A stretch of 64,000 nt of DNA from Collimonas fungivorans Ter331 (GTDB taxonomy: Bacteria > Pseudomonadota > Gammaproteobacteria > Burkholderiales > Burkholderiaceae_D). The stretch spans positions 3,554,542-3,618,541 of the forward strand of contig NC_015856.1 of assembly GCF_000221045.1 (NCBI RefSeq), given 5' to 3'. Positions 1 through 64,000 of this stretch are shown in pieces (the stretch's first letter is position 1; the number at the start of each line of letters is the position of its first letter). Made by a program: the position numbers and the translations under genes. The notes below the pieces were generated by a model. That model was given only the letters and a program-made list of their open reading frames with translations. It was not told where the DNA came from and made no database searches.

Positions 1-815
1 CCTTGCGCGTCCTGCGCCGCAGCGTGTTCCGGCGCCTCGAAACTGGCGCCGCCGGTATCCAGCACACCCTGGTGCACGCGGCCGTGGAACAGGTTGACGT
101 TGCCGAGGAAACCGTAGACGAAAGGCGAAGCCGGATTCTCATAGACTTGCTGCGGCGCGCCTACCTGCTCCACATTGCCCTTGTTCATCAGCACGATCTG
201 GTCCGCCACTTCCAGCGCTTCTTCCTGGTCGTGGGTCACGAAAATGCTGGTGACATGCAATTCGTCGTGCAGGCGCCGCAGCCAGCGCCGCAATTCCTTG
301 CGCACCTTGGCGTCGAGCGCGCCGAACGGTTCGTCCAGCAGCAGCACGCGCGGTTCCACCGCCAATGCCCGCGCCAGTGCGATGCGCTGGCGCTGGCCGC
401 CTGACAATTGCGGCGGATAACGGTCTGCCAGCCAGTCCAGCTGCACCAGTTCCAGCAAACTGGTCACTTTTTCCCGGATCGCGCTGTCGCTTGGACGCTG
501 AGCGCGCGGCTTGACGCGCAGGCCGAAGGCGATGTTTTCAAATACGGTCATGTGCTTGAACAGCGCATAGTGCTGGAACACGAAACCGACCTGGCGCTCG
601 CGCACATGGCGCGAAGAAGCGTCTTCGCCTTCCAGCAGGACCTGGCCGCTGTCCTGCGCTTCGAGGCCGGCGATGATGCGCAGCAAAGTGGTCTTGCCGC
701 AGCCCGAGGGGCCCAGCAGCGCAGTCAGCTCGCCCGTGGGAAATTCCAGCGACACATTGTTCAGTGCGACAAACTCACCGAAGCGCTTGTTGATGTTGCT
801 TACCTGGATGCTCAT
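1..815 (-). CDS. cysA: Sulfate/thiosulfate ABC importer ATP-binding protein CysA (3' end cut by window edge)
   Basis: Energises sulfate/thiosulfate import with CysT and CysW at the inner membrane. The visible 271 residues hold a full ABC core: Walker A GPSGCGKT at residues 35-42, Q-loop near 80, signature LSGGQRQR from 137, Walker B LLLDEP at about 158-163 and a switch-loop VTHD. The C-terminal regulatory domain has only begun when the gene leaves the window (usual length about 350). The ATG overlaps the cysW stop as ATGA, so the two are translationally coupled. A related ABC ATPase such as PotA or FbpC is excluded mainly by the cysTW context. Confidence 0.95.
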
Positions 816-1771
816 GTCAGCTCCTGTTGATGCGCGGCGTTATGGACGTTGTGCGGCAGTACCGTTTCACGCAAACGCCATTCGATGAAGGATTTCAGCG
901 CCAGGGTCAGCAGCGCCAGGAACGCCAGCAGCGAAGCCACCGCAAATGCTGCCTGGAAGTTGTATTCGTTATAGAGAATCTCGACCTGCAAAGGGATGGT
1001 ATTGGTCTCGCCGCGGATGTGGCCGGACACCACCGACACCGCGCCGAACTCGCCCATGGCGCGCGCATTGCACAAGATCACGCCATACAGCAGGCCCCAC
1101 TTGATATTCGGCAGGGTCACGTAGCGGAAAGTCTTCCAGCCGGAAGCGCCCAGCACCAGCGCCGCTTCCTCTTCCTCGCTGCCCTGCGCCTGCATCAGGG
1201 GGATCAGTTCGCGGGCGACGAAGGGAAAGGTGACGAACACCGTCGCCAGCACGATGCCCGGCACCGCAAACAGGATCTTGATGTCGTGCTCGCGCAGCCA
1301 CGGGCCGAACCAGCCCTGGGCGCCGAACAACAGCACATAAATCAGGCCGGAAATCACCGGCGACACCGAAAACGGCAGGTCGATCAGCGTCAGCAGGATA
1401 TTCTTGCCGCGGAATTCGAACTTGGCGATGGTCCATGAGGCGGCGACGCCGAACACCAGGTTGAGCGGCACCGCAATCGCGGCGGTCAGCAAGGTCAGCT
1501 TGATGGCGCTGATCGCATCCGGCTCGATGATGGCCGCGAGATACGCTTCCCAGCCCTTCTTGAAGGCTTCGGCAAATACCGACAGCAGCGGCACCACCAG
1601 AAACAGGGCCAGGAACAGCAGCGCCACTGTCATCAACAATGTACGGACCCAGAGCGGCTCGAGGATGGCGTTGGGTACATGGACCGGTTCGCCCCTGGCC
1701 TGCGGCCTGGCGGCGGGCGCGGTGGGCGCCGGAGTGACGGCTGGGTCAAAATTGCTGGCGGTTGCGCTCAC
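812..1771 (-). CDS. cysW: Sulfate ABC transporter permease CysW
   Basis: Inner-membrane permease that pairs with CysT. At 319 residues it has a longer, Ala/Pro-rich cytoplasmic N-terminus (about 45 residues) than the roughly 290-residue relatives, then about six membrane segments and an EAA-type loop ([15 protein letters not shown] near residues 200-215) that docks on CysA. The start is GTG at 1771, preceded by AGGAG six bases upstream; that ribosome site overlaps the cysT stop (TAGGAG). It ends in an ATGA overlap with cysA. An in-frame internal start would shorten the N-terminus, but the good ribosome site favours GTG. Confidence 0.94.
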
Positions 1772-1780
1772 GTCCGGCTC

Positions 1781-2653
1781 CTAGACTTTGACCGACTGGC
1801 CGCGCTTGCGGGTCCAGGCTTGCAGTACGTTGATCGCCAGCAGCAGCAGGAACGACACTGTCAGCATCACCACCGCAATCGCGGTGGCGCCGGCATAGTC
1901 GTATTGCTCCAGCTTGGTAATGATGAACAAGGGGGTGATCTCCGACACCATCGGCATATTGCCGGCGATGAAGATGACCGAGCCGTACTCGCCGGTGGCG
2001 CGCGCAAAGGACAGCGCAAAACCGGTCAGCAGGGCCGGGAATACTGTTGGGAAAATTACCCTGGTAAAAGTCTGCCAATGATTGGCGCCCAGGCTGGCGG
2101 CCGCTTCTTCCAGTTCCTTCTCGGCATCTTCCAGCACCGGCTGCACGGTGCGCACCACAAACGGCAAGCCGATGAAAGTCAGCGCTACTAATATACCCAG
2201 CGGTGTAAAAGCGACCTTGATGCCCAGCGGCTCCAAATACTGGCCGATCCAGCCGTTAGTGGAATACAGCGCAGTCAGGGCGATGCCGGCCACCGCGGTC
2301 GGCAGCGCAAACGGCAGGTCGACCAGGGCATCGATCAACTTCTTGCCGGGGAACTGGTAACGCACCAGCACCCAGGCCACGATGCCGCCGAAAATCGCAT
2401 TCAGCAGCGCCGCCAGCAAGGAAGTGCCGAAAGTCAGGCGATAGGAGGCCATCACCCGCGGCGAAGTGACCGCGGTGACAAAGCCATCCCAACTCAGCGT
2501 GAAGGTCTTGAGGAACACCGCCGACAAGGGGATCAGTACGATCAGGGCCAGGTAAAACAGGGTAAACCCCAGCGACAGGCGAAATCCGGGCATCACGCGA
2601 AACGGCGCGGCGGGCCTGATAAGACCTGGTTGGGCAAGTGCGGCGGCTGTCAT
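1781..2653 (-). CDS. cysT: Sulfate ABC transporter permease CysT (CysU)
   Basis: First gene of cysT-cysW-cysA. The 290-residue product has about six membrane spans, the N-terminal span being LYLALIVLIPLSAVF-like, and an EAA loop (EEAAASLGANHWQTF near residues 180-195). The start ATG at 2653 has GAGGA six bases upstream. The periplasmic binding protein gene, often adjacent in this operon, is missing here; the nearest candidate is sbp about 17 kb away at 19744-20760. Expression is probably under sulfur-starvation control (CysB-type), judged from a motif shared with the sbp upstream region. Confidence 0.94.
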   Translation of the reverse strand: MTAAALAQPGLIRPAAPFRVMPGFRLSLGFTLFYLALIVLIPLSAVFLKTFTLSWDGFVTAVTSPRVMASYRLTFGTSLLAALLNAIFGGIVAWVLVRYQFPGKKLIDALVDLPFALPTAVAGIALTALYSTNGWIGQYLEPLGIKVAFTPLGILVALTFIGLPFVVRTVQPVLEDAEKELEEAAASLGANHWQTFTRVIFPTVFPALLTGFALSFARATGEYGSVIFIAGNMPMVSEITPLFIITKLEQYDYAGATAIAVVMLTVSFLLLLAINVLQAWTRKRGQSVKV

Positions 2654-3038
2654 GCATCGTCCTCTTATTACAAATACGGCTAAAGAACAACGATAATCTC
2701 ACCGGTTTGTTATAAAGAGAACGAACTTTTTTGCATGTGCATAGAATCGATTTGCATAAGGGAAATAGCGAATTTGCCGTCCGGCACTCAAGTTACATGA
2801 CTTTAAAGCAATGAAAAACATGCTCCAGACGGCCTGACATAGAGCCATTCCCGAGCCGTATCCCCAAAAGCCACGCAAATCCGCTACAGCTCAGGCGCGC
2901 TTTTTTGTATTCTGTTCCGCCATTTCTGCAGATTGTCGCAAGCAGCTGGCGACTTGCCCTGCCCCTCCCTAAAGTGACGACATGCAACAACGTTTGCCAC
3001 CTACCAGCCACTTAGTTAGCCACTTGAGGAGAATACAA
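2654..3038. other. 385-bp divergent intergenic region between cysT and the IVGKR-repeat genes
   Basis: No credible gene seen. It must carry the cysT promoter (leftward) and the promoter of the small exported protein genes (rightward). The cysT-proximal part is AT-rich (about 2695-2775) and holds TTGCATAAGG at 2752-2761. The right part (2780-2980) shows no clear repeat. An ATG at 2982 would add 19 residues to the downstream protein but lacks a ribosome site and would put charged residues ahead of the signal peptide, so it is not used. Confidence 0.6.
2752..2761 (+). promoter_or_regulatory. Candidate sulfur-regulon operator upstream of cysT (TTGCATAAGG)
   Basis: The 10-mer TTGCATAAGG recurs, in the other orientation relative to its gene, upstream of sbp at 20851-20860. 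On the complementary strand both copies read CCTTATGCAAA, preceded by AATTC 8-10 bases earlier. CysB (LysR family) is the usual activator of these genes in proteobacteria; assigning the motif to it is inference. Confidence 0.4.
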
Positions 3039-3362
3039 ATGAACACAGCACGCCAAGCACTGATCGCCATCCTGTCCATCGCCACCCTGGCCGGCAGCGT
3101 CGCCCCGGCACAAGCAGCACCGCAGCAAACCGAAGTCTCGACACTGGCAACCATCACCATCGTCGGCAAGCGTCCAAGCCACCCAGAGTTCCTGCAAACC
3201 GTGACCATTGTCGCCAAGCGCCTGACTCCGCAAGAAAAGCTGGCCATGGCGCAGGAAGAAGGCTGCCTGCCTACCATCACCATCGTCGGCAAACGCCTGA
3301 ACCGTGAGCAAAAGTCGGTCCTGGCGCAGCAAGAAGCCAGCCGCAAGAAAACTGTCATCTAA
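3039..3362 (+). CDS. Small exported protein with three IVGKR repeats (unknown function)
   Basis: Not a family I recognise. The 107-residue product starts at ATG 3039, which has GAGGAG about eight bases upstream. A clear signal peptide (cleavage near APAQAA, residue about 27) is followed by three copies of a unit: TITIVGKR, TVTIVAKR and TITIVGKR. Copies 2 and 3 continue as LTPQEKLAMAQEE and LNREQKSVLAQQEA, so the unit is a short beta-like strand ending in Gly/Ala-Lys-Arg, then a charged, probably helical segment. One Cys (GCLP) precedes the third copy. It is 39 bp ahead of a sister gene with one such unit. The strand-KR pattern could be a binding repeat or a proteolytic processing site; both are guesses. 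Confidence 0.75.
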   Translation: MNTARQALIAILSIATLAGSVAPAQAAPQQTEVSTLATITIVGKRPSHPEFLQTVTIVAKRLTPQEKLAMAQEEGCLPTITIVGKRLNREQKSVLAQQEASRKKTVI

Positions 3363-3401
3363 CCAGCCGTCAAGTCGCAGTTCCATATCAGGAGATTGCA
3401 A

Positions 3402-3692
3402 ATGAACACCACGTCTAAATTACTGGTCGCCGCCACGCTGTTAGCGACCCTGAGCATGAGCATCAGCCCGGCCATGGCGACAGCGCCGGCCAAGAAAGCC
3501 GCAGCGCAAGCGCAGTCGGAAGACATCCCTCTGCTGATGCCGCCCATTGTGATTATCGGCAAACGCATGACGCCGGAGGAAAAAATGGCTTTTACACAGC
3601 AGCAGCAACAGCAGCGCATACAGGCCATGAAAAAGGTGGTCCGCAAGAAAGCCGAATCAAGCGCCTCGCCGGCGCTGAGCGCAGCCCTGTAG
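3402..3692 (+). CDS. Small exported protein with one IVGKR-type repeat and Gln run (unknown function)
   Basis: Sister of the preceding gene. The 96-residue product starts at ATG 3402 with AGGAG eight bases upstream. It has a signal peptide (cleavage near SPAMATA, residue about 28), an Ala/Lys linker, then IVIIGKRMTPEEKMAFTQ, matching the repeat of its neighbour in both the strand-GKR part and the following (L/M)T.EEK helix. A run of six Gln from CAG/CAA codons (about 3598-3615) and a basic tail follow. Shared signal peptide start (MNT), repeat and spacing argue for tandem duplication followed by divergence. The kinase gene begins 80 bp downstream. Confidence 0.72.
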   Translation: MNTTSKLLVAATLLATLSMSISPAMATAPAKKAAAQAQSEDIPLLMPPIVIIGKRMTPEEKMAFTQQQQQQRIQAMKKVVRKKAESSASPALSAAL

Positions 3693-3772
3693 AAAAACGG
3701 CCAGACTGCCGTGTCCGTTCCGTTTAAAATGGCGACAACTTAGCTGAGTTGCCGCAAAATTGGCCCCACTCC

Positions 3773-5158
3773 ATGAATCCTGATTCGTACGCCACATTAA
3801 AAAAAAATGCATCCATTGCCTCGGTCTACCTGTCGCGAGGTTTCGACAAAATAGCCAGCTGGGTAACGCAGCTCTCGTGGTGGAAGTTCCTGTTGTTTGC
3901 AGCGCTGGTGCTGGCAGCCGCCGGTATTTTGCAAGAGACCTTGTTTTCCTCCAATGAACTGGTGATTGAAAAAGTCAGCCAGCATTCGAGCAAGCCGCCC
4001 AAGCGCAACAAAGGCAATACCGATATCCGCATCGACGACACCGGCGTCCATATAAAAACCGGTACTTATACCTACGATGGCGATGGCGACAGCGCGATGA
4101 CATCGAAGTCTCCCGCTGCATCGGCACCGGCAGCGGCGGCCGCCGCTGACGCCGCCGACGCCCATGATGAAGACAGCGTACCGAAAACCCCGCCCGTGCC
4201 ACCGGCACCGTCGGCGGCCCCAGCGGCCCCGGCGGCACCTGCGCCGGCTGCACCCAACGCCGCCAGCCTGAGCCTGAGCCTGCCGCCGGAAGCGACCGCG
4301 GATGTCAACCAGGCGATCAACGACGCTGTCGCCGCGATCCATGAAGCGGCCGCCGAAAAAGCCGAGCAGCAGGTGGCCCGCTACCAGAAGAAATCGTCGG
4401 AATGGTTTGTGAATTTTGTGCTGCTGCTGCTGATCGGCCTGTTCGGCACCAAGGCCCTGATGGGTGGCAAGAAGCGCGCCGAAGCCCGCGCCAAAGCCGC
4501 CAATGCCGCCGCCGAGCATGCCAACCTGCAGCGCGAAGTATCGGAAGCCAAGATGCAGATGATCCAGGCCCAGGTGGAGCCGCATTTCCTGTTCAACACC
4601 CTGGCCTCGGTCGACTACTTGATCGAAACCGATCCGCCGCGCGCCTCAGCCATGCAGAAACGTCTGATTCAGTACCTGCGTGCGGTATTGCCGCAAATGC
4701 GGGAAACCTCCACCGTCACCACGCTGGGACGCGAAGTCGACATCGTGCGGGCTTACCTGGACTTGCTGAAGATGCGCATGGAAGAACGCCTGCACATCGA
4801 CCTGCAGGTGCCGGAAGGATTGCGCAGCGCGGCTTTCCCGCCGATGATGCTGCAGTCGCTGGTGGAAAACGCCATCAAGCACGGCCTGGAACGCAAGGCC
4901 GACGGCGGCTACTTGCGCATCAAGGCGGAAGTAGCCGACAATAAGCTGCGCGTCAGCGTCACTGATGACGGCCTCGGTTTCGGCGCCTTCCCCAGCGACG
5001 GCACCGGGCTGGGATTGCAAAGCATCCGCGAACGCCTCAAACTATTGCACGGCGCCGCGGCGCAACTGGAGATTGCGCCCAACAGCCCGAGCGGTGTATG
5101 TTCAACCATAGAGGTGCCGTACCAGGTAGTCGGCGCCAGTAAGGCCAAGCCTCAATAA
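3773..5158 (+). CDS. LytS/YpdA-type sensor histidine kinase with Ala/Pro-rich periplasmic region
   Basis: Membrane sensor kinase of the His_kinase (PF06580) plus HATPase_c type. From ATG 3773 the protein has 461 residues: first membrane span about 36-53, a periplasmic part with an Ala/Pro low-complexity stretch at about 113-165, second span about 213-227, a coiled-coil-like linker, the phospho-acceptor box QAQVEPHFLFNTLASVDYL (His about 271), then N-box LVENAIKHGLE and G-box DDGLGFG. A TTG 24 bases upstream would add eight residues but lacks a clear ribosome site. Its partner is almost certainly the LytTR regulator at 5940. The periplasmic part matches no sensor fold I know. Confidence 0.9.
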   Translation: MNPDSYATLKKNASIASVYLSRGFDKIASWVTQLSWWKFLLFAALVLAAAGILQETLFSSNELVIEKVSQHSSKPPKRNKGNTDIRIDDTGVHIKTGTYTYDGDGDSAMTSKSPAASAPAAAAAADAADAHDEDSVPKTPPVPPAPSAAPAAPAAPAPAAPNAASLSLSLPPEATADVNQAINDAVAAIHEAAAEKAEQQVARYQKKSSEWFVNFVLLLLIGLFGTKALMGGKKRAEARAKAANAAAEHANLQREVSEAKMQMIQAQVEPHFLFNTLASVDYLIETDPPRASAMQKRLIQYLRAVLPQMRETSTVTTLGREVDIVRAYLDLLKMRMEERLHIDLQVPEGLRSAAFPPMMLQSLVENAIKHGLERKADGGYLRIKAEVADNKLRVSVTDDGLGFGAFPSDGTGLGLQSIRERLKLLHGAAAQLEIAPNSPSGVCSTIEVPYQVVGASKAKPQ

Positions 5159-5196
5159 ATCTATCCGGCAGGCTAGGAAGCAACAGGAAATATAAT

Positions 5197-5919
5197 ATGA
5201 AATCGATCCCGCGTTTTGCGTTTGTCCTTGCACTGGCCGCTGCAGCCATGGTTCCCTTGCTCAGCAGCAGCGACAGCATGGCCGCCGACACAGTCAAGAC
5301 GGAGCGCCCGGTAAACAGCTTCCAGCAGCTGGAGGTGATGGATGCGGTCAACGTATACCTGACCCAGGGGCCGGCCAAACCGGTGGTGATCGAAGCCGAG
5401 AGTGGCGTCGCTTCAAAGGTCGAGCTGGAGAACAGCGGTTCGACGCTGAAGATCTATTTCGGCGGCCATTCGTTTTTCAGCAGCCGCCACAACGTCAATG
5501 TCTATATCACGGCGCCCGACGTCAGCAGCCTGGGCATTTTCGGCTCCGGCGATCTCAAGATCATCGGCAAACTCAGCTCAAAAGACAGCATCAGGATTTC
5601 CATCTCCGGCTCCGGCAATGTCAGCGGCGAATTGAACAGCCCCACTGTCACTGCTTCCATCGCCGGCGCCGGCGACATCAAAGTCAGGGGCAAGACCCGC
5701 GACCTGAAGGTGTCGATTGCCGGCAGCGGCGACTACGACGGTTTTGACCTGATGGCGGAAAACACCAGCGTCTCGATCGTCGGCAGCGGCGATGCGCATG
5801 TCTACGCCAGCAAGAACCTGAGGGTCTCGACTGCCGGTTCCGGCGATGTCACGTATGGTGGCGACCCGGAAGTGCATACCAGTATCATGGGTTCGGGCTC
5901 AGTCAAGAAAAAACGTTGA
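5197..5919 (+). CDS. Exported DUF2807 / GIN-domain (auto-transporter adhesin head) protein
   Basis: A 240-residue exported protein: signal peptide ending near SMAADT, then a repetitive right-handed beta-structure marked by at least seven turns of the form (F/S/A/V/M)G(S/A)G(D/N/S), for example FGSGDL, SGSGNV, AGAGDI, AGSGDY, VGSGDA. This is the signature of the putative auto-transporter adhesin head GIN domain (DUF2807), whose biochemical role is not settled. ATG 5197 has AGGAA seven bases upstream. It lies between kinase and regulator genes (38 and 20 bp gaps), suggesting one operon; the product may modulate the kinase or be its output. Confidence 0.88.
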   Translation: MKSIPRFAFVLALAAAAMVPLLSSSDSMAADTVKTERPVNSFQQLEVMDAVNVYLTQGPAKPVVIEAESGVASKVELENSGSTLKIYFGGHSFFSSRHNVNVYITAPDVSSLGIFGSGDLKIIGKLSSKDSIRISISGSGNVSGELNSPTVTASIAGAGDIKVRGKTRDLKVSIAGSGDYDGFDLMAENTSVSIVGSGDAHVYASKNLRVSTAGSGDVTYGGDPEVHTSIMGSGSVKKKR

Positions 5920-5939
5920 ATCCATATTAGAATCCACTC

Positions 5940-6692
5940 ATGCCTACAGCTATCATTGCCGATGACGAACGTCTGATGCGCGACCAGATCCGCCTGCGCC
6001 TGAGCCAGGCCTGGCCGGAACTGGAAATTCTCGGCGAAGCCAAGAACGGCGACGAAGCGATAGAACTGGTCGACCAGCTGCAGCCCGACTTCACCTTTCT
6101 CGACATCCGCATGCCCGGCAAGACGGGGCTGCAGGCGGCGCAGGAAATCGGCGGCAAAAGCCACATCGTATTCATCACCGCTTACGACGAATATGCCATC
6201 CAGGCCTTCGAACAAGGTGCGGTCGACTACATCCTGAAGCCGGCCGAAGCCGAACGGCTGCGCCTGACCGTGGTCCGCCTCAAGGCCCGGCTGAGTTCAG
6301 CGCCGACCGACATGAGTTCGATGCTGACCCAGCTCGCCAAGCAGATGGGGATCGCCACCAAACCGGTCTACCTGCAATGGATACAGGCCAGCATCGGCCA
6401 GCAGCTGCGCCTGATCCCGGTGCAGGAAATCCTGTTCTTCCGTTCCGATGAAAAATACACCAGCGTCCAGACCGCCGGCTACGAAGCGCTGATCCGCAAG
6501 CCGGTGCGCGACCTGGCGGAAGAACTCGATCCCGACCTGTTCTGGCAGATCCACCGCGCCACGCTGGTCAACGTCAACGCCATCGACGGCATCACGCGCG
6601 ACATGCGCGGCCGCCACCAGGTGCTGATCAAGGGACATACCGAAAAACTGGAAGTGAGCCGCAGCTTCATCCATCTGTTCAAGCAGATGTAA
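5940..6692 (+). CDS. LytTR-family response regulator
   Basis: A 250-residue two-domain regulator. The receiver domain has the acidic pair D8-D9, phospho-acceptor D55 (FLDIRMPGKTG), T80 and K100 with the usual proline after it. The C-terminal part (about 140-250) is a LytTR DNA-binding domain: ILFFRSDEKYTSV, then LDPDLFWQIHRATLVNVNAI and a basic end. It is the likely partner of the LytS-type kinase two genes upstream. LytTR proteins usually bind imperfect direct repeats about two helical turns apart; no such site was identified confidently near this operon. Confidence 0.95.
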   Translation: MPTAIIADDERLMRDQIRLRLSQAWPELEILGEAKNGDEAIELVDQLQPDFTFLDIRMPGKTGLQAAQEIGGKSHIVFITAYDEYAIQAFEQGAVDYILKPAEAERLRLTVVRLKARLSSAPTDMSSMLTQLAKQMGIATKPVYLQWIQASIGQQLRLIPVQEILFFRSDEKYTSVQTAGYEALIRKPVRDLAEELDPDLFWQIHRATLVNVNAIDGITRDMRGRHQVLIKGHTEKLEVSRSFIHLFKQM

Positions 6693-6703
6693 GGAAAGAG
6701 GGC

Positions 6704-7399
6704 CTAGGCCAGCAGCGCCTTGACAAAATCCTTCTTGCCGCCCGGCGGCGGTATCTCGAATTGCAAGGCCGATTCCACGTGGTGCAAGTGATGCTGCATC
6801 AGCTGCACCGCCTTTTCGGTATCGCCTGCCTTCGCCGCCTGCAGGAATTCCACATGCTCGTCCGATGAACAGGCAGCGTCCCGGGTCGACTGGTACAGCA
6901 TGGTGATCAGCGAACTGCGGCCGGCCAGCTTGGTCAGGACGTCGGTCAAGACCTGGTTGCCTACCGTGCGCGCCAGCAGGATGTGGAAATCGCTCAGCAG
7001 CCTGGAGCGGACCTGCGGATTTTCCTTGGATAGCGCCTCGCGCTCCTGCTGTAGATGCTGCTCCAGCAATTCGTAGTCGGCAGCAGTGGCCTTGGCCACG
7101 AATTCGCGCACCAGCGCCGTCTCAAGCACCCGCCGCACGAAAAATATCTGGCGCGCCTCCTCTTCGGTCGGCCGGCTCACGAACGCGCCCTTGTCGGGCA
7201 CCAGGTCGATCAGCTTGTCTTTCGCCAGCATCACCAGCGCCGCCCTGATCTTGGTGCGGCTCACGGAATACAGGCGCGCCAGGGCTTCTTCCCTCAATTT
7301 GGTGCCGGGCGGCAGGCGCTGCTCGGCAATCGCGGTCGTGATGTCGGCCGCAATATCGTCAGAACTGTCGGCGCCGGATGGGCTGGAAGACAGGCTCAT
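6704..7399 (-). CDS. GntR-family (FCD/FadR-type) transcriptional regulator
   Basis: A 231-residue regulator with an N-terminal winged helix-turn-helix (LYSVSRTKIRAALVMLAKDKLIDLVPDKGAFV, residues about 43-75) and a C-terminal all-helical FCD domain with candidate metal/ligand residues (DFHILLA, HVEFLQAAKAGD, HHLHHVE). It follows the dctA-like gene on the same strand (123 bp gap) and may be co-transcribed with it. A near-palindrome ATTGTATGCAAT in the dctA/amidohydrolase gap, and a spaced variant 39 bp ahead of its own start, look like sites for this class. Local repressor of the lyase/transporter cluster is the simplest role. Confidence 0.9.
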   Translation of the reverse strand: MSLSSSPSGADSSDDIAADITTAIAEQRLPPGTKLREEALARLYSVSRTKIRAALVMLAKDKLIDLVPDKGAFVSRPTEEEARQIFFVRRVLETALVREFVAKATAADYELLEQHLQQEREALSKENPQVRSRLLSDFHILLARTVGNQVLTDVLTKLAGRSSLITMLYQSTRDAACSSDEHVEFLQAAKAGDTEKAVQLMQHHLHHVESALQFEIPPPGGKKDFVKALLA

Positions 7400-7437
7400 G
7401 TTATCGATTTCCTTGGAGCGTTGTTCTAAAGATCAAA

Positions 7438-7452
7438 ATTGTACTTGCAAAT
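7438..7452. promoter_or_regulatory. Candidate GntR autoregulatory site
   Basis: ATTGTACTTGCAAAT contains the halves ATTGTA and TGCAA of the palindrome at 8961-8972 but with two extra bases between them. It sits 39 bp upstream of the GntR gene start. Weak evidence by itself. Confidence 0.25.
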
Positions 7453-7481
7453 GCGGCGCCTTCAAAAAATAAGAATCTTGC

Positions 7482-7509
7482 GCGCCCGGCCGCCGGCGGC
7501 GCCGGGCGC
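7482..7509 (-). terminator. Hairpin downstream of dctA-like gene
   Basis: A nine-base perfect stem (GCGCCCGGC / GCCGGGCGC) with a ten-base GC-rich loop lies 13 bp after the symporter stop. On the minus strand a T-rich run (TTATTTTTT) follows only after about 11 more bases, so this may attenuate rather than fully terminate transcription into the GntR gene. Confidence 0.45.
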
Positions 7510-7522
7510 ACCGCTTGGCTGC

Positions 7523-8851
7523 CTACAGCGGCCGGCTTTCGGCGGCGATTTGCAGGTTCGCTGCTTCAAGTCCCTCTTCTTTGGCGGCCGGACGGGCGCC
7601 GTTCAAGACTGCATGCGCGCGTACTTTGTCGATATCTTTTTCCCACACCGCCACCACCACCGTCGCTACGCAGTTGCCCAGCAGGTTGCCGAGCGCGCGT
7701 GCAATGCCCATGAACCAGTCGACCGACAGCACCAGCACCAGGCCCACCACCGGGATCGCCGGGATGGCGGACAAGGTGGCGGCCAGGATCACGATCGCCG
7801 AACCTGGCACGCCATGCGCGCCCTTGGAAGTAATCAGGGCCACCGCCAGGATCGCCAGCAGGTCGGTCAGCGCCAGCGGCGTGTTGGTGGCCTGCGCAAT
7901 GAATACGGCGGCCAGGGTCAGGTAGATAGAGAAGGCGTCGAGGTTGAACGAGTAGCCGGTCGGGATCACCAGGCCCACGGTGGAGTCCTTGATGCCCATG
8001 TATTCCAGCTTGCGCATGACTTGCGGCAGCACGCTGTCCGATGAGGCGGTGGCCAGCACCACTAGCAGTTCGGCGCGCAGGTACTTGATCAGCTTGAAGA
8101 TGCTGAAACCCGCCAGCCGCAGGATGGTGCCCAGGATCGCAAACACGAACACCACCACGGCGAAGAAATACAGCAGCACCAGGAAACTCAGCTGCTGCAG
8201 GGAACCGACGCCGTATTTGCCGACGGTGAAGGCAATCGCGCCGAACACGCCCAGCGGCGCTAGCCTGATGATGAACGACATGCACTTGAAAAACGCTTCC
8301 GACATGCTGTGCACGACGGTAACGATAGGCGCCGCCTTGTCGCCGATCAGCGACAGGGCCGAACCGAAAATGATGGAGAACAGCAGCACCTGCAGCACAT
8401 CGCCGGAAGTAAACGCGCTGACCACGGTATTCGGGATGATTTTCATCACGAAATCGGCAAAGCTGCTGCCCCTGACCTTGTTGGCGGTTTCCACGTAACT
8501 CGACAGCGCATTGGCGTCCAGCGTATCGGGATTGATGTTCATGCCGACGCCCGGATGGAATACAAAAGCCAGCAGCAGGCCCAGCACCAGCGCGACCGTG
8601 GTCACCACTTCAAAATAGATCAGCGCCTTGAGCCCTACCCGGCCGACCTTCTTCAACTCGCCGGCGCCGTAGATGCCTTGCACCACGACACAGAACACGA
8701 TCATCGGGATGATCATCTTGACCAGCTTGATGAAGCCGTCGCCCAAGGGTTTCAGGCTTTCTCCGAATTTCGGGAACAGCACTCCTACCGCGATTCCCAT
8801 GACAAGTGCTATCAGCACCTGGCCAAACAGTGATTTATAAAAGCGCCGCAC
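7523..8851 (-). CDS. Dicarboxylate/amino acid:cation symporter, DctA-like with altered substrate motif
   Basis: A 442-residue inner-membrane symporter of the DAACS family (SLC1-like fold, eight spans plus two re-entrant hairpins). The hairpin and binding region reads ATASSDSVLPQ ... VIPTGYSFNLDAFSIYLT. C4-dicarboxylate carriers usually have SSSES.LP and SFNLDGTSIY, so the conserved DGT is DAF here: Gly and Thr of the substrate/cation motif are replaced. That argues for a substrate other than succinate/malate. The start is GTG 8851 with AGGAG six bases upstream. It is divergent from the amidohydrolase/lyase genes, suggesting it imports their substrate. Confidence 0.88.
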   Translation of the reverse strand: MRRFYKSLFGQVLIALVMGIAVGVLFPKFGESLKPLGDGFIKLVKMIIPMIVFCVVVQGIYGAGELKKVGRVGLKALIYFEVVTTVALVLGLLLAFVFHPGVGMNINPDTLDANALSSYVETANKVRGSSFADFVMKIIPNTVVSAFTSGDVLQVLLFSIIFGSALSLIGDKAAPIVTVVHSMSEAFFKCMSFIIRLAPLGVFGAIAFTVGKYGVGSLQQLSFLVLLYFFAVVVFVFAILGTILRLAGFSIFKLIKYLRAELLVVLATASSDSVLPQVMRKLEYMGIKDSTVGLVIPTGYSFNLDAFSIYLTLAAVFIAQATNTPLALTDLLAILAVALITSKGAHGVPGSAIVILAATLSAIPAIPVVGLVLVLSVDWFMGIARALGNLLGNCVATVVVAVWEKDIDKVRAHAVLNGARPAAKEEGLEAANLQIAAESRPL

Positions 8852-8960
8852 GTTTGTCTCCTAATTGTTTTGTTTGGTTTATACCAATTTATAGGTCTGG
8901 ATGCGCTTCGATTCGAGCTGACAAAAGCAGCGCCCCGGATTCAATATAATGCATTCACTT

Positions 8961-8972
8961 ATTGTATGCAAT
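8961..8972. promoter_or_regulatory. Candidate GntR/FCD operator in the symporter-amidohydrolase gap
   Basis: ATTGTATGCAAT is one transition away from the perfect palindrome ATTGTATACAAT, a form used by several FCD-type GntR regulators. It lies just downstream of a TATAAT hexamer (8945-8950) on the plus strand, so a bound repressor would block the amidohydrolase promoter. The GntR gene at 6704-7399 is the obvious candidate; this link is inference. Confidence 0.5.
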
Positions 8973-9040
8973 AATTGAATTCAAGAGTATTATCCAAAAA
9001 AACCAAGAAAAACCCGTGAATCGACAGCAAGGAGACACAT

Positions 9041-10288
9041 ATGAATTGCAATACGGAAACACAGACTGCTTGCGGCGACCAGATCATGCGCTGGGCAGAC
9101 GAGCTGGCGCAGTTCAGCGAAGCGCCCGACATGCTGACCCGCACCTACCTGACTAGCGCCCACCACGGCGCGGCGGCGCAGCTGGCGGAATGGATGTGCG
9201 CGGCCGGCATGAGCGTGCGGCGCGACATGGCCGGCAATGTCATCGGCCGCTACGAAGGCTTGACCGCGGATGCGCCCGCGCTGCTGACCGGCTCGCATTT
9301 CGATACGGTGCGCAACGGCGGCAAATACGACGGCAACCTCGGCATCCTGCTGCCGATCGCCTGCGTCCAGCAATGGCATGCCGCCGGCAAGCGCTTCCCT
9401 TTCGCCATCGAAGTCATCGGCTTTGCCGAAGAAGAAGGCGTGCGCTTCAAAGCCACCCTGCTCGGCAGCCGCGCCGCCGCCGGCACCTTCGACCTGGCGG
9501 TGCTGGATAACCTGGACGAAGCCGGGCAAAGCATGCGCGACGTCATGGCCGCGTCCGGCTTTCACGCCGCTGGCCTGGGCAAGGCGGCATATGCACCGGA
9601 AACCGTGCTGGCGTTTATCGAAGTGCATATCGAGCAAGGGCCGGTGCTGCTCAACCAGCAGCTGCCGCTGGGCGTGGTGACCGCCATCTCCGGCGCTTCG
9701 CGCTTCATGGTGGAGATCGAAGGCCTGGCCGGCCATGCCGGCACCGTGCCGATGGACATGCGGCGCGACGCCGCCATGGCGGCAGCGGAAATCGGCCTGT
9801 ATATAGAGCAGCGCTGCCATGGTACGCGTGGCCTGGTCGGCACTGTCGGCCAGTTCAATGTGCCGAACGGCGCCGCCAACGTGGTGCCGGGCAAGGCGGT
9901 GTTCTCGATCGACATCCGCGCCGAACAGGATGAGACAAGGCAAGCAGCAGTAGCCGATGTGCTGGACAGGATCGAACAGATCAGCCAGCGCCGCAATGTC
10001 GCGGTCCGCAGCCGCAAGACCCACGAAGCCTCCAGCGTGCCCTGCGCGCCGTGGCTGCAACAGCAGCTGGCGGCGGCGATTGAAAGCAGTGGATTGAGCG
10101 CCAGGCGCCTGCCGTCCGGCGCCGGCCACGACGCCATGGCGATGGCCGCCATCACCGATGTGGCGATGCTGTTCGTGCGCTGCGGCAACGGCGGCATCAG
10201 CCATCACCCGGACGAAATCATGACAGCCGGCGACGCCGCCCTCGCCGCCCTGGCGTTCAGCCGCTTTGTCGACAATTTTAAACGCTAA
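9041..10288 (+). CDS. M20-family Zn-dependent amidohydrolase (allantoate / N-carbamoyl-amino acid hydrolase type)
   Basis: A 415-residue cytoplasmic hydrolase of the AllC/HyuC/beta-ureidopropionase group. Metal-site motifs appear in order: GSHFDTVRNGGKYDG (about residues 86-100), EEEGVRF, EVHIEQGP, then the dimerisation-domain LAGHAGTVPMDMRRDA and the C-terminal GAGHDAMAM and GGISHHPDE. Family members hydrolyse N-carbamoyl or ureido groups, releasing ammonia and CO2; the exact substrate cannot be read from the sequence. ATG 9041 has AAGGAG seven bases upstream. The lyase gene starts 31 bp downstream, so the two probably act in one pathway, fed by the divergent symporter. Confidence 0.9.
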   Translation: MNCNTETQTACGDQIMRWADELAQFSEAPDMLTRTYLTSAHHGAAAQLAEWMCAAGMSVRRDMAGNVIGRYEGLTADAPALLTGSHFDTVRNGGKYDGNLGILLPIACVQQWHAAGKRFPFAIEVIGFAEEEGVRFKATLLGSRAAAGTFDLAVLDNLDEAGQSMRDVMAASGFHAAGLGKAAYAPETVLAFIEVHIEQGPVLLNQQLPLGVVTAISGASRFMVEIEGLAGHAGTVPMDMRRDAAMAAAEIGLYIEQRCHGTRGLVGTVGQFNVPNGAANVVPGKAVFSIDIRAEQDETRQAAVADVLDRIEQISQRRNVAVRSRKTHEASSVPCAPWLQQQLAAAIESSGLSARRLPSGAGHDAMAMAAITDVAMLFVRCGNGGISHHPDEIMTAGDAALAALAFSRFVDNFKR

Positions 10289-10319
10289 TCTACAACGTTA
10301 ATCTACTTTGGACTTCAAC

Positions 10320-11951
10320 ATGACTACTACCACCATCACCATCGACGGCTTCAACCTGACTGCGCAGCAAGTGGTCGAAGTCGCCCGCGCACCGCACCTG
10401 CCGGTGGCCCTGGCCGACACCTCGCGCGCCGCCCTGAAAGAAAGCCGCGACTACATCGAAGCGACCTGGATGCACGATGAAGCGCCGATGATGTACAGCT
10501 TCAACACCGGCGTCGGCCTGTTAAAGGACACCCGGATCAAGGTCGAACACATCGAACTGTTCCAGACCCAGTTGATCAAGGCCCACTGCGCCGGCATCGG
10601 CGAACCGTTCTCGGAAGAAGTTAGCCGCGCCACCATGCTGTTGCGCGCCAACGCCTTCGCCAGCAACTATTCGGCGCCGCGGGTGGAAGTGGTGGATCGC
10701 CTGCTCGCTTTCCTCAATGCCGGCATCCATCCGATCATGCCGCAGAAGGGTTCGGTCGGCGCTTCCGGCGATCTGGCGCCGTTGTCCTACCTGGCGGCAG
10801 CGATTGCCGGTTTCGATGAAGCCGAAGTGATGTACCAGGGCCAGCGCATGCGTGCGCCTGAGGCGATCACCAAGTCTGGCGTCGGTCCGGTCAAGTTTGA
10901 CTTGAAGGCGAAGGACGCCTCGGCCCTGATCAATGGCTGCACCGCCTCGCTGGCGGTGGCGGTATTGGTGGCCCACGATGCGCGCAACCTGCTGAGCGAT
11001 GCCTGTTTATCGCTGGGCCTGACGCTGGAAGCGATGCGCGCCGAAATGGCGGCGTTCGACCACCGTATCCAGCAAGCGCGTCCGCACGCCGGCCAGATCA
11101 AGACCGCCGCCATCATCCGCAAGCTGCTGTCGGGATCGACCCGCACCACGCATGAAGCGCGCGCCGTGCAGTTTCCGGAAGAACTGCGCCGCACCGATAT
11201 TCCCTACACCGCCCGTATCCAGGACGTCTATTCGCTGCGCTGCTCGCCGCAAGTCTACGGCCCGGTGTTCGATGCCCTTGACTACATCGACAACATTGTC
11301 GACAAGGAAATCAACTCCGCCACCGACAATCCGCTGATCTTCGATAAAGAAGGCGGCGGCTTCGAGATCATCTCCGGCGGCAATTTCCACGGCCAGTACC
11401 TGGCGCAGGCGATGGACTTGCTGGCCATGGCGATCACCGACCTCGGCAGCATCTGCGAGCGCCGCGTGGCGCGCCTGATCGATCCGACCCTGTCGTGGGG
11501 TCTGCCGCGCAACCTGATGAGCGGCGTGCGCGGCGTCAATACCGGCTATCCGGTGGTGCAATGTTCGCTCAGCTCGCTGGTGATGGAAAACCGCACCCTG
11601 TGCATGCCGGGCAGCGTCGACAGCATCCCGGCCAAGGGCAATAGCGAAGACCACGTCTCGAACTCGACCTGGTGCGCACGCAAGGCGGCCACCGTAGTGG
11701 CGAACACGCAATACATCATCGGTGTCGAGATGCTGCTGGCGGCGCAGGCCTTGACCATGACGGAAGATTTGCTGCCCGGTTTCGTGCTGGGTCAAGGCAC
11801 GCAAGCGGCGTACCAGGAAATCCGCCGCCAGATTCCGGCCTGCCTGGAAGGCGACCGCTGGTTCCACAACGATATCGCGGTGGCGCAATCGTTTGTGGTG
11901 AGCGGTTCGGTGCGTAATGCGGTGGTCGAGAAGATCGGCGAGTTTGCCTGA
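10320..11951 (+). CDS. MIO-type aromatic amino acid / histidine ammonia-lyase family enzyme, atypical
   Basis: A 543-residue lyase whose Ala148-Ser149-Gly150 (GSVGASGDLAPL) would form the MIO electrophile. Retained HAL-type features: Tyr59, His89 in the selectivity loop, Asn205, YSLRCSPQV, NSATDNPLIF and an EDHVS segment. Departures from canonical HAL: YSFNTGVG where YG(I/V)NTGFG is usual, INGCTAS for LNGTQ, GGNFHGQYLA for GGNFHAEP and NSEDHVS for NQEDHVS. No hutU, hutI or hutG is nearby. The substrate is therefore doubtful: histidine, a modified histidine such as ergothioneine, or an aromatic amino acid. The TTG 12 bases upstream of ATG 10320 is less likely as start. Confidence 0.88.
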   Translation: MTTTTITIDGFNLTAQQVVEVARAPHLPVALADTSRAALKESRDYIEATWMHDEAPMMYSFNTGVGLLKDTRIKVEHIELFQTQLIKAHCAGIGEPFSEEVSRATMLLRANAFASNYSAPRVEVVDRLLAFLNAGIHPIMPQKGSVGASGDLAPLSYLAAAIAGFDEAEVMYQGQRMRAPEAITKSGVGPVKFDLKAKDASALINGCTASLAVAVLVAHDARNLLSDACLSLGLTLEAMRAEMAAFDHRIQQARPHAGQIKTAAIIRKLLSGSTRTTHEARAVQFPEELRRTDIPYTARIQDVYSLRCSPQVYGPVFDALDYIDNIVDKEINSATDNPLIFDKEGGGFEIISGGNFHGQYLAQAMDLLAMAITDLGSICERRVARLIDPTLSWGLPRNLMSGVRGVNTGYPVVQCSLSSLVMENRTLCMPGSVDSIPAKGNSEDHVSNSTWCARKAATVVANTQYIIGVEMLLAAQALTMTEDLLPGFVLGQGTQAAYQEIRRQIPACLEGDRWFHNDIAVAQSFVVSGSVRNAVVEKIGEFA

Positions 11952-11972
11952 CGCATTCATCTGACTGCTTGG

Positions 11973-12563
11973 CTAGCGGCTAGCCGTGGAACGCACCGTA
12001 TCGCGCACATCGTTTCCCTGGACATGCTCCGCCGACAGCGTCACCAGGCGCTGCAGCAGCGACTGGCCGTACAGCCAGTCGCCCAGGTTGGATTCTGCGT
12101 TGATATGTCCCAGCGCGCCGGCATCGATATATTCCGCGCCCCAGACCTTGGCCCAATGGCGCGCGCGCCGGCTTTCCATCCACGGGTCGTTCAGGCTGCC
12201 GACCACGATCGCCGGCACCGGCAGGCGGCCGCTGACGGCAGCGCTGACATCGAATTTATCGGGATCGGCCGGCGCCACCAGCAGCGCGCCGGCCAGGTTC
12301 GGAACCTGGTTCAAGGCGCCGTGCACCGTGGTCAGGCAGCCAAAGCTGTGGGCAATCGCCAGCGTCGGCTGTGCCGATTTCTGCAGCTGCTGCCGCAAAT
12401 GCTCCGACCAGACTTCCAGCACCGGCGCATCCCAGCGCGCCTGTTCCACCCGCTCAAAACTGGGATAGAGCCGCTGCCAGCGCGATTGCCAATGCTGCGG
12501 GCTGCTGTTGTACAGTCCTGGCACCACCAGCACGCGGAACGACGACAGCGCGGCCATGACCAT
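11973..12563 (-). CDS. RBBP9/YdeN-type serine alpha/beta hydrolase
   Basis: A 196-residue small alpha/beta hydrolase. The N-terminal strand VLVVPGLYNSSPQHWQSRW and the nucleophile elbow IAHSFGC (Ser about 83) match the RBBP9/YdeN family; the acid is probably in GSLNDPW and the catalytic His in GHINAESNLGDW. ATG 12563 has GGAGGA eight bases upstream and lies two bases after the stop of the EAL gene, so expression is coupled. The open frame runs further upstream antiphase to the EAL gene, but that part is not coding. Substrates of this family are mostly unknown. It closes the ssu-led gene run. Confidence 0.88.
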   Translation of the reverse strand: MVMAALSSFRVLVVPGLYNSSPQHWQSRWQRLYPSFERVEQARWDAPVLEVWSEHLRQQLQKSAQPTLAIAHSFGCLTTVHGALNQVPNLAGALLVAPADPDKFDVSAAVSGRLPVPAIVVGSLNDPWMESRRARHWAKVWGAEYIDAGALGHINAESNLGDWLYGQSLLQRLVTLSAEHVQGNDVRDTVRSTASR

Positions 12564-12565
12564 GA

Positions 12566-13471
12566 TCAACTTCCTCCAGTATCGAGTTCCGCCGTAGAGA
12601 AACCGTCTTGCAGCGACGCCGGCGCGGCAAATGCATGCAGCGCCGCCTGCGGCAAGTCCCACAGGAAACCCTGGCCATGCAGGGGCAGCGCGGCAATCCT
12701 TGCCAGCTGTTGCAGCACTTCCAGGTCGCGCGCCTTTTCCAGCCGCTTGAAAATCACCTGGATCCCGCGCTTGGCGCAGTCTTCCAGCAAACGCGTGGTC
12801 TGCTCGTCGTGGGTGACGCCGCGCGCATCGATCTTGATCACATCCGGCCGCACCCGCTCCAGCAGGCTCGCGGCTTGCGCCACATCGTCCGCATTCACCG
12901 CCAGCCGGAAATGATTGCGCCGGTAATTGTCCAGTACATAGTTTAGCAGCCAGCCCTGGTTTTCGGTGATGGTCGGCAGCTGCAGCACGATCCGCTCGTG
13001 CGGCAGGCCGAGCAGGGTCAGGATGCGCCGGAACGCCATGCCGTGGTTGCTGTCGACCGCCGCCAGCAAGCGCGCATGCACGCTCAGGTAGAGATCGCCG
13101 GCCACCGCCTCTGCCTGCCGGTAGAAATTGATCGAATGCAGCATGCGGCACAATCGGTCGAGTTCGATCGACTCGTCGTCGCTGGCCGCATGGTCCAGCA
13201 GTTTCCACAGGTACAGGCCGTTGTCGTTGGCCGAATAGCTGTGGGCAAAACCTTCATGGCCGATGATGGCGCCCTTGCCCTCGCTCATTCTGGCCTCGAT
13301 CCGGCGCAGGGGCTGGAATACGCTGGTCAGCGTAGTGTTGAAATAACGCCCCTGGGCGCGCCCGTCACTGTCCAGCCAGACCCGGCAATCGCTGCGGGCC
13401 GGGTCCGGATTCGTGTCATCCCTGGCGCCGTTCAAACGGGCCAGGTACTGCTCCAGGGCGGGAAAGGACAT
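12566..13471 (-). CDS. Degenerate EAL-domain protein, probably not a c-di-GMP phosphodiesterase
   Basis: A 301-residue protein with an EAL fold visible from residue about 50: FQPLRRIEA, GHEGFAHS (in place of G.EALLR), LYLSVHARLL (Asn of LSVNLS replaced by His), VLQLPTITE (metal-ligand Glu of EITE replaced by Gln), LAVNADDVA (DDFG lost), VIKIDARGV (retained) and VIFKRLE (Glu of AEGVE replaced by Lys), ending with GQGFLWDLP. With most metal ligands missing, hydrolysis of c-di-GMP is unlikely; binding or a protein-protein role is possible. It lies 49 bp after the second molbindin gene on the same strand, so it may be read with the sulfonate operon. Confidence 0.82.
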   Translation of the reverse strand: MSFPALEQYLARLNGARDDTNPDPARSDCRVWLDSDGRAQGRYFNTTLTSVFQPLRRIEARMSEGKGAIIGHEGFAHSYSANDNGLYLWKLLDHAASDDESIELDRLCRMLHSINFYRQAEAVAGDLYLSVHARLLAAVDSNHGMAFRRILTLLGLPHERIVLQLPTITENQGWLLNYVLDNYRRNHFRLAVNADDVAQAASLLERVRPDVIKIDARGVTHDEQTTRLLEDCAKRGIQVIFKRLEKARDLEVLQQLARIAALPLHGQGFLWDLPQAALHAFAAPASLQDGFSTAELDTGGS

Positions 13472-13520
13472 GGGTTTGCCTCGATGTGGTCGGACGATGT
13501 GATAGATACAGGGACGGACC

Positions 13521-13736
13521 TCAGATCTTGGCGATCGATACTTCGGTAGCCTTGACCAGCGCCACCACTTCGGTGCCGATCACCAGGCCCAGGTCCTTGA
13601 CCGAACGCGTGGTGATCACAGAAGTGACGATGCCGGCCGGGGTCTCGACGTCGACTTCCGACACCACCGTGCCTTCGATGATGGCCTTGATCTTGCCCTT
13701 GAACTGGTTACGTACATTGATGGCTTGGATAGTCAT
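13521..13736 (-). CDS. ssuF: Molbindin-type TOBE (Mop) protein, SsuF-like, second copy
   Basis: A 71-residue single TOBE/Mop domain (MTIQAINVRNQFKGKI ... VVALVKATEVSIAKI), the size of a stand-alone molbindin. It is about 70-75 percent identical by eye to the gene just upstream, so a recent tandem duplication is likely. In Pseudomonas putida the ssu operon ends with ssuF, a gene for such a protein needed for growth on some sulfonates or sulfate esters; position after ssuB here fits. Whether it binds molybdate/oxyanions or acts otherwise in sulfonate use is unknown. Confidence 0.85.
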   Translation of the reverse strand: MTIQAINVRNQFKGKIKAIIEGTVVSEVDVETPAGIVTSVITTRSVKDLGLVIGTEVVALVKATEVSIAKI

Positions 13737-13796
13737 GATGTTTTCCTGGATGAATACGATTTGGATACGATGGAACGAGATGCGCCGAGTGCAGAA

Positions 13797-14012
13797 TTAC
13801 AGCTTGGCGAGCGAGACTTCGGTGGCTTTCACCAGCGCCACCACTTCGGATCCGACCACCAGGCCGAGATCGCGCACGGAACGGGTAGTGATGACCGAGG
13901 AGACGATGCCGGAAGGAGTCTCGATATCGAGCGCGGACAGCACGTCATCCTCGGTAATGCTGTGGATCTTGCCGCGGAACTGGTTGCGGACGTTAATTGC
14001 CTGGATGCTCAT
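13797..14012 (-). CDS. ssuF: Molbindin-type TOBE (Mop) protein, SsuF-like, first copy
   Basis: A 71-residue single Mop domain (MSIQAINVRNQFRGKI ... VVALVKATEVSLAKL) starting 45 bp after the ssuB stop. Mop domains assemble as hexamers that bind oxyanions such as molybdate; the conserved N-terminal strand and the Ser/Thr-rich SSVITTRSV segment are present. It differs from its tandem copy mainly in residues 17-35 (HSITEDDVLSALDI against KAIIEGTVVSEVDV), where binding preference could diverge. Co-transcription with ssuEAADCB is inferred from strand and spacing. Confidence 0.87.
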   Translation of the reverse strand: MSIQAINVRNQFRGKIHSITEDDVLSALDIETPSGIVSSVITTRSVRDLGLVVGSEVVALVKATEVSLAKL

Positions 14013-14057
14013 GGTTTCTCCTTTGGTAATGCGGCTGCAAAAAAATGCGTCGAAAAA

Positions 14058-14894
14058 TCAGATGGCCCAGCCGACCTGGCTGACCGTACGCTGCAGCGAA
14101 ACATCGCCTAACGCCGAATCAGGCTGTGCCGCCGGGTGTTTCAGTACGCGCGCCAGAATCCGTTCTTCCAGCTGCGCAAAAACCAGGTTGCCGCGAGCGC
14201 GCGGACGCGGCAGGCTGATCCGTTCGTCCAGCGTGATTTCGCCGTCTTCGATCAGCAGCACACGGTCCGCCAGCGCAATCGCCTCTTGCACGTCATGCGT
14301 CACCAGCACGGCGGTAAACCCGCGTTCCTTCCACAGCGCTTCGATCAGCTGCTGCATTTCGATCCGGGTCAAGGCGTCCAGCGCGCCGAGCGGCTCATCC
14401 AGCAGCAACAGTTCCGGGTCGTGCACCAGCGCCCGCGCCAGCGCTACCCGTTGCCGCTGGCCGCCGGACAATACCGCCGGCCACTCGTGGGCGCGGTCTT
14501 CCAGGCCGACCTGGGCCAAGGCTTTGGCTGAAGCCAGCGAGGCTTTCGGTAAGCCGAGACCGACATTGCTGAGCACCCGCTTCCACGGCAGCAGCCGGGA
14601 ATCCTGGAACATGATGCGAATTTCCGGCTGTTGGCCATGCGCGCCGAAACCGATGCTGCCGCTGCTGGTCTGCTCCAGCCCTGCAATCAGGCGCAGCAAG
14701 GTACTCTTGCCGCAGCCGCTGCGGCCGACAATAGCGACGAATTCACCGGCGGCGACTTCGACATCGAGCGTCTTCAGTACTTCGCGGCCGGCGTACGACT
14801 TGGACACCGAGCGCACCCGGATGCCGACGCCGCGGCCAACGCCAAGCTGGCCTGCGGCTTTTACTTCGGCATTTTCAACTGGATCATTCTGCAT
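14058..14894 (-). CDS. ssuB: Aliphatic sulfonate ABC importer ATP-binding protein SsuB
   Basis: A 278-residue ABC ATPase: Walker [10 protein letters not shown] near residue 57, Q-loop [11 protein letters not shown] (the 'QDxRLLPW' form typical of SsuB/TauB), signature [16 protein letters not shown], Walker [13 protein letters not shown] and switch VTHDVQEA. The C-terminus carries about 40 residues beyond the core. It powers SsuC-mediated uptake of alkanesulfonates. The gene is 34 bp after ssuC and 45 bp before the first ssuF-like gene. Confidence 0.95.
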
Positions 14895-14928
14895 CGCGTT
14901 TCCACCTTGATTAACTTGTACTGCACAC

Positions 14929-15762
14929 TCATTGATAACCGGGATGCCAGCGCAGCCAGTAACGCTCCAGCAGGCGTGCCAGGATGTCGGCCAGCTTGCC
15001 CAGCAAGGCGTACAGCAGGATGCCTACCAGCACCACGTCGGTCTGCAGGAACTCGCGCGCATTCATGGTCATGTAGCCTATTCCCGCTTGCGCCGAAATA
15101 GTCTCGGCGACGATCAGCAAGACCCACACCAGGCCCAGTGCAAAACGCACGCCGACCAGAATCGAAGGCAGGCCCCCCGGCAGGATCACGTCGCGATACA
15201 AGGGCCAGCCTGACAAGCCGTAGCTCTTGGCCATCTCGATCAAGCCTTTGTCGACCGAACGGATGCCGTGGAAGGTGTTCAGGTAGACCGGGAAAAACAC
15301 CCCTATCGACACCAGGAACAGTTTCGACGATTCATCGATGCCGAACCACAGGATCACCAGCGGAATCAGGGCCAGCGCCGGGATGTTGCGGATCATCTGG
15401 ATGCTGGTGTCGAGCAGGGTTTCAGCCTGCTTGAAAGTGCCGGTCAGCAAACCCAGCAACAGGCCCAGGCCGCCGCCCACTGCAAAACCGGAAATCGCGC
15501 GCCAGGCGCTGACCCGCACATGTGTCCACAGTTCACCGGACAGCGTCAGCGACCAGGCCGCGCGCGCCACTGCCCATGGCTCAGGCAAGATCCGGCTCGA
15601 CAGCCAGCCGACCTTGGCGGCGAATTCCCAGCCCAGGATCAAGGCCAGCGGCAGCAGCCAGGGCAACAGGCGTTCCTTCCAGATGTGCGCCGCCTTGGAC
15701 TTGGCCTTCCCTGCCTTCGTTTGCGGCCGCGATGCGGCGACGGTGCTACTGATTGCGCTCAT
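14929..15762 (-). CDS. ssuC: Aliphatic sulfonate ABC transporter permease SsuC
   Basis: A 277-residue inner-membrane permease of the BPD_transp_1 type, with an N-terminal cytoplasmic Lys-rich stretch (residues about 10-30), about six spans and a cytoplasmic coupling loop near residues 180-200 ([27 protein letters not shown]). It matches the SsuC/TauC group. The ATG at 15762 lies 10 bp after the ssuD stop. Confidence 0.95.
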
Positions 15763-15772
15763 GTCGGCTCCA

Positions 15773-16921
15773 TCAACTCTGCGACGCCTTCGGCAGCAAA
15801 CCGTTGGCGATCACTTCGCCGAACGGCCCCGTCAGCGCCTGCTCGCCGCTGGCGGCGCGGCCTTTGCCCAGCAAAGGGAAAACCAGCTCGGCAAAACGGT
15901 AGGATTCTTCCAGGTGCGGATAACCGGAAAGGATGAAAGTGTCTATGCCCAATGCCGCGTATTCCTGCATCCGTTCCGCCACGGTTTCCGGATCGCCCAC
16001 CAGCGCGGTGCCGGCGCCGCCGCGCACCAGGCCGACACCGGCCCACAGGTTAGGCGACACTTCCAGCTTGTCGCGGCGGCCGCCATGCAGGGCCGCCATG
16101 CGCCGTTGTCCTTCCGAATCCATCTTGGAAAATGCGGCCTGGGCGCGGGCAATCACGTCGTCGTCGACATGGCTGATCAATTCTTCTGCAGCTGCCCATG
16201 CAGCCTGGCTGGTTTCGCGCACGATTACGTGCAGGCGGATTCCGAAACGCACGGTGCGGCCATGCTTGGCGGCGCGCGCGCGGATGTCGGCAATCTTTTC
16301 CGCCACCGCGGCCGGCGGTTCGCCCCAGGTCAGGTAAACGTCGACCTGTTCCGCCGCCAGCTCATGCGCCGGTTCCGAAGAGCCGCCGAAATATAAGGGC
16401 GGATAGGGTTTCTGCACCGGTGGATACAAGGTCTTCGCACCCTTGACCTTGATGTGCTTGCCGATGAAGTTATAACCGGCCTCGCCGCCTTCGCCGGACA
16501 AGGCGCCGCGCCACACCTTCAGGAACTCGGAGGAAATTTCATAACGCTCGGCATGGTCGGCAGACAGGCCGTCTGCTTCCAGCTCGGCCTGGTCGCCGCC
16601 GGTCACGACATTGATCAGCAGGCGGCCATTCGACAGCCGGTCAAAGGTTGACGCCATGCGGATCGCCAGGCCAGGCGTGCTCAGGCCGGGACGGATCGCC
16701 ACCAGGAATTTGAGGCGCTGGGTGAAACCCAGCAAACTGGATGCAACCACCCAGGCATCTTCGCAAGAGCGCCCGGTAGGCAGCAGCACGCCGTCGTAAC
16801 CGAGGGTGTCGGCGGCCACCGCGATCTGCTTCATGTAATCGAAGTTGACCGGGCGCGCGCCCTGCGAGGTGCCGAGGTAACGGCTGTCGCCGTGGGTGGG
16901 AATAAACCAGAAAACGTTCAT
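15773..16921 (-). CDS. ssuD: FMNH2-dependent alkanesulfonate monooxygenase SsuD
   Basis: Cleaves C1-C10-type alkanesulfonates to aldehyde and sulfite with FMNH2 from SsuE. From ATG 16921 the protein has 382 residues, matching the usual 381. The luciferase-like TIM barrel shows [17 protein letters not shown] at the start, [13 protein letters not shown] (Cys near 54), [28 protein letters not shown] and the late HPHL-like [19 protein letters not shown]. Upstream in-frame codons add 22 residues with no ribosome site and are excluded. It stands between ssuA' and ssuC. Confidence 0.97.
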
Positions 16922-16946
16922 GACTGCTTCCGTATATAAATGTGTT

Positions 16947-17954
16947 TTATTGCTGCGCCAATGGCGCGCTCTTGGGATGCCAGACAATATCGGCCACCTT
17001 GACCGTGCGCGGAATCAGGCCGAGTTCCTTGAAGCTGTCGGCGACACGCTGCTGGTCGGCCACCAGCGCCGGGGCGAGCACCGTGGTCGGCGACGGGTTG
17101 GGACGGCGGCTCAGGAACAGGTGCACCGTGGCCAGGTTCAAGCCGCTCACATCGGCGATCAGCTGCGCCACTTCCTTGCGGTTTTGCTGCACGTAGCGAT
17201 CGGCCTTGGTCAGCTCATCCAGCAGGTTCAATATCGTGCCGGGATAATTTTCGACAAACCCGCGCGCCGCCAGGTAGAACGAATTATTGTTCGACAGGCC
17301 GCTGCCGGTGCTCAGGACGCGCGGCTTGAAACTTAGTTCGGCGGCGCCGTAATACGGATCCCAGATCGCCCAGGCGTCGACGCTGCCGCGCTCAAACGCA
17401 GCGCGCGCATCGGCCGGCGCCAGGTAGACCGGCTGGATGTCGGTCCAGGCCAGGCCGGCTTTCTTGACCGCTCGCACTAGCAGGAATTGCGCGCTGGAGC
17501 CCTTTTGCAGGGCGATCCGCTTGCCTTTCAGGTCCGCCAGCGTCTTGATGTTCGAAGCAGGTTGCACCAGCAGCGCGGAGCTCTCCGGTTTCGGCGGCTC
17601 GGCGCCGACGTACAGCAAATCCTTGTTGGCCGCCTGCGCAAACACTGGCGGGCCATCCCCGGTCAGGCCGAAATCCAGGCTGCCGGCCGACAAAGCTTCC
17701 AGCAGCTGCGGCCCGGCCGGAAATTCCAGCCAGACGATCTTGCTGTTCTTGAAGCGCTGCTCCAGCGTGCTGCGCTGTTTCAGCACCACCAGGTTGACCG
17801 CGCTTTTCTGGAAGCCGATGCGTATCTGCTCGGGCTCCCTGGCTACGGGCTGCGCCTGGCTCAGCGGTGCGGCCAACAGCGTGGCCAAAAGCGGCAGCGC
17901 CATTGCAAGGCGGATTTTCTGCAGAGTACGGCGGCGGAACAAAGAGATAGACAT
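16947..17954 (-). CDS. ssuA: Sulfonate ABC transporter substrate-binding protein, SsuA paralogue 2
   Basis: A 335-residue periplasmic binding protein of the NMT1/SsuA type, starting at ATG 17954 with a basic signal peptide ([19 protein letters not shown], cleavage near SQAQ). Core features: [50 protein letters not shown] and [23 protein letters not shown]. It follows another ssuA-like gene by only 10 bp. The two share the fold and about half of their residues by eye, but differ around the ligand site (TGDGPPV against VGEAPPI), so two sulfonate classes may be served by one SsuBC. Confidence 0.93.
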
Positions 17955-17964
17955 GGGTCCGGCC

Positions 17965-18960
17965 TCAGGATTTGTCTGCCAGCTTGGCTGGCAATACCGC
18001 ATCGCGCGTCGAAATCTTCTTGGGAATCAGCTTCAACTCATAGAAGGTGTCGGCGATCTTCTGCTGCTCGTCCAGCACTTTGCTGTCGACCGGCTTGTAG
18101 ATATGGGCGTAATGCTTGAGGCCGGTTTCGATCACATCCGGCTCCAGCCCCTGGATCGGCGCCAGCTGGGCCGCCGCTTCCTTGTAGTTGGCGCGTATCC
18201 ACTGGCCCTCCTTGCCGGCTTCTTCCAGGACGGCGTTGACTACCGCCTGGTTCTTTTCCGCGTACTTGCGCGCGCTCAGGAAAAACTGGTGATGGCTGAC
18301 GACGCCGCTGCCGCTCGCCAGGACGCGGGCATCGATCTGCTTGATCGCCGCCGTCTGGAACGGATCCCAGATCGCCCAGCCATCGACCGCGCCACGCTCG
18401 AAAGCGGCGCGGGCGTCGGCCGGCGCCAGGTAGATCGGCTGGAATTCGGTATAGGCGATGCCGCCCTTCTTCAGCAGGCTGATCACCAGCCAGTGCACGT
18501 CTGAACCCTTGTTGAAGGCGATTTTCTTGCCTTTCAGCTGCGCCAGCGAAGTGATCGGCGAATTCTTCGGCACCAGGATGCTCTCCGCTTCCGGCGTCGG
18601 GATTTCGTAAGCACTGTAGACAAAATCGGCGCCGGCAGCCTGGGCTACGATAGGCGGCGCTTCGCCGACATAACCGAAATCGACTGAACCGACATTCAAG
18701 GCTTCCAGCAGTTGCGGGCCGGCGGCGAACTCGGCCCACTTGACCTCGATGCCTTGCGCCGCCAGGCGTTTTTCCAATGTGCCATGGGCTTTCAGCAGGA
18801 CCAGGGTGCTGGCGGCTTTCTGGTAACCGATGCGCAGCACCTGCTTGTCCTGCGCCTGCGCCAGTTGCGGCAAGCCTGTGAAGGCGGCGCCGGCGACGAC
18901 CGCAGAGAGCAGCGCCAGCACCTGGCGCCTTGTGTGTTTGTTGCTGGTCGAGACTGTCAT
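17965..18960 (-). CDS. ssuA: Sulfonate ABC transporter substrate-binding protein, SsuA paralogue 1
   Basis: A 331-residue periplasmic binding protein starting at ATG 18960. The N-terminus KHTRRQVLALLSAVVAGAAF has a twin-Arg followed by a hydrophobic stretch, so Tat export is possible, although Sec export is also compatible. Core: [68 protein letters not shown]. It is the closer match to standard SsuA in position, 125 bp after ssuE. Confidence 0.94.
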   Translation of the reverse strand: MTVSTSNKHTRRQVLALLSAVVAGAAFTGLPQLAQAQDKQVLRIGYQKAASTLVLLKAHGTLEKRLAAQGIEVKWAEFAAGPQLLEALNVGSVDFGYVGEAPPIVAQAAGADFVYSAYEIPTPEAESILVPKNSPITSLAQLKGKKIAFNKGSDVHWLVISLLKKGGIAYTEFQPIYLAPADARAAFERGAVDGWAIWDPFQTAAIKQIDARVLASGSGVVSHHQFFLSARKYAEKNQAVVNAVLEEAGKEGQWIRANYKEAAAQLAPIQGLEPDVIETGLKHYAHIYKPVDSKVLDEQQKIADTFYELKLIPKKISTRDAVLPAKLADKS

Positions 18961-19085
18961 TGCATGCTTCCTGTTTTTTTAGACAAAACGATCCCCGCCG
19001 CCGGTCAAGGCAGATTTTTCAAGCGCTGGGCGGGGTAAGTTGCTTAGTTAACTGATTCGATTAGCTGATCCGGCTGGATTTCCCG

Positions 19086-19676
19086 CTACACGCTACATCG
19101 CACCTGCGAAAACGGAATCGGATCGAAATGGTTGCTGCCGGTCTTGCGTAAAGCCAGCAAGCTGTCCGACAACTGCTGCACGCCTTCGTTAATCCGCTGG
19201 AAGATCGCCTGGTCCAGGCTCAAGCCCTCCTGCTCCGACCACTGCACCTGTGCTTCCGTCGCATAGATGCTGGGCAGTACATGCCTGGCCGCCAGCGACG
19301 ACAATACCGGCCGCAAGGCGTAATCCAGCGCCAGCATGTGCGACTGGCTGCCGCCGGTGGCCAGCGGCAGCACCAGCTTGTCGGTCAGGCCGAACTGCGG
19401 CAGCAGGTCGAGGAACGCTTTCAGCACGCCGCTGTACGAAGCCTTGTAGACCGGCGTCGCCACCACCACCGCGGTGGCTTGCGCTACCTGCGCCAGCGCC
19501 GCCTGGATCGCCGCGTGGTTGAAATCGGCCCGCAGCAGCGCATCGCCCGGCAGGTCGCGCACATCCAGTTTGCTGTAGCGATGTCCCAGCACGGCCAGCT
19601 TTTCACCTGTGTAATGCAATAAACGGGTAGAACGCGAAGGCGCGGACGGGCTGCCGGCCAATAACAAAATAGTCAT
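19086..19676 (-). CDS. ssuE: NAD(P)H-dependent FMN reductase SsuE
   Basis: Supplies FMNH2 to SsuD. The 196-residue flavodoxin-like protein shows the phosphate-binding start ILLLAGSPSAPSRSTRLL, ATPVYKASYSGVLKAFLDLLP (dimer/flavin region) and LATGGSQSHMLALDYALRPVL. ATG 19676 is chosen over a TTG nine bases upstream because the conserved family start is MTILLL-like; neither has a strong ribosome site. It is the first gene of the ssu operon on the minus strand. Confidence 0.93.
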   Translation of the reverse strand: MTILLLAGSPSAPSRSTRLLHYTGEKLAVLGHRYSKLDVRDLPGDALLRADFNHAAIQAALAQVAQATAVVVATPVYKASYSGVLKAFLDLLPQFGLTDKLVLPLATGGSQSHMLALDYALRPVLSSLAARHVLPSIYATEAQVQWSEQEGLSLDQAIFQRINEGVQQLSDSLLALRKTGSNHFDPIPFSQVRCSV

Positions 19677-19693
19677 CTGTAGCAATCTTGAAA

Positions 19694-19714
19694 CCGCCCT
19701 GCCAGGCAGGGCGG
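19694..19714 (-). terminator. Perfect 10-bp inverted repeat after sbp
   Basis: CCGCCCTGCC-A-GGCAGGGCGG lies 29 bp downstream of the sbp stop (minus strand) and just upstream of ssuE. The stem is very stable but only three T follow on the minus strand, so it may terminate weakly, or insulate sbp from the ssu operon. Confidence 0.5.
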
Positions 19715-19743
19715 CTGAATCATGGTCATTCCGGCCAGCCGGC

Positions 19744-20760
19744 TTATTTCACGCCAGGCTGGTAAATCTTGTCGAACACGCCGCCGTCGCTGAAGTGGGT
19801 CTTCTGTGCATTTTTCCAGCCGCCGAAAGTGTCGTCTATGGTGAACAGGGTCAGCTTCGGAAACTTGCTGGCGTATTTGGCGGCGACTTTAGGATCGATC
19901 GGACGGTAGTAATTGTGGGCGGCGATTTCCTGGCCTTCCGGCGAGTACAGGTACTCCAGGTAGGCTTGCGCAATCTTGCGTGTGCCGCGCTTGTCGACCA
20001 CCTTGTCGACCACTGCCACCGGCGGTTCCGCCAGGATGCTCAGCGACGGGAAGACGGTATCGAACTTGCCTTTGCCGAACTCCGCTTCCACCAGGTAAGC
20101 CTCGTTTTCCCACGACAGCAGCACGTCGCCGACGCCGCGCTCGGCAAACGTCACGGTCGAACCGCGCGCGCCGGAATCCAGCACCGGCACGTTCTTGTAC
20201 AGGCGCGAGATGAAATCGCGCGCCTTGGCGTCGTCGTTATTGTTCTTCTTCAGCGCATAACCGTAAGCGGCCAGGTAGGCCCAGCGCGCGCCGCCGGAAG
20301 TTTTCGGATTGGCCACCACTACCGACACGCCAGGCTTGACCAGGTCGTCCCAGTCCTTGATGCCCTTGGGATTGCCCTTGCGCACCAGCAGCACGATGGT
20401 CGAAGTGTATGGGGTGCTGTTATGCGGCAAGCGTTTTTGCCAGTCGGCCGGCAACAGCTTGGCTTTTTCGGAAATCTCGTCGATATCGTAGGCCAGCGCC
20501 AGGGTCACCACGTCGGCTTCCAGGCCGTCGATCACCGAGCGCCCCTGCTTGCCGGAGCCGCCATGCGACGCCTTCAGGGTGAGGTTGTCGCCGGTCTTGT
20601 CTTTCCAGTATTTGGCAAAAGCCTTGTTGTACTCTTGGTACAGCTCACGTGTCGGATCGTAAGAAACATTGAGCAGCGAAAAATCAGCCGCATGAACAAT
20701 CTGCGCACTCTGGGCCACCAAGGCGATGGCGATGACCGACCTGACTATTTTCTTCAACAT
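19744..20760 (-). CDS. sbp: Sulfate-binding periplasmic protein Sbp
   Basis: A 338-residue sulfate/thiosulfate binding protein from ATG 20760. Signal peptide [20 protein letters not shown], cleavage near VHAAD; then [17 protein letters not shown], the oxyanion-binding [25 protein letters not shown], and [19 protein letters not shown]. These are standard Sbp/CysP features. It is monocistronic here, 17 kb from cysTWA, yet adjacent to the sulfonate operon, forming a sulfur-acquisition block. Upstream TTGCATAAGG is shared with cysT. Confidence 0.96.
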
Positions 20761-20850
20761 GTTCTGCTTCCCTTGTTTGTGAATATTTTTGTTTTGAGGA
20801 ATACAGATTAATGAGGCGGCCTGGAAAACAAAACGAATTCTTTCTTCTCT

Positions 20851-20860
20851 CCTTATGCAA
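20851..20860 (-). promoter_or_regulatory. Candidate sulfur-regulon operator upstream of sbp
   Basis: Minus-strand TTGCATAAGG, about 90 bp ahead of the sbp start, identical to 2752-2761 upstream of cysT. AATTC lies ten bases away in both (8 in cysT). Factor assignment (CysB-type) is inference. Confidence 0.4.
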
Positions 20861-21007
20861 AAAACAGATATGTATGGACCGGCCGGATGAATAAGGAGGG
20901 TGCTCATTCCCGCTGAATTAGCATATAGCTGGACAAGCTGTAAGGAATCGCAATCTCGGGCGACTAGACAACAACAGTGTTGCCCATTCCCCTAGCCGGA
21001 ACCGTAC

Positions 21008-21478
21008 ATGAAAAGATTCCTCGCCTATTTCGCCTCCCACCTGCTGGCTGTCGCCATTGGTTTTGCCGGCGGCATCTATCTATTGCCGATTCTCACCGCC
21101 GGCGCCGGCCCGAGCGCGGCCGAGCTTAAGCAGGCTAGCGGCACAGCACGCCATAGCGGGATGTTCAAGAAGGATTTGCCGGGAAGCGATTTCCTGCATT
21201 GGGCGCAAGGTACGGTGACCCTCAGCGACGACACCATCGCCTTCGAAGGCAGCATCGCCCCCGGCCCTGACTACAAGGTGTACCTGACATCTGCATATGT
21301 CGACAACAAGGCCGATTTCCTCAAGCTCAAGGAACGCTCCCTGCGCGTAGGGGAAGTCAAGACTTTCGACCGTTTTATCGTCAAGCCGGCGCAGCCGCTG
21401 GACCTGGCCAAATACAATACGGTCGTCATCTGGTGCGAGACTTACTCGCAGTTCATCAGCGCCGCGCAGTTCCGCTAG
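21008..21478 (+). CDS. Membrane-anchored DM13-domain protein
   Basis: A 156-residue protein with an N-terminal hydrophobic segment (residues about 8-30, LAYFASHLLAVAIGFAGGIYLLPIL) that is an anchor or uncleaved signal. A DM13 domain follows: GTARHSGMFKKDLPGSDFLHWAQGTVTL, SIAPGPDYKVYLTS and the terminal YNTVVIWCETYSQFISAAQF with the conserved Cys. DM13 domains are proposed redox or electron-transfer modules in exported proteins, but function is unproven. The gene is divergent from sbp and its end overlaps the convergent MFS gene by 23 bp. Confidence 0.87.
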   Translation: MKRFLAYFASHLLAVAIGFAGGIYLLPILTAGAGPSAAELKQASGTARHSGMFKKDLPGSDFLHWAQGTVTLSDDTIAFEGSIAPGPDYKVYLTSAYVDNKADFLKLKERSLRVGEVKTFDRFIVKPAQPLDLAKYNTVVIWCETYSQFISAAQFR

Positions 21479-22628
21479 TTCCTGCCACCCCAAGATAGGC
21501 GCTGGAGGCCACCAGCAGCAATGCGCAGCCCAGGCCGCCGAAAGCGATGCTCAGGCTGCTGGCATGCGCCACAAAGCCGATCAGGGCCGGGCCAGCCAGG
21601 ATGCCGGCATAACCGATGGTGGTAATGGCGGCGATCGCCAGGCTGGCTGGCATGGCGCCGTGGTTGCCGGCGGCGCTGAACAGGATCGGCACGATATTGG
21701 AAGCACCCAGGCCGATCAGCACGAAACCGGCCAGCGCCACTGCAGCGCTTGGCGCAGAGACGGCGACAAAGAAACCGCCGGCGGCGCACAAGCCGCCCAG
21801 CAGCAGCACGCGCTTAGCGCCGAAACGGCGCACCACGCGATCTCCCGTCAGGCGGCCGCAAGTCATGGCGATGGCGAAAGCAGCATAGCCGAGGCCGCCC
21901 TGGCTGGCATCCAGTCCGCGCGTGGCGGTCAGGAACAATGCGCTCCAGTCGAGGATCGCCCCCTCCACCAGGAACACGATAAAGCACAGCACGCCGATGA
22001 AGATCACGGCGCCATGCGGCAGCACGAACAGCGCGCCGCGTTCACTCGCCTCCGGCGCGCGCAGCAAGTGCGGCGCCGCCGGCAGCAATAGCGCAGCAAC
22101 CAGAAGCGCCGCCAGCCCGCTGGCCGTCGACGGACTCAAGCCCAGCCACAGCAACAGCGCCACGCCGCCGGCGCCGACAAAGCCGCCGACGCTGAACATG
22201 CCGTGGAAACCCGACATGAGCGCGCCGCCGCTGGCCTTCTCCACCATCACCGCATGCACATTCATGGCGACATCCAGCGTGCCGATGGCGGCGCCGAAAA
22301 AGAACAAGCCTATGCCCAGCTGCAGCGGACTGGCGGCCAGCGCCAAGCAGGGAAGAATCAGGCAAGCCAGCGCACCGGCGCTCAGCACCACGCGGCGGCA
22401 ACCGAGGCGCGCCGCCAGCATGCCGGTTACCGGCATCGATAGCAGCGAGCCGACGCCCAGGCAAAGCAGCAGCAAGCCAAGCTCAGCCTCGCCCACGCCC
22501 AGCCGCGCTTTCACATACGGCACCAGCGGCGCCCAGGCCGACATCGCCAGCCCGGCGCAGAGAAATGCCAGCCGCGTGGCGTAGCGCTGTTTGGGGCCGA
22601 TGAGATTCATGGCATTGTTTTGCATCAT
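21456..22628 (-). CDS. MFS transporter, YbjJ-like
   Basis: A 390-residue major facilitator with 12 predicted spans and typical cytoplasmic loops (ARLGCRR between spans 2 and 3; TGDRVVRRFGAKR at the matching place in the second half). The motif GTLDVAMNVHAVMVEKASG is characteristic of the YbjJ-type subgroup, whose substrates are not known. Its start overlaps the stop of the DeoR gene as ATGATGA, so the two form an operon and the regulator probably controls the transporter. The 3' end overlaps the DM13 gene by 23 bp. Confidence 0.9.
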   Translation of the reverse strand: MMQNNAMNLIGPKQRYATRLAFLCAGLAMSAWAPLVPYVKARLGVGEAELGLLLLCLGVGSLLSMPVTGMLAARLGCRRVVLSAGALACLILPCLALAASPLQLGIGLFFFGAAIGTLDVAMNVHAVMVEKASGGALMSGFHGMFSVGGFVGAGGVALLLWLGLSPSTASGLAALLVAALLLPAAPHLLRAPEASERGALFVLPHGAVIFIGVLCFIVFLVEGAILDWSALFLTATRGLDASQGGLGYAAFAIAMTCGRLTGDRVVRRFGAKRVLLLGGLCAAGGFFVAVSAPSAAVALAGFVLIGLGASNIVPILFSAAGNHGAMPASLAIAAITTIGYAGILAGPALIGFVAHASSLSIAFGGLGCALLLVASSAYLGVAGTSGTARR

Positions 22629-23401
22629 ACGGCCTCGGCATACAGCAGTTGCACGCCTTGCCGGCCGAATTGCGCGGCCTGCCTGCGGTCGGCGCCGGAC
22701 TCCAGCACCAGGTACGTCAGATGCTCAGCCGGCAATACCGCAAACGGCGCCGCCGTGCCGATTTTTTCCCTGGTGGCGGCCACCAGCACCGCCTTGCTGG
22801 CGGCCGCCAGGCTGCGCTTGAATTCGGCCTCTTCATAGTTGAAGCAGCTCAGCCCGGCTTCAGCATCGACGCCACAAGCGCCGAGGAAGAAAATGTCCGG
22901 CCGCATCCGCTCGGCATCGCGCAGGGCGGCGGCGCCGAGGTTGGCGCCGCTGCGGGCGTCGACCCGGCCGCCGACCATGATCAGCTCGATCTCCGGCCGC
23001 TCCAGCAGCGCCAGCGCCACTGCCGCGGCATTGGTCAGCACCGTCAGCGGCAGCGCTGGCAGGGCCGCCGCAATGGCCAGGTTGGTTGAGCCGGCGTCGA
23101 TGAATAACACGTTGCCGGCGGAAACCAGCGTTACCGCCGCCTGCGCCAGCCGTGCCTTGCGTTGCGGCGCCAGCTTGCTGCGTTCGGCCAACGGCGTAGC
23201 GGCAGGCGCCGGCGGCAAGGCGCCGCCATATACTCGGGTGCAGAGGCCGGCCGCCGCCAGGTCGCGTAAATCGCGCCGGATGGTGTCCTCGGAAACATTC
23301 AGCTGTTGCGCCAGATCCAGCGCCAGCACCCGGCCGTCCGCCAACAGCCGTTGCTGGATAAGCGCGTGGCGCTCCTTGAGCAGCAGATTCGCAGTATTCA
23401 T
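22625..23401 (-). CDS. DeoR/GlpR-family transcriptional regulator
   Basis: A 258-residue repressor: N-terminal DeoR helix-turn-helix (ERHALIQQRLLADG, then LAQQLNVSEDTIRRDLRDLAAAGLCTRVYGGA) and a C-terminal DeoRC sensor domain with LFIDAGSTNLAIAAALP, IMVGGRVDARSGANLG, FFLGACGVDAEAGLSC and ASKAVLVAATREKIG. Such domains sense phosphorylated sugars or related metabolites. It heads an operon with the MFS gene and has a direct-repeat candidate operator just upstream. Confidence 0.93.
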   Translation of the reverse strand: MNTANLLLKERHALIQQRLLADGRVLALDLAQQLNVSEDTIRRDLRDLAAAGLCTRVYGGALPPAPAATPLAERSKLAPQRKARLAQAAVTLVSAGNVLFIDAGSTNLAIAAALPALPLTVLTNAAAVALALLERPEIELIMVGGRVDARSGANLGAAALRDAERMRPDIFFLGACGVDAEAGLSCFNYEEAEFKRSLAAASKAVLVAATREKIGTAAPFAVLPAEHLTYLVLESGADRRQAAQFGRQGVQLLYAEAV

Positions 23402-23414
23402 ATAACCTCACATC

Positions 23415-23447
23415 ATGCACAAACACGTATAAATATACACAAACGTG
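23415..23447. promoter_or_regulatory. Direct-repeat candidate DeoR operator
   Basis: Two 13-mers, ATGCACAAACACG at 23415-23427 and ATACACAAACGTG at 23435-23447, match at 10 of 13 positions with starts 20 bp apart, that is two helical turns. They lie 14 bp upstream of the DeoR start. TGCAC and GTGCA at the outer edges also give inverted symmetry. DeoR-family repressors often autoregulate through repeats so spaced. Confidence 0.5.
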
Positions 23448-23504
23448 CAATCATGGGCAAGTTTTTGCCGCCGGTATATTTCCCGGCGCCTGCAGCATTC
23501 AAGA

Positions 23505-23939
23505 TCAGGTCAGGAGAGGATAAAGAATCACCGCCCAGGTAGCGACAGCCAGCACACAAGTCAGCAGCACCGCGGCGCTGCCGAAATCCTTGGCGTTCTT
23601 GGAGAGTGGATTGCGTTCCAGCGAAACCCGGTCCACCACCGCTTCAATCGCCGAATTGATCAGCTCGATGATGATGATCCAGACCAGCACCGCGATCAAC
23701 AGCAGTTTCTGCAGCGGCGTCACCGGCAGCAGCAAGGCGACAATGATGCCGGGAATGACGACCATCAGTTCCTGGCGGAATGCATGCTCGTTTTTCCAGG
23801 CCGACTTGAAACCTTCCGCCGAATAGAAGAACGCTGAAAAAATCCTCTTGAACCCGCTGGTGCTTTTGAATTCGCTGATCGGCTGCGGCTGTGCGTCTTG
23901 CGACCGTTGCGACTGCGGTGATTGCTTGTTTTCGCTCAT
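23505..23939 (-). CDS. dgkA: Diacylglycerol kinase DgkA
   Basis: A 144-residue integral membrane kinase that recycles diacylglycerol to phosphatidate. After a polar extension of about 30 residues not present in the 122-residue E. coli enzyme come GFKSAWKNEHAFRQEL (amphipathic helix with the catalytic Glu region), three spans, and the signature ELINSAIEAVVDRVS with ..NPLSKNAKDFGSAAV. The gene stands alone between the DeoR promoter and the IclR gene. Confidence 0.95.
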   Translation of the reverse strand: MSENKQSPQSQRSQDAQPQPISEFKSTSGFKRIFSAFFYSAEGFKSAWKNEHAFRQELMVVIPGIIVALLLPVTPLQKLLLIAVLVWIIIIELINSAIEAVVDRVSLERNPLSKNAKDFGSAAVLLTCVLAVATWAVILYPLLT

Positions 23940-24144
23940 GCTGTGCTAGGCCTGGCTTGCTGTGATGGAAACGCCGGTTTGCGTTAGCGAATTTTAACAG
24001 CCTTGCTGCGCTGCACGCCAAATGCTTTTCCTATGGCCTGCGGCAATGCGCCGGCTCGTGAATGCACTCTAATCGGCGACAATAACAAAGCATAACTTTT
24101 CACATTATGATATAAACATTCCATTGCAATGCACCATTACGCCA

Positions 24145-24927
24145 ATGAAAACAGCTACTACCGACGACACCGATAAGATTTCGATCCAGGTTATCGAGCG
24201 CATGATTTCACTGCTTGATACGCTGGCGCTCTACCCTGATCCGGTCAGCCTGAAAGAATTATCGGCCGTCACCGGCTTGCATCCGTCGACCGCGCACCGG
24301 ATCCTCAACGACCTGGTGGTAAAGCGTTTTGTCGACCGCTCCGAGCCGGGCAGCTACCGGCTGGGCATGCGCCTGCTGGAACTGGGCAATGTCGTCAAAA
24401 GCCGGCTCAACGTGCGTGAAGCAGCGCTCGATTTCATGCGCGGCTTGCATCGCAAGACCAACCAGACGGTCAACCTGTCGGTGCGCCAAAGCGATGAAAT
24501 CGTCTACATCGACCGGGCGTTTTCGGAACGCTCAGGCATGCAGGTGGTGCGCGCCATCGGCGGCCGGGCGCCGTTGCACCTGACCTCCACCGGCAAACTG
24601 TTTTTGTCCATCGACGATCCGAAAATGGTGCGCGCCTATGCCACCCGCACCGGGCTGGCCGGACACAACAAGAATTCCATCACCGACCTCAGCAAGCTGG
24701 AGCGCGAATTGAGCCTGGTGCGCGCGCTCGGTTATGCGCGCGACAACGAGGAACTGGAACTGGGCGTGCGCTGCATGGCGGCCGGCATCCGCGACGATTC
24801 CGGCAAGATGGTGGCCGGCCTGTCGATCTCGGCGCCGGCCGATCGCCTGCAAGAAGAATGGGTGGAAGACCTGATCAACACCGCCAACCAGATTTCCGCT
24901 GTGCTGGGATATACCTCGCAACAGTAA
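24145..24927 (+). CDS. IclR-family transcriptional regulator
   Basis: A 260-residue regulator with an N-terminal winged helix-turn-helix (LKELSAVTGLHPSTAHRILNDLVVKRFVDR, residues about 33-62) and a C-terminal IclR effector domain (GKLFLSIDDPKMVRAY, RGLGYARDNEELELGVRCMAAGI-like region with the conserved Cys, and GLSISAPADRL). ATG 24145 is preferred to a TTG 21 bases upstream. It has no obvious target neighbour; dgkA is divergent and pbpG convergent. A strong terminator follows. Confidence 0.92.
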   Translation: MKTATTDDTDKISIQVIERMISLLDTLALYPDPVSLKELSAVTGLHPSTAHRILNDLVVKRFVDRSEPGSYRLGMRLLELGNVVKSRLNVREAALDFMRGLHRKTNQTVNLSVRQSDEIVYIDRAFSERSGMQVVRAIGGRAPLHLTSTGKLFLSIDDPKMVRAYATRTGLAGHNKNSITDLSKLERELSLVRALGYARDNEELELGVRCMAAGIRDDSGKMVAGLSISAPADRLQEEWVEDLINTANQISAVLGYTSQQ

Positions 24928-24963
24928 GCCCAGCATCGCAGCGAGAGATAAATAGCAGGACAT

Positions 24964-25006
24964 AAAAAAAACAGAGTTTATTCGCAATGAATAAACTCTG
25001 TTTTTT
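24964..25006. terminator. Bidirectional intrinsic terminator between iclR-type gene and pbpG
   Basis: Perfect 12-bp stem ACAGAGTTTATT / AATAAACTCTGT with a 7-nt loop, extended by A/T runs on both sides so that either strand ends in a U tract. It serves the IclR gene (plus) and pbpG (minus). Confidence 0.9.
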
Positions 25007-25054
25007 ATGCCGGATGATAATCCGGTCTGCTTAGTCTACGTCCCGCGGTAAATC

Positions 25055-26206
25055 CTAGGTCTGGCCGTCGGCGATTTTTACCCGCGTCAACGTGGCGGGA
25101 TGCGCATCGGCCAGCCATTTGCGGACCCGGTCTGCATCCGCCTGGCGCGAATACTTGCCGCGCGAATCGAGGAACACCATCACGATCTGGCGGCCGTCAA
25201 TCGTGGTCTGCATGACCATGCAACGGCCAGCTTCGTTGATGTATCCGGTCTTTTGCAAACCGATCTGCCATTCAGGATTTTCGACCAGGTGATTCGACGT
25301 CGAGTATTGCAGCGGACGGCCGCCCGGCTCCACGACATACTTGGAATCGGTCGAATACTGGCGGATGACAGGATGCTGGTAGGCAGCCATCACCAGGCGC
25401 GACAGGTCGCGGGCGCTGGCGACATTCAGGTGCGACAGGCCGGTTGAATCGACATAGTGGGTTTCGGTCATGCCGAGCGCCCTGGCCTTGGCGTTCATGG
25501 CCGCGACAAACGCCGGCAAGCCGCCAGGATAGGAACGGCCGAGCGCAGATGCGGCGCGGTTCTCGGAGCTCATCAGGGCGATGTGCAGCATGTCGGCGCG
25601 CGTCAGCTGCGAACCTATGCGCAAGCGCGAGCTGCTGTGCTTTTCGCGATCGATGTCGTCATCGGTCACGGTCAGCACTTCATTCATGTCCTGTTTCGAT
25701 TCCACCACCACCATGCTGGTCATCAGCTTGGTCAGCGAGGCGATCGGCAATGCAATGTGGGAATTTTTATCCAGCAGCACTTCCGAACTGTTCTGGTCCA
25801 GCACCAGCGCCACGCTCGATTTCAGTTCGAGCGGATCGCGCGTCAGGTTCAGTCCGGCTTGCTCGCCGGCAGACAGGACCGGCGGCAAAGCCGGCACTAC
25901 CGGTGCGAATGCGATGCGCTGGTAAGTCACTTTGCGACGGCCGTGGACCATCACTACTTTCTTCACCAGCTTTTCATTTTTATTGAAAGACGCGGTGTTG
26001 CTGCGGCCGCGCGCCGAGATCACGAGACGTTTCCGGGAACCGGATTTGGCTATGGCTTTTTTGCTGGCGGCAGCAGTGCCCGCCGCAGGTTTTTTGGCGG
26101 CTTTTTTAGCGGTGCTGTGTTTAGTTTGAGCTGAAGCAAGAGCAACGGGCGCGTTCGCGAGCACGAGGAAGAGTGACAAAAAAACAATTAACGCGGATTT
26201 GCCCAT
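25055..26206 (-). CDS. pbpG: D-alanyl-D-alanine endopeptidase, PbpG/PBP7-type
   Basis: A 383-residue periplasmic serine peptidase acting on peptidoglycan cross-links. Signal peptide (cleavage near VALASA), then an unusual Lys/Ala-rich region (residues about 28-65, KKAAKKPAAGTAAASKKA) that could bind the wall, then the S11 domain with SLTK at 157-160, SEN at 214-216 and KTG (QKTGYINEAG). The ATG at 26206 is chosen because upstream in-frame codons offer only TTG. Family assignment between PBP7 and other S11 carboxypeptidases rests on overall length and the YVDSTGLS segment. Confidence 0.9.
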   Translation of the reverse strand: MGKSALIVFLSLFLVLANAPVALASAQTKHSTAKKAAKKPAAGTAAASKKAIAKSGSRKRLVISARGRSNTASFNKNEKLVKKVVMVHGRRKVTYQRIAFAPVVPALPPVLSAGEQAGLNLTRDPLELKSSVALVLDQNSSEVLLDKNSHIALPIASLTKLMTSMVVVESKQDMNEVLTVTDDDIDREKHSSSRLRIGSQLTRADMLHIALMSSENRAASALGRSYPGGLPAFVAAMNAKARALGMTETHYVDSTGLSHLNVASARDLSRLVMAAYQHPVIRQYSTDSKYVVEPGGRPLQYSTSNHLVENPEWQIGLQKTGYINEAGRCMVMQTTIDGRQIVMVFLDSRGKYSRQADADRVRKWLADAHPATLTRVKIADGQT

Positions 26207-26373
26207 TTGCGGCTCCAATATGCGGCGATCTATAACTTTGTGGCAGTGTAGGCAATTATCCGAAAAATCGCAAGAGAATTAGAGGGTTAGCGCACTAAAT
26301 TAAACGACTTTCGATGTCTGGGCCAGAATTTGCGAGATCGATTTTACCGCAACTCCCGACCCGGATATTCTGA

Positions 26374-27141
26374 CTATTTGTAACATTCAAGCTGCACGAC
26401 GTCTATCGAAAACGAGTAATCGGCCTGCAGCTCGAAGTAAGCCGACACTTCCGACGGCGCACTGTCCCACAATGACTTGATCGCCGCCACCCGTTCCGGC
26501 GGCGTGCGCATACGCGTCACCCAGGTATCGAACTGCAAAGGCAGCTTCCAGCTTTTATCCGCGGCAGGACGCAACCCGGCCTCGGCCAGCAACTGGCGCC
26601 AGCCCGACACGCTGCGATTGCGCACATGCGAGGTGTCGCGCAGCAACTCGATGGACTGGAAATAGGTGTCGCTCAACACATCCTCCGGCGCCGCGGTATC
26701 GATCACGATGCAAGTGCCGCCCGGTTTCAGCACCCGCGCCATTTCAGCGAGCGCCGCCGGCAGCCTGCTCCAATGATGCGCGCTAAATCGCGTACACACC
26801 AGCTCAAAAGAGGCATCGGCAAACGGCAGGCGGTCGGCGCTGCCCTGCTGCACGTGGAGGTTTTTCAAACCGCGCTCGGCGGCGGCGCGCTGCACCACAT
26901 CCAGCATTTCGGTGGCGAGGTCGTAGGCGATCACCACCCCGGTATGCGGCGCAATGGCGAAAGCGGCATGCCCGGCTCCGCAACCGACGTCGAGCGCCTT
27001 GCCTTGTGGGAATTTGCTGGCGTAGGCGGCCAGCTGTTGCAAGTCCGCGCCCTGGGCGTGAACGGTGCTGGTCAGGTAGGCGGCGGCGGTGCTGCCGAAC
27101 TGTTCGGAAACCACTTTGTCGTGATTGCGTATGGCGGTCAT
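26374..27141 (-). CDS. Class I SAM-dependent methyltransferase (Methyltransf_11)
   Basis: A 255-residue methyltransferase: glycine-rich SAM loop LDVGCGAGHAAFAIAP (residues about 50-65), acidic AYDLATEMLD, QQGSADRLPFADASFELV and LKPGGTCIVID. The order resembles UbiE/YcgJ-type small-molecule methyltransferases; the substrate is unknown. It is divergent from an XRE-type regulator across a 113-bp gap with a strong inverted repeat, so the regulator probably controls it. Confidence 0.9.
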   Translation of the reverse strand: MTAIRNHDKVVSEQFGSTAAAYLTSTVHAQGADLQQLAAYASKFPQGKALDVGCGAGHAAFAIAPHTGVVIAYDLATEMLDVVQRAAAERGLKNLHVQQGSADRLPFADASFELVCTRFSAHHWSRLPAALAEMARVLKPGGTCIVIDTAAPEDVLSDTYFQSIELLRDTSHVRNRSVSGWRQLLAEAGLRPAADKSWKLPLQFDTWVTRMRTPPERVAAIKSLWDSAPSEVSAYFELQADYSFSIDVVQLECYK

Positions 27142-27200
27142 CGGTTTTCTCCTCAGAAATAGGTCATGTCGTTTAGGGCAGGTTCCAGTGTAATTATTTT

Positions 27201-27252
27201 TTATCCTGTTACAAGACTAGTGTTTATACTAGTACTACGAATAACAGGATAA
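27201..27252. promoter_or_regulatory. Nested inverted-repeat operator between methyltransferase and XRE regulator
   Basis: An exact 11-bp inverted repeat, TTATCCTGTTA at 27201-27211 and TAACAGGATAA at 27242-27252, encloses ACTAGT-GTTTAT-ACTAGT at 27216-27233. The right arm ends two bases before the XRE start codon. TATACT at 27225-27230 could be a -10 box inside the structure. This looks like an autoregulatory operator covering both divergent promoters. Confidence 0.65.
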
Positions 27253-27254
27253 AC

Positions 27255-28037
27255 ATGGACCAGACCGGCAAACGCAAGGCCCTGGGCGAATTCATCAGGA
27301 CCCAGCGCATCCAGCTCCCGACCGCGGCATTGCGGCTGGGTGGCAGCACGCGCCGCCGCACTCCCGGCTTGCGGCGCGAAGAAGTGGCCCAGCTGTGTGA
27401 TATCAGCGTCACCTGGTATACCTGGATAGAACAAGGGCGCACCGTGTCGGTATCGGCGGCGGCGCTGGCAAGGATCGCCGAGGCTTTGCAGCTGTCGCGC
27501 GCCAAGCGTGCTTACCTGTTTGAACTGTCCGGCAAAAAAGACCCGCAGGCGCAGGATGGACTGGCCCAGGAAATCCCGGCTGAAATACTGGCGGTCACCG
27601 ACACCATCAAGACCCCGGCCTACCTGCTGGACCGCCATTGGAATGCGGTTGCCTGGAACCGCGCCGCCAAGACCCTGTTCGTCGGCTGGCTGGATAAAAA
27701 GACCGCCAGCAGGAACCTGCTTGAGTACACCTACTGCACAGCCGACGCGGCGAACCTGATCAGCGACTGGGAACAGCGCGCCAGCCGGCTGGCGGCGGAA
27801 TTCCGCGCCGATTGCGGCATGTACCTGGATGAACCCGAGATTGCCGAGCTGGTGGCGCGCCTGAGCGCCGCCAGCAGCGCGTTCAAGCGCGCCTGGAACT
27901 TGCACGATGTAGTGGAAAAGGAAGGCGGCGAACGCCGCTTCAGCCATCCGACGCTGGGCCAGCTGTCATACCGACAAGTCAACCTGCGGGTGGCCAACCG
28001 GCTCGAGCTGAAACTGGTAATGCTGCTGCCGCTGTAG
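27255..28037 (+). CDS. XRE-type regulator with MmyB-like ligand-binding domain
   Basis: A 260-residue regulator. N-terminal helix-turn-helix: LGEFIRTQRIQL, RTPGLRREEVAQLCDISVTWYTWIEQGR (residues about 36-63). The 'RTPGLRREEVA' form is typical of the HTH_31 plus MmyB_LBD family. The C-terminal domain (about 105-255) has TPAYLLDRHWNAVAWNRAA and a terminal HPTLGQLSYRQVNLRV, also typical; these domains have been suggested to bind fatty-acid-like ligands. It probably controls the divergent methyltransferase gene. Confidence 0.93.
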   Translation: MDQTGKRKALGEFIRTQRIQLPTAALRLGGSTRRRTPGLRREEVAQLCDISVTWYTWIEQGRTVSVSAAALARIAEALQLSRAKRAYLFELSGKKDPQAQDGLAQEIPAEILAVTDTIKTPAYLLDRHWNAVAWNRAAKTLFVGWLDKKTASRNLLEYTYCTADAANLISDWEQRASRLAAEFRADCGMYLDEPEIAELVARLSAASSAFKRAWNLHDVVEKEGGERRFSHPTLGQLSYRQVNLRVANRLELKLVMLLPL

Positions 28038-28043
28038 GGCTGT

Positions 28044-28943
28044 TTATTTTTTCATGACAAAAACCACGCCCAGTATCGCCACCGCCATGCCGGCCATGCC
28101 CAGCAGGTTGAAGACCTCGCCGAACATCAACCAGGCCATCAGCGCCGTGGTCGGCGGCGTCAGGTAAAGCAGGCTGGTGACGCGGGTCGCCGCGCTTTTG
28201 CGTATCAATGCAAACAGCAGGAAGATCGCGCCTATCGACAAGGCCAGTATCGACCACAGCAAGGCGCCGATGAAACGCGGCGTCCATTGCACCGTGTCCA
28301 GGCTTGGCCCCAGGTGCTCGTAGAAAATCGCAAACGGCAACAGTACCACGATCGAGGCGGCAAACTGGATGATGGTGCCGGTGCGCAGGTCGAATTGCGG
28401 GCAGTTGCGTTTCTGGTACAGCGTGCCGAGCGTAATCGAGAGCAAAGCCAGCAGGCACAATGAGATGCTTTGCCAGGACAGCCCGATCAAGCTGACCTTG
28501 GCCGCCACCACCAGCCCTACTCCGCAAATCCCGAGCAGCAGCCCCAGCCATTGGCGCGGCCGCACCGATTCGCCGATCAAGGGCGCGGCGAACGCTGTCA
28601 GGATCGGCTGCATGCCGACAATCAGGGCCGACACGCCGGCCGGCATGCCCAGCTTGATGGCGCACCAGACGCCGGCCAGGTAACCGCCTTGCAGCAAGAT
28701 CCCGGCTAGCGCGATATGCCGCACCTGGCCTGCGGGCCATGGCGCCCGCATCAATAACACCAGCGGCAGCAGGACCAGCAGCACGCCGGCGAAACGCAAC
28801 AGCAGAAACGTCAGCGGCGGCGCGTACGGCAAGCCGAATTTCGCCACCACGAAGCCGGTGCTCCACAACAGAACGAACACCATGGGCATGGCCGCCAGCA
28901 GGCGGTGGGCTGGCGCTGCGGCGGGAAGGCTGGCTGAATGCAT
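28044..28943 (-). CDS. EamA/DMT-family transporter
   Basis: A 299-residue inner-membrane protein with ten predicted spans arranged as two EamA repeats; the second repeat ends with ATRVTSLLYLTPPTTALMAWLMFGE, the common DMT signature. Exporters of this family move amino acids or metabolites, but the substrate cannot be assigned. It lies three bases downstream of the HDAC-family gene on the same strand, so they are co-transcribed, and is convergent with the XRE gene (6 bp gap). Confidence 0.9.
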   Translation of the reverse strand: MHSASLPAAAPAHRLLAAMPMVFVLLWSTGFVVAKFGLPYAPPLTFLLLRFAGVLLVLLPLVLLMRAPWPAGQVRHIALAGILLQGGYLAGVWCAIKLGMPAGVSALIVGMQPILTAFAAPLIGESVRPRQWLGLLLGICGVGLVVAAKVSLIGLSWQSISLCLLALLSITLGTLYQKRNCPQFDLRTGTIIQFAASIVVLLPFAIFYEHLGPSLDTVQWTPRFIGALLWSILALSIGAIFLLFALIRKSAATRVTSLLYLTPPTTALMAWLMFGEVFNLLGMAGMAVAILGVVFVMKK

Positions 28944-28946
28944 TGA

Positions 28947-29882
28947 TTATCCGGGTTGGGGAAGCAGTTGAGCGACGCCCTGCTGGCGCGCGAAGTATGC
29001 TGCGAGCGAGATAGTTTGCAGGTGGATCGCCACCGTGTCTTGTATATTCTTGCCATAACCGCCGGCCATCGCGATCGCCACCGGTATCGCGCGGCGGCCG
29101 GCGGTCTCCAGCAGCATGGCGTCGCGTCGCGCGAGGCCGTCGAAACTCAGCTTCAGGCGTCCCAGCCGGTCGCCTTCATGCGGATCGGCGCCCGCCAGGA
29201 AAATGATCAGCTGCGGCGAGAAGCGTTCCAGCATGGCCGCCAGCGCATCCTGCAGCGCGCTCAGGTAAGCCTGGTCGCCGGTGCCGTCCGCCAGCGCCAC
29301 ATCCAGGTCGCTGCGTTCCTTGTCAAATGGATAATTGCGCTCGCCATGCAGCGACAGCGTGAAAACCGAATCGTCGTTGGCCAGGATCGACGCCGTGCCG
29401 TTGCCCTGGTGGACATCAAGGTCGACGATGGCGACCCGCTGCACCCGCCGTTCCGCCTGCATCAGCCGCGCCGCGATCGCGGCATCGTTGAAGACGCAGA
29501 AACCGGCGCCCTGGTCGGCGAACGCATGGTGGGTGCCGCCCGCCAGGTTGACCGCGATCCGCCCGGGATCCGTCAGCGCGGCGCGGCAAGCGGCGATGGT
29601 GGCGCCGGCCGAGCGCCGCGAACGCTCCACCATCTGCGGCGTCCATGGGAAACCGATGGCTTTTTGTACACTCTCCGGCAAAGTGCCGGCGCTGACTGCG
29701 CTTATATAGTGTGGATGATGGGCCAGGGCCAGCACGCCGTCGCTGGTGGTGGGCGCTTCATGGAAATCGATATCGCTGATGGTCCTTAGCGCAGCCTCAT
29801 GGATCAGCCGGTACTTCTGCATGGGGAAACGATGGCCGGCCGGCAGTGGCAGCACGAAATGGTCGCTGTAGAAAGCTTTCAA
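28947..29882 (-). CDS. Histone deacetylase-family amidohydrolase
   Basis: A 311-residue Zn hydrolase of the bacterial HDAC-like/acetoin utilisation group. Active-site motifs: GGTHHAFADQGAGFCVFND (catalytic His pair), VDLDVHQGNGTA (Zn Asp and His), LAGADPHEGDRLG (Zn Asp) and AGGYGKN (transition-state Tyr). Start is TTG 29882: family members begin KAFYSDHF and no ATG is available in frame. Substrates of this class include acetylated polyamines and other amides. Co-transcription with an EamA exporter, three bases downstream, may indicate a shared small amide or amine. Confidence 0.9.
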   Translation of the reverse strand: MKAFYSDHFVLPLPAGHRFPMQKYRLIHEAALRTISDIDFHEAPTTSDGVLALAHHPHYISAVSAGTLPESVQKAIGFPWTPQMVERSRRSAGATIAACRAALTDPGRIAVNLAGGTHHAFADQGAGFCVFNDAAIAARLMQAERRVQRVAIVDLDVHQGNGTASILANDDSVFTLSLHGERNYPFDKERSDLDVALADGTGDQAYLSALQDALAAMLERFSPQLIIFLAGADPHEGDRLGRLKLSFDGLARRDAMLLETAGRRAIPVAIAMAGGYGKNIQDTVAIHLQTISLAAYFARQQGVAQLLPQPG

Positions 29883-30028
29883 GATTGGCGCCGGTCGGTA
29901 AAACGATCAGTCTATCATCACGGAACACTCGTAGCAGAGTGCTCAAAACAGCAACAAACGAAGCGCTGATAAATGGACACTAATACATTGATTTCATAAG
30001 CTTTGTCTTAATCGATATAAACAATATA

Positions 30029-30097
30029 TTGCAGCGCACAAAAATTCTCTTGACACAGGCTCAGAATAATTTAAAATGAAATTGTTGCGTCGCACAA
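30029..30097 (+). promoter_or_regulatory. Phasin promoter flanked by paired TTGC..CGCACAA boxes
   Basis: A sigma70-type promoter: TTGACA at 30050-30055, 16-bp spacer, TAAAAT at 30072-30077. It is bracketed by TTGCAGCGCACAA (30029-30041) and TTGCGTCGCACAA (30085-30097), identical at 11 of 13 positions with starts 56 bp apart. PhaR-type regulators of phasin genes bind TGC-rich repeats of this style; here one box is upstream of -35 and one covers the start region. The rest of the 306-bp gap (29883-30188) is AT-rich with no gene. Confidence 0.7.
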
Positions 30098-30188
30098 TGA
30101 GCTGCCCTGCAGACGTAACGGCTAGATGTTAGCCACCCCTGAGTCGCCCTATTTGTCGTTTTTACAGTACCGAATCCTAGGAGAAGCC

Positions 30189-30758
30189 ATGTCTACCGTT
30201 GCAGAACAATTTTCAGCCGCCGCCAAAGCCAATTTCGAATCCAACCTGGCCCTGTTCACCGAGTTCACCACCAAGGCGTTTGCCGGCGTGGAAAAGCTGA
30301 TCGACCTCAACCTGAACGCCGCCAAGGCTTCGCTGGAAGACTCGAACGCCACTACCCAGAAATTGTTTTCGGCCAAAGATCCACAAGAATTTTTCTCGCT
30401 GAGCGCCGCACTGGCCCAGCCGAACACTGAAAAAGCGATTGCTTACGGCCGTCATTTCGCCAGCATCGCCTCCAGCACACAAGCTGAACTGACCAAGTCG
30501 GCTGAAGCGCAAGTTGCTGAAACCAAGCGTAAAGTCATCGAATTCGTCGACCAGGCTTCGAAGAACGCGCCTCCTGGCGCAGAAGGCGCAGTTGCTTTCG
30601 TCAAGTCGGCCATCGGCAGCGCCAACGCCGGTTACGAACAGTTCGCCAAGAGCACCAAGCAAGCTGTTGAAACCCTGGAAACCAACGTCAACAACGCTGT
30701 CGACCAGTTGTCGCAAGCTGCTACCAAGACTGCTACTGCTGCTCGTTCGAAGAAGTAA
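30189..30758 (+). CDS. phaP: Phasin family protein (PHA granule-associated)
   Basis: A 189-residue, Ala-rich, all-helical protein of the phasin_2 type: QFSAAAKANFESNLALFTEFTTKAFAGVEKLIDLNLNAA at the start, SAKDPQEFFSL, and a C-terminal tail rich in Ala/Lys (TATAARSKK). ATG 30189 has TAGGAGAAGCC upstream. Phasins coat polyhydroxyalkanoate granules. Codon use is strongly biased to the preferred set (for example GCT/AAG runs at the end), in keeping with high expression. Monocistronic, with a strong promoter and terminators. Confidence 0.93.
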   Translation: MSTVAEQFSAAAKANFESNLALFTEFTTKAFAGVEKLIDLNLNAAKASLEDSNATTQKLFSAKDPQEFFSLSAALAQPNTEKAIAYGRHFASIASSTQAELTKSAEAQVAETKRKVIEFVDQASKNAPPGAEGAVAFVKSAIGSANAGYEQFAKSTKQAVETLETNVNNAVDQLSQAATKTATAARSKK

Positions 30759-30766
30759 TCTGCAAA

Positions 30767-30789
30767 GCCGGCGCGCTTGGCGCGCCGGC
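30767..30789 (+). terminator. GC-rich hairpin after phasin gene
   Basis: GCCGGCGCG-CTTGG-CGCGCCGGC, a nine-base perfect stem eight bases after the phasin stop, without a U tract. It may stabilise the 3' end, with true termination at the next hairpin. Confidence 0.5.
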
Positions 30790-30824
30790 CTGAATCTCCT
30801 CGGTACCCTGCAATAGCGGTATCG

Positions 30825-33404
30825 TCATTTACCCCGGCTGGCCGGGGTATTTTTTTGCCCGGCCGCTTTGTCCGCCGCAGGCTTGACCTGGGCCACCAGT
30901 TGCAACAGCCGCTGCAGCGTCGCCTCATCCATCGCGGCCGGCAAGTCACAGACATGCAACAGCTGCTGCTCGATATTCTTCGCCGCCCCGCCCGCCTTCA
31001 ACGACGCCTGCAACACCTCGACCTGCAATTGCAGGCGTTCACGCGACAGCGCCGGCGGACTATCGATGCCGGCCAGGATTTCAGCGCGCAGCAACTCTTG
31101 CTGCAATAGCGGGCGCTGGCTTTCCAGCGTGGCGGCATAGCCGCTGGCGTTCTGCAAGGCACGCTCGAAACGCGCCGCGACGACTTTTTCAAATGCCGGC
31201 GCCAGCTGCGGCAGAAGCTGCCAGCGACCGCGCCAATCGGCTTCGGCCGGGATCTCGTCCGCGGTGATGGCGGCTTCAATCTGCTGGCACAAGACCAGCT
31301 TGTCGCGCAAGGCATCGGCTTGCGCCAGCGCTGCCTGGCGCCGCCCCTGCTCCAGCCGCGCTTGCAGAGCGCCGAGCGCTGCCTGGTACCGTGCTTCAAT
31401 CTGAACCTGGACCGCGCGCGGCACCTGCCCGCCACGCGCCCATTCCTGCTGTGCCTGTTGCAAGATTTTCGGCAACTCGGCCTCGGGCTGCGTCAATGCG
31501 GCTTCCAGTGCGGCGCATTGTTCTTCGCGCAAACGCAGGTTGTCGCGGCGCTCGGCATCGGCGCTGGATGCGGCTTCCTTGCGCTGGGCAAAGATGGCGT
31601 CGCAAGCGCTGCGGAAACGCAGCCACAGTTCTTGCTCGTCCTGGCGCGGCAAAGGCAATGCCTTGGCCTGTTCTTGCCAGCGTTGTTGCAATTCCTTCAC
31701 GCGGTCGGCAGTATCGCGCTGGTTGGCAGGCAGTTGCGCCGCTTCGGTAATCAGTTGTTCGCGCCTGGCGATTTCGCCGGCCTGCTGCTGCGCCAGCGGC
31801 GCCTGCAAGGCTTGGATGGCGCTGGCGAAACTGCTGTCGAGTGTCTTTTTTTCGCTACGGTTGATCGGCCCCAGGTTCTTCCAGGCCTGCTGCTTCTGCT
31901 GGCAAAACTGGGCGATGGCTTTCCAGTCCTGCGCAGTTTCAGTCAACAACGCTGCCTGCGCGTACTGCAGCACTTCATCGATCAAGGCGCGCGCGTTGCC
32001 TTGGTTGGCTTGCCGTTGCTCGGCCTGTTCCTGGAAATGCGCCGCCACTGGCGCATAGGCGCTGGTGCAGGCGCTGTCAAAACCTTCCCACAGGGCTTTC
32101 GGTGCCGGCCCCGAACTGACATCCAGGGACTTCCAGCGCGCCCGCAGGCTGCCGATCTTTTTTGCCAGTTCAGCCGGCGCCAGCGATTTTTGCTGCAACT
32201 CTTGTGCCGCCTTGGTCAATTCTTCGCGCGAGACATTGCCGCCCCAGCGCGCCCAGCCTTGCAGCCGGGCCAGCTCGGCGCGCGCCTGGAGCAGGCGGCT
32301 GTTCTGCGCCGCACTCGGCTTGTGCTGCTTGAAATCGATGGCCCGCAGCGTTTTGTCGAAGTCCATCGCCACTTGCAGCGCACCGTCTTCCAGCGCTTTT
32401 TCCAGGCCGTCCAGGGCTTCGTCGATGTGCGGGCGCTCGCTTGCCTCAGTCACTGGCGCCCGGGTCTTCTGCGCTTTGTTCGGCGCGACTACCGCATGTT
32501 GTTTAAGCAACGCCTGATAGCGCTGCTCCAGGCTGTCATCAAGCAAGGCCGGCGGCAATTTCGGCAAGGCCAACCAGCCGGCTTTCAGCGTATCCGGAGT
32601 CAGCGCCTCGTCGGCAGCTTCCCAGTTTGCCAGCAAATCGCTGCGCGCCTGCAAGGCGGATTGATGCTGCTGCAGATCCGCCAGCAGCTTGCGCAGCGCC
32701 TGCGCTTCCTGCGCAAATTCGGCCGCCAGGTGGCGCGGCAAGGTCTGCCCCTCGGCGTGGCTGGCGCAAGCTGTCATTTGCGATTCCAGCGCATCCAGTT
32801 GCTGCTGGCTGTGCTGTTCGGCCGCCATCGCCGTCTTGATCTGCTGATGCAATGCGCGCACGCTGCCCAGCGCACCAATGGCACTGCGCTGCAGGTCGGC
32901 CTGGGCTGCCAGGCGATCGGCAAGCATCGCGCGCAGCTGGGAAAACTGCTGCTGCAATTCAGCCGGCACATCCTTGGCGTCCCAGCTCCGGTCCAGTTCC
33001 GCCACCTGGTTCGGCATCAGTTGCTGCTCTTGCTGCAAACGCTGCGCCTGCGCCACGGATGCGGCTGCCTTGCCGGCGGTCAGCTGTTGCTGGCGTGTGC
33101 TGTCCAGCCGCCCTTGCATCAGTTTGGCGACGCGCCGGTCGGTGTTGCGGCATGCTTGCAGCACCTGTTCCAGACCCGCCTGCGACTGCACCAGTTGCGC
33201 CGCGCACAGACGGGCATCGGCAAACGCCGATTGCAAAATGAATGCCACTGCGGCGGCTTCATCGGCCAGGCCTTGCGCCTGCTGCAGTTCCTGCTGCCGG
33301 GCCTGGTCGGATACCTGCCGGGTTTCGGCGCGCAGTGCAGCCTGGGGAGCAATAACGGGTTGCGGCGCATTGCGCTCTGCGCGTTTGAAAAGGAATCCGA
33401 ACAT
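30825..33404 (-). CDS. DUF349-repeat protein (859 residues)
   Basis: A very long, Gln/Ala/Leu-rich helical protein, predicted to be mostly coiled coil. At least three DUF349-like units are visible, for example LRARWKSLDVSSGPAPKALWEGFDSAC, QKQQAWKNLGPINRSEKKTLDSSFASA and LQQRWQEQAKALPLPRQDEQELWLRFRSACD. ATG 33404 (MFGFLFKR) is chosen; upstream in-frame codons add 16 residues without ribosome site. DUF349 proteins are common in betaproteobacteria with unknown function. The C-terminus overlaps the phasin terminator. Confidence 0.9.
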   Translation of the reverse strand: MFGFLFKRAERNAPQPVIAPQAALRAETRQVSDQARQQELQQAQGLADEAAAVAFILQSAFADARLCAAQLVQSQAGLEQVLQACRNTDRRVAKLMQGRLDSTRQQQLTAGKAAASVAQAQRLQQEQQLMPNQVAELDRSWDAKDVPAELQQQFSQLRAMLADRLAAQADLQRSAIGALGSVRALHQQIKTAMAAEQHSQQQLDALESQMTACASHAEGQTLPRHLAAEFAQEAQALRKLLADLQQHQSALQARSDLLANWEAADEALTPDTLKAGWLALPKLPPALLDDSLEQRYQALLKQHAVVAPNKAQKTRAPVTEASERPHIDEALDGLEKALEDGALQVAMDFDKTLRAIDFKQHKPSAAQNSRLLQARAELARLQGWARWGGNVSREELTKAAQELQQKSLAPAELAKKIGSLRARWKSLDVSSGPAPKALWEGFDSACTSAYAPVAAHFQEQAEQRQANQGNARALIDEVLQYAQAALLTETAQDWKAIAQFCQQKQQAWKNLGPINRSEKKTLDSSFASAIQALQAPLAQQQAGEIARREQLITEAAQLPANQRDTADRVKELQQRWQEQAKALPLPRQDEQELWLRFRSACDAIFAQRKEAASSADAERRDNLRLREEQCAALEAALTQPEAELPKILQQAQQEWARGGQVPRAVQVQIEARYQAALGALQARLEQGRRQAALAQADALRDKLVLCQQIEAAITADEIPAEADWRGRWQLLPQLAPAFEKVVAARFERALQNASGYAATLESQRPLLQQELLRAEILAGIDSPPALSRERLQLQVEVLQASLKAGGAAKNIEQQLLHVCDLPAAMDEATLQRLLQLVAQVKPAADKAAGQKNTPASRGK
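30831..30856 (+). terminator. Intrinsic terminator of phasin inside the end of the DUF349 gene
   Basis: ACCCCGGC-TG-GCCGGGGT followed by A and seven T. It is oriented for the phasin transcript, yet lies within the last codons of the convergent DUF349 coding sequence (stop at 30825-30827). Confidence 0.85.
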
Positions 33405-33515
33405 GTGACGCCAATCAGATAGAAGCGGATGGTCGCCGACAGCTGGCGGCAAACGCTTTGGTTAAGGGGTAAAAATAAACAGAAAGCGAAATAGGAAGCG
33501 AAGCGGGGACGACAG

Positions 33516-34316
33516 CTAAGCCGGCCGGTACTCTGCCTTTAACTGGTCGAGGCCGGACAACATCTTCTTGAACGCTGCCGCGCTCTGCAACGGTTCGCCT
33601 TTTACGCCGAGGTCGATATGACGCCTTGTGTCGCCATCGCCGACATGCGGCAGGCTGAATACTTTCACCAGGGGGAACTCCGCCTCGATCGCTTCCATCA
33701 GCGGCGTCAGCGTCGATTCCATGGCCTCGAACACCAGCACCGATTGTTCCAGTTGCGGATTCTGGTGGAAACGGTCGGCGTAATAAGTGTCCAGCACCCA
33801 CTCGAACATGGGCCAGGCCATGACCGGGAAGCCCGGCGCAAAATAGTGGGCGCCGGCGCCCTTGTGCGGCACCGAAAAACCGGGGATCTTGTTGAACGGG
33901 TTGGGAATGATGGCGGCGCCCTGCGGAAATTCGCCCATCTTCAGCCGGTGCAGGTTGTCGAGCGTATCGTAATCCAGCTCCAGCCCGGCGTCGCGTGCGG
34001 TATCGGCGATCCGTTCGCGGATCTTCTCGCGCGCTTCGGGATGCAGCACCAGCGGCACGCCCAGCGCCGCAGCGGCGCACTGGCGGGTGTGGTCGTCCGG
34101 CGTGGCGCCGATGCCGCCGGTGCAGAACACGATATCGTCGCTGTCGAAGGTGCGTTTCAGGGTGGCCGTGATGCGGGCCGGATCGTCGCCTATGTATTCG
34201 GCCCAGGCCAAGCTAAGGCCGCGGGCAGTGAGCATTTCCAGTATTTTCGGGAAGTGCTTGTCGACTCGCCTGCCTGACAGGATTTCGTCGCCGATGATGA
34301 TAAGTCCGATTGCCAT
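33516..34316 (-). CDS. CinA N-terminal / MoaB-like domain protein
   Basis: A 266-residue protein of the competence/damage-inducible CinA N-terminal type (COG1058): AIGLIIIGDEILSGRRVDKHF at the start, WAEYIGDDPARI, FCTGGIGATPDDHTRQ and the later GFSVPHKG and APGFPVMAW. The MoCF-biosynthesis-type fold binds nucleotide/pterin; in full-length CinA it acts as an ADP-ribose pyrophosphatase. The C-terminal CinA amidohydrolase (PncC) part is absent. ATG 34316 gives the conserved start. Confidence 0.9.
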   Translation of the reverse strand: MAIGLIIIGDEILSGRRVDKHFPKILEMLTARGLSLAWAEYIGDDPARITATLKRTFDSDDIVFCTGGIGATPDDHTRQCAAAALGVPLVLHPEAREKIRERIADTARDAGLELDYDTLDNLHRLKMGEFPQGAAIIPNPFNKIPGFSVPHKGAGAHYFAPGFPVMAWPMFEWVLDTYYADRFHQNPQLEQSVLVFEAMESTLTPLMEAIEAEFPLVKVFSLPHVGDGDTRRHIDLGVKGEPLQSAAAFKKMLSGLDQLKAEYRPA

Positions 34317-34435
34317 GGGGGATCGCCGTTTAGCTGAGGTTGGATAGAAGTATTTGGCAGAAAGATAATGAATAACACTACACCGTGAGCGTTCCATGCA
34401 GATCTTAACTCCGAATCTTTACCGGCACATGAACC

Positions 34436-35308
34436 CTATAGCTGCGGCGTATCTGACAACTGGTGGATCACCTGGCCGTCCTCGCGCCCGGCCATGATGA
34501 TAGCAGCCTGGCCTGCCGCCCGATATTTGGCCAGCGCCGCCAGGCAATAATATTCGAACCACAAGCCGGTAAACACGAACACCAGCACATACAGCCAGAT
34601 CGAACCGGCCGCCAGCAAGGGAAACACCACCAGCCACAAGGCGCCGCCCAGCCACAAGACGGTCGGCGCCGCGCCTAGTGCGCCGGCGATGACGCCGATC
34701 AGCAGCAGCGGCCAGCGATGGATGCGCAGCAGCGCCCGCATTTCTTCCTTGTCGGCATGGGCCGCCAGCGCTTCATAGGCGAACACCCGATAGGTCAGCC
34801 AGCCCCACAATACCAGCGGCACCAGGAAGGCGAACGGCGGAATCAGCCACAGCGGCAAAGTCACCAGCCACAGCACGCAGAACAGCAGGAAAGCGGTAAA
34901 CGAGGTCCAGGCGCTGCCGAGCAGCGAGCCGCCATGGCGCAGTTCAAGGTCGGGGAAATGGCGGCGGCCGACGTGGCGCGCTGTAGCCGGCAAGGCAAAC
35001 GCGCCGACGAACAGCAAGGCGGTCAGGATCATCAGCGGCAGCAAGGCCCACAACGCCAGCCACGGCACGATGACCGTCTTGAGCGCGCCCAGGCCGAGCC
35101 AGCCCGGGACATAATTGGCGATGCCCCAGCCGTCGTTGCCGGCAAAATAATTCTTTTGCAGCCAGTCGATCATCGGCTGCAAGCCCCACCACAGGGCCAG
35201 GCCCCAGATCACGATAGACAGCACGAACGGCAAGAAAGTCAGCATCAGCATGCGGTAATGCAGCTGCGACAACAAAGCCCGGCCGAAGGCTACCAGTACC
35301 GGGCGCAT
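34436..35308 (-). CDS. EI24-domain (CysZ-like) membrane protein
   Basis: A 290-residue inner-membrane protein: RPVLVAFGRALLSQLHYRMLMLTFLPFVLSIVIW at the N-terminus, several long hydrophobic segments, RHFPDLELRHGGSLLGSAWTS in the central loop, and a charged C-terminal tail. This matches the EI24/DUF540 family that includes CysZ. ATG 35308 overlaps the stop of the hydroxylase gene as TGATG, supporting this start over a longer one. It is the last gene of a four-gene coupled operon. A sulfate-transport role is not supported by context, and its function here is open. Confidence 0.85.
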   Translation of the reverse strand: MRPVLVAFGRALLSQLHYRMLMLTFLPFVLSIVIWGLALWWGLQPMIDWLQKNYFAGNDGWGIANYVPGWLGLGALKTVIVPWLALWALLPLMILTALLFVGAFALPATARHVGRRHFPDLELRHGGSLLGSAWTSFTAFLLFCVLWLVTLPLWLIPPFAFLVPLVLWGWLTYRVFAYEALAAHADKEEMRALLRIHRWPLLLIGVIAGALGAAPTVLWLGGALWLVVFPLLAAGSIWLYVLVFVFTGLWFEYYCLAALAKYRAAGQAAIIMAGREDGQVIHQLSDTPQL

Positions 35309-36294
35309 CAGCGGGACTGCCTTCTGGAAAATTCGACCATGCGTTTCAGGCCCAGCCATTGCTGCGACCAGAAACCGCGGCCGTAATCGCGCGCCGGCCG
35401 GCTTGCCGTCGGCAGCTGGTCGCGCACGCCAGTATGCTCGAAGGTTTTGCCGAAATAGGCGCTGCGGAACAAGACATCCCAGAACGCAAACAGCACGCCG
35501 AAATTATGGCCGCCCAATGTGCCTGTGCCCTTGCTTTCATGGCCGATGCCGATCGCATGGTGCCAGCGGTGAAAGCGCGGCGAGACGACGATGGCGTCGC
35601 CCAGCCGGCCGAAGTGGATCCGCACATTGGCGTGCTGCAGGCTTTGCAGCATGCGGGTGATCGACACCAGCAGCACGTATTGCGCCGGCTCGACGCCGAT
35701 CGCCAGCGCCACCAGAGCCATGACGACGTCGTGGATCAAGCCGTCAAGCAGGTGGTTGCGGTCGTCGCTCCAGAGGTTCATGTTTTGCTGACTGTGGTGC
35801 AGGCTGTGCAAACCCCATAGCCAGCCGAAGCTATGCTGCGCGCGGTGGTAAAGGTATTCGCACAGGTCCAGCACCAGCAGGTACAGCAGGAAAGTCAGCA
35901 GCGGCCGCTCGCTCATGCCGGGCAACAGGTTTTCCAGGTTGAACGGGTTGATTCCTTGCAGGTGCAGCAGCTCGGTGGCTTTTGCCATCAGCGGATCGAC
36001 CAGGAAAAACACGAATACCGAAAAAGCGCCGAGGCGGTACAGCACGGTGTACAGGAAATCGATCCAGCGCGCGCGCCGGTCGCTGAAGCTGTGCACCGGG
36101 ATCAAGGCTTCCAGCGGCCGCAGGATCAGGAACAGGACAACCAGCTCGCAGACGCCGATCAAAAACCATTCGGTGCCGTCGAAAGCATCTTCCAGGTATT
36201 CGCTGAAACCGGCATGGAACATGAGCGGCTGCACCACGGACTGGAACAGCCATGCCTGGGCCGCGGCGAACCAGTCAATCAGGGTATTCGTCAT
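35308..36294 (-). CDS. Sterol desaturase / fatty acid hydroxylase-family di-iron membrane enzyme
   Basis: A 328-residue membrane enzyme with the three His boxes of the fatty acid hydroxylase superfamily: HRAQH at 150-154, HSLHH at 163-167 and HRWHH at 242-246, plus hydrophobic segments before the first. These bind a di-iron centre that hydroxylates or desaturates lipid chains. The start overlaps the deacetylase stop as ATGA, and the end overlaps the EI24 start as TGATG. The substrate is unknown. Confidence 0.93.
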   Translation of the reverse strand: MTNTLIDWFAAAQAWLFQSVVQPLMFHAGFSEYLEDAFDGTEWFLIGVCELVVLFLILRPLEALIPVHSFSDRRARWIDFLYTVLYRLGAFSVFVFFLVDPLMAKATELLHLQGINPFNLENLLPGMSERPLLTFLLYLLVLDLCEYLYHRAQHSFGWLWGLHSLHHSQQNMNLWSDDRNHLLDGLIHDVVMALVALAIGVEPAQYVLLVSITRMLQSLQHANVRIHFGRLGDAIVVSPRFHRWHHAIGIGHESKGTGTLGGHNFGVLFAFWDVLFRSAYFGKTFEHTGVRDQLPTASRPARDYGRGFWSQQWLGLKRMVEFSRRQSR

Positions 36295-37136
36295 GATGCC
36301 CTCCCCTTCCCGGCTTTGACTTCCGCGACCGGTCCCTTGAGGTCGCCCTTGTAGGCAGGATGGTCGCGCAGCGTGGCAAAACAGAAACCCTTTTTCTCCA
36401 GCCCGCTGATCAGCGGCTCCAGCACTGCCGGCGCCCAGGGATCCTTGCGCGACCAGATGCCCAGGTGCGCCATGACGATATCACCGTCCTTGAGATTTTT
36501 CAGCGTGCGTTCCAGCAGCAGTTGGTTCGGCCATTTGTCGCTGGGCAGTTCGTCGCCGGAAAAACCGGCGGCGGCCCAGGCTACGTGTTTATAACCGCAA
36601 GCCTCGCCCGCCGCCAGCGTATGCGGCGTCAGGTGGCCGCCAGGGGTGCGCCAGAAACGGTCGATATGCTTGCCTGTCAACGTCTGGAAGCGCTGGTCGA
36701 CACGGTTCAGTTCGTCGCAATATTGCTGCGGCGTCCAGGCCAGCAGCTTGCCGCCGTTGGCGCCGAACTGCGGTTTGACCTCGATCTTGCCGTCGGTCAG
36801 GTCGCGCTTGGCGTACACATGGTCGAAAGTATGGCTGCCGAAGGCGTGGCCGTCGGCCACCAGCGCTTTCCAGAACGGCGCCCAGCTCGGATCGAGGGTG
36901 TAGTCGCCGTTCACGGTTTTTTCATTGGCCATGAAAAACGTGGCCTTGATGTGGTGCCGCCTGAGGGTCTGGGCGATGTACTCGGCTTGCGACTGGCTGC
37001 CGGTGTCGAAACTCAGGTAGATCGTGCCGCTGCATGAGTTGGCCGGCTGCGCCAAGGACAACGTGGCCGGCGCTAGGGTCGCCAGCGCCAGTGCCGCCGT
37101 CAGCCAGCTACGCCTGGTTGTGGGAAGCATGCGCAT
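36291..37136 (-). CDS. Exported polysaccharide deacetylase-like (NodB) protein with altered metal motif
   Basis: A 281-residue exported NodB-fold protein. Signal peptide cleaved near SLAQPA. NodB motif 1 is LSFDTGSQS, where the second Asp (a metal ligand in TFDDGP) is replaced by Thr; motif 2 SHTFDH keeps both His; motif 3 RTPGGH and a late MAHLG (motif 5 His) are present. Catalysis with a changed metal shell, or a non-acetyl substrate, is possible. ATG 37136 overlaps the beta-propeller stop as TGATG; the GTG three bases upstream is less likely. Confidence 0.88.
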   Translation of the reverse strand: MRMLPTTRRSWLTAALALATLAPATLSLAQPANSCSGTIYLSFDTGSQSQAEYIAQTLRRHHIKATFFMANEKTVNGDYTLDPSWAPFWKALVADGHAFGSHTFDHVYAKRDLTDGKIEVKPQFGANGGKLLAWTPQQYCDELNRVDQRFQTLTGKHIDRFWRTPGGHLTPHTLAAGEACGYKHVAWAAAGFSGDELPSDKWPNQLLLERTLKNLKDGDIVMAHLGIWSRKDPWAPAVLEPLISGLEKKGFCFATLRDHPAYKGDLKGPVAEVKAGKGRAS

Positions 37137-38164
37137 CACAATTCAGAAGCGCGATTGTTGAAATAAATGCCGTGCGGCGAACGCCCCACCGCAATCGTCT
37201 TGATCACTTTACGCGTGCCCAGGTCGACTACCGAGACCCGCTTCAGCCAGCGCTGGGTGACCCACATGGTCTTGCCGTCCGCGGTCACTTCCATGCAGTC
37301 CGGACCGCCTGGAACGGCGATGCTGCCGACGCTTTCCAGCGTATTCAGGTCGAGCACGTTGATGCTGCCGGCAACCCGGTTGGAGACGAACACATGGCGG
37401 TTGTCGCCCTGCGGACGGAAATTGTGGGCGCCGTCGCCGGTCTTGATTTTCTTGACGATCTTCTGGGTGCGCCAGTCCACCACGGCGACATAATCGCTGC
37501 CCATCACGCCTACCAGCAGGTATTTGTTATCCGGCGTCATGTAGACGCCGGCCGGCTGCTTGCCGATCGGCATGGTCCATTTCACCTTTTGCGTCGCCAG
37601 GTCGACCGCGGCCAGTTCATCGCTGCCCTGCAGGGTGATGAACGCCAGCGCGCTGTCGGCGGTGAACGCCATGTGGCTAGGCATGGACGGCAGCGGCAGG
37701 CGCTTGGCCAGCTTCAGGTTCTTGCCGTCGTAGCCGTAGATATCGATGCGGTCAAGCCGCAGGCCGTTGGCGATGAACCATTTCTGGTTGGGCGAAAACC
37801 CTATCTGATAGGGATCGACGATATCCTTCACCTGGCTCTGCAGCTGGCCGCTTTTCGGGTCCAGGAACAGCAGCGCATTGCCGGTGGCGGCAGCCACGAT
37901 CAGCGACTTGTTGTCCGGCGTCGGCATCAGGTGGTGCGGTTCCTTGCCGACCGGGAATGTATTGATTTCCTTATAAGTTGTCTGGTCCAGCAGGGTGATG
38001 GTGGCGTCGCGCGAATTCAGCACAACCACGGTATTGCCGGCGGCGGCGGCGGGCGCTGCCGCGAAAGAGGAAAAAGCAGCCAGCAGGCCGCAAGCGGCGA
38101 TAAGGGAACGACCAACGAACATAAAGAAACTCGGAGAAGCGAAAACAACTATTTTACCGCGCAT
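37136..38164 (-). CDS. Exported YVTN-family beta-propeller protein
   Basis: A 342-residue secreted beta-propeller. The signal peptide is long (hydrophobic core GRSLIAACGLLAAFSSFAAA), followed by repeats of about 42 residues with blade signatures, for example VVVLNSRDATITLLD, LFLDPKSGQL, VAVVDWRTQKIVKKI and SINVLDLNTLESVGSI. ATG 38164 has AGGTG six bases upstream. Such proteins usually bind partners or cofactors in the periplasm. It is the first gene of the four-gene operon, divergent from the FKBP gene. Confidence 0.9.
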   Translation of the reverse strand: MRGKIVVFASPSFFMFVGRSLIAACGLLAAFSSFAAAPAAAAGNTVVVLNSRDATITLLDQTTYKEINTFPVGKEPHHLMPTPDNKSLIVAAATGNALLFLDPKSGQLQSQVKDIVDPYQIGFSPNQKWFIANGLRLDRIDIYGYDGKNLKLAKRLPLPSMPSHMAFTADSALAFITLQGSDELAAVDLATQKVKWTMPIGKQPAGVYMTPDNKYLLVGVMGSDYVAVVDWRTQKIVKKIKTGDGAHNFRPQGDNRHVFVSNRVAGSINVLDLNTLESVGSIAVPGGPDCMEVTADGKTMWVTQRWLKRVSVVDLGTRKVIKTIAVGRSPHGIYFNNRASEL

Positions 38165-38326
38165 GAATCACACCTATAAATTTAAATGACTTTGCCAGGC
38201 CGAAGCAACACACTAGATTGCCCCTCAGCACGGGTTGCCGGCCGGATTTTGGTTTACACTGCTCTACCTGGCCAGGCGGCTGCTTACGCCGCCCGGCAAC
38301 TATTGACCATTTTGAAAAGGACTCCC

Positions 38327-38683
38327 ATGTCGACCACCACTACCGTTTCCGGCCTGCAGTATGAAGATGTCATCGTTGGCGACGGCGCTGAAGCAAAAGC
38401 CGGCGACCATGTGACCGTGCATTACACCGGCTGGCTGCAGAACTCCGACGGCAGCGCCGGCAAGAAGTTCGACTCCAGCAAGGATCGCGGCGATCCGTTC
38501 GAATTCCCGCTGAACGCCGGCCATGTCATCAAGGGCTGGGATGAAGGCGTACAAGGCATGAAAATCGGCGGCACACGCACCCTGATCATTCCGGCAGCAC
38601 TTGGTTACGGCCCGCGCGGCGCCGGCGGCGTGATTCCGCCGAACGCCACCCTGATTTTCGAAGTCGAACTGCTGGGCGTATAA
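38327..38683 (+). CDS. FKBP-type peptidyl-prolyl cis-trans isomerase
   Basis: A 118-residue single FKBP domain without signal peptide. Family residues are present: VTVHYTGWL, FDSSKDRGDPFEFPLNAGHVIKGWDEGVQGMKIGG (Asp, Phe, Trp of the active pocket), and the terminal PAALGYGPRGAGGVIPPNATLIFEVELL. Start ATG 38327 follows AAAAGG. It catalyses proline isomerisation during folding. Confidence 0.96.
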   Translation: MSTTTTVSGLQYEDVIVGDGAEAKAGDHVTVHYTGWLQNSDGSAGKKFDSSKDRGDPFEFPLNAGHVIKGWDEGVQGMKIGGTRTLIIPAALGYGPRGAGGVIPPNATLIFEVELLGV

Positions 38684-38699
38684 GTCCAACGGCGCCTTG

Positions 38700-38921
38700 A
38701 TGAAACATTTCAGCCTGTCAGGCCTGATCCCGCTTCGCCTGGCTGCGTCGCTGCTGTTTGCCGTGCCGCTGCTCGGCGCCTGCACGGTGGTCAGCGTGAC
38801 CACCAGCGTGGTTGGCGCCGGCGTCAGCGTCGGCAGCGCAGCGGTCAGCGTTGCTTCTACCGTAGTGGAAGGCACTGTCAAAGCGGGCTCCGCTGTAGTC
38901 GGCGCCGTCACTCCCGATTGA
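38700..38921 (+). CDS. Small putative lipoprotein with Val/Ser/Gly repeats
   Basis: A 73-residue protein: signal peptide with lipobox LLGAC (Cys near 28), then a low-complexity Val/Ser/Gly/Ala stretch (TTSVVGAGVSVGSAAVSVAS and on). The stretch has alternating V-x pattern like an amphipathic strand or glycine-zipper. It begins 16 bp after the FKBP stop and 30 bp before the acyl-CoA-binding protein gene, suggesting one transcript. Function not recognised. Confidence 0.7.
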   Translation: MKHFSLSGLIPLRLAASLLFAVPLLGACTVVSVTTSVVGAGVSVGSAAVSVASTVVEGTVKAGSAVVGAVTPD

Positions 38922-38951
38922 TTCGATTTTCCCCCTTGATGCGAGACTCCC

Positions 38952-39206
38952 ATGACCCTCCAAGCCCAGTTCGAACAAGCACAAGCCGATTCCAAGAATT
39001 TGCCGGAACGCCCTGACAACCTGACCCTGCTGAAAATATACGCACTGTTCAAGCAGGCAAGCAGCGGCGACGCCACCGGCGAGCGTCCCGGCATGACCGA
39101 CTTTGTCGGCCGCGCCAAATGGGATGCATGGAATGAACTGAAAGGCATCAGCCAGGACGACGCCAAGCAGCAGTACATCGACCTGATCGAAAGCCTGAAA
39201 GACTAA
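38952..39206 (+). CDS. Acyl-CoA-binding protein
   Basis: An 84-residue four-helix acyl-CoA-binding protein: LQAQFEQAQADSKNLPERPDN, the ligand motif LLKIYALFKQASSGDATGERPG (Tyr and Lys contact CoA), WDAWNELKGISQDDAKQQYI. These small proteins buffer long-chain acyl-CoA and are mostly eukaryotic but occur in Burkholderiales. The ATG follows CGAGACTCCC; start supported by family length. Confidence 0.95.
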   Translation: MTLQAQFEQAQADSKNLPERPDNLTLLKIYALFKQASSGDATGERPGMTDFVGRAKWDAWNELKGISQDDAKQQYIDLIESLKD

Positions 39207-39225
39207 ACCGAAATCCGGGCCGGGC

Positions 39226-40230
39226 TCAGCTCAGCGTAACCCGGCCCAGCACTTCAGGATTAAGCAGGTTCGGCGGCCACTTGCGCTCTGCCGTCGGCAG
39301 CAAGGCCGCCAGCAGGTTGGCCGCAGCACAGTCGGCCATGGCCCGCCGGGTAGGCTCGGAGGCGCTGGCGATATGCGGCGTCAACACCACATTCGACAAT
39401 TCCAGAAAATCAGGATGCAGCGCCGGCTCGTTCTCGAATACATCGAGCCCGGCGGCGGCGATTCTCTTGTCGCGCAATGCCGCGATCAGCGCCAGGTCGT
39501 CGACAATGCCGCCGCGCGCCAGGTTGACCAGGGTCGCGCCCGGTTTCATCAAGGCCAGTTCGGCGGCGCCGATGGTGTGATGCGACTCTTTGGAATACGG
39601 CAGCACCAGGATCACATGGTCGGCCGCCGCCAGCAGTTCTTCCTTGCCGGCATAACGGGCGTTGTTGGCGCGCGCCTCGAGCTCAGGCGCCAGGCGTGAA
39701 CGGTTGTGGTACAGCACCTGCATGTCGAAGCCCAGCGAACGCCGCGCAATCGCCTGCCCTATGCGTCCCATGCCGATGATGCCGAGCGTGGCGCCGTGTA
39801 CATCCGCCCCCAGGAAACTGTCGTAGCGCCACTGCTTCCAATGTCCCGCGCGCAGCCAGTGCTCGGACTCCGTGACCCGGCGCGCAGTCGCCATCAGCAA
39901 GGCCCAGCCGAAATCGGCGGTGGTTTCATTCAGCACGTCCGGCGTATTGGTCACCATCACGCCGGCCTTGGTGGCCGCCGCGACATCGATATTGTTATAA
40001 CCGACCGCCTGGTTGCAGACCGCCTTCAGGCGCGGACAGGCTTGCAGCAATTCGGCAGAGATACGTTCGCTGGCGGTAGCGATCACGCCATCCTTGTCGC
40101 TCAGCTTTTGCGTCAGCTCGGCCGCGCTGAAGATGCGGTCGTCCTGGTTGCTTTCGACTTCGAAGTGCTGCTGCAGGCTGGCGATCACTTCCGGAAACAC
40201 GGCGCGCGCCATCAATATCTTTGGTTTCAT
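39226..40230 (-). CDS. D-isomer-specific 2-hydroxyacid dehydrogenase (GhrB/GyaR-like)
   Basis: A 334-residue NAD(P)H-dependent dehydrogenase reducing glyoxylate, hydroxypyruvate or 2-ketogluconate. Visible: catalytic-domain AVGYNNIDV, Rossmann GIIGMGRIGQAIARRS (about 150), catalytic Arg in LVNLARGGIVDD, Glu in DVFENEPALHPDF and His in LTPHIASAS. These place it near GhrB/glyoxylate reductase; the substrate is not fixed by sequence. It is convergent with the acyl-CoA-binding protein gene (19 bp gap) and 10 bp downstream of the antiporter gene. Confidence 0.92.
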   Translation of the reverse strand: MKPKILMARAVFPEVIASLQQHFEVESNQDDRIFSAAELTQKLSDKDGVIATASERISAELLQACPRLKAVCNQAVGYNNIDVAAATKAGVMVTNTPDVLNETTADFGWALLMATARRVTESEHWLRAGHWKQWRYDSFLGADVHGATLGIIGMGRIGQAIARRSLGFDMQVLYHNRSRLAPELEARANNARYAGKEELLAAADHVILVLPYSKESHHTIGAAELALMKPGATLVNLARGGIVDDLALIAALRDKRIAAAGLDVFENEPALHPDFLELSNVVLTPHIASASEPTRRAMADCAAANLLAALLPTAERKWPPNLLNPEVLGRVTLS

Positions 40231-40240
40231 CGTTTGGCTA

Positions 40241-41650
40241 TCAACGGAAAAAAATAAGAGTCATCACTACAAACAATGGCAACAGTACCACGCATGCCCA
40301 ACCCATGTAGCCGAAGAAGGAAGGCATGCGGATGCCGCGTTCTTCGGCGATGGCTTTCACCATCAGGTTGGGCGCGTTGCCGATGTAGCTGTTGGCGCCC
40401 ATGAACACGGCGCCGCAGGAAATCGCCGCCAGCGTCGCCGCCAGCCGCGTCATCAGCTCGCCGGCGTCGCCGGACGCCGTATTGAAGAACACCAGGTAGG
40501 TCGGCGCATTGTCAAGGAACGACGAGAGGATGCCGGTGGCCCAGAAATACATGATGTTGTTGGGCTGGCCGTCGGCGCCGGTGACCGCGCTGACCACCAG
40601 GCCGAAAGCGCCCTGCTCGCCGGCGCGCAGCATGGCGATCACCGGGGCGATGGTGACGAAAATGCCGGCAAACAGCTTGGCCACTTCGAGAATGGGGCCC
40701 CAGCTGAAGTCATTGCCTTCACGGGCGATTTTGGGCGTCAGCCACAGCGAAACCAGGATCACCACGACCAGCAGGCCGTCGCGCAGCAGGTTCTGCAATT
40801 CCACTGTGGTGCCATAGATGTTGTAGCTGACGCCCGGTTTCCAGAAACCGCTCATCAGCACCAGCAGCACCACCAGGGCCAGCAGGATGAAATTGAATTT
40901 CCCTTCGAAACGCAGCCTGGCGTCGTCCGGGGTCGGATCGAGCGACGGCGCAAATTCTTCTTCGCGCTTGTGGAAATAAAAACGGTCCAGCAAATAAAAG
41001 ATCGCCAGCAGGGAAACCCACATGAACAAGGTTTCGCCGAAGATGTTCTTGAGAGTCCAGGAGAAATCCACGCCCTTCAGGAAACCTAGGAACAGGGGCG
41101 GATCGCCAAGCGGCGTCAAGGCGCCGCCGGCATTGGCCACCAGGAAAATGAAGAAGACCACGATATGCACGACATGCTTGCGATTGTCGTTGGCGCGGAT
41201 CAGCGGCCTGATCAGCAGCATCGAGGCGCCGGTGGTGCCCATCAGGCTGGCCAGCAAGGTGCCGATCGCCAGCAGGCCGGTATTCAGGGCCGGCGTGCCG
41301 TGCAGGTTGCCGCGCAGGCAGATGCCGCCGGCCACCACGAACAAGGCGGTCAGCAGGATGATGAAAGGAAAATACTCGGCCAGGAAGGCATGCACCACGC
41401 CGGCGGCGGCAGTCGCCGCGCCAAACCCCAGCGCACAGGGGATCAGGAAAGCCAGCGACCACGCTACCGCAATCTTGCCGAAATGATGGTGCCAGAAAGT
41501 CGGCGCCAGCAACGGGCCGAGCGCAATCGACAGCAGCAGGCCCATGAACGGCACGCCCCACCAGACCGACAGCTGGGCCCCGTCCAGTTCTGCCGCTTGC
41601 GCAGCCAAGGGCAGGAAGGCAATCAGGACAGCGAGTATTTTCTTATGCAA
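40241..41650 (-). CDS. NhaD-type sodium:proton antiporter
   Basis: A 469-residue membrane transporter of the ArsB/NhaD (ion transporter) superfamily: signal-like N-terminal span, NAGGALTPLGDPPLFLGFLKG, SSFLDNAPTYLVFFN and FMGANSYIGNAPNLMVKAIAEERG, all typical of NhaD-group carriers. The start is TTG 41650 (MHKKILA) with GGAAG six bases upstream; the ATG upstream is in another frame that stops. It would exchange Na+ or Li+ for H+. It shares a strand with the hydroxyacid dehydrogenase gene. Confidence 0.9.
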   Translation of the reverse strand: MHKKILAVLIAFLPLAAQAAELDGAQLSVWWGVPFMGLLLSIALGPLLAPTFWHHHFGKIAVAWSLAFLIPCALGFGAATAAAGVVHAFLAEYFPFIILLTALFVVAGGICLRGNLHGTPALNTGLLAIGTLLASLMGTTGASMLLIRPLIRANDNRKHVVHIVVFFIFLVANAGGALTPLGDPPLFLGFLKGVDFSWTLKNIFGETLFMWVSLLAIFYLLDRFYFHKREEEFAPSLDPTPDDARLRFEGKFNFILLALVVLLVLMSGFWKPGVSYNIYGTTVELQNLLRDGLLVVVILVSLWLTPKIAREGNDFSWGPILEVAKLFAGIFVTIAPVIAMLRAGEQGAFGLVVSAVTGADGQPNNIMYFWATGILSSFLDNAPTYLVFFNTASGDAGELMTRLAATLAAISCGAVFMGANSYIGNAPNLMVKAIAEERGIRMPSFFGYMGWACVVLLPLFVVMTLIFFR

Positions 41651-41734
41651 TGTAGTCTTCCATATAAAGTGATTGATCGAAAGCGGACTATTTTAGCCCG
41701 GGATTGATATCAAATAAATAACAAAGACACCACA

Positions 41735-42928
41735 CTATGATGCCGCGGCAACCGGCTCCGCGATCTCGAAAACCTGGCGCAGGTAATTCAGATAAGCCTG
41801 ATCGTCGCACATGTTCTTGGACGGCGTATCCGACAGCTTGGCCACCGGCTGGCCGTTACAGCGCACCATCTTCATCACGATCTGCAAAGGCGTGTAGCCA
41901 AGGTCGTTGGTCAGGTTGGTGCCGACGCCGAACGCCACCCGGGTCCGGTCCTTGAAACGCAGGTACAGCTCATTGACCTTGCCGAAATCGAGGCTGTCGG
42001 AAAACACCAGCGTCTTGGTCGAGGGATCGACGCGGTTGTCCTGGTAATGCTTGATCAGGCGTTCGCCCCATTCGAACGGATCGCCGGAATCGTGGCGGGC
42101 GCCGTCGAACAGCTTGCAGAAGTACAGGTCGAAATCGCGCAGGAAGGCCGCCATGCCGTAGACATCGGACAAGGCGATGCCAAGATCGCCGCGGTATTCC
42201 TTGGCCCACATTTCGAAGCCGTAAATCTGCGAATCGCGCAGCCGCGGGCCGAGCGACTGGCAGGCTTGCAGGTATTCATGCGCCATCGTGCCCAGCGGCG
42301 TCATGCCGTACTTCATGGCGAAATGGACGTTGGAAGTGCCGACCAGGTGCTGGGCAAAATCGCGCTGCAGGGTCTGCACCACTTCTTCGTGCCAGCTGCG
42401 CGAAAAACGCCGGCGCGTGCCGTAGTCGGCCACCTTGCAGCCGGCCATGGCAGGATTGTCGCGGATCAGCGCCATCTTGTCTTGCAGGCGCTTGCGCCCT
42501 TCGGCATGGTCCGGCGCGGCCTGGGTGGCGCGAAAATAGACTTCATTGACGATCGCCAGCACCGGTACTTCAAACAGGATGGTGTGCAGCCACGGACCTT
42601 TGACCGTGATATCGATCTCGCCGTTGTCCGCCGCCGACGGCTGCACGCTGATGTATTTCTGCTGCAGGTGGAACAGGCTGAGGAAATCGATGAAATCGCT
42701 CTTGAAGAAACGCATGCTGCCCAGGTAGGCCAGTTCCTGCTCCTGGAAACGCAGGCGGCACAGCCCGGCGATCTCGTCGCGGATTTCGTCGACGTAGGGC
42801 CGCAGGTCAATGCCCTTGTTGCGGCATTTGTAGCGATACTCCACTTCGGCTGCCGGGAAATGATGCAGGACCACCTGCATCATCGTGAATTTGTACAGAT
42901 CTGTATCGAGCAGCGAAGTAATGATCAT
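41735..42928 (-). CDS. pncB: Nicotinate phosphoribosyltransferase PncB
   Basis: A 397-residue NAD-salvage enzyme that joins nicotinate and PRPP. Motifs: [20 protein letters not shown] at the N-terminus, [17 protein letters not shown] with the phosphorylated-His region, [38 protein letters not shown] and [14 protein letters not shown]. The length agrees with about 400 for the family. Monocistronic, with an 84-bp gap to the antiporter promoter. Confidence 0.97.
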
Positions 42929-43011
42929 GGTCTTTGCTTACATGGCGGTGAATGGTTGGCGAAACCTCGGGCTTGCCTGAACCGGTCTCGCATCTTACAA
43001 CGGCAGACCGA

Positions 43012-43533
43012 TCAGCTGCAGACGGAGGAATAGCGCGATTCCAGCTCGCGGCGCTGGGAGCGCGGCTCCTCCTTCGACGATCCGAAAAAGAAATCCATCA
43101 ACGATGCATTGCTGCGCTCCTTGTTCGGCTCGGCATAGTCAGGTCTTAAGCCGTTGGGTTCGCGATTCGGCTGGCCGGGATAGGTTCGGGACAAGTCCGC
43201 ATTCGGATAAAAATCGGGAGCGATTATCGGCTCGCGGTACGCCACTCCCTTGAGTTGCTGTTCCAGCCCCTCGCAGCGCCGCGCCATGTTCATGGCCCGG
43301 CTGCGGCTGCTTCCCGCCGGCGGCGAGTCTTGTTCCGGCGCGCCCAGCAAGTCCCTCCGGTCTTCGCGAGACAGATTGTTAAAGCTGTTGCGGATGCCGG
43401 CAGCATTGAAGTGGACCGCCGGACCGGCGGCGCCAGGCAAGTCGGCAGCCAGCGCCGGCTGTCCGGCGGCGCCGGTCAAAGCGATCAGCGCCATCAATGG
43501 AAAACGCGGAAACGACGGAAAGTGCAGGTTCAT
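43012..43533 (-). CDS. Exported protein of unknown function, tandem paralogue 2
   Basis: A 173-residue exported protein from ATG 43533, signal peptide cleaved near PALAAD. It shares with the gene just upstream the segments IRNSFNNLSREDRRDLLGAP, a Cys-containing helix start CEGLEQQLKG, and a C-terminal RRELESRYSSVC. Two Cys are conserved between the pair and could bridge. The middle (AYREPIIAPDFYPNADLSRTYP-like, about residues 96-135) is Pro/Asn-rich and not shared. No family recognised. Confidence 0.72.
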   Translation of the reverse strand: MNLHFPSFPRFPLMALIALTGAAGQPALAADLPGAAGPAVHFNAAGIRNSFNNLSREDRRDLLGAPEQDSPPAGSSRSRAMNMARRCEGLEQQLKGVAYREPIIAPDFYPNADLSRTYPGQPNREPNGLRPDYAEPNKERSNASLMDFFFGSSKEEPRSQRRELESRYSSVCS

Positions 43534-43553
43534 GGCAATCCAATAGGGTAATT

Positions 43554-43994
43554 TTATTTGTTGCATTCGCTGTGATAGCGCGCTTCCAGTTTGCTGCGTT
43601 CATCGTATTGCAAGACGTTGCCGCCCGCCGGCTGATAGCGCCGGTTCGGATCGTTGCGCGACTGCCCGGTCGGATAGGTGTCCGCCGCCGCTGCCGGCGC
43701 CGCCTGTTGCGCACGCGCGATTTGCTGCTGCAGTTCCTTGCAATAGCTGTTGTCTTTCAGATTCAGGCCGGCGCCGGCCGTATTTGCCGGTGCATCGCCG
43801 TCGGGAGCCGCCAGCAGTTTCCTTCGGTCTTCGGCCGACAAGCTGTTGAATCCATTGCCCGAACTTGCGGCGTTGGATTGGATCACCGAATTAGGAATGG
43901 TGAGCGGTCCGGCGGCGTGCGCCAGGGTAAACATCGCAGGCGCGAGGACCAACGACAGAAACTGCAGAGAAAATCGTGACAAACGCCGACTCAT
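43554..43994 (-). CDS. Exported protein of unknown function, tandem paralogue 1
   Basis: A 146-residue exported protein; ATG 43994 has AGGGAG eight bases upstream. Signal peptide cleaved near AHAAG. Shared features with the next gene: GFNSLSAEDRRKLLAAPDGD, CKELQQQIARA and SKLEARYHSEC. The order is N-terminal FN.LS.EDRR.LL.AP box, then two widely spaced Cys. Twenty bases separate it from its paralogue, suggesting a duplicated operon. Function not recognised. Confidence 0.74.
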   Translation of the reverse strand: MSRRLSRFSLQFLSLVLAPAMFTLAHAAGPLTIPNSVIQSNAASSGNGFNSLSAEDRRKLLAAPDGDAPANTAGAGLNLKDNSYCKELQQQIARAQQAAPAAAADTYPTGQSRNDPNRRYQPAGGNVLQYDERSKLEARYHSECNK

Positions 43995-44167
43995 GGCAAT
44001 GCTCCCTAATGAAATGATCAGGCATCGGCCCCCGATACCCCGTAGATTATGCGCTGCGGCATAACAATCTTCGGTTGGCGGTATGGCTGGCAAAGCTTGC
44101 GACATGCATCTCCTGGAGATGACAGCGTGACAATTTTATCGCACTCGTCACATTGCCACGGATTTTT

Positions 44168-45097
44168 TTATGCGGCCTCTTCAGCGGCCGCCGCATGGTC
44201 CGGCTCGAAGAAACACCAGTGCACCTGCGGCCAGCGCTGCTGGATCCCGGCTTCGATGCGATTGATGGCGTCGACCAGCGCCACATCCGAAGGCTGCGGC
44301 CGCATCACGGCTTGCACCGCGATCATCACCTGCTCGCCCCATTGCATGGAAATCAGGTTCCGGACGGCCGCCACGTCGGCGTCGGCTTCGATATGCGCCT
44401 TGATGGCGGCATGCACCTCGGGTGCCGCCGACTCGCCGGTGACCATGGCCTTGACTTCGCGGATCACCATCACCGCGACGATCATCAGCAGCAGGCCGAC
44501 CGCGATCGTGCCGCAGGCGTCCCATAGCGGGTTGCCGGTCACCACCGTCAGCAGCACCGCAACAAACGCCAGCGCCAACCCCGCCAGCGCGGCGATATCC
44601 TCGCCCGCCACCACCATCAGCTCCGACTGCCGGGTTTCGCGGAACCATTGCATGAACGGCTTGCCATCCGAAATCTTGCGGATTTCCACCAACGCGCCGC
44701 GCAGGGAAAACGCTTCCAGCACCACCGATATGCCCAGCACGCCGAGCGCTACCCAGGGAGTGCTGATGGCCTGCGGATGCTTCAGGTGCTCGATGCCTTC
44801 CATGACCGAAAACGCGCCGCCGACAAAAAACAGCAGCAGCGCCACCATCATTGCCCAGAAATACACCACCCGCGCATAGCCCATGGGATGGGACGAGTTT
44901 GCCGGTCTCTTGGCTTCTTTCAGGCCGATCAGCAAAAACACCTGGTTGGTGCAATCGGCCAGCGAATGGATAGCTTCCGCCAGCATCGCCCCTGAACCGG
45001 TGTAGATCGAGGCGGCAAACTTCGCCAGCGCGATGCCGCCATTGGCGCCCAAGGCGTAAAAAATGGCTTTGGTGGAGCTTTCGTTGGAAGATGACAT
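44168..45097 (-). CDS. Cation diffusion facilitator family transporter
   Basis: A 309-residue CDF carrier from ATG 45097. About six spans; span 2 carries AEAIHSLADCTNQVFLL (His and Asp metal site) and span 5 SELMVVAGEDIAALAGLALA. The C-terminal cytoplasmic domain (about 220-309) contains the typical EVHAAIKAHIEADADVAAVRN and WGEQVMIAVQAVM. The sequence resembles the ZnT9/SLC30A9-like branch more than CzcD. Metal choice (Zn, Fe, Mn, Co) cannot be read off. A longer open frame upstream lacks a ribosome site. Confidence 0.9.
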   Translation of the reverse strand: MSSSNESSTKAIFYALGANGGIALAKFAASIYTGSGAMLAEAIHSLADCTNQVFLLIGLKEAKRPANSSHPMGYARVVYFWAMMVALLLFFVGGAFSVMEGIEHLKHPQAISTPWVALGVLGISVVLEAFSLRGALVEIRKISDGKPFMQWFRETRQSELMVVAGEDIAALAGLALAFVAVLLTVVTGNPLWDACGTIAVGLLLMIVAVMVIREVKAMVTGESAAPEVHAAIKAHIEADADVAAVRNLISMQWGEQVMIAVQAVMRPQPSDVALVDAINRIEAGIQQRWPQVHWCFFEPDHAAAAEEAA

Positions 45098-45407
45098 AAT
45101 TATTCCATAGCAACAAAGGCGTCCACGATAGCCATTTTGCCAAGCTGACGCAAGCAATCCTGCGGCGGCCTCGAAAAGCTTGCGGCGGATGTGGTAAAAC
45201 TGCGGAAATAGCGGCAACTGCCGCTAATGTGTATTTCACATTTGCTTATATGGATTCTATATAACAGCTGTTTGTGGGAAAACCCGAATTACCTTAAAAT
45301 ACAAGGCTTTGCGACAGGGTATATTCAACGGCGGCAATTGCTCCGAGCCGCCGGTCGCCGCCTCAAGATCCGCTTCAAGAACATTATTTACAGATAGGAC
45401 TGTTGTT
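45098..45407. promoter_or_regulatory. Divergent intergenic region with fdxA promoter and an 8-bp inverted repeat
   Basis: A 310-bp gap without gene. It holds a plus-strand promoter for fdxA: TTGTGG at 45272-45277, 17-bp spacer, TAAAAT at 45295-45300. An exact inverted repeat TAGCGGCA-AC-TGCCGCTA sits at 45209-45226, upstream of this promoter and of the CDF gene, and could be an operator. The rest shows nothing recognisable. Confidence 0.5.
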
Positions 45408-45731
45408 ATGACCCACGTTGTGACCGAATCCTGCATTCGCTGCCGCTATACCGACTGCGTGGATGTATGCCCGGTTGATTGCTTCCGCCAGGGCCCGAAT
45501 TTCCTGTCGATCGACCCCGACGAGTGCATCGATTGCGCGGTCTGCGTCGCCGAGTGCCCGGTCAACGCCATCTACGCTGAAGAAGACGTGCCGGCCGACC
45601 AGCTGCATTTCATCAAACTGAATGAAGACCTGTCGCGCCACTGGCCGTCGATCACCAAGACCATCGCTCCTTTGGCGGAAGCCGAGGAATGGAAAGACGT
45701 CAAGGAAAAATTGGACTTCTTGCAACGTTGA
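45408..45731 (+). CDS. fdxA: Seven-iron ferredoxin FdxA
   Basis: A 107-residue low-potential ferredoxin with [3Fe-4S] and [4Fe-4S] clusters. Cys at 9, 12(?), 17, 21, 25, 40, 43, 46 and 50 match the FdI-type spacing (CIRCRYTDCVDVCPVDC and CIDCAVCVAECP). The C-terminal tail (NEDLSRHWPSITKTIAPL) is the usual FdxA extension. ATG 45408 gives the normal start MTHVVTE. The NADP reductase gene follows 179 bp later on the same strand, so it may pass electrons to this ferredoxin. Confidence 0.95.
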   Translation: MTHVVTESCIRCRYTDCVDVCPVDCFRQGPNFLSIDPDECIDCAVCVAECPVNAIYAEEDVPADQLHFIKLNEDLSRHWPSITKTIAPLAEAEEWKDVKEKLDFLQR

Positions 45732-45739
45732 GCTGGAAT

Positions 45740-45757
45740 CCGCCCGTTGCCGGGCGG
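45740..45757 (+). terminator. Hairpin after fdxA
   Basis: CCGCCCG-TTGC-CGGGCGG, a seven-base stem eight bases after the fdxA stop with no U tract. It may only partly stop transcription before the reductase gene. Confidence 0.35.
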
Positions 45758-45910
45758 CCGACCCAAGCACGGAGCTAAGCAGTCAATGTAAGCCAGGCCA
45801 TTGCCCCCAGCCATGCAGGAATTCGCGAAAATTTAAATCCAAGCGCCGTCGTAGCCACTACCGGCATGGCGTTTTGGGGGACCCAACTGAAACAGGAATC
45901 AGATCGCCGT

Positions 45911-46996
45911 ATGGATACCACCGTCAAATTTGCAGCAGCACCCAACTCCGTCAACAGCGTGATCGAAACCGATGCCGTCATCGTCGGCGCCGGCCCGGTA
46001 GGCCTGTTCCAGGTCTTTGAACTCGGCCTGCTGGAAATCAAGGCCCATGTCATCGACTCGCTGCCGGTAGTCGGCGGCCAGTGCGTGGAGCTGTATCCGG
46101 ACAAGCCGATCTACGACATCCCTGCGGTCCCGGTCTGCACCGGCCAGGAACTGACCGACAACCTGCTCAAGCAGATCGAACCGTTCGAACCGACCTTCCA
46201 CCTGAACCAGGAAGTGACGCTGGTAGCGCGCCGCGAAGACAACCGCTTCGACCTGGAAACCTCGGCCGGCACCCGCTTCATCACCAAAACCATCTTCATC
46301 GCCGCTGGCGTCGGCTCGTTCCAGCCGCGCACCATCAAGGTCGACGGCATTGACCAGTTCGACAATACCCAGCTGTTTTACCGCGTCAAGGATCCTGTCC
46401 AGTTCCACGGCAAGAACCTGGTGATCTGCGGCGGCGGCGATTCGGCGCTGGACTGGGCGCTGGACCTGGTCGGCAAGGCTGAATCGGTAGTGCTGCTGCA
46501 CCGTCGCGAAGAATTCCGCGCGGCGCCGGCATCGGTCGCCAAGATGAAGGCGCTGTGCGAAGCCTATGAAATGCAGTTCCTGGTCGGCCAGGTCACCGGC
46601 CACGAAGCCAAGGACGGCAAGCTGAGCGAGATCAAGGTCACCGGCCCGGACGGCGTCACCCGCCGCCTGCCATTGGATACCCTGCTGGTGTTCTTCGGCC
46701 TGTCGCCGAAACTCGGCCCTATCGCTGAATGGGGCCTGGACATCGAGCGCAAGCAGCTGCGGGTGGTCGATACCGAGAAATTCGAAACCAATGTGCCGGG
46801 CATCTTCGCGGTGGGCGACATCAACACCTATCCGGGCAAGAAGAAGCTGATCCTGTCGGGCTTCCATGAAGCCGCGCTGGCCGCATTCGGCGCTGCGCCC
46901 TACATCTTCCCGGACAAGAAGATCCACATGCAATACACCACTACCTCGCCTAAGCTGCACAAGATCCTGGGCGTGGAATCGCCAGTGTTCGACTAA
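45911..46996 (+). CDS. Ferredoxin-NADP reductase, thioredoxin-reductase-like type
   Basis: A 361-residue flavoenzyme. FAD-binding [19 protein letters not shown] (residues about 22-40), [18 protein letters not shown] (no CxxC, so not a thioredoxin reductase), NADPH-binding [16 protein letters not shown] and [12 protein letters not shown], and FAD site [23 protein letters not shown]. It transfers electrons between NADPH and ferredoxin, probably FdxA upstream. ATG 45911 is chosen from family alignment; ATG 45866 would add 15 residues. Confidence 0.93.
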
Positions 46997-47014
46997 TCAT
47001 CAGGCGCCAGCACC

Positions 47015-47052
47015 AAAAAGCCGCTCGAGGAAATTTCCCGAGCGGCTTTTTT
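47015..47052 (+). terminator. Intrinsic terminator of the reductase gene
   Basis: Nine-base stem AGCCGCTCG / CGAGCGGCT around GGAAATTTCC, followed by six T. The inner GGAAATTTCC is itself self-complementary, extending the hairpin. Confidence 0.9.
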
Positions 47053-47065
47053 GTCACCTGAAAAT

Positions 47066-47103
47066 AAAAACGCCCGGGATGCTGATGCATCCCGGGCGTT
47101 TTT
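47066..47103. terminator. Bidirectional intrinsic terminator between reductase and pnp
   Basis: Long near-perfect stem ACGCCCGGGATGC-TGAT-GCATCCCGGGCGT flanked by A and T runs, so it works in both directions. On the minus strand it terminates pnp 19 bp after its stop. Confidence 0.92.
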
Positions 47104-47121
47104 TACACAGCTAACCGTGAA

Positions 47122-49251
47122 TTACTGCGCTGCCGCCGGAGCAGCTTCGCCGCCCTCCTGGGCTGCCTTCATCGACAGTTTCAGACGGCCGCGGTCGTCG
47201 GTTTCGAGAACCTTGACGCGCACTTGCTGGCCTTCTTTCAGGTAGTCGGCGACTGCATTGACGCGCTCATTGGCGATCTGGCTGATGTGCAGCAGACCGT
47301 CTTTGCCCGGCAATACTTGCACGATCGCGCCGAAGTCCAGCAGCTTCAGGACTGTGCCTTCGTAGACCTTGCCGACTTCAACCGAAGCCGTCAATTCTTC
47401 GATGCGGCGTTTGGCTTCCTGGCCTGCAGCAGCGTCCACCGAAGCGATCGTCACGACGCCTTCGTCGCTGATATCGATCTGGGTGCCGGTTTCTTCCGTC
47501 AGGGCGCGAATCACTGCGCCGCCCTTGCCGATCACGTCGCGGATTTTTTCCGGATTGATCTTGACGGTGATCAGGCGTGGCGCGAAATCGGACAGCTCGG
47601 TCTTACCGTGCGGAACCGCTTCCTGCATCTTGCCCAGGATATGGATACGGCCTTCTTTAGCTTGCGCCAAAGCGACCTGCATGATTTCCTTGGTGATGCC
47701 CTGGATCTTGATATCCATCTGCAACGCAGTGATGCCGTTGGCGGTGCCGGCTACCTTGAAGTCCATGTCGCCCAGGTGATCTTCATCGCCCAGGATGTCG
47801 GTCAGGACGGCGAACTTGCTGCCTTCCTTGATCAGGCCCATGGCGATGCCGGCAACGTGTGCCTGCATCGGCACGCCGGCATCCATCAATGCCAGGCAGC
47901 CGCCGCAGACCGAAGCCATCGACGACGAACCGTTGGATTCGGTGATTTCCGATACCAGGCGCACCGAGTAGCTGAAATCTTCCGGCGCCGGCAGTGCTGC
48001 TTGCAGCGCGCGCTTGGCCAGGCGGCCGTGGCCGATTTCGCGGCGCTTTGGCGTACCAACGCGGCCGGTTTCGCCGGTAGCGAACGGTGGCATGTTGTAA
48101 TGCAGCATGAAGCGGTCCGAATATTCGCCCATCAGCGCGTCGATCTTTTGCTCGTCGCGTGCGGTGCCCAGCGTGGCGACTACCAGCGCTTGGGTTTCGC
48201 CGCGGGTGAACAGTGCCGAGCCGTGGGTACGCGGCAGGACGCCGGTACGGATCGAGATCGGACGTACGGTGCGGGTATCGCGGCCGTCGATGCGTGGCTC
48301 GCCTTCCAAGATCTGCGAACGGACGATCTTGGCTTCCAGGTCAAACAGGATGCCGCTGACTTCCGAAGAATCAGGTGCAGTGCCGCCGATCGATGCAGCT
48401 TCGGCAGCCAGCGCCGCGTTGACTTCTGCGGTAGCGTCTTTCAGCTTGGTGGTGCGGGCTTGCTTGTCTTTAGTCTGGTAGGCTTCACGCAGCTTGGCTT
48501 CGCCGAAATGCGCAACGCGCGCGATCAGCGCTTCATTCTTGGGCGCCGGGCTCCATTCGACTTCAGGCTTGCCGCCGTCGCGCACCAGTTCGTGGATAGC
48601 GTTGATGACTGCCTTCGATTGCTCGTGGCCGAACACGACCGCGCCCAGCATGATTTCTTCCGACAGTTGCTTGGCTTCCGATTCCACCATCAGCACCGCG
48701 GTTTCGGTACCGGCAACCACCAGGTCCATGGCCGACTTGGTCAGCTGGGAAGTGGTCGGGTTCAACACGTACTGGCCGTCGATGTAACCGACGCGCGCAG
48801 CGCCGACCGGGCCGGCGAAAGGAATGCCGGCGACCGACAGGGCAGCCGAAGCGCCGATCATTGCAGCGATGTCAGGATCGATTTCAGGATTGACCGACAG
48901 CACGTGAATGATGACTTGGACTTCATTCAGGTAACCTTCTGGGAACAGCGGGCGGATCGGACGGTCGATCAGGCGCGATGTCAGGGTTTCTTTTTCGGAA
49001 GGACGGCCTTCGCGCTTGAAGAAACCGCCTGGGATACGGCCAGCGGCGTATGTCTTTTCAACGTAATCAACGGTCAATGGAAAAAAATCCTGACCTGGCT
49101 TGGCATCTTTGCGTGCCACCACGGTAGCCAGCACGACGGTATCTTCGATCGATACCAGCACTGCGCCGGAGGCTTGGCGAGCGATCTCGCCGGTTTCCAG
49201 GGTAACCTGATGCTGACCATACTGGAATGTCTTCGTAACTTTATTAAACAC
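47122..49251 (-). CDS. pnp: Polyribonucleotide nucleotidyltransferase (PNPase)
   Basis: A 709-residue 3'-5' phosphorolytic exoribonuclease of the degradosome type: two RNase PH domains joined by a helical linker, KH domain ([25 protein letters not shown]) and S1 domain ([31 protein letters not shown]). The start is taken as GTG 49251 ([14 protein letters not shown]), which aligns with the E. coli start MLNPIVRKFQYGQH and has AAAGGA six bases upstream; an ATG five codons earlier is not homologous. It follows rpsO, the standard order. Confidence 0.95.
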
Positions 49252-49415
49252 AATATATCCTTTCATTTTGCCGACAGATTTTCAGGCGCTGTCGTTCACC
49301 TCACCACAGACGACTACATTGCCGGCATAACCGGCAAGCGCCATCTCCCTGCCTATAACTAACTTCTAAACTTTTAAAACTTGTGCAGATAATTTGAAAA
49401 ACCGCTGCAAAAAGC

Positions 49416-49454
49416 AAAAATGCCCGCATCAGAAACTGATACAGGCATTTTTTT
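49416..49454. terminator. Terminator between rpsO and pnp
   Basis: AATGCCCGCATCAG-AAA-CTGATACAGGCATT with A run before and T run after. The minus-strand reading ends rpsO transcripts in T5; the stem has a small internal mismatch. The surrounding gap 49252-49548 holds no gene but must contain the pnp promoter or read-through region; rpsO-pnp processing sites often lie here. Confidence 0.8.
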
Positions 49455-49548
49455 CAACTTATCGACGGACCAAGGACATCGTCGCGAAATATCGAAACAG
49501 GATGTCGCAGAAAAGAACGTCGGCCGACGATGAGTCGCGCACTTACTA

Positions 49549-49818
49549 TTACTTACGCAAGCCGAGTTTTTCGATCAGCGAGCGGTAACGGTTCAGGTCC
49601 TTACCCTTGAGGTAGGACAGCAGGCTTTTACGACGGTTAACCATCATGATCAGGCCGCGGCGGGAATGGTGATCCTTGGCGTGGGCTTTGAAGTGACCGT
49701 TCAGGTCGTTGATACGGGCTGTCAGCAGCGCAACTTGCACTTCCGGGGAGCCGGTGTCGTTTTGACCGCGCGCATTATCAGTGATAATAGCGGCCTTGGC
49801 TGTTTTTTCGATAGTCAT
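49549..49818 (-). CDS. rpsO: 30S ribosomal protein S15
   Basis: An 89-residue protein with the S15 pattern: [35 protein letters not shown] and [30 protein letters not shown]. It binds 16S rRNA early in small-subunit assembly. The start at 49818 gives the normal MTIEKTAKA-like N-terminus and length. Regulation by S15 binding to its own mRNA is known in other bacteria; no structure was identified in the 5' region here. Confidence 0.98.
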
Positions 49819-49983
49819 GCTTTACCTTTCACAAGCGGTGTACAGAGTACGTAACCCTATGCACCGTGAACAAACAATTAGAAAATCCGGTCAAACTTGA
49901 CCAGACGCGCAGTATATAGCAAAAAACCTGCGGATTCAAATACTTAGCGTCGCGCCAACAACAATTTATCTTGGAGTATCGCC

Positions 49984-50481
49984 ATGAAGCAACCCTTTCC
50001 CCTTCTCCTGGCCGGTTTGCTGCTGAGCCTCGGCGGTTGCGCCTCGCTGCTGGCGCCGCCGGTCAATCCCGGCGAACCCGAAGCGCAGGTGCTGGCGCGG
50101 CTGGGGAACCCCACCGGGACTTATCAAGACGGCAATGATGTATTATGGGAATATGCGCGCGGCCCCTACGGCCAGGCGACGTATATGGCGAAAATCGGCC
50201 CCGACCACAGATTAATTTCTTATGAGCAAGTATTGACCCTGGAGAAATTCGCCACCATCAAGGTCGGCCAGTTCAACCAGGCCGATGTGCTGCGCACCAT
50301 CGGCAAGCCGTTCGAAACCATCTATTACGACCGGGTCAAGCTGAACGGCTGGAATTACGCTTACAAGGAAGCCGGCGTCTGGAACTCGGAGATGACCGTG
50401 TATTTCGATGACAGCGGCATTGTGCGCAAGCTGGAAAACGGCCCCGATCCGCGTTATGAACATTCCCGTTTCGGCCGGTAA
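49984..50481 (+). CDS. Lipoprotein with two SmpA/BamE-like repeats
   Basis: A 165-residue lipoprotein: signal peptide with lipobox LSLGGC (Cys 19), then two BamE/SmpA/OmlA-like units. The first is PGEPEAQVLARLGNPTGTY ... VLWEYARGPYGQ; the second VGQFNQADVLRTIGKPFETI ... GWNYAYKEAG. Both have the 'G.....V...LG.P' helix-strand pattern. BamE itself has a single unit and is part of outer-membrane assembly, so this is a paralogue with unknown role. The YihY-type gene follows by 20 bp. Confidence 0.85.
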   Translation: MKQPFPLLLAGLLLSLGGCASLLAPPVNPGEPEAQVLARLGNPTGTYQDGNDVLWEYARGPYGQATYMAKIGPDHRLISYEQVLTLEKFATIKVGQFNQADVLRTIGKPFETIYYDRVKLNGWNYAYKEAGVWNSEMTVYFDDSGIVRKLENGPDPRYEHSRFGR

Positions 50482-50501
50482 ATTTTAAAGGAAGCGACTG
50501 C

Positions 50502-51395
50502 ATGATCAAATTCCCCAAGCGGCAACGGATCCAGGCCATGCTGGCCGGCACCCTGCAGGAATGGTTCAAGCAGCGCTGCGGCAGCAAGGGCGCGGCCCTG
50601 GCCTTCTACACCCTGTTCTCGATGGCGCCGATGCTGATCCTGGTGATCGCGATTGCCGGTGCGGTATTTGGCGAACAGGCTGCGCGCGGCGAGATTTTCG
50701 GCCAGCTGTCAGGCTTGATCGGCTCCACCGGCGCCGACGCCATCCAGCTGCTGCTGGCGGCGGCCCACAGCAACCGCTCGGGGCCGATCGCGGCGATGAT
50801 CGCGGTGGCGGTGCTGCTGGTCGGCGCCACCACCGTATTCTCGGAGCTGAAGGATAGCCTGGACGAGATCTGGTACGTGCCGATCACCCGCCACTCCGGC
50901 TTCATGGCCCTGATCCGCACCCGGCTGCTGTCGTTCGGGCTGATACTGGTGCTGGCCTTCTTGCTGCTGACTTCGCTGGTGGTGAGCGCGGCGCTGGCGC
51001 TGCTGGCCAGGTACCTGGGCGGCATGTGGATCAGCGTGACGGTGATTGTCTCACCGCTGTCGCAGCTGTTTTCGTTCGCCGTGATCGCCAGCCTGTTCGC
51101 CTCGATCTACAAGATGCTGCCGCAGGTCAAATTGCCATGGCGCGATGTCTGGATAGGTTCGATCGGCACCGCCGCCCTGTTCGTACTGGGCAAATACCTG
51201 ATCGGCATCTACCTCGGCAACAGCGGCGTCGCCTCCAGCTATGGCGCGGCCGGCTCGGTGATCGCGCTGCTGCTGTGGATTTATTATTCGGCGCAGATCT
51301 TCTTTTTCGGCGCCCAGTTCACGCGCCAGTACGCGCTGTTTTTCGGCAGCCTGCAAAACAAGGAAGCCGGCAATCTCGCGACGCCGGCTTCCTGA
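50502..51395 (+). CDS. YihY/BrkB-family membrane protein
   Basis: A 297-residue inner-membrane protein with six spans. Family features: GSKGAALAFYTLFSMAPML, SELKDSLDEIWYV, IYKMLPQVKLPWRDVWIGSIGTAALF and the final spans with YGAAGSVIALLLWIYYSAQIFFFGAQFTRQYA. BrkB was linked to serum resistance in Bordetella, but this family has no proven transport activity. The stem of a transcription terminator is encoded by its last codons. Confidence 0.92.
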   Translation: MIKFPKRQRIQAMLAGTLQEWFKQRCGSKGAALAFYTLFSMAPMLILVIAIAGAVFGEQAARGEIFGQLSGLIGSTGADAIQLLLAAAHSNRSGPIAAMIAVAVLLVGATTVFSELKDSLDEIWYVPITRHSGFMALIRTRLLSFGLILVLAFLLLTSLVVSAALALLARYLGGMWISVTVIVSPLSQLFSFAVIASLFASIYKMLPQVKLPWRDVWIGSIGTAALFVLGKYLIGIYLGNSGVASSYGAAGSVIALLLWIYYSAQIFFFGAQFTRQYALFFGSLQNKEAGNLATPAS

Positions 51396-51404
51396 TTTTC
51401 TTTT
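51361..51404 (+). terminator. Intrinsic terminator whose stem lies within the yihY-type gene
   Basis: Perfect 11-bp inverted repeat AGGAAGCCGGC / GCCGGCTTCCT with 11-nt loop, followed by GATTTTCTTTT. The stop codon (TGA, 51393-51395) overlaps the end of the stem. Confidence 0.85.
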
Positions 51405-51412
51405 AGCACTGC

Positions 51413-51430
51413 GTGGGCACAGGCGCCCAC
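51413..51430. repeat. Short GTGGGC..GCCCAC hairpin, REP-like
   Basis: GTGGGC-ACAGGC-GCCCAC followed by CCTACC. This resembles the GGGTGGGC-type short palindromes scattered between genes in many proteobacteria; only one copy is seen here, so it may be chance. Confidence 0.3.
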
Positions 51431-51442
51431 CCTACCCCTTGT

Positions 51443-52153
51443 TTAGTCCTGGTACGGCTCCAGCCCGCGCTCCGACAAGCGCAGGATGCGGCCGCAGCGG
51501 CGCGCCAGTTCGATGTCGTGGGTCACGATCACGAACGCCGTGCCCAGGGTCTGCGACAGTTCCAGCATCAGGTCGAAAGTCATCTGCGCCGTGGCTCGGT
51601 CCAGGTTGCCGGTCGGCTCGTCGGCCAGCACGCAGGCCGGCCGCGTCACCAGCGCCCGCGCCAGCGCCACCCGCTGGCGTTCGCCGCCGGACAATTCGCC
51701 CGGCACATGGATCACCCGCTCGGCCAGGCCGACCCGCGCCAGGATCTCGCGCGCCTGCTGCTGCGCCTCGCTGCGCTTGAGGCGGCGGATCATCAGCGGC
51801 ATGGCGACGTTGTCCAGCGCGGAGAACTCCGGCAGCAAGTGATGGAACTGATAGACGAAACCGAGCGCGTTGTTGCGCAAGTCGCCGCGCGTCTTTTCGC
51901 CCAGCGTGGTGAAGTCCTTGCCCAGCAGGCTGACATTGCCAGCAGTCGGCGCATCGAGGCCGCCCAGCAGGTGCAGCAGGGTCGACTTGCCGGAACCGGA
52001 AGCGCCGACGATGGCGACCTGCTCGCCCTTGGTCACATCGATATCGATGCCGTTCAAGACCTTGACCGAATAACTGCCCTGGGTGAAGGTCTTGCCCAGG
52101 TTGCGGCAGGAAAGAACGACGGGGTTATTGTTTTGATTGTTTGTATTATTCAT
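51443..52153 (-). CDS. lolD: Lipoprotein-releasing ABC system ATP-binding protein LolD
   Basis: A 236-residue ABC ATPase that powers release of lipoproteins to LolA. Walker [10 protein letters not shown] (about residues 51-59), LolD motif [22 protein letters not shown], signature [16 protein letters not shown], Walker [12 protein letters not shown] and VTHD. A short Asn/Gln-rich tail ([10 protein letters not shown]) starts the protein. The first codons overlap the end of lolC/E by eight bases. Confidence 0.96.
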
Positions 52154-53411
52154 AACGCAATGCCTCAGCAGGTTTCACCCGGGCAGCCCACCAGCTCGGA
52201 TACAGGGTGGCCAGGAAAGCCAGCACCACGGCGACCCCGCCGATGGTCCAGACATCGGGCCAGCGCAGGTCTGACGGCAATTCGGTAATCACATACACGC
52301 TCTTGGGCAGGAACTGCACATGCAGCAGGTTTTCGATGAACGGCACGATGACGTCGATATTCAAGGCCACCAGCACCCCGGCGCCGACGCCGATGGCAGT
52401 GCCGATCAACCCCACCAGCGCGCCCTGGATCATGAAGATCTTCATGATCGAGCCCGGCGATGCGCCCAGGGTACGCAGGATCGCAATGTCAGCCTGCTTG
52501 TCGGTCACCGTCATCACCAGGGTCGACACCAGGTTGAAGGCAGCCACCGCGATGATCAGGGTCAGGATGATGAACATCATGCGTTTCTCGGTCTTGACCG
52601 CGGCGAACCAGTTGCTGTTCTGCTGGGTCCAGTCGCGCAGGTACAGGTTGGGCGGCAGCGTGGTCGCCAGCTGCTGCACGATCTGCGGCGCCTGCAGCAT
52701 GTCGGTGACTTTCAGGCGCACGCCGGACGGCGAATCCTGGCGGAACATCTTTTCCGCGTCGTCCAGGTGGATGAAAGCCAGGGTCGAATCGTATTCGAAA
52801 TGGCCGGCTTCGAAAATCCCGGCCACGGTGAACTGGCGCAGGCGCGGAATCACGCCGGCCGGAGTCACCTGCCCTTGCGCCGCCATCAGCGTCACCTTGT
52901 CGCCGATGCCGACGCTCAAGGCATGCGCCAGCTCTATTCCCAGCACGATATTGAATTCGCCCGGCTTGAGGTCGTTGAAGCTGCCGCGCTTGACCTTGCT
53001 GGCCACGTCCGACACCTTCGGCTCTTCCGCCGGCAGGACGCCGCGCACCGCGACGCCACGCAATACGCCGTCGCGCACCAGCATGGCCTGGGCGTCGACA
53101 TAGGGTGCCGCGCCTATCACTTCCTTGTTCTTGAACGCCTGGCGGGCGACCTCTTCCCAGTTCGGCATGGAACCGGAAGCGTCGAACACCTCGATATGCG
53201 CCAGCACCGACAGCATGCGGTCGCGCACGTCTTTCTGGAAACCGTTCATCACGGACAGCACCACGATCAGCGCCGCCACGCCGAGGGCGATGCCGGCCAT
53301 CGAAATCAGCGAGATGAAGGAAATAAAGCTGTTGCGGCCGCTGCGCTTGCCCGCACGGGTATAGCGAATGCCGACCAGCCACTCAAACGGTAAATTTTTT
53401 AAGATGCTCAA
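52146..53411 (-). CDS. lolC: Lipoprotein-releasing ABC system permease LolC/LolE
   Basis: A 421-residue permease with four spans and a large periplasmic domain after the first (about 45-270), typical of MacB/FtsX-type Lol[33 protein letters not shown] at the start and [30 protein letters not shown] in the cytoplasmic loop. Only one permease gene is present, so it may form homodimers (as LolF-type systems) or pair with a gene elsewhere. Start is TTG 53411 with GGGAG six bases upstream. Confidence 0.94.
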
Positions 53412-53469
53412 ACAAGGCTCCCGAAATCAGCCCGCAGTTTGCCATAAATTGGCAAACTCACGTTGCTTT

Positions 53470-53635
53470 ACAGTGCAGTACTACGTAAATGAGGGAATCC
53501 CAGAAGTGCTGATTTTTTGTGCCAGGCTAGGCGCAAACCGGAGCGATAGTGGTGCTATCGCGAGGATTTGCAACGACGCATGGTTCAAAAAAGCAGTGCT
53601 TATGGGGTTTCCTCATTTGCGTAGCACTGCACTAT
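53470..53635. repeat. Fold-back, MITE-like imperfect palindrome of about 165 bp
   Basis: Outer arms CAGTGCAGTACTACGTAAATGAGG (53471-53494) and its near-complement CCTCATTTGCGTAGCACTGCACTA (53611-53634) differ at four positions. Inner parts also pair (AAGTGCTGATTTTTTG with CAAAAAAGCAGTGCTT) and the centre is GCGATAG-TGGTG-CTATCGC at 53543-53561. The whole element is symmetric about 53552. It fills most of the 355-bp gap (53412-53766) between lolC and the thioredoxin-like gene. Short open frames cross it, but none has a credible start. Confidence 0.8.
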
Positions 53636-53766
53636 GCCTATGTTCTGATCCTGACAACACTCTATCGTTCAGTCAAAATCGAGGCAGCGCCACCGATTGC
53701 CAAAACGAAATATACTATTCGGTATCCGGGCCGTATCCGTAAAATATCCAACCTGAACAGGATTGC

Positions 53767-54231
53767 ATGATGAAAAAATTCTTCGCCCTCTGCCTGGGAC
53801 TGTTATTGGCGCAGGCAGTAGCCGCCGCCCCGTTGCCCTACGATGAAAAGGCCGACGCCAAGACCGACCTGACTCAGGCGCTGAGCCAGGCCCAGGCCAG
53901 CCACAAGCAGGTGATCCTGGTGTTCGGCGCCAACTGGTGCACCGATTGCCGCGAATTGGACAAGGCGATCCATGGCAAAAGCGCGTCGCTGATCGACGGC
54001 AAATTCATCTTGGTGAAGGTCGATGTCGGCAATTTCGACAAGAATCTCGATGTCGCCCAGTCTTACGGCAACCCGATCAAGAAAGGCATCCCGGCCGCGG
54101 TGCTGCTCAGCCCGGACAACAAGATCCTGTATTCGACCAAGGCCGGCGAGCTGGCTGATGCCCGCCGCATGGGCGAGAACGGCATCTATGACTTCTTCAA
54201 TAAAGAGATCGTAAAACGACAAGGCAGCTAA
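53767..54231 (+). CDS. Exported thioredoxin-like protein (WCTDC)
   Basis: A 154-residue periplasmic thioredoxin-fold protein: signal peptide cleaved near AVAAAP, then VILVFGANWCTDCRELDKAI with Cys 58 and 61 in a CTDC active site and GIPAAVLLSPDNKILYSTKAGELAD (cis-Pro region). The CxDC form is seen in thioredoxin_7/DsbD-gamma-like proteins, often reductases. Start at ATG 53767 or the next codon 53770. It sits alone between the fold-back repeat and a convergent SDR gene. Confidence 0.87.
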   Translation: MMKKFFALCLGLLLAQAVAAAPLPYDEKADAKTDLTQALSQAQASHKQVILVFGANWCTDCRELDKAIHGKSASLIDGKFILVKVDVGNFDKNLDVAQSYGNPIKKGIPAAVLLSPDNKILYSTKAGELADARRMGENGIYDFFNKEIVKRQGS

Positions 54232-54275
54232 GCCTGCGCCCAGCTGCCCCGGTTTCCAGCAATCTCGGCTGCCTT

Positions 54276-55043
54276 TTACTTCGGCGCCAGCCGGATCCCG
54301 CCGTCGAGACGGATCACTTCGCCGTTCAGGTAGACGGTCTCGATAATGGTCTTCACTAATGCCGAGAATTCGGCCGGCTTGCCGAGCCGCGGCGGGAACG
54401 GCACCATTTTCCCGAGCGCGTCCTGCACTTCTGCCGGCATGCCAAGCAGCATCGGCGTTTCCATGATGCCTGGCGCAATCGTCATCACGCGGATGCCGTG
54501 GCGCGACAGTTCGCGCGCCGCCGGCAAGGTCAAGGCCACCACCCCGCCCTTGGACGAGGCGTAAGCGGCCTGGCCGATCTGGCCGTCGAACGCGGCCACC
54601 GAGGCGGTATTGATGATCACGCCGCGCTCGCCATCGGCATTCGGTTCGCCCTTGCTCATCGCATCGGCCGCCAGGCGCATCATGTTGAAGGTGCCGATCA
54701 GGTTGATCTGGATCACCCGCGCAAAATCTTCCAGGCCATGCGGCCCTTCCTTGCCGACGATGCGCTTGGCCGGCGCCACGCCTGCGCAGCTGACCAGCCC
54801 GTGCAAGCCGCCGAACACCGTCAGCGCCGTGTTGACGGCTTCCGCCGCGCTGGCCTCGCTGCACACATCGGTGGCGACAAACCGGGCGTTGGCGCCCAGC
54901 TGCGTCGCCAGTGCGGCGCCGGCTTCCTGGTTGATGTCGGCGATCACCACCCTGGCGCCGCCCTGCACCAACATGGCGGCAGTCGCAGCACCCAGGCCGG
55001 AACCGCCGCCGCTGATCAGGAATACATTATTTTCGATTTGCAT
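54276..55043 (-). CDS. SDR-family dehydrogenase, type II 3-hydroxyacyl-CoA dehydrogenase-like
   Basis: A 255-residue short-chain dehydrogenase: cofactor loop [33 protein letters not shown] (NAD-type acidic Asp), [28 protein letters not shown] (Ser, Tyr, Lys catalytic triad) and PGIMETPML. The [31 protein letters not shown] stretch matches HSD17B10-type 3-hydroxyacyl-CoA dehydrogenases. With the AMP-ligase 14 bp upstream it suggests acyl-CoA oxidation. Confidence 0.9.
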
Positions 55044-55057
55044 GGTTTTTCTCTTCT

Positions 55058-56725
55058 TTAAATTTTAGCCTTGGCGATTTCCTGGTTGCGCAAGATGAAG
55101 CGCTGCAGTTTGCCGCTCGGCGTTTTTGGCAGTTCAGTTAAAAATTCGATTTCACGCGGATAAGAATGCGCCGCCAGCCGGTGCTTGACGTATTGCTGCA
55201 GCTCGGCCACCAGTTCCGCACTGGCTTGGTAGCCTGTACTTAAGACGACAAAAGCCTTGACCAGTTCAGTGCGATCGGGATCCGGCTTGCCGACCACCGC
55301 CGCCTCCATCACCGCCGCATGCTCCAGCAACGCGCTTTCGACATCGAACGGGCCTATGCGATAACCGGAGGAGGTAATGATATCGTCGCCGCGCCCGATA
55401 AAGCTGATGCTGCCGTCCTGGTTGGTCTCGACCGTATCGCCGGTGATGTAATAGTCGTCGTCGACGGCATCCTGCCGCCAATAACCCTGGAACCAGAATA
55501 CCGGTGAATTGCGCACATCCACCGCCAGCACCCCCGGCTGTCCCACTCCCAGCTCGTTCCGGTCGTCGTCCAGCACCGCCAGCCGGTAACCGGGCATGGC
55601 AAGGCCGGCCGAACCCATGTGCACCTCGTGCCGCAAGCCATGGTGGTTGCACAACACCATGCCCGTTTCGGTCTGGCCGTAATGATCGTTGATCAGGCAG
55701 TCCAGATGCTGGCGGAACCAGCGGTTCACTTCGGGATTCAGCGGTTCGCCGGCGCTGCTGACGGCGCGCAGCTGGCCCTTGACCGGCCCCGCTGCTTCCG
55801 CACCGCCGGCAATCAGCAACCGGTACGCGGTAGGCGAACCGGCAAGATTGGTGATCTTGTATTTGTCGATGATCCGGTAGGTGCTCTCGACCGTGAACGA
55901 ACCCTCGTAGAAGGTGATCGCGTGGCCCATCAGCATCGGCCCGGTGACGCAATAGTACAAGCCATAGGCCCAACCGGGATCGGCGATATTCCAGAAAGCG
56001 TCTTGCGGCCGCACGTCCATTGCATAGCGCGTATAGACGTAAAAAGCCAGCATCGCCCGCAGCGGCACCGCGACGCCCTTGGCCGGCCCGGTCGTGCCGG
56101 AAGTGAACAGCATGATGAAGGCGTCGTCAGCCTTGCGCATCACCGGCGCAAACTCGCTCGGCTGCTGTTCCAGCTCCGGCCAGAAACCGAAGTCGCCGGC
56201 CGGTGGTGCGGCGGCGACGGTCATGATGGGCGGACAATCCAGCACTTCCTCCAGCTTGTGGCGGTTATCGGCATCGGTAACGATCAGTTTCGCCTCGCTG
56301 GCGGCGACCCGGTATTCAATCGATTTCGAACCGAAGGCGGTGAACAAGGGCTGGTACACCGCGCCGGCGCGCCAGGTGCCGAGGATGGCAACCAGCAGTT
56401 CCGGCGTACGCGGCAGCAATCCGGCGACGCGGTCGCCGGGCTGGACGCCCTGCTGCTTCAGGAAATTGGCGAAGCGCCCCGACAATTCCTTGAGCTGGGC
56501 GAAGGTATAACTGGCGCTGCGGCCATCCTTGCCTTCCCAAAGCAATGCAATGCGACCGGGCGTGGCGTGGCGGTCGCAGCATTCGACACAGGCATTGATG
56601 CCGCTTTGCAGGTTGCCGGACAGCTCGGCGGCGATGCTGTCGGCGCTGAATTCGGCGTAAAACTGGGCATAATCCGGGATGCTTGCGCCCGCGACCGGGG
56701 CATCGGCTGGCAAAGCTGATGACAT
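55058..56725 (-). CDS. AMP-dependent acyl-CoA synthetase
   Basis: A 555-residue adenylate-forming ligase: P-loop [16 protein letters not shown] (about 205), [68 protein letters not shown] and the catalytic Lys in [15 protein letters not shown]. Conserved motifs resemble ACSM-type and benzoate-CoA ligase-like enzymes, but substrate (medium-chain fatty or aryl acid) is not settled. It forms an operon with the SDR gene and is divergent from the AraC gene. Confidence 0.92.
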
Positions 56726-56829
56726 GCGTGTTCTCCTCTTAACCTAAAATGGCAGGCCTGACCGGCTCTTGTTGTTATCAGAAATGGAACGACTGCAGCT
56801 TAGTCTAGGATAATTAGAGACCGACAGCC

Positions 56830-57900
56830 ATGTCAAAAGCGATCAGCAGGCTTGATCGAAATTGCAATACCGAGGCAAATGGACTTATGGAAGACTGGGA
56901 AAAGGGAACGATCGCCATCAGCTTCGTCGATGAAGCGCTGCACAGCATGCGCCAGCGCGGCATGGATACCGAATCGCTGCTGCTGCAGGCCGGCATCGCG
57001 CCGCGCTGGCTGAAAGAACCGCACGCCCGGGTCGCCGCCGCCAACTACGGCCGGCTGTGGTACCTGATCGCGCACGCCATGGACGACGAATTCTTCGGCA
57101 TGGACAGCCATCCGATGCGGGTCGGCAGCTTCAACATGCTGTGCCGCAGCGCCCTGCATAGCGCCAGCCTCGGCAAGGCCCTCGGGCGCATGCTGGATTT
57201 TCTGCGGCTGGTGCTGGACGACATGGCGGCGATGCTTTCCGAACAAGACGGCCTGGCGCGCATCGCCATCAGCGACAGCGGCGATCCGCGCCGCATGTTT
57301 GCCTATGGCACCTTCTTGATGATCGTGCACGGCGTCGGCAGTTGGCTGATCGGACGCCGCATCCAGCTGCTGTCGGCGGATTTCCGCTGCACAGAACCGC
57401 TGGCCAGCCTCGACTACAAGATCCGCTTTTGCGACCAGGCCCGCTTCGGCCAGCCGCAGACCAGCATCGCCTTCGACGCCGCCTGCCTGGCTTTGCCGAT
57501 CGTGCAGAACCAGCGCACGCTGCAAGCTTTCCTGCGCGAGGCGCCCGGCAACCTGCTGGTGAAATACAGCAACCACGACAGCCTGGCGGCGACCATCCGC
57601 CGCCGGCTGCGCCAGCTGCCGCTGACCGAATGGTCGGATTTCGACAGCCTGTCGAAACAACTCAACACACCGGCTTCGACGCTGCGCCGCAAGCTGGGCC
57701 AGGAGGGGCAGTCGTACCAGGCGATCAAGGACAATTTGCGGCGCGACCTGGCGATCAATTACCTGAGCGGCTCCGCCAGGAGCATAGAAGAGATCGCCGT
57801 CAGCCTTGGTTTTGCCGACTCCAGCGCCTTCCACCGGGCTTTCAAGAAATGGACGGGAAGCAGTCCGGGCGAGCATCGGCGAGCTTTGGCGGGGATCTAG
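56830..57900 (+). CDS. AraC-family regulator (arabinose_bd-type sensor)
   Basis: A 356-residue activator: an N-terminal effector domain of the arabinose_bd_2 type (ARVAAANYGRLWYLIAHAMDDEFFGM, PMRVGSFNMLCRSALHSASLGKAL) and a C-terminal double helix-turn-helix (SSTLRRKLGQEGQSYQAIKDNLRRDLA-like, then IEEIAVSLGFADSSAFHRAFKKWTGSSPGEHRR). It is transcribed away from the acyl-CoA ligase/SDR operon and probably controls it. ATG 56830 or 56887 could be the start; neither has a strong ribosome site. Confidence 0.9.
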   Translation: MSKAISRLDRNCNTEANGLMEDWEKGTIAISFVDEALHSMRQRGMDTESLLLQAGIAPRWLKEPHARVAAANYGRLWYLIAHAMDDEFFGMDSHPMRVGSFNMLCRSALHSASLGKALGRMLDFLRLVLDDMAAMLSEQDGLARIAISDSGDPRRMFAYGTFLMIVHGVGSWLIGRRIQLLSADFRCTEPLASLDYKIRFCDQARFGQPQTSIAFDAACLALPIVQNQRTLQAFLREAPGNLLVKYSNHDSLAATIRRRLRQLPLTEWSDFDSLSKQLNTPASTLRRKLGQEGQSYQAIKDNLRRDLAINYLSGSARSIEEIAVSLGFADSSAFHRAFKKWTGSSPGEHRRALAGI

Positions 57901-57901
57901 C

Positions 57902-58822
57902 TTATTTGCGCTTGACCGGGGTGAACACCCGTCCATGTATCGCCGACAGGATCGCCTCCACCGCCGGATGCTTGATCTTGCGCTCATTCGACACCGCATA
58001 AAACTGCTCATGCACCTGGTCCAGTTCGCCGATCAGCACCGCGCCGAATTGTTCCTCGACATCGGCGGCGAGCGCCGACGGCGCCGGAAACAGGCCCAGG
58101 CCGTTGCGGCCGAAGGTGTTCAGCAGCGCATTATCATCGAACTCGCCGACCACATCCGGCCGCAGCTCATGCGCTTCGAACCAGTGGTCAATGCGGCCGC
58201 GGATCACGTTGTTGCGGGTCGGCAGCAACAGAGGCGCGCCGCTAAGGCTGGCCGGGAATTTTGCGCGATAACGCTTGGCCAGCTCCTTGCTGCCGAACAG
58301 CGCGATGTCGCTCTCTCCGAGCAAATGGCTGAATACGCGCAACGCCGCGCCGGAAGGCGCCGGCCGGTCGGTCAGCACCACATCCAGCTTGTGCATGGTG
58401 AGATCGCCCAGCAGCGACTCAAACTTGTCCTCGAAACACACCAGCTTCACCCGCTGCGGCAAGCGCAATGCCGCTTCCAGCAGGCGCGACGAAATCAGCT
58501 TCGGCAGCGAATCCGAAATGCCGACCGCCAGCCGCAAGGTGGGTTCATCGTCGGCAGCGGCAAGCGCTTCCTGCATCTGTTCGCCCAATAAGAAAATCTG
58601 ATCGGCATAACCCAGCGCCAGGCGCCCCGCCTCGGTCAATACCAGGCGCCGGCCCTGCGGCGCCAGCAGCGACTTTCCTACCGCCTGCTCCAGCAGCGAC
58701 AGCTGGGCGCTGACGGTTTGCACCGCCAGCCCCAGGCGTTCGGCGGCGCGGGTGACGCTACCTTCCTTGGCCACCACCCAGAAATAATGCAGGTGGCGAA
58801 AATTCAGTCCAGATGATTTCAT
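57902..58822 (-). CDS. nhaR: LysR-family regulator, NhaR-like
   Basis: A 306-residue regulator with an N-terminal winged helix-turn-helix (LNFRHLHYFWVVAKEGSVTRAAERLGLAVQTVSAQLSLLE), whose form is close to NhaR, and a C-terminal periplasmic-binding-like sensor (LRLAVGISDSLPKLI, DVVLTDRPAPSG, LLLPTRNNVIRGRIDHWF, FGRNGLGLFPAPSAL). In E. coli NhaR responds to sodium and controls nhaA; no nhaA is present here, and the NhaD-type antiporter at 40241 is unlinked. It is convergent with the AraC gene with a single base between stops. Confidence 0.85.
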   Translation of the reverse strand: MKSSGLNFRHLHYFWVVAKEGSVTRAAERLGLAVQTVSAQLSLLEQAVGKSLLAPQGRRLVLTEAGRLALGYADQIFLLGEQMQEALAAADDEPTLRLAVGISDSLPKLISSRLLEAALRLPQRVKLVCFEDKFESLLGDLTMHKLDVVLTDRPAPSGAALRVFSHLLGESDIALFGSKELAKRYRAKFPASLSGAPLLLPTRNNVIRGRIDHWFEAHELRPDVVGEFDDNALLNTFGRNGLGLFPAPSALAADVEEQFGAVLIGELDQVHEQFYAVSNERKIKHPAVEAILSAIHGRVFTPVKRK

Positions 58823-58920
58823 TATTCTGTTTTTCCGAAGTAATTCTTCGATTATCTTCGCTTTTTAAGTTCATGTCGCGGTTATATGATGGTTTCTCCT
58901 GAAACGAACTGGAGTCTTTG

Positions 58921-59283
58921 ATGAAACCGACTATCGCCATCGTTGCTACCAAAGGTGTAAAACTCAGCCGCAGACTGCGCGAGTACGTTAGCCATCGCTT
59001 GAGCCTGGCGCTCGACAGGAAACAATACGGCATCCAGGCCATGAAAGTGCGCATCAGCGACCAGAACGGGCCCAAGGGCGGCATCGACAAGCATTGCCAG
59101 ATCCAGCTGACCTTGCCCGGCTTGCCGACCGTGGTCGTCACCGAAAAAGGAAACGACGTCGCCGCCATGGTCGACCAGGCTGCGCATCGCGCCGCGCAAG
59201 CCATTGACCGCCTGCTGTCAAGGGCCAAATCGATCCGGCATACCAAATACACGGTGCCGACCAGCGAAGCTGCCCTTATCTAA
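58921..59283 (+). CDS. Ribosome hibernation factor, HPF/RaiA-like (S30AE)
   Basis: A 120-residue protein with a RaiA/HPF-like fold: GVKLSRRLREYVSHRLSLALDRKQYGIQAMKVRISDQNGPKGGIDKHCQIQL (strand-helix-strand) and VVVTEKGNDVAAMVDQAAHRAAQAIDRLLSRAKS with basic rRNA-facing helix. ATG 58921 follows TGGAG six bases upstream; the TTG at 58918 is unlikely. It lacks the long C-terminal dimerisation domain. It is divergent from the NhaR-like gene and 17 bp before the BI-1 gene. Confidence 0.85.
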   Translation: MKPTIAIVATKGVKLSRRLREYVSHRLSLALDRKQYGIQAMKVRISDQNGPKGGIDKHCQIQLTLPGLPTVVVTEKGNDVAAMVDQAAHRAAQAIDRLLSRAKSIRHTKYTVPTSEAALI

Positions 59284-59300
59284 TTTTACGAAAGACCATC

Positions 59301-59987
59301 ATGAATAATCGTTACGACACTCTCAGAAACAGCAGCGCCAGGTATGCCGCCACCACGGTGATGGACGGCGCTGCGCGCAAGGTCCTGCGCAACACCTACC
59401 TGCTGCTGTCGCTATGCCTGGGTTTCAGCGCCATCGTCGCCGGCGCCTCGATAGCATTCAGCCTGCCCGCGCCCGGCATCATCATCACCCTGATCGGCTA
59501 TTTCGGCTTGCTGTTCCTGGTCACCAAATACCGTGACCAGGGGCTCGGCGTGGGCCTGGTGTTCGCGCTGACCGGCTTCATGGGCTACACCCTGGGGCCG
59601 ATCGTCAGCCATTACCTGAGTCTGCCCAACGGCGGCTTGACGGTGATGATGGCGCTGGCCGGCACTGCCATCATTTTCCTCGGCATGTCTGCTTATGCGC
59701 TGGTCACCAAGCGTGACCTGTCCTTCATGGGCGGCATGCTGACGGTTGGCGTGCTGGTGGCTTTCGTGGCCGGACTGGCGGCGATCTTCTTCAGCATCCC
59801 GGCCTTGTCGCTGACCGTATCCGCGGTGTTCGTGCTGCTGATGTCGGGCATGATCCTGTTCGAAACCAACAATATCGTGCGCGGCGGCGAGACCAATTAC
59901 GTGATGGCTACCGTCAGTCTGTTCGTCTCGATTTTCAACCTGTTCACCAGCCTGTTGCAGCTGCTGGGATTCGTCAACAAAGAGTAA
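59301..59987 (+). CDS. Bax inhibitor-1/YccA-family membrane protein
   Basis: A 228-residue inner-membrane protein of seven spans after a cytoplasmic N-terminus (RYDTLRNSSARYAATTVMDG). Family features: NTYLLLSLCLGFSAIVAG, the span-6/7 region SGMILFETNNIVRGGETNYVMATVSLFVSIFNLFTSLLQLLG. YccA in E. coli modulates the FtsH protease. ATG 59301 lies 17 bp after the HPF-like stop; co-transcription is likely. Confidence 0.94.
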   Translation: MNNRYDTLRNSSARYAATTVMDGAARKVLRNTYLLLSLCLGFSAIVAGASIAFSLPAPGIIITLIGYFGLLFLVTKYRDQGLGVGLVFALTGFMGYTLGPIVSHYLSLPNGGLTVMMALAGTAIIFLGMSAYALVTKRDLSFMGGMLTVGVLVAFVAGLAAIFFSIPALSLTVSAVFVLLMSGMILFETNNIVRGGETNYVMATVSLFVSIFNLFTSLLQLLGFVNKE

Positions 59988-60047
59988 ACCCGCGATAGGG
60001 CCTGCACGGCCTGCCCGCGTTACGTTTGACTATTATGGAGAAATTTT

Positions 60048-60326
60048 ATGTATTGCCCTGTATGCAAGGAAAAGGAGCTCGTCATGAGCGAGAGGCAGAG
60101 CATCGAGATCGATTACTGCCCCGGTTGCCGCGGCGTCTGGCTGGATCGCGGCGAACTGGACAAGATCATCCAGCAATCAACCCATGAACTGACAAGCGCC
60201 AGGGCGCAGCCGGCTGCTCCGACGCGGCACCAGCCTGAATACCGGCCGGAGCAGCATGGATCGCAGTACAGCGATTACCGCCGGCCGAAAAAGAAAGAGA
60301 GTTTCTGGCAAGAGCTGTTCGACTGA
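60048..60326 (+). CDS. zf-TFIIB-type zinc-ribbon protein
   Basis: A 92-residue protein with a four-Cys zinc ribbon: CPVC (Cys 3 and 6) and CPGC (Cys 24 and 27), followed by RGVWLDRGELDKIIQ, the typical ending of the zf-TFIIB domain. A linker rich in Gln, Pro and Arg and a terminal KKESFWQELFD complete it. ATG 60048 has GGAGAAATTTT upstream. Role unknown; it follows the BI-1 gene by 60 bp and may be co-transcribed with it. Confidence 0.88.
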   Translation: MYCPVCKEKELVMSERQSIEIDYCPGCRGVWLDRGELDKIIQQSTHELTSARAQPAAPTRHQPEYRPEQHGSQYSDYRRPKKKESFWQELFD

Positions 60327-60343
60327 CAGCATTGCATTGAGCG

Positions 60344-60380
60344 GGGGAACAGGATCAGGCATCCTGCTCCCCTTCCTTGT
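60344..60380 (+). terminator. Terminator between the zinc-ribbon gene and maeB
   Basis: GGGGAACAGGAT-CAGGC-ATCCTGCTCCCC, a 12-bp stem with one mismatch, followed by TTCCTTGTTT. It lies 17 bp after the zinc-ribbon stop and ends next to the convergent maeB stop. Confidence 0.7.
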
Positions 60381-62690
<2,310 letters not shown>

Positions 62691-62928
62691 TGATGGTCTC
62701 CTGGATACGCTAATGAAAATTCGGTGGCAGCGACATTATCACAATGTCTATCGATACGGTTTCCCGGCGACCGCTATCTCTGCTGGGGAAGATGCTTTTT
62801 GGAAAGGGAAGTTATCCCGTGGAATCGTGGTTTGCATTGTGCGGCTCATGGCAAATGGTAGACGAATCCGAGGTAACTTGCAGCGTTACCGCAAAAAAAT
62901 CCGATTCAATTTATCCCGCAGCGCCGCA

Positions 62929-62953
62929 TAAAAAAAGCCCGCGCATGCGGGCT
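62929..62953 (-). terminator. Intrinsic terminator of folB
   Basis: AGCCCGC-GCAT-GCGGGCT with an A run on the left, so T7 follows on the minus strand, 34 bp after the folB stop. The remaining 62691-62928 gap holds the maeB promoter region and nothing else recognisable. Confidence 0.85.
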
Positions 62954-62986
62954 TGCCATCGGAAGATTACTGCCATCCTGCCAATC

Positions 62987-63424
62987 TCAGGCTGCGACGC
63001 TGCTTTCCAGCGGCTGCAGCACCAGCAAGGTTTCATAACTCCAGCGCGTCCAGCTGGAAGCCACACCCAGCCGCGCGGTGTTGGGACGAATCTTCGGCTT
63101 GTGGATCGCAACCCGGATTTCATCCAGCATCGGGAATTCGCGGAACGACAAGCTGGCGACTTCCGACGCCAGCGTCTCCAGCAGGCGGGTATGCGGCTTG
63201 GCTTGCAGGAAAGCCGTGATCACGCCGCAGTAATGATCGTAGTCGATCACCGAGGCGGCGTCGTCATCGTGCTGGCCGCCGGTGCGGTAAGACAGCTCTA
63301 TATCCAGCTCCACCGCCTGCGCTTTCTCATGCTCATGCGGATGCAGGCCGACCCGCGTCGTCGTCGACAAGGCTTCGACGAAAATCTGCCAGCGGACGCC
63401 GCTGGCGATACTCTCATTCTTCAT
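62987..63424 (-). CDS. folB: Dihydroneopterin aldolase-like FolB
   Basis: A 145-residue protein of the FolB fold: QIFVEALSTTTRVGLHPHEHEKAQAVELDIEL at the start (Glu of the active site), VIDYDHYCGVITAFLQ, RLLETLASEVASLSF (catalytic Glu) and IRVAIHKPKIRPNTARLGV (catalytic Lys). FolB makes 6-hydroxymethyl-dihydropterin in folate synthesis. ATG 63424 overlaps the upstream gene's stop as ATGA. The upstream partner is a sarcosine oxidase subunit, which uses tetrahydrofolate to capture formaldehyde, so folate supply to sarcosine oxidation is the likely link. Confidence 0.88.
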   Translation of the reverse strand: MKNESIASGVRWQIFVEALSTTTRVGLHPHEHEKAQAVELDIELSYRTGGQHDDDAASVIDYDHYCGVITAFLQAKPHTRLLETLASEVASLSFREFPMLDEIRVAIHKPKIRPNTARLGVASSWTRWSYETLLVLQPLESSVAA

Positions 63425-64000
63425 TGGAGATACTCCTGGCAAGCGTCCAGCAAGATACGGCCGAAATAGTCGGCGAAGCTGCGCCGGATCACCAGTTCAT
63501 ACTCACCGCCGGCCAAAGGCCGCAGCAAGACGCCTGCCTTGAAGAAATGGCTTTGGGCGCATTGGCCAACCGTGAACACAGCCGGATGAAAGTCCAGCGG
63601 ACAACCTTTCCGCAAAACCTCGCGCGCCTTTTCCCCGCTGAGCACCAGGCTGGTGTTGCCGCTGCTGACATCCACCACGGAAGCAAACTGTCCGGCCAGC
63701 GCGCCGGTCAGATCCGCGCATAATGCCGGCAAGCGCGGCTGTTTCGACTGGACCAGCCATTCATTCGGCGCCAGCCAGTAAATGGTGAACTTCTCGCTGT
63801 CCGTGACCGTGTTCGGCTGCAGCGGCAGAACCGCGCCGGTGAGGCTCTTGACCGCTTTCTGCAGCACGGCGGAATCCGCGTCGCCCTTGAGGTTGATCAG
63901 TTCGAGGAACGGTTTCTCTTCCATGCTGACCGCCGCGCCGGCGCCGGCCGCGAGCGGCGCCAGCATCTGCGTCAGTTCGGTGAACGGCGATTCTTGCTGC
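63421..64000 (-). CDS. soxG: Sarcosine oxidase gamma subunit SoxG (5' end beyond window)
   Basis: Visible residues run about 193 codons. The stretch ..ESPFTELTQMLAPLAAGAGAAVSMEEKPFLELINLKGD is the start region of SoxG, then TIYWLAPNEWLV, VVDVSSGNTSLVLSGEKAREVLRKGCPLDFHP and the terminal SFADYFGRILLDACQEY. SoxG is the small subunit of heterotetrameric sarcosine oxidase, structurally like the C-terminal part of glycine cleavage T protein. Codons upstream of the in-frame ATG at 63966 still match the family, so the true start is beyond the right edge. Its stop overlaps folB as ATGA. Confidence 0.9.
   Translation of the reverse strand, partial: QQESPFTELTQMLAPLAAGAGAAVSMEEKPFLELINLKGDADSAVLQKAVKSLTGAVLPLQPNTVTDSEKFTIYWLAPNEWLVQSKQPRLPALCADLTGALAGQFASVVDVSSGNTSLVLSGEKAREVLRKGCPLDFHPAVFTVGQCAQSHFFKAGVLLRPLAGGEYELVIRRSFADYFGRILLDACQEYLQ

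Follow-up and report, generated by a model that had tools for sequence, protein, structure and literature searches.

Two small, exported-looking genes in front of a LytS-LytTR two-component system belong to a protein family that, in the reading we lean towards, is a main output of this system: it would be activated by LytTR, dock onto a partner by strand pairing and probably act as a feedback arm. The tie of these genes to LytS-LytTR is real, and it runs mostly via a shared promoter element rather than via gene neighbourhood. The analysed stretch of 64,000 nucleotides (the window) belongs to a host genome consisting of one contig of 5.19 Mb. Open reading frames and Pfam matches give the following order on the plus strand: gene A (3039..3362, 107 aa), gene B (3402..3692, 96 aa), a LytS-type histidine kinase (3773..5158; His_kinase 4.4e-22, HATPase_c 3.6e-9), an exported DUF2807 (Toastrack) protein (5197..5919; PF10988, 1e-45) and a LytTR response regulator (5940..6692; LytTR 4.7e-22, Response_reg 2.1e-21). 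Judged by eye, the divergent neighbours of the locus resemble sulfate-transport genes.

A and B are separated by 39 bp, and inspection by eye places ribosome sites of the AGGAGA type before both and Sec-type signal sequences, ending in AQA and AMA, respectively, at their N-termini. In agreement with the original prediction of two adjacent exported-looking genes with four strand-GKR units, A carries three units and B one, and a profile of the unit returns the same numbers of domains. The first unit of A, TITIVGKR (3150..3173), is conserved and lacks the LTxEQK part. This part follows in the other three: TVTIVAKR with LTPQEKLAMAQ (3198..3254) and TITIVGKR with LNREQKSVLAQ (3273..3329) in A, and PIVIIGKR with MTPEEKMAFTQ (3543..3599) in B.

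Conservation within the genus confirms that A and B are real, exported-looking genes under purifying selection. Not counting the host genome, A and B were each kept in 13 of 14 further genomes, and the one genome lacking a match to either (G001) is 1.7 Mb in size. With 14 aligned sequences each, the host genome included, pooled pN/pS amounts to 0.33 in A and 0.37 in B and drops to 0.17 and 0.05, respectively, inside the strand-KR units, which are the most constrained part of both proteins. Since the genes are conserved across the genus and pN/pS is low in the units, A and B are not a product of chance, as had been argued from the repetition of the unit, and the profile domains agree. Pfam and NCBIfam gave only sub-threshold matches for A and B and no family above cut-off, so a known domain family was ruled out by these libraries, in support of the earlier remark that no described family with this unit was known; Pfam scans detected neither Plug (PF07715) nor beta-barrel domains in either protein. 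The portions of the literature searched contain no description of these small proteins or of their target set. Separately, codons 1-26 of A (3039-3116) show a pS of 0.19, compared to 0.44 in the remaining mature part outside the units, as if a second constraint acted on the 5' end of the gene.

Outside the genus, G028 encodes a single protein of 117 aa with three units; its gene lies directly 5' of the LytS gene of that genome, and LytTR follows further downstream. Used as a query against the 294 genomes (44 genera) of the bacterial family, this protein gave matches in 42 genomes and 14 genera, many of them weak; about half of 15 weak matches that we inspected were small exported unit proteins, and the others fell in antisense frames or in unrelated ones. 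A profile of 25 columns built from 19 units extended the matches to 160 of the 294 genomes and 23 of the 44 genera, with 1-9 per genome (E<=0.1). At E<=0.001, the same profile matched seven of 300 genomes in a sample of the order, six of them inside the family, and two of 299 in a sample of the phylum, both inside the family. The computation thus places A and B in a large family of small proteins that lacks annotation and is nearly restricted to one bacterial family. In the only genome outside the family with a match (G368), and in G115 within it, the match sits in a long, unrelated-looking protein, which indicates that the strand-helix pattern can arise repeatedly by chance or through convergence. 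Unit-like stretches were seen near position 1501 of L195 and of L196, namely LPQVVVQGERMTAEEKVES in an RHS-like frame (L195) and PTVTIRAQRMTPEQF in an M9-like peptidase (L196), both family names being assigned by eye.

The original prediction had placed the family next to LytS/LytTR genes and proposed a profile search scored for this neighbourhood. We fetched 80 regions in addition to four earlier ones; 70 of the 80, hand-picked from the top of the profile list, lay outside the genus. With the window proteins as queries and at E<1e-15, LytS and LytTR were found near units in the genus and in G028 only, and region L129 gave a weaker LytTR-domain match. Most unit homologues inspected lie apart from LytS/LytTR, and such a neighbourhood was therefore ruled out as a general rule. 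The commonest direct neighbour elsewhere is a DUF2807 gene, located on the same strand and downstream in 13 of 13 cluster members from five genera, in 11 of them at most 300 bp from the unit gene. Under a strict rule, this adjacency applies to 11 of 79 unit genes and to none of the 41 unit genes inspected in g56, and DUF2807 is common overall with up to 14 copies per genome. A unit match in an antisense-looking frame of 974 aa (L168) was left out of the strict adjacency count and of the matrix and promoter counts described below. The predicted link thus survives in part: the family is wide and mostly not adjacent to the kinase and regulator genes, and the connection appears instead in an operon found in seven genera, in a shared promoter and in co-occurrence. 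Next to one such operon (L310, in a g48 genome), an extra unit protein is encoded on the minus strand at 3203-3529, just 3' of LytTR, besides the one 5' of LytS.

The promoter element is located upstream of A at 2912..2995 on the plus strand and consists of CTGTTCC...TTGTCGCA (2933-2940), TGG and a -10-like TAAAGT (2970-2975). The sequence 5' of A is conserved throughout the genus and recognisable in G028. The refined consensus reads TCATCCCnc..TTTnTGCATTTCGTCGCAtnCCGnTGGC, about 18 bases more, then CTAYAGTnCACACATC. Upstream of 73 of 77 unit genes from 11 genera, the leave-one-out score of the element lay above the 99th percentile for Markov shuffles (median 36.6 compared to -0.5), a control that is lenient because the anchor positions were fitted using all sequences. 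The 77 upstream regions are those of the 79 unit genes minus B of the window and B of G009, which were left out because they are second in their operons. A whole-region search added strong sites at L127 and L133, so that 75 of 77 unit genes carry the element; no element was found upstream of the unit genes of L131 and L159. In 71 of the 73 sites, TCGCA and AGT are separated by the same distance. Removal of near-copies reduced the 73 sites to 50, and with L164 also dropped, 49 sites make up the search model R1. In the host genome, R1 finds one strong site, at 2914-2992 of the window (E 4.3e-14). A second host-genome site (E 0.007) lies on the minus strand at about 1501-1573 of L328, before an OEP-type outer-membrane efflux gene.

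Among 58 hand-picked genomes in which unit presence was scored by profile at E<=0.001, a LytTR orthologue of at least 70% identity occurs in 36 of 37 unit-bearing genomes and in one of 21 others (G015), counts that, like the site counts below, are confounded by shared descent of the genomes. In G212 and G261 the orthologue is present in pieces, the unit-bearing genome without it (G101) is 86% complete, and the next best LytTR matches among genomes without units reach 64-67% identity. In a second set of 32 hand-picked genomes, 17 have a known LytTR orthologue (for G004 and G009 known from region searches). All 17 carry element sites, 1-15 each, and two of the 15 genomes without the orthologue carry one weak site each. 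We also fetched 20 orthologous lytS-lytTR loci, 19 from unit-bearing genomes and one from G015. An R1 site marks the start of the operon in 18 of them (E<=0.0045); L311 has a weak site (E 0.017) at the correct place before lytS, and no site was found before lytS in L312. A unit gene lies between the site and lytS in five of the 20 loci (g22, g48, g57, g66 and g68), which, together with g1 and g15, gives the operon link in seven genera. In G015, the apparent exception, small proteins driven by the element terminate with the strand and have no helix (L370, L405), suggesting that the strand is the core of the unit and the helix dispensable.

According to the sections of PMC11347149 consulted, LytTR operators are pairs of 9 bp direct repeats, 10-13 bp apart and usually 5' of the -35 region in activated promoters, and the element can be read as such an operator with paired repeats. 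It contains the repeat-like TCATCCC and TCGTCGC 21 bp apart. Offsets of 10 and 11 score higher, and we dropped the 21 bp direct repeat as proof of a LytTR operator, since this offset does not stand out. A different regulator or a sigma factor might read the element, with LytS-LytTR being one more target and the co-occurrence reflecting shared ancestry. The rigid -10 region, as in sigma-factor promoters, the lack of a clear 21 bp repeat and the occurrence of sites before LytS paralogues would fit this idea, but the sites track the LytTR orthologue across the 32 genomes, and in 18 of 20 loci the element precedes the operon that encodes LytTR itself; we regard this idea as unlikely. The paralogue sites, located 5' of loci with paralogous LytS-like kinases (L392, L403, L421), suggest in their own right that the network may extend beyond a single LytS-LytTR pair.

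To describe what else is located behind the element, we read 60 further hand-picked sites, with sites already read excluded and some weak ones left unread. Seventeen of the 60 lead into unit proteins (E<0.05). Among the Pfam families listed (25 of 30) for 54 longer proteins, each being the first frame to reach 150 aa downstream of a site and not always the first gene, DUF2807 is represented 10 times, HAAS eight times, HlyD-type adaptors four times, His_kinase three times, ABC and the M1 peptidase N-domain twice each, and OEP, M56 and M13 once each. Seryl-tRNA synthetase, also among the families listed, stands behind four sites, which may be simple adjacency to unit genes. Overall, RND adaptors, efflux and LytS-like proteins are part of this set. 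From these family assignments, we read the set as envelope-stress-like, and LytS-LytTR has the look of a regulator of envelope stress. In L368, L369, L378, L385 and L422, the element is followed by members of a second family of small membrane proteins, which has a stretch resembling IDGDEFDGPLGA.

This gene content resembles the envelope-stress modules described in the parts of PMC11237479 consulted, in which Toastrack unites DUF2807 with DUF4097 and DUF2154 and is linked to HAAS and two-component systems. Here, too, genes for DUF2807, HAAS, two-component and LytTR proteins repeatedly occur with one another or behind the element, with DUF2807 in the operon of the window and DUF2807 and HAAS being the families most often listed behind the sites. 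Unlike those modules, the present system has a LytS-LytTR pair whose targets are dispersed, and it includes a new family of small proteins; the LytTR example in the consulted parts of PMC11237479 comes from Firmicutes and is associated with LiaI-LiaF-TM. AlgZ-AlgR and other LytS-LytTR pairs have the same domain types, and an autoregulated promoter is suggested here by the position of the element, but the target set and the small proteins are undescribed in the portions of the literature searched. We class the system as a form of Toastrack-type envelope signalling to which a new family of small proteins is attached.

In the mechanism that we favour, envelope stress would cause LytTR to bind the element and to activate its own operon together with the unit genes. 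The exported unit proteins would be periplasmic or membrane-anchored. Their strand-GKR unit would act as a linear docking strand, pairing with the beta-sheet edge of a periplasmic partner, and the LTxEQK part would add a short helix. Docking would tune the partner and, through it or directly, LytS, so that the state of the envelope or kinase activity changes. Candidate partners are the C-terminal domain of TonB, because of sequence likeness, Toastrack, because of gene order, and the LytS loop, by analogy with CpxP. The consulted parts of PMC11237479 contain a proposal that proteins dock on Toastrack near the membrane. The kinase of the window has a long region between two membrane segments, which includes a strand-like stretch, IRIDDTGVHI, at about 4021-4065. 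Comparable stretches, ISIDDNGVRI and ISIDDSGVHV, occur between the membrane segments of the Glaciimonas LytS (L050, 6205-7617), and such stretches are a possible docking surface. As weak evidence from modelling, a strand left unpaired would be in keeping with a linear motif dependent on a partner. The AlphaFold models of A themselves were dropped as support due to their poor quality and mutual disagreement: a single sequence gave two weak strands (mean pLDDT 50.7), and 18 sequences gave helices near pLDDT 80 and no strand (mean pLDDT 60.7, pTM 0.23).

The likeness to TonB, raised in the original prediction as a TonB-box-like strand, is borne out by the host genome. It encodes 27 plug-bearing proteins, whose TonB boxes, picked by eye, align column by column with the strand half of the units; for example, the boxes LPTVTVTGAG and LPAVTITGDR resemble the units LPTITIVGKR and MPTVTVTAKR. 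The units share with the boxes of TonB-dependent receptors a [LM]P.V.[VI].[AG].R strand soon after the signal sequence. With a matrix made from 25 of the 27 eye-picked boxes, two duplicates being dropped, and with 261 other proteins that have a hydrophobic N-terminus as the reference set, 73 of the 79 unit proteins scored above the 95th percentile of that set, and the AUC was 0.98 compared to a mean of 0.44 and a maximum of 0.69 for 60 column-permuted matrices; since the 79 proteins form one homologous set, this match counts as a single likeness and not as 79 trials. The median score was 15.7 for the unit proteins and 13.1 for the boxes in leave-one-out, and the three best-scoring others are 747-962 aa long and receptor-like by eye. 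When 29 small proteins behind newly found elements were scored, 11 of the 17 with units and none of the 12 without units passed the threshold.

The same likeness underlies another explanation, in which the units are receptor-free TonB boxes acting as decoys or adaptors that occupy the C-terminal domain of TonB and either throttle uptake under stress or report TonB occupancy to LytS. Besides the matrix result, it is favoured by promoter-found proteins that stop right after the strand (L370, L405, L393). However, the boxes behind the matrix were chosen by eye and matched to one homologous set, six of 17 promoter-found unit proteins fall below the threshold, and no TonB or receptor family is among the 25 of 30 families listed behind the sites. 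In contrast to TonB-dependent receptors, unit proteins have no plug or barrel and carry one to three copies of the strand, and their invariant R and near-invariant K, a fixed KR usually followed by the LTxEQK part, exceed the TonB-box pattern. We consider this explanation improbable, and similarly doubt the specific form in which receptor-free boxes, one to three per small stress-induced protein, would couple the state of TonB to the LytS-LytTR stress response and cut energised uptake.

CpxP, Spy and ZraP are small periplasmic proteins encoded beside, and controlled by, an envelope two-component system, and CpxP and Spy contain the LTXXQ motif. The unit proteins are likewise small, predicted to be periplasmic, located by two-component genes in the window and equipped with a short LTxEQ helix, so they might inhibit LytS directly or act as chaperones that protect proteins of the envelope, with the LTxEQK helix as the working part. 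The position of genes before lytS, the autoregulated promoter implied by the element and the resemblance of LTxEQK to LTXXQ speak for such feedback. Yet no LTXXQ-family match was obtained for A, B or two relatives even at a cut-off of E 1, some element-driven members have the strand without the helix, and the repeated strand-GKR unit sets the family apart from CpxP, Spy and ZraP, which makes this explanation decidedly unlikely.

The original prediction also proposed a role as signal or as protease substrates; in this reading, the units would be cut after KR, with fragments being sensed by LytS or exported. R is invariant in 19 of 19 units, K is present in most, and the unit forms the C-terminus in several relatives, as such cleavage would predict. 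K is replaced by Q or T in some units, though, and the unit genes are promoter targets, often several per genome, which fits outputs better than one ligand; we hold this last explanation to be very unlikely. One element ties dispersed genes of many genera to a single two-component system, and in the favoured reading the family is a LytTR-activated, docking output of this system. The element yields a target list for each genome, which opens the stimulus, and what the small proteins do, to testing. Should the strands bind TonB, this would be a new control of TonB-dependent uptake from the periplasmic side.
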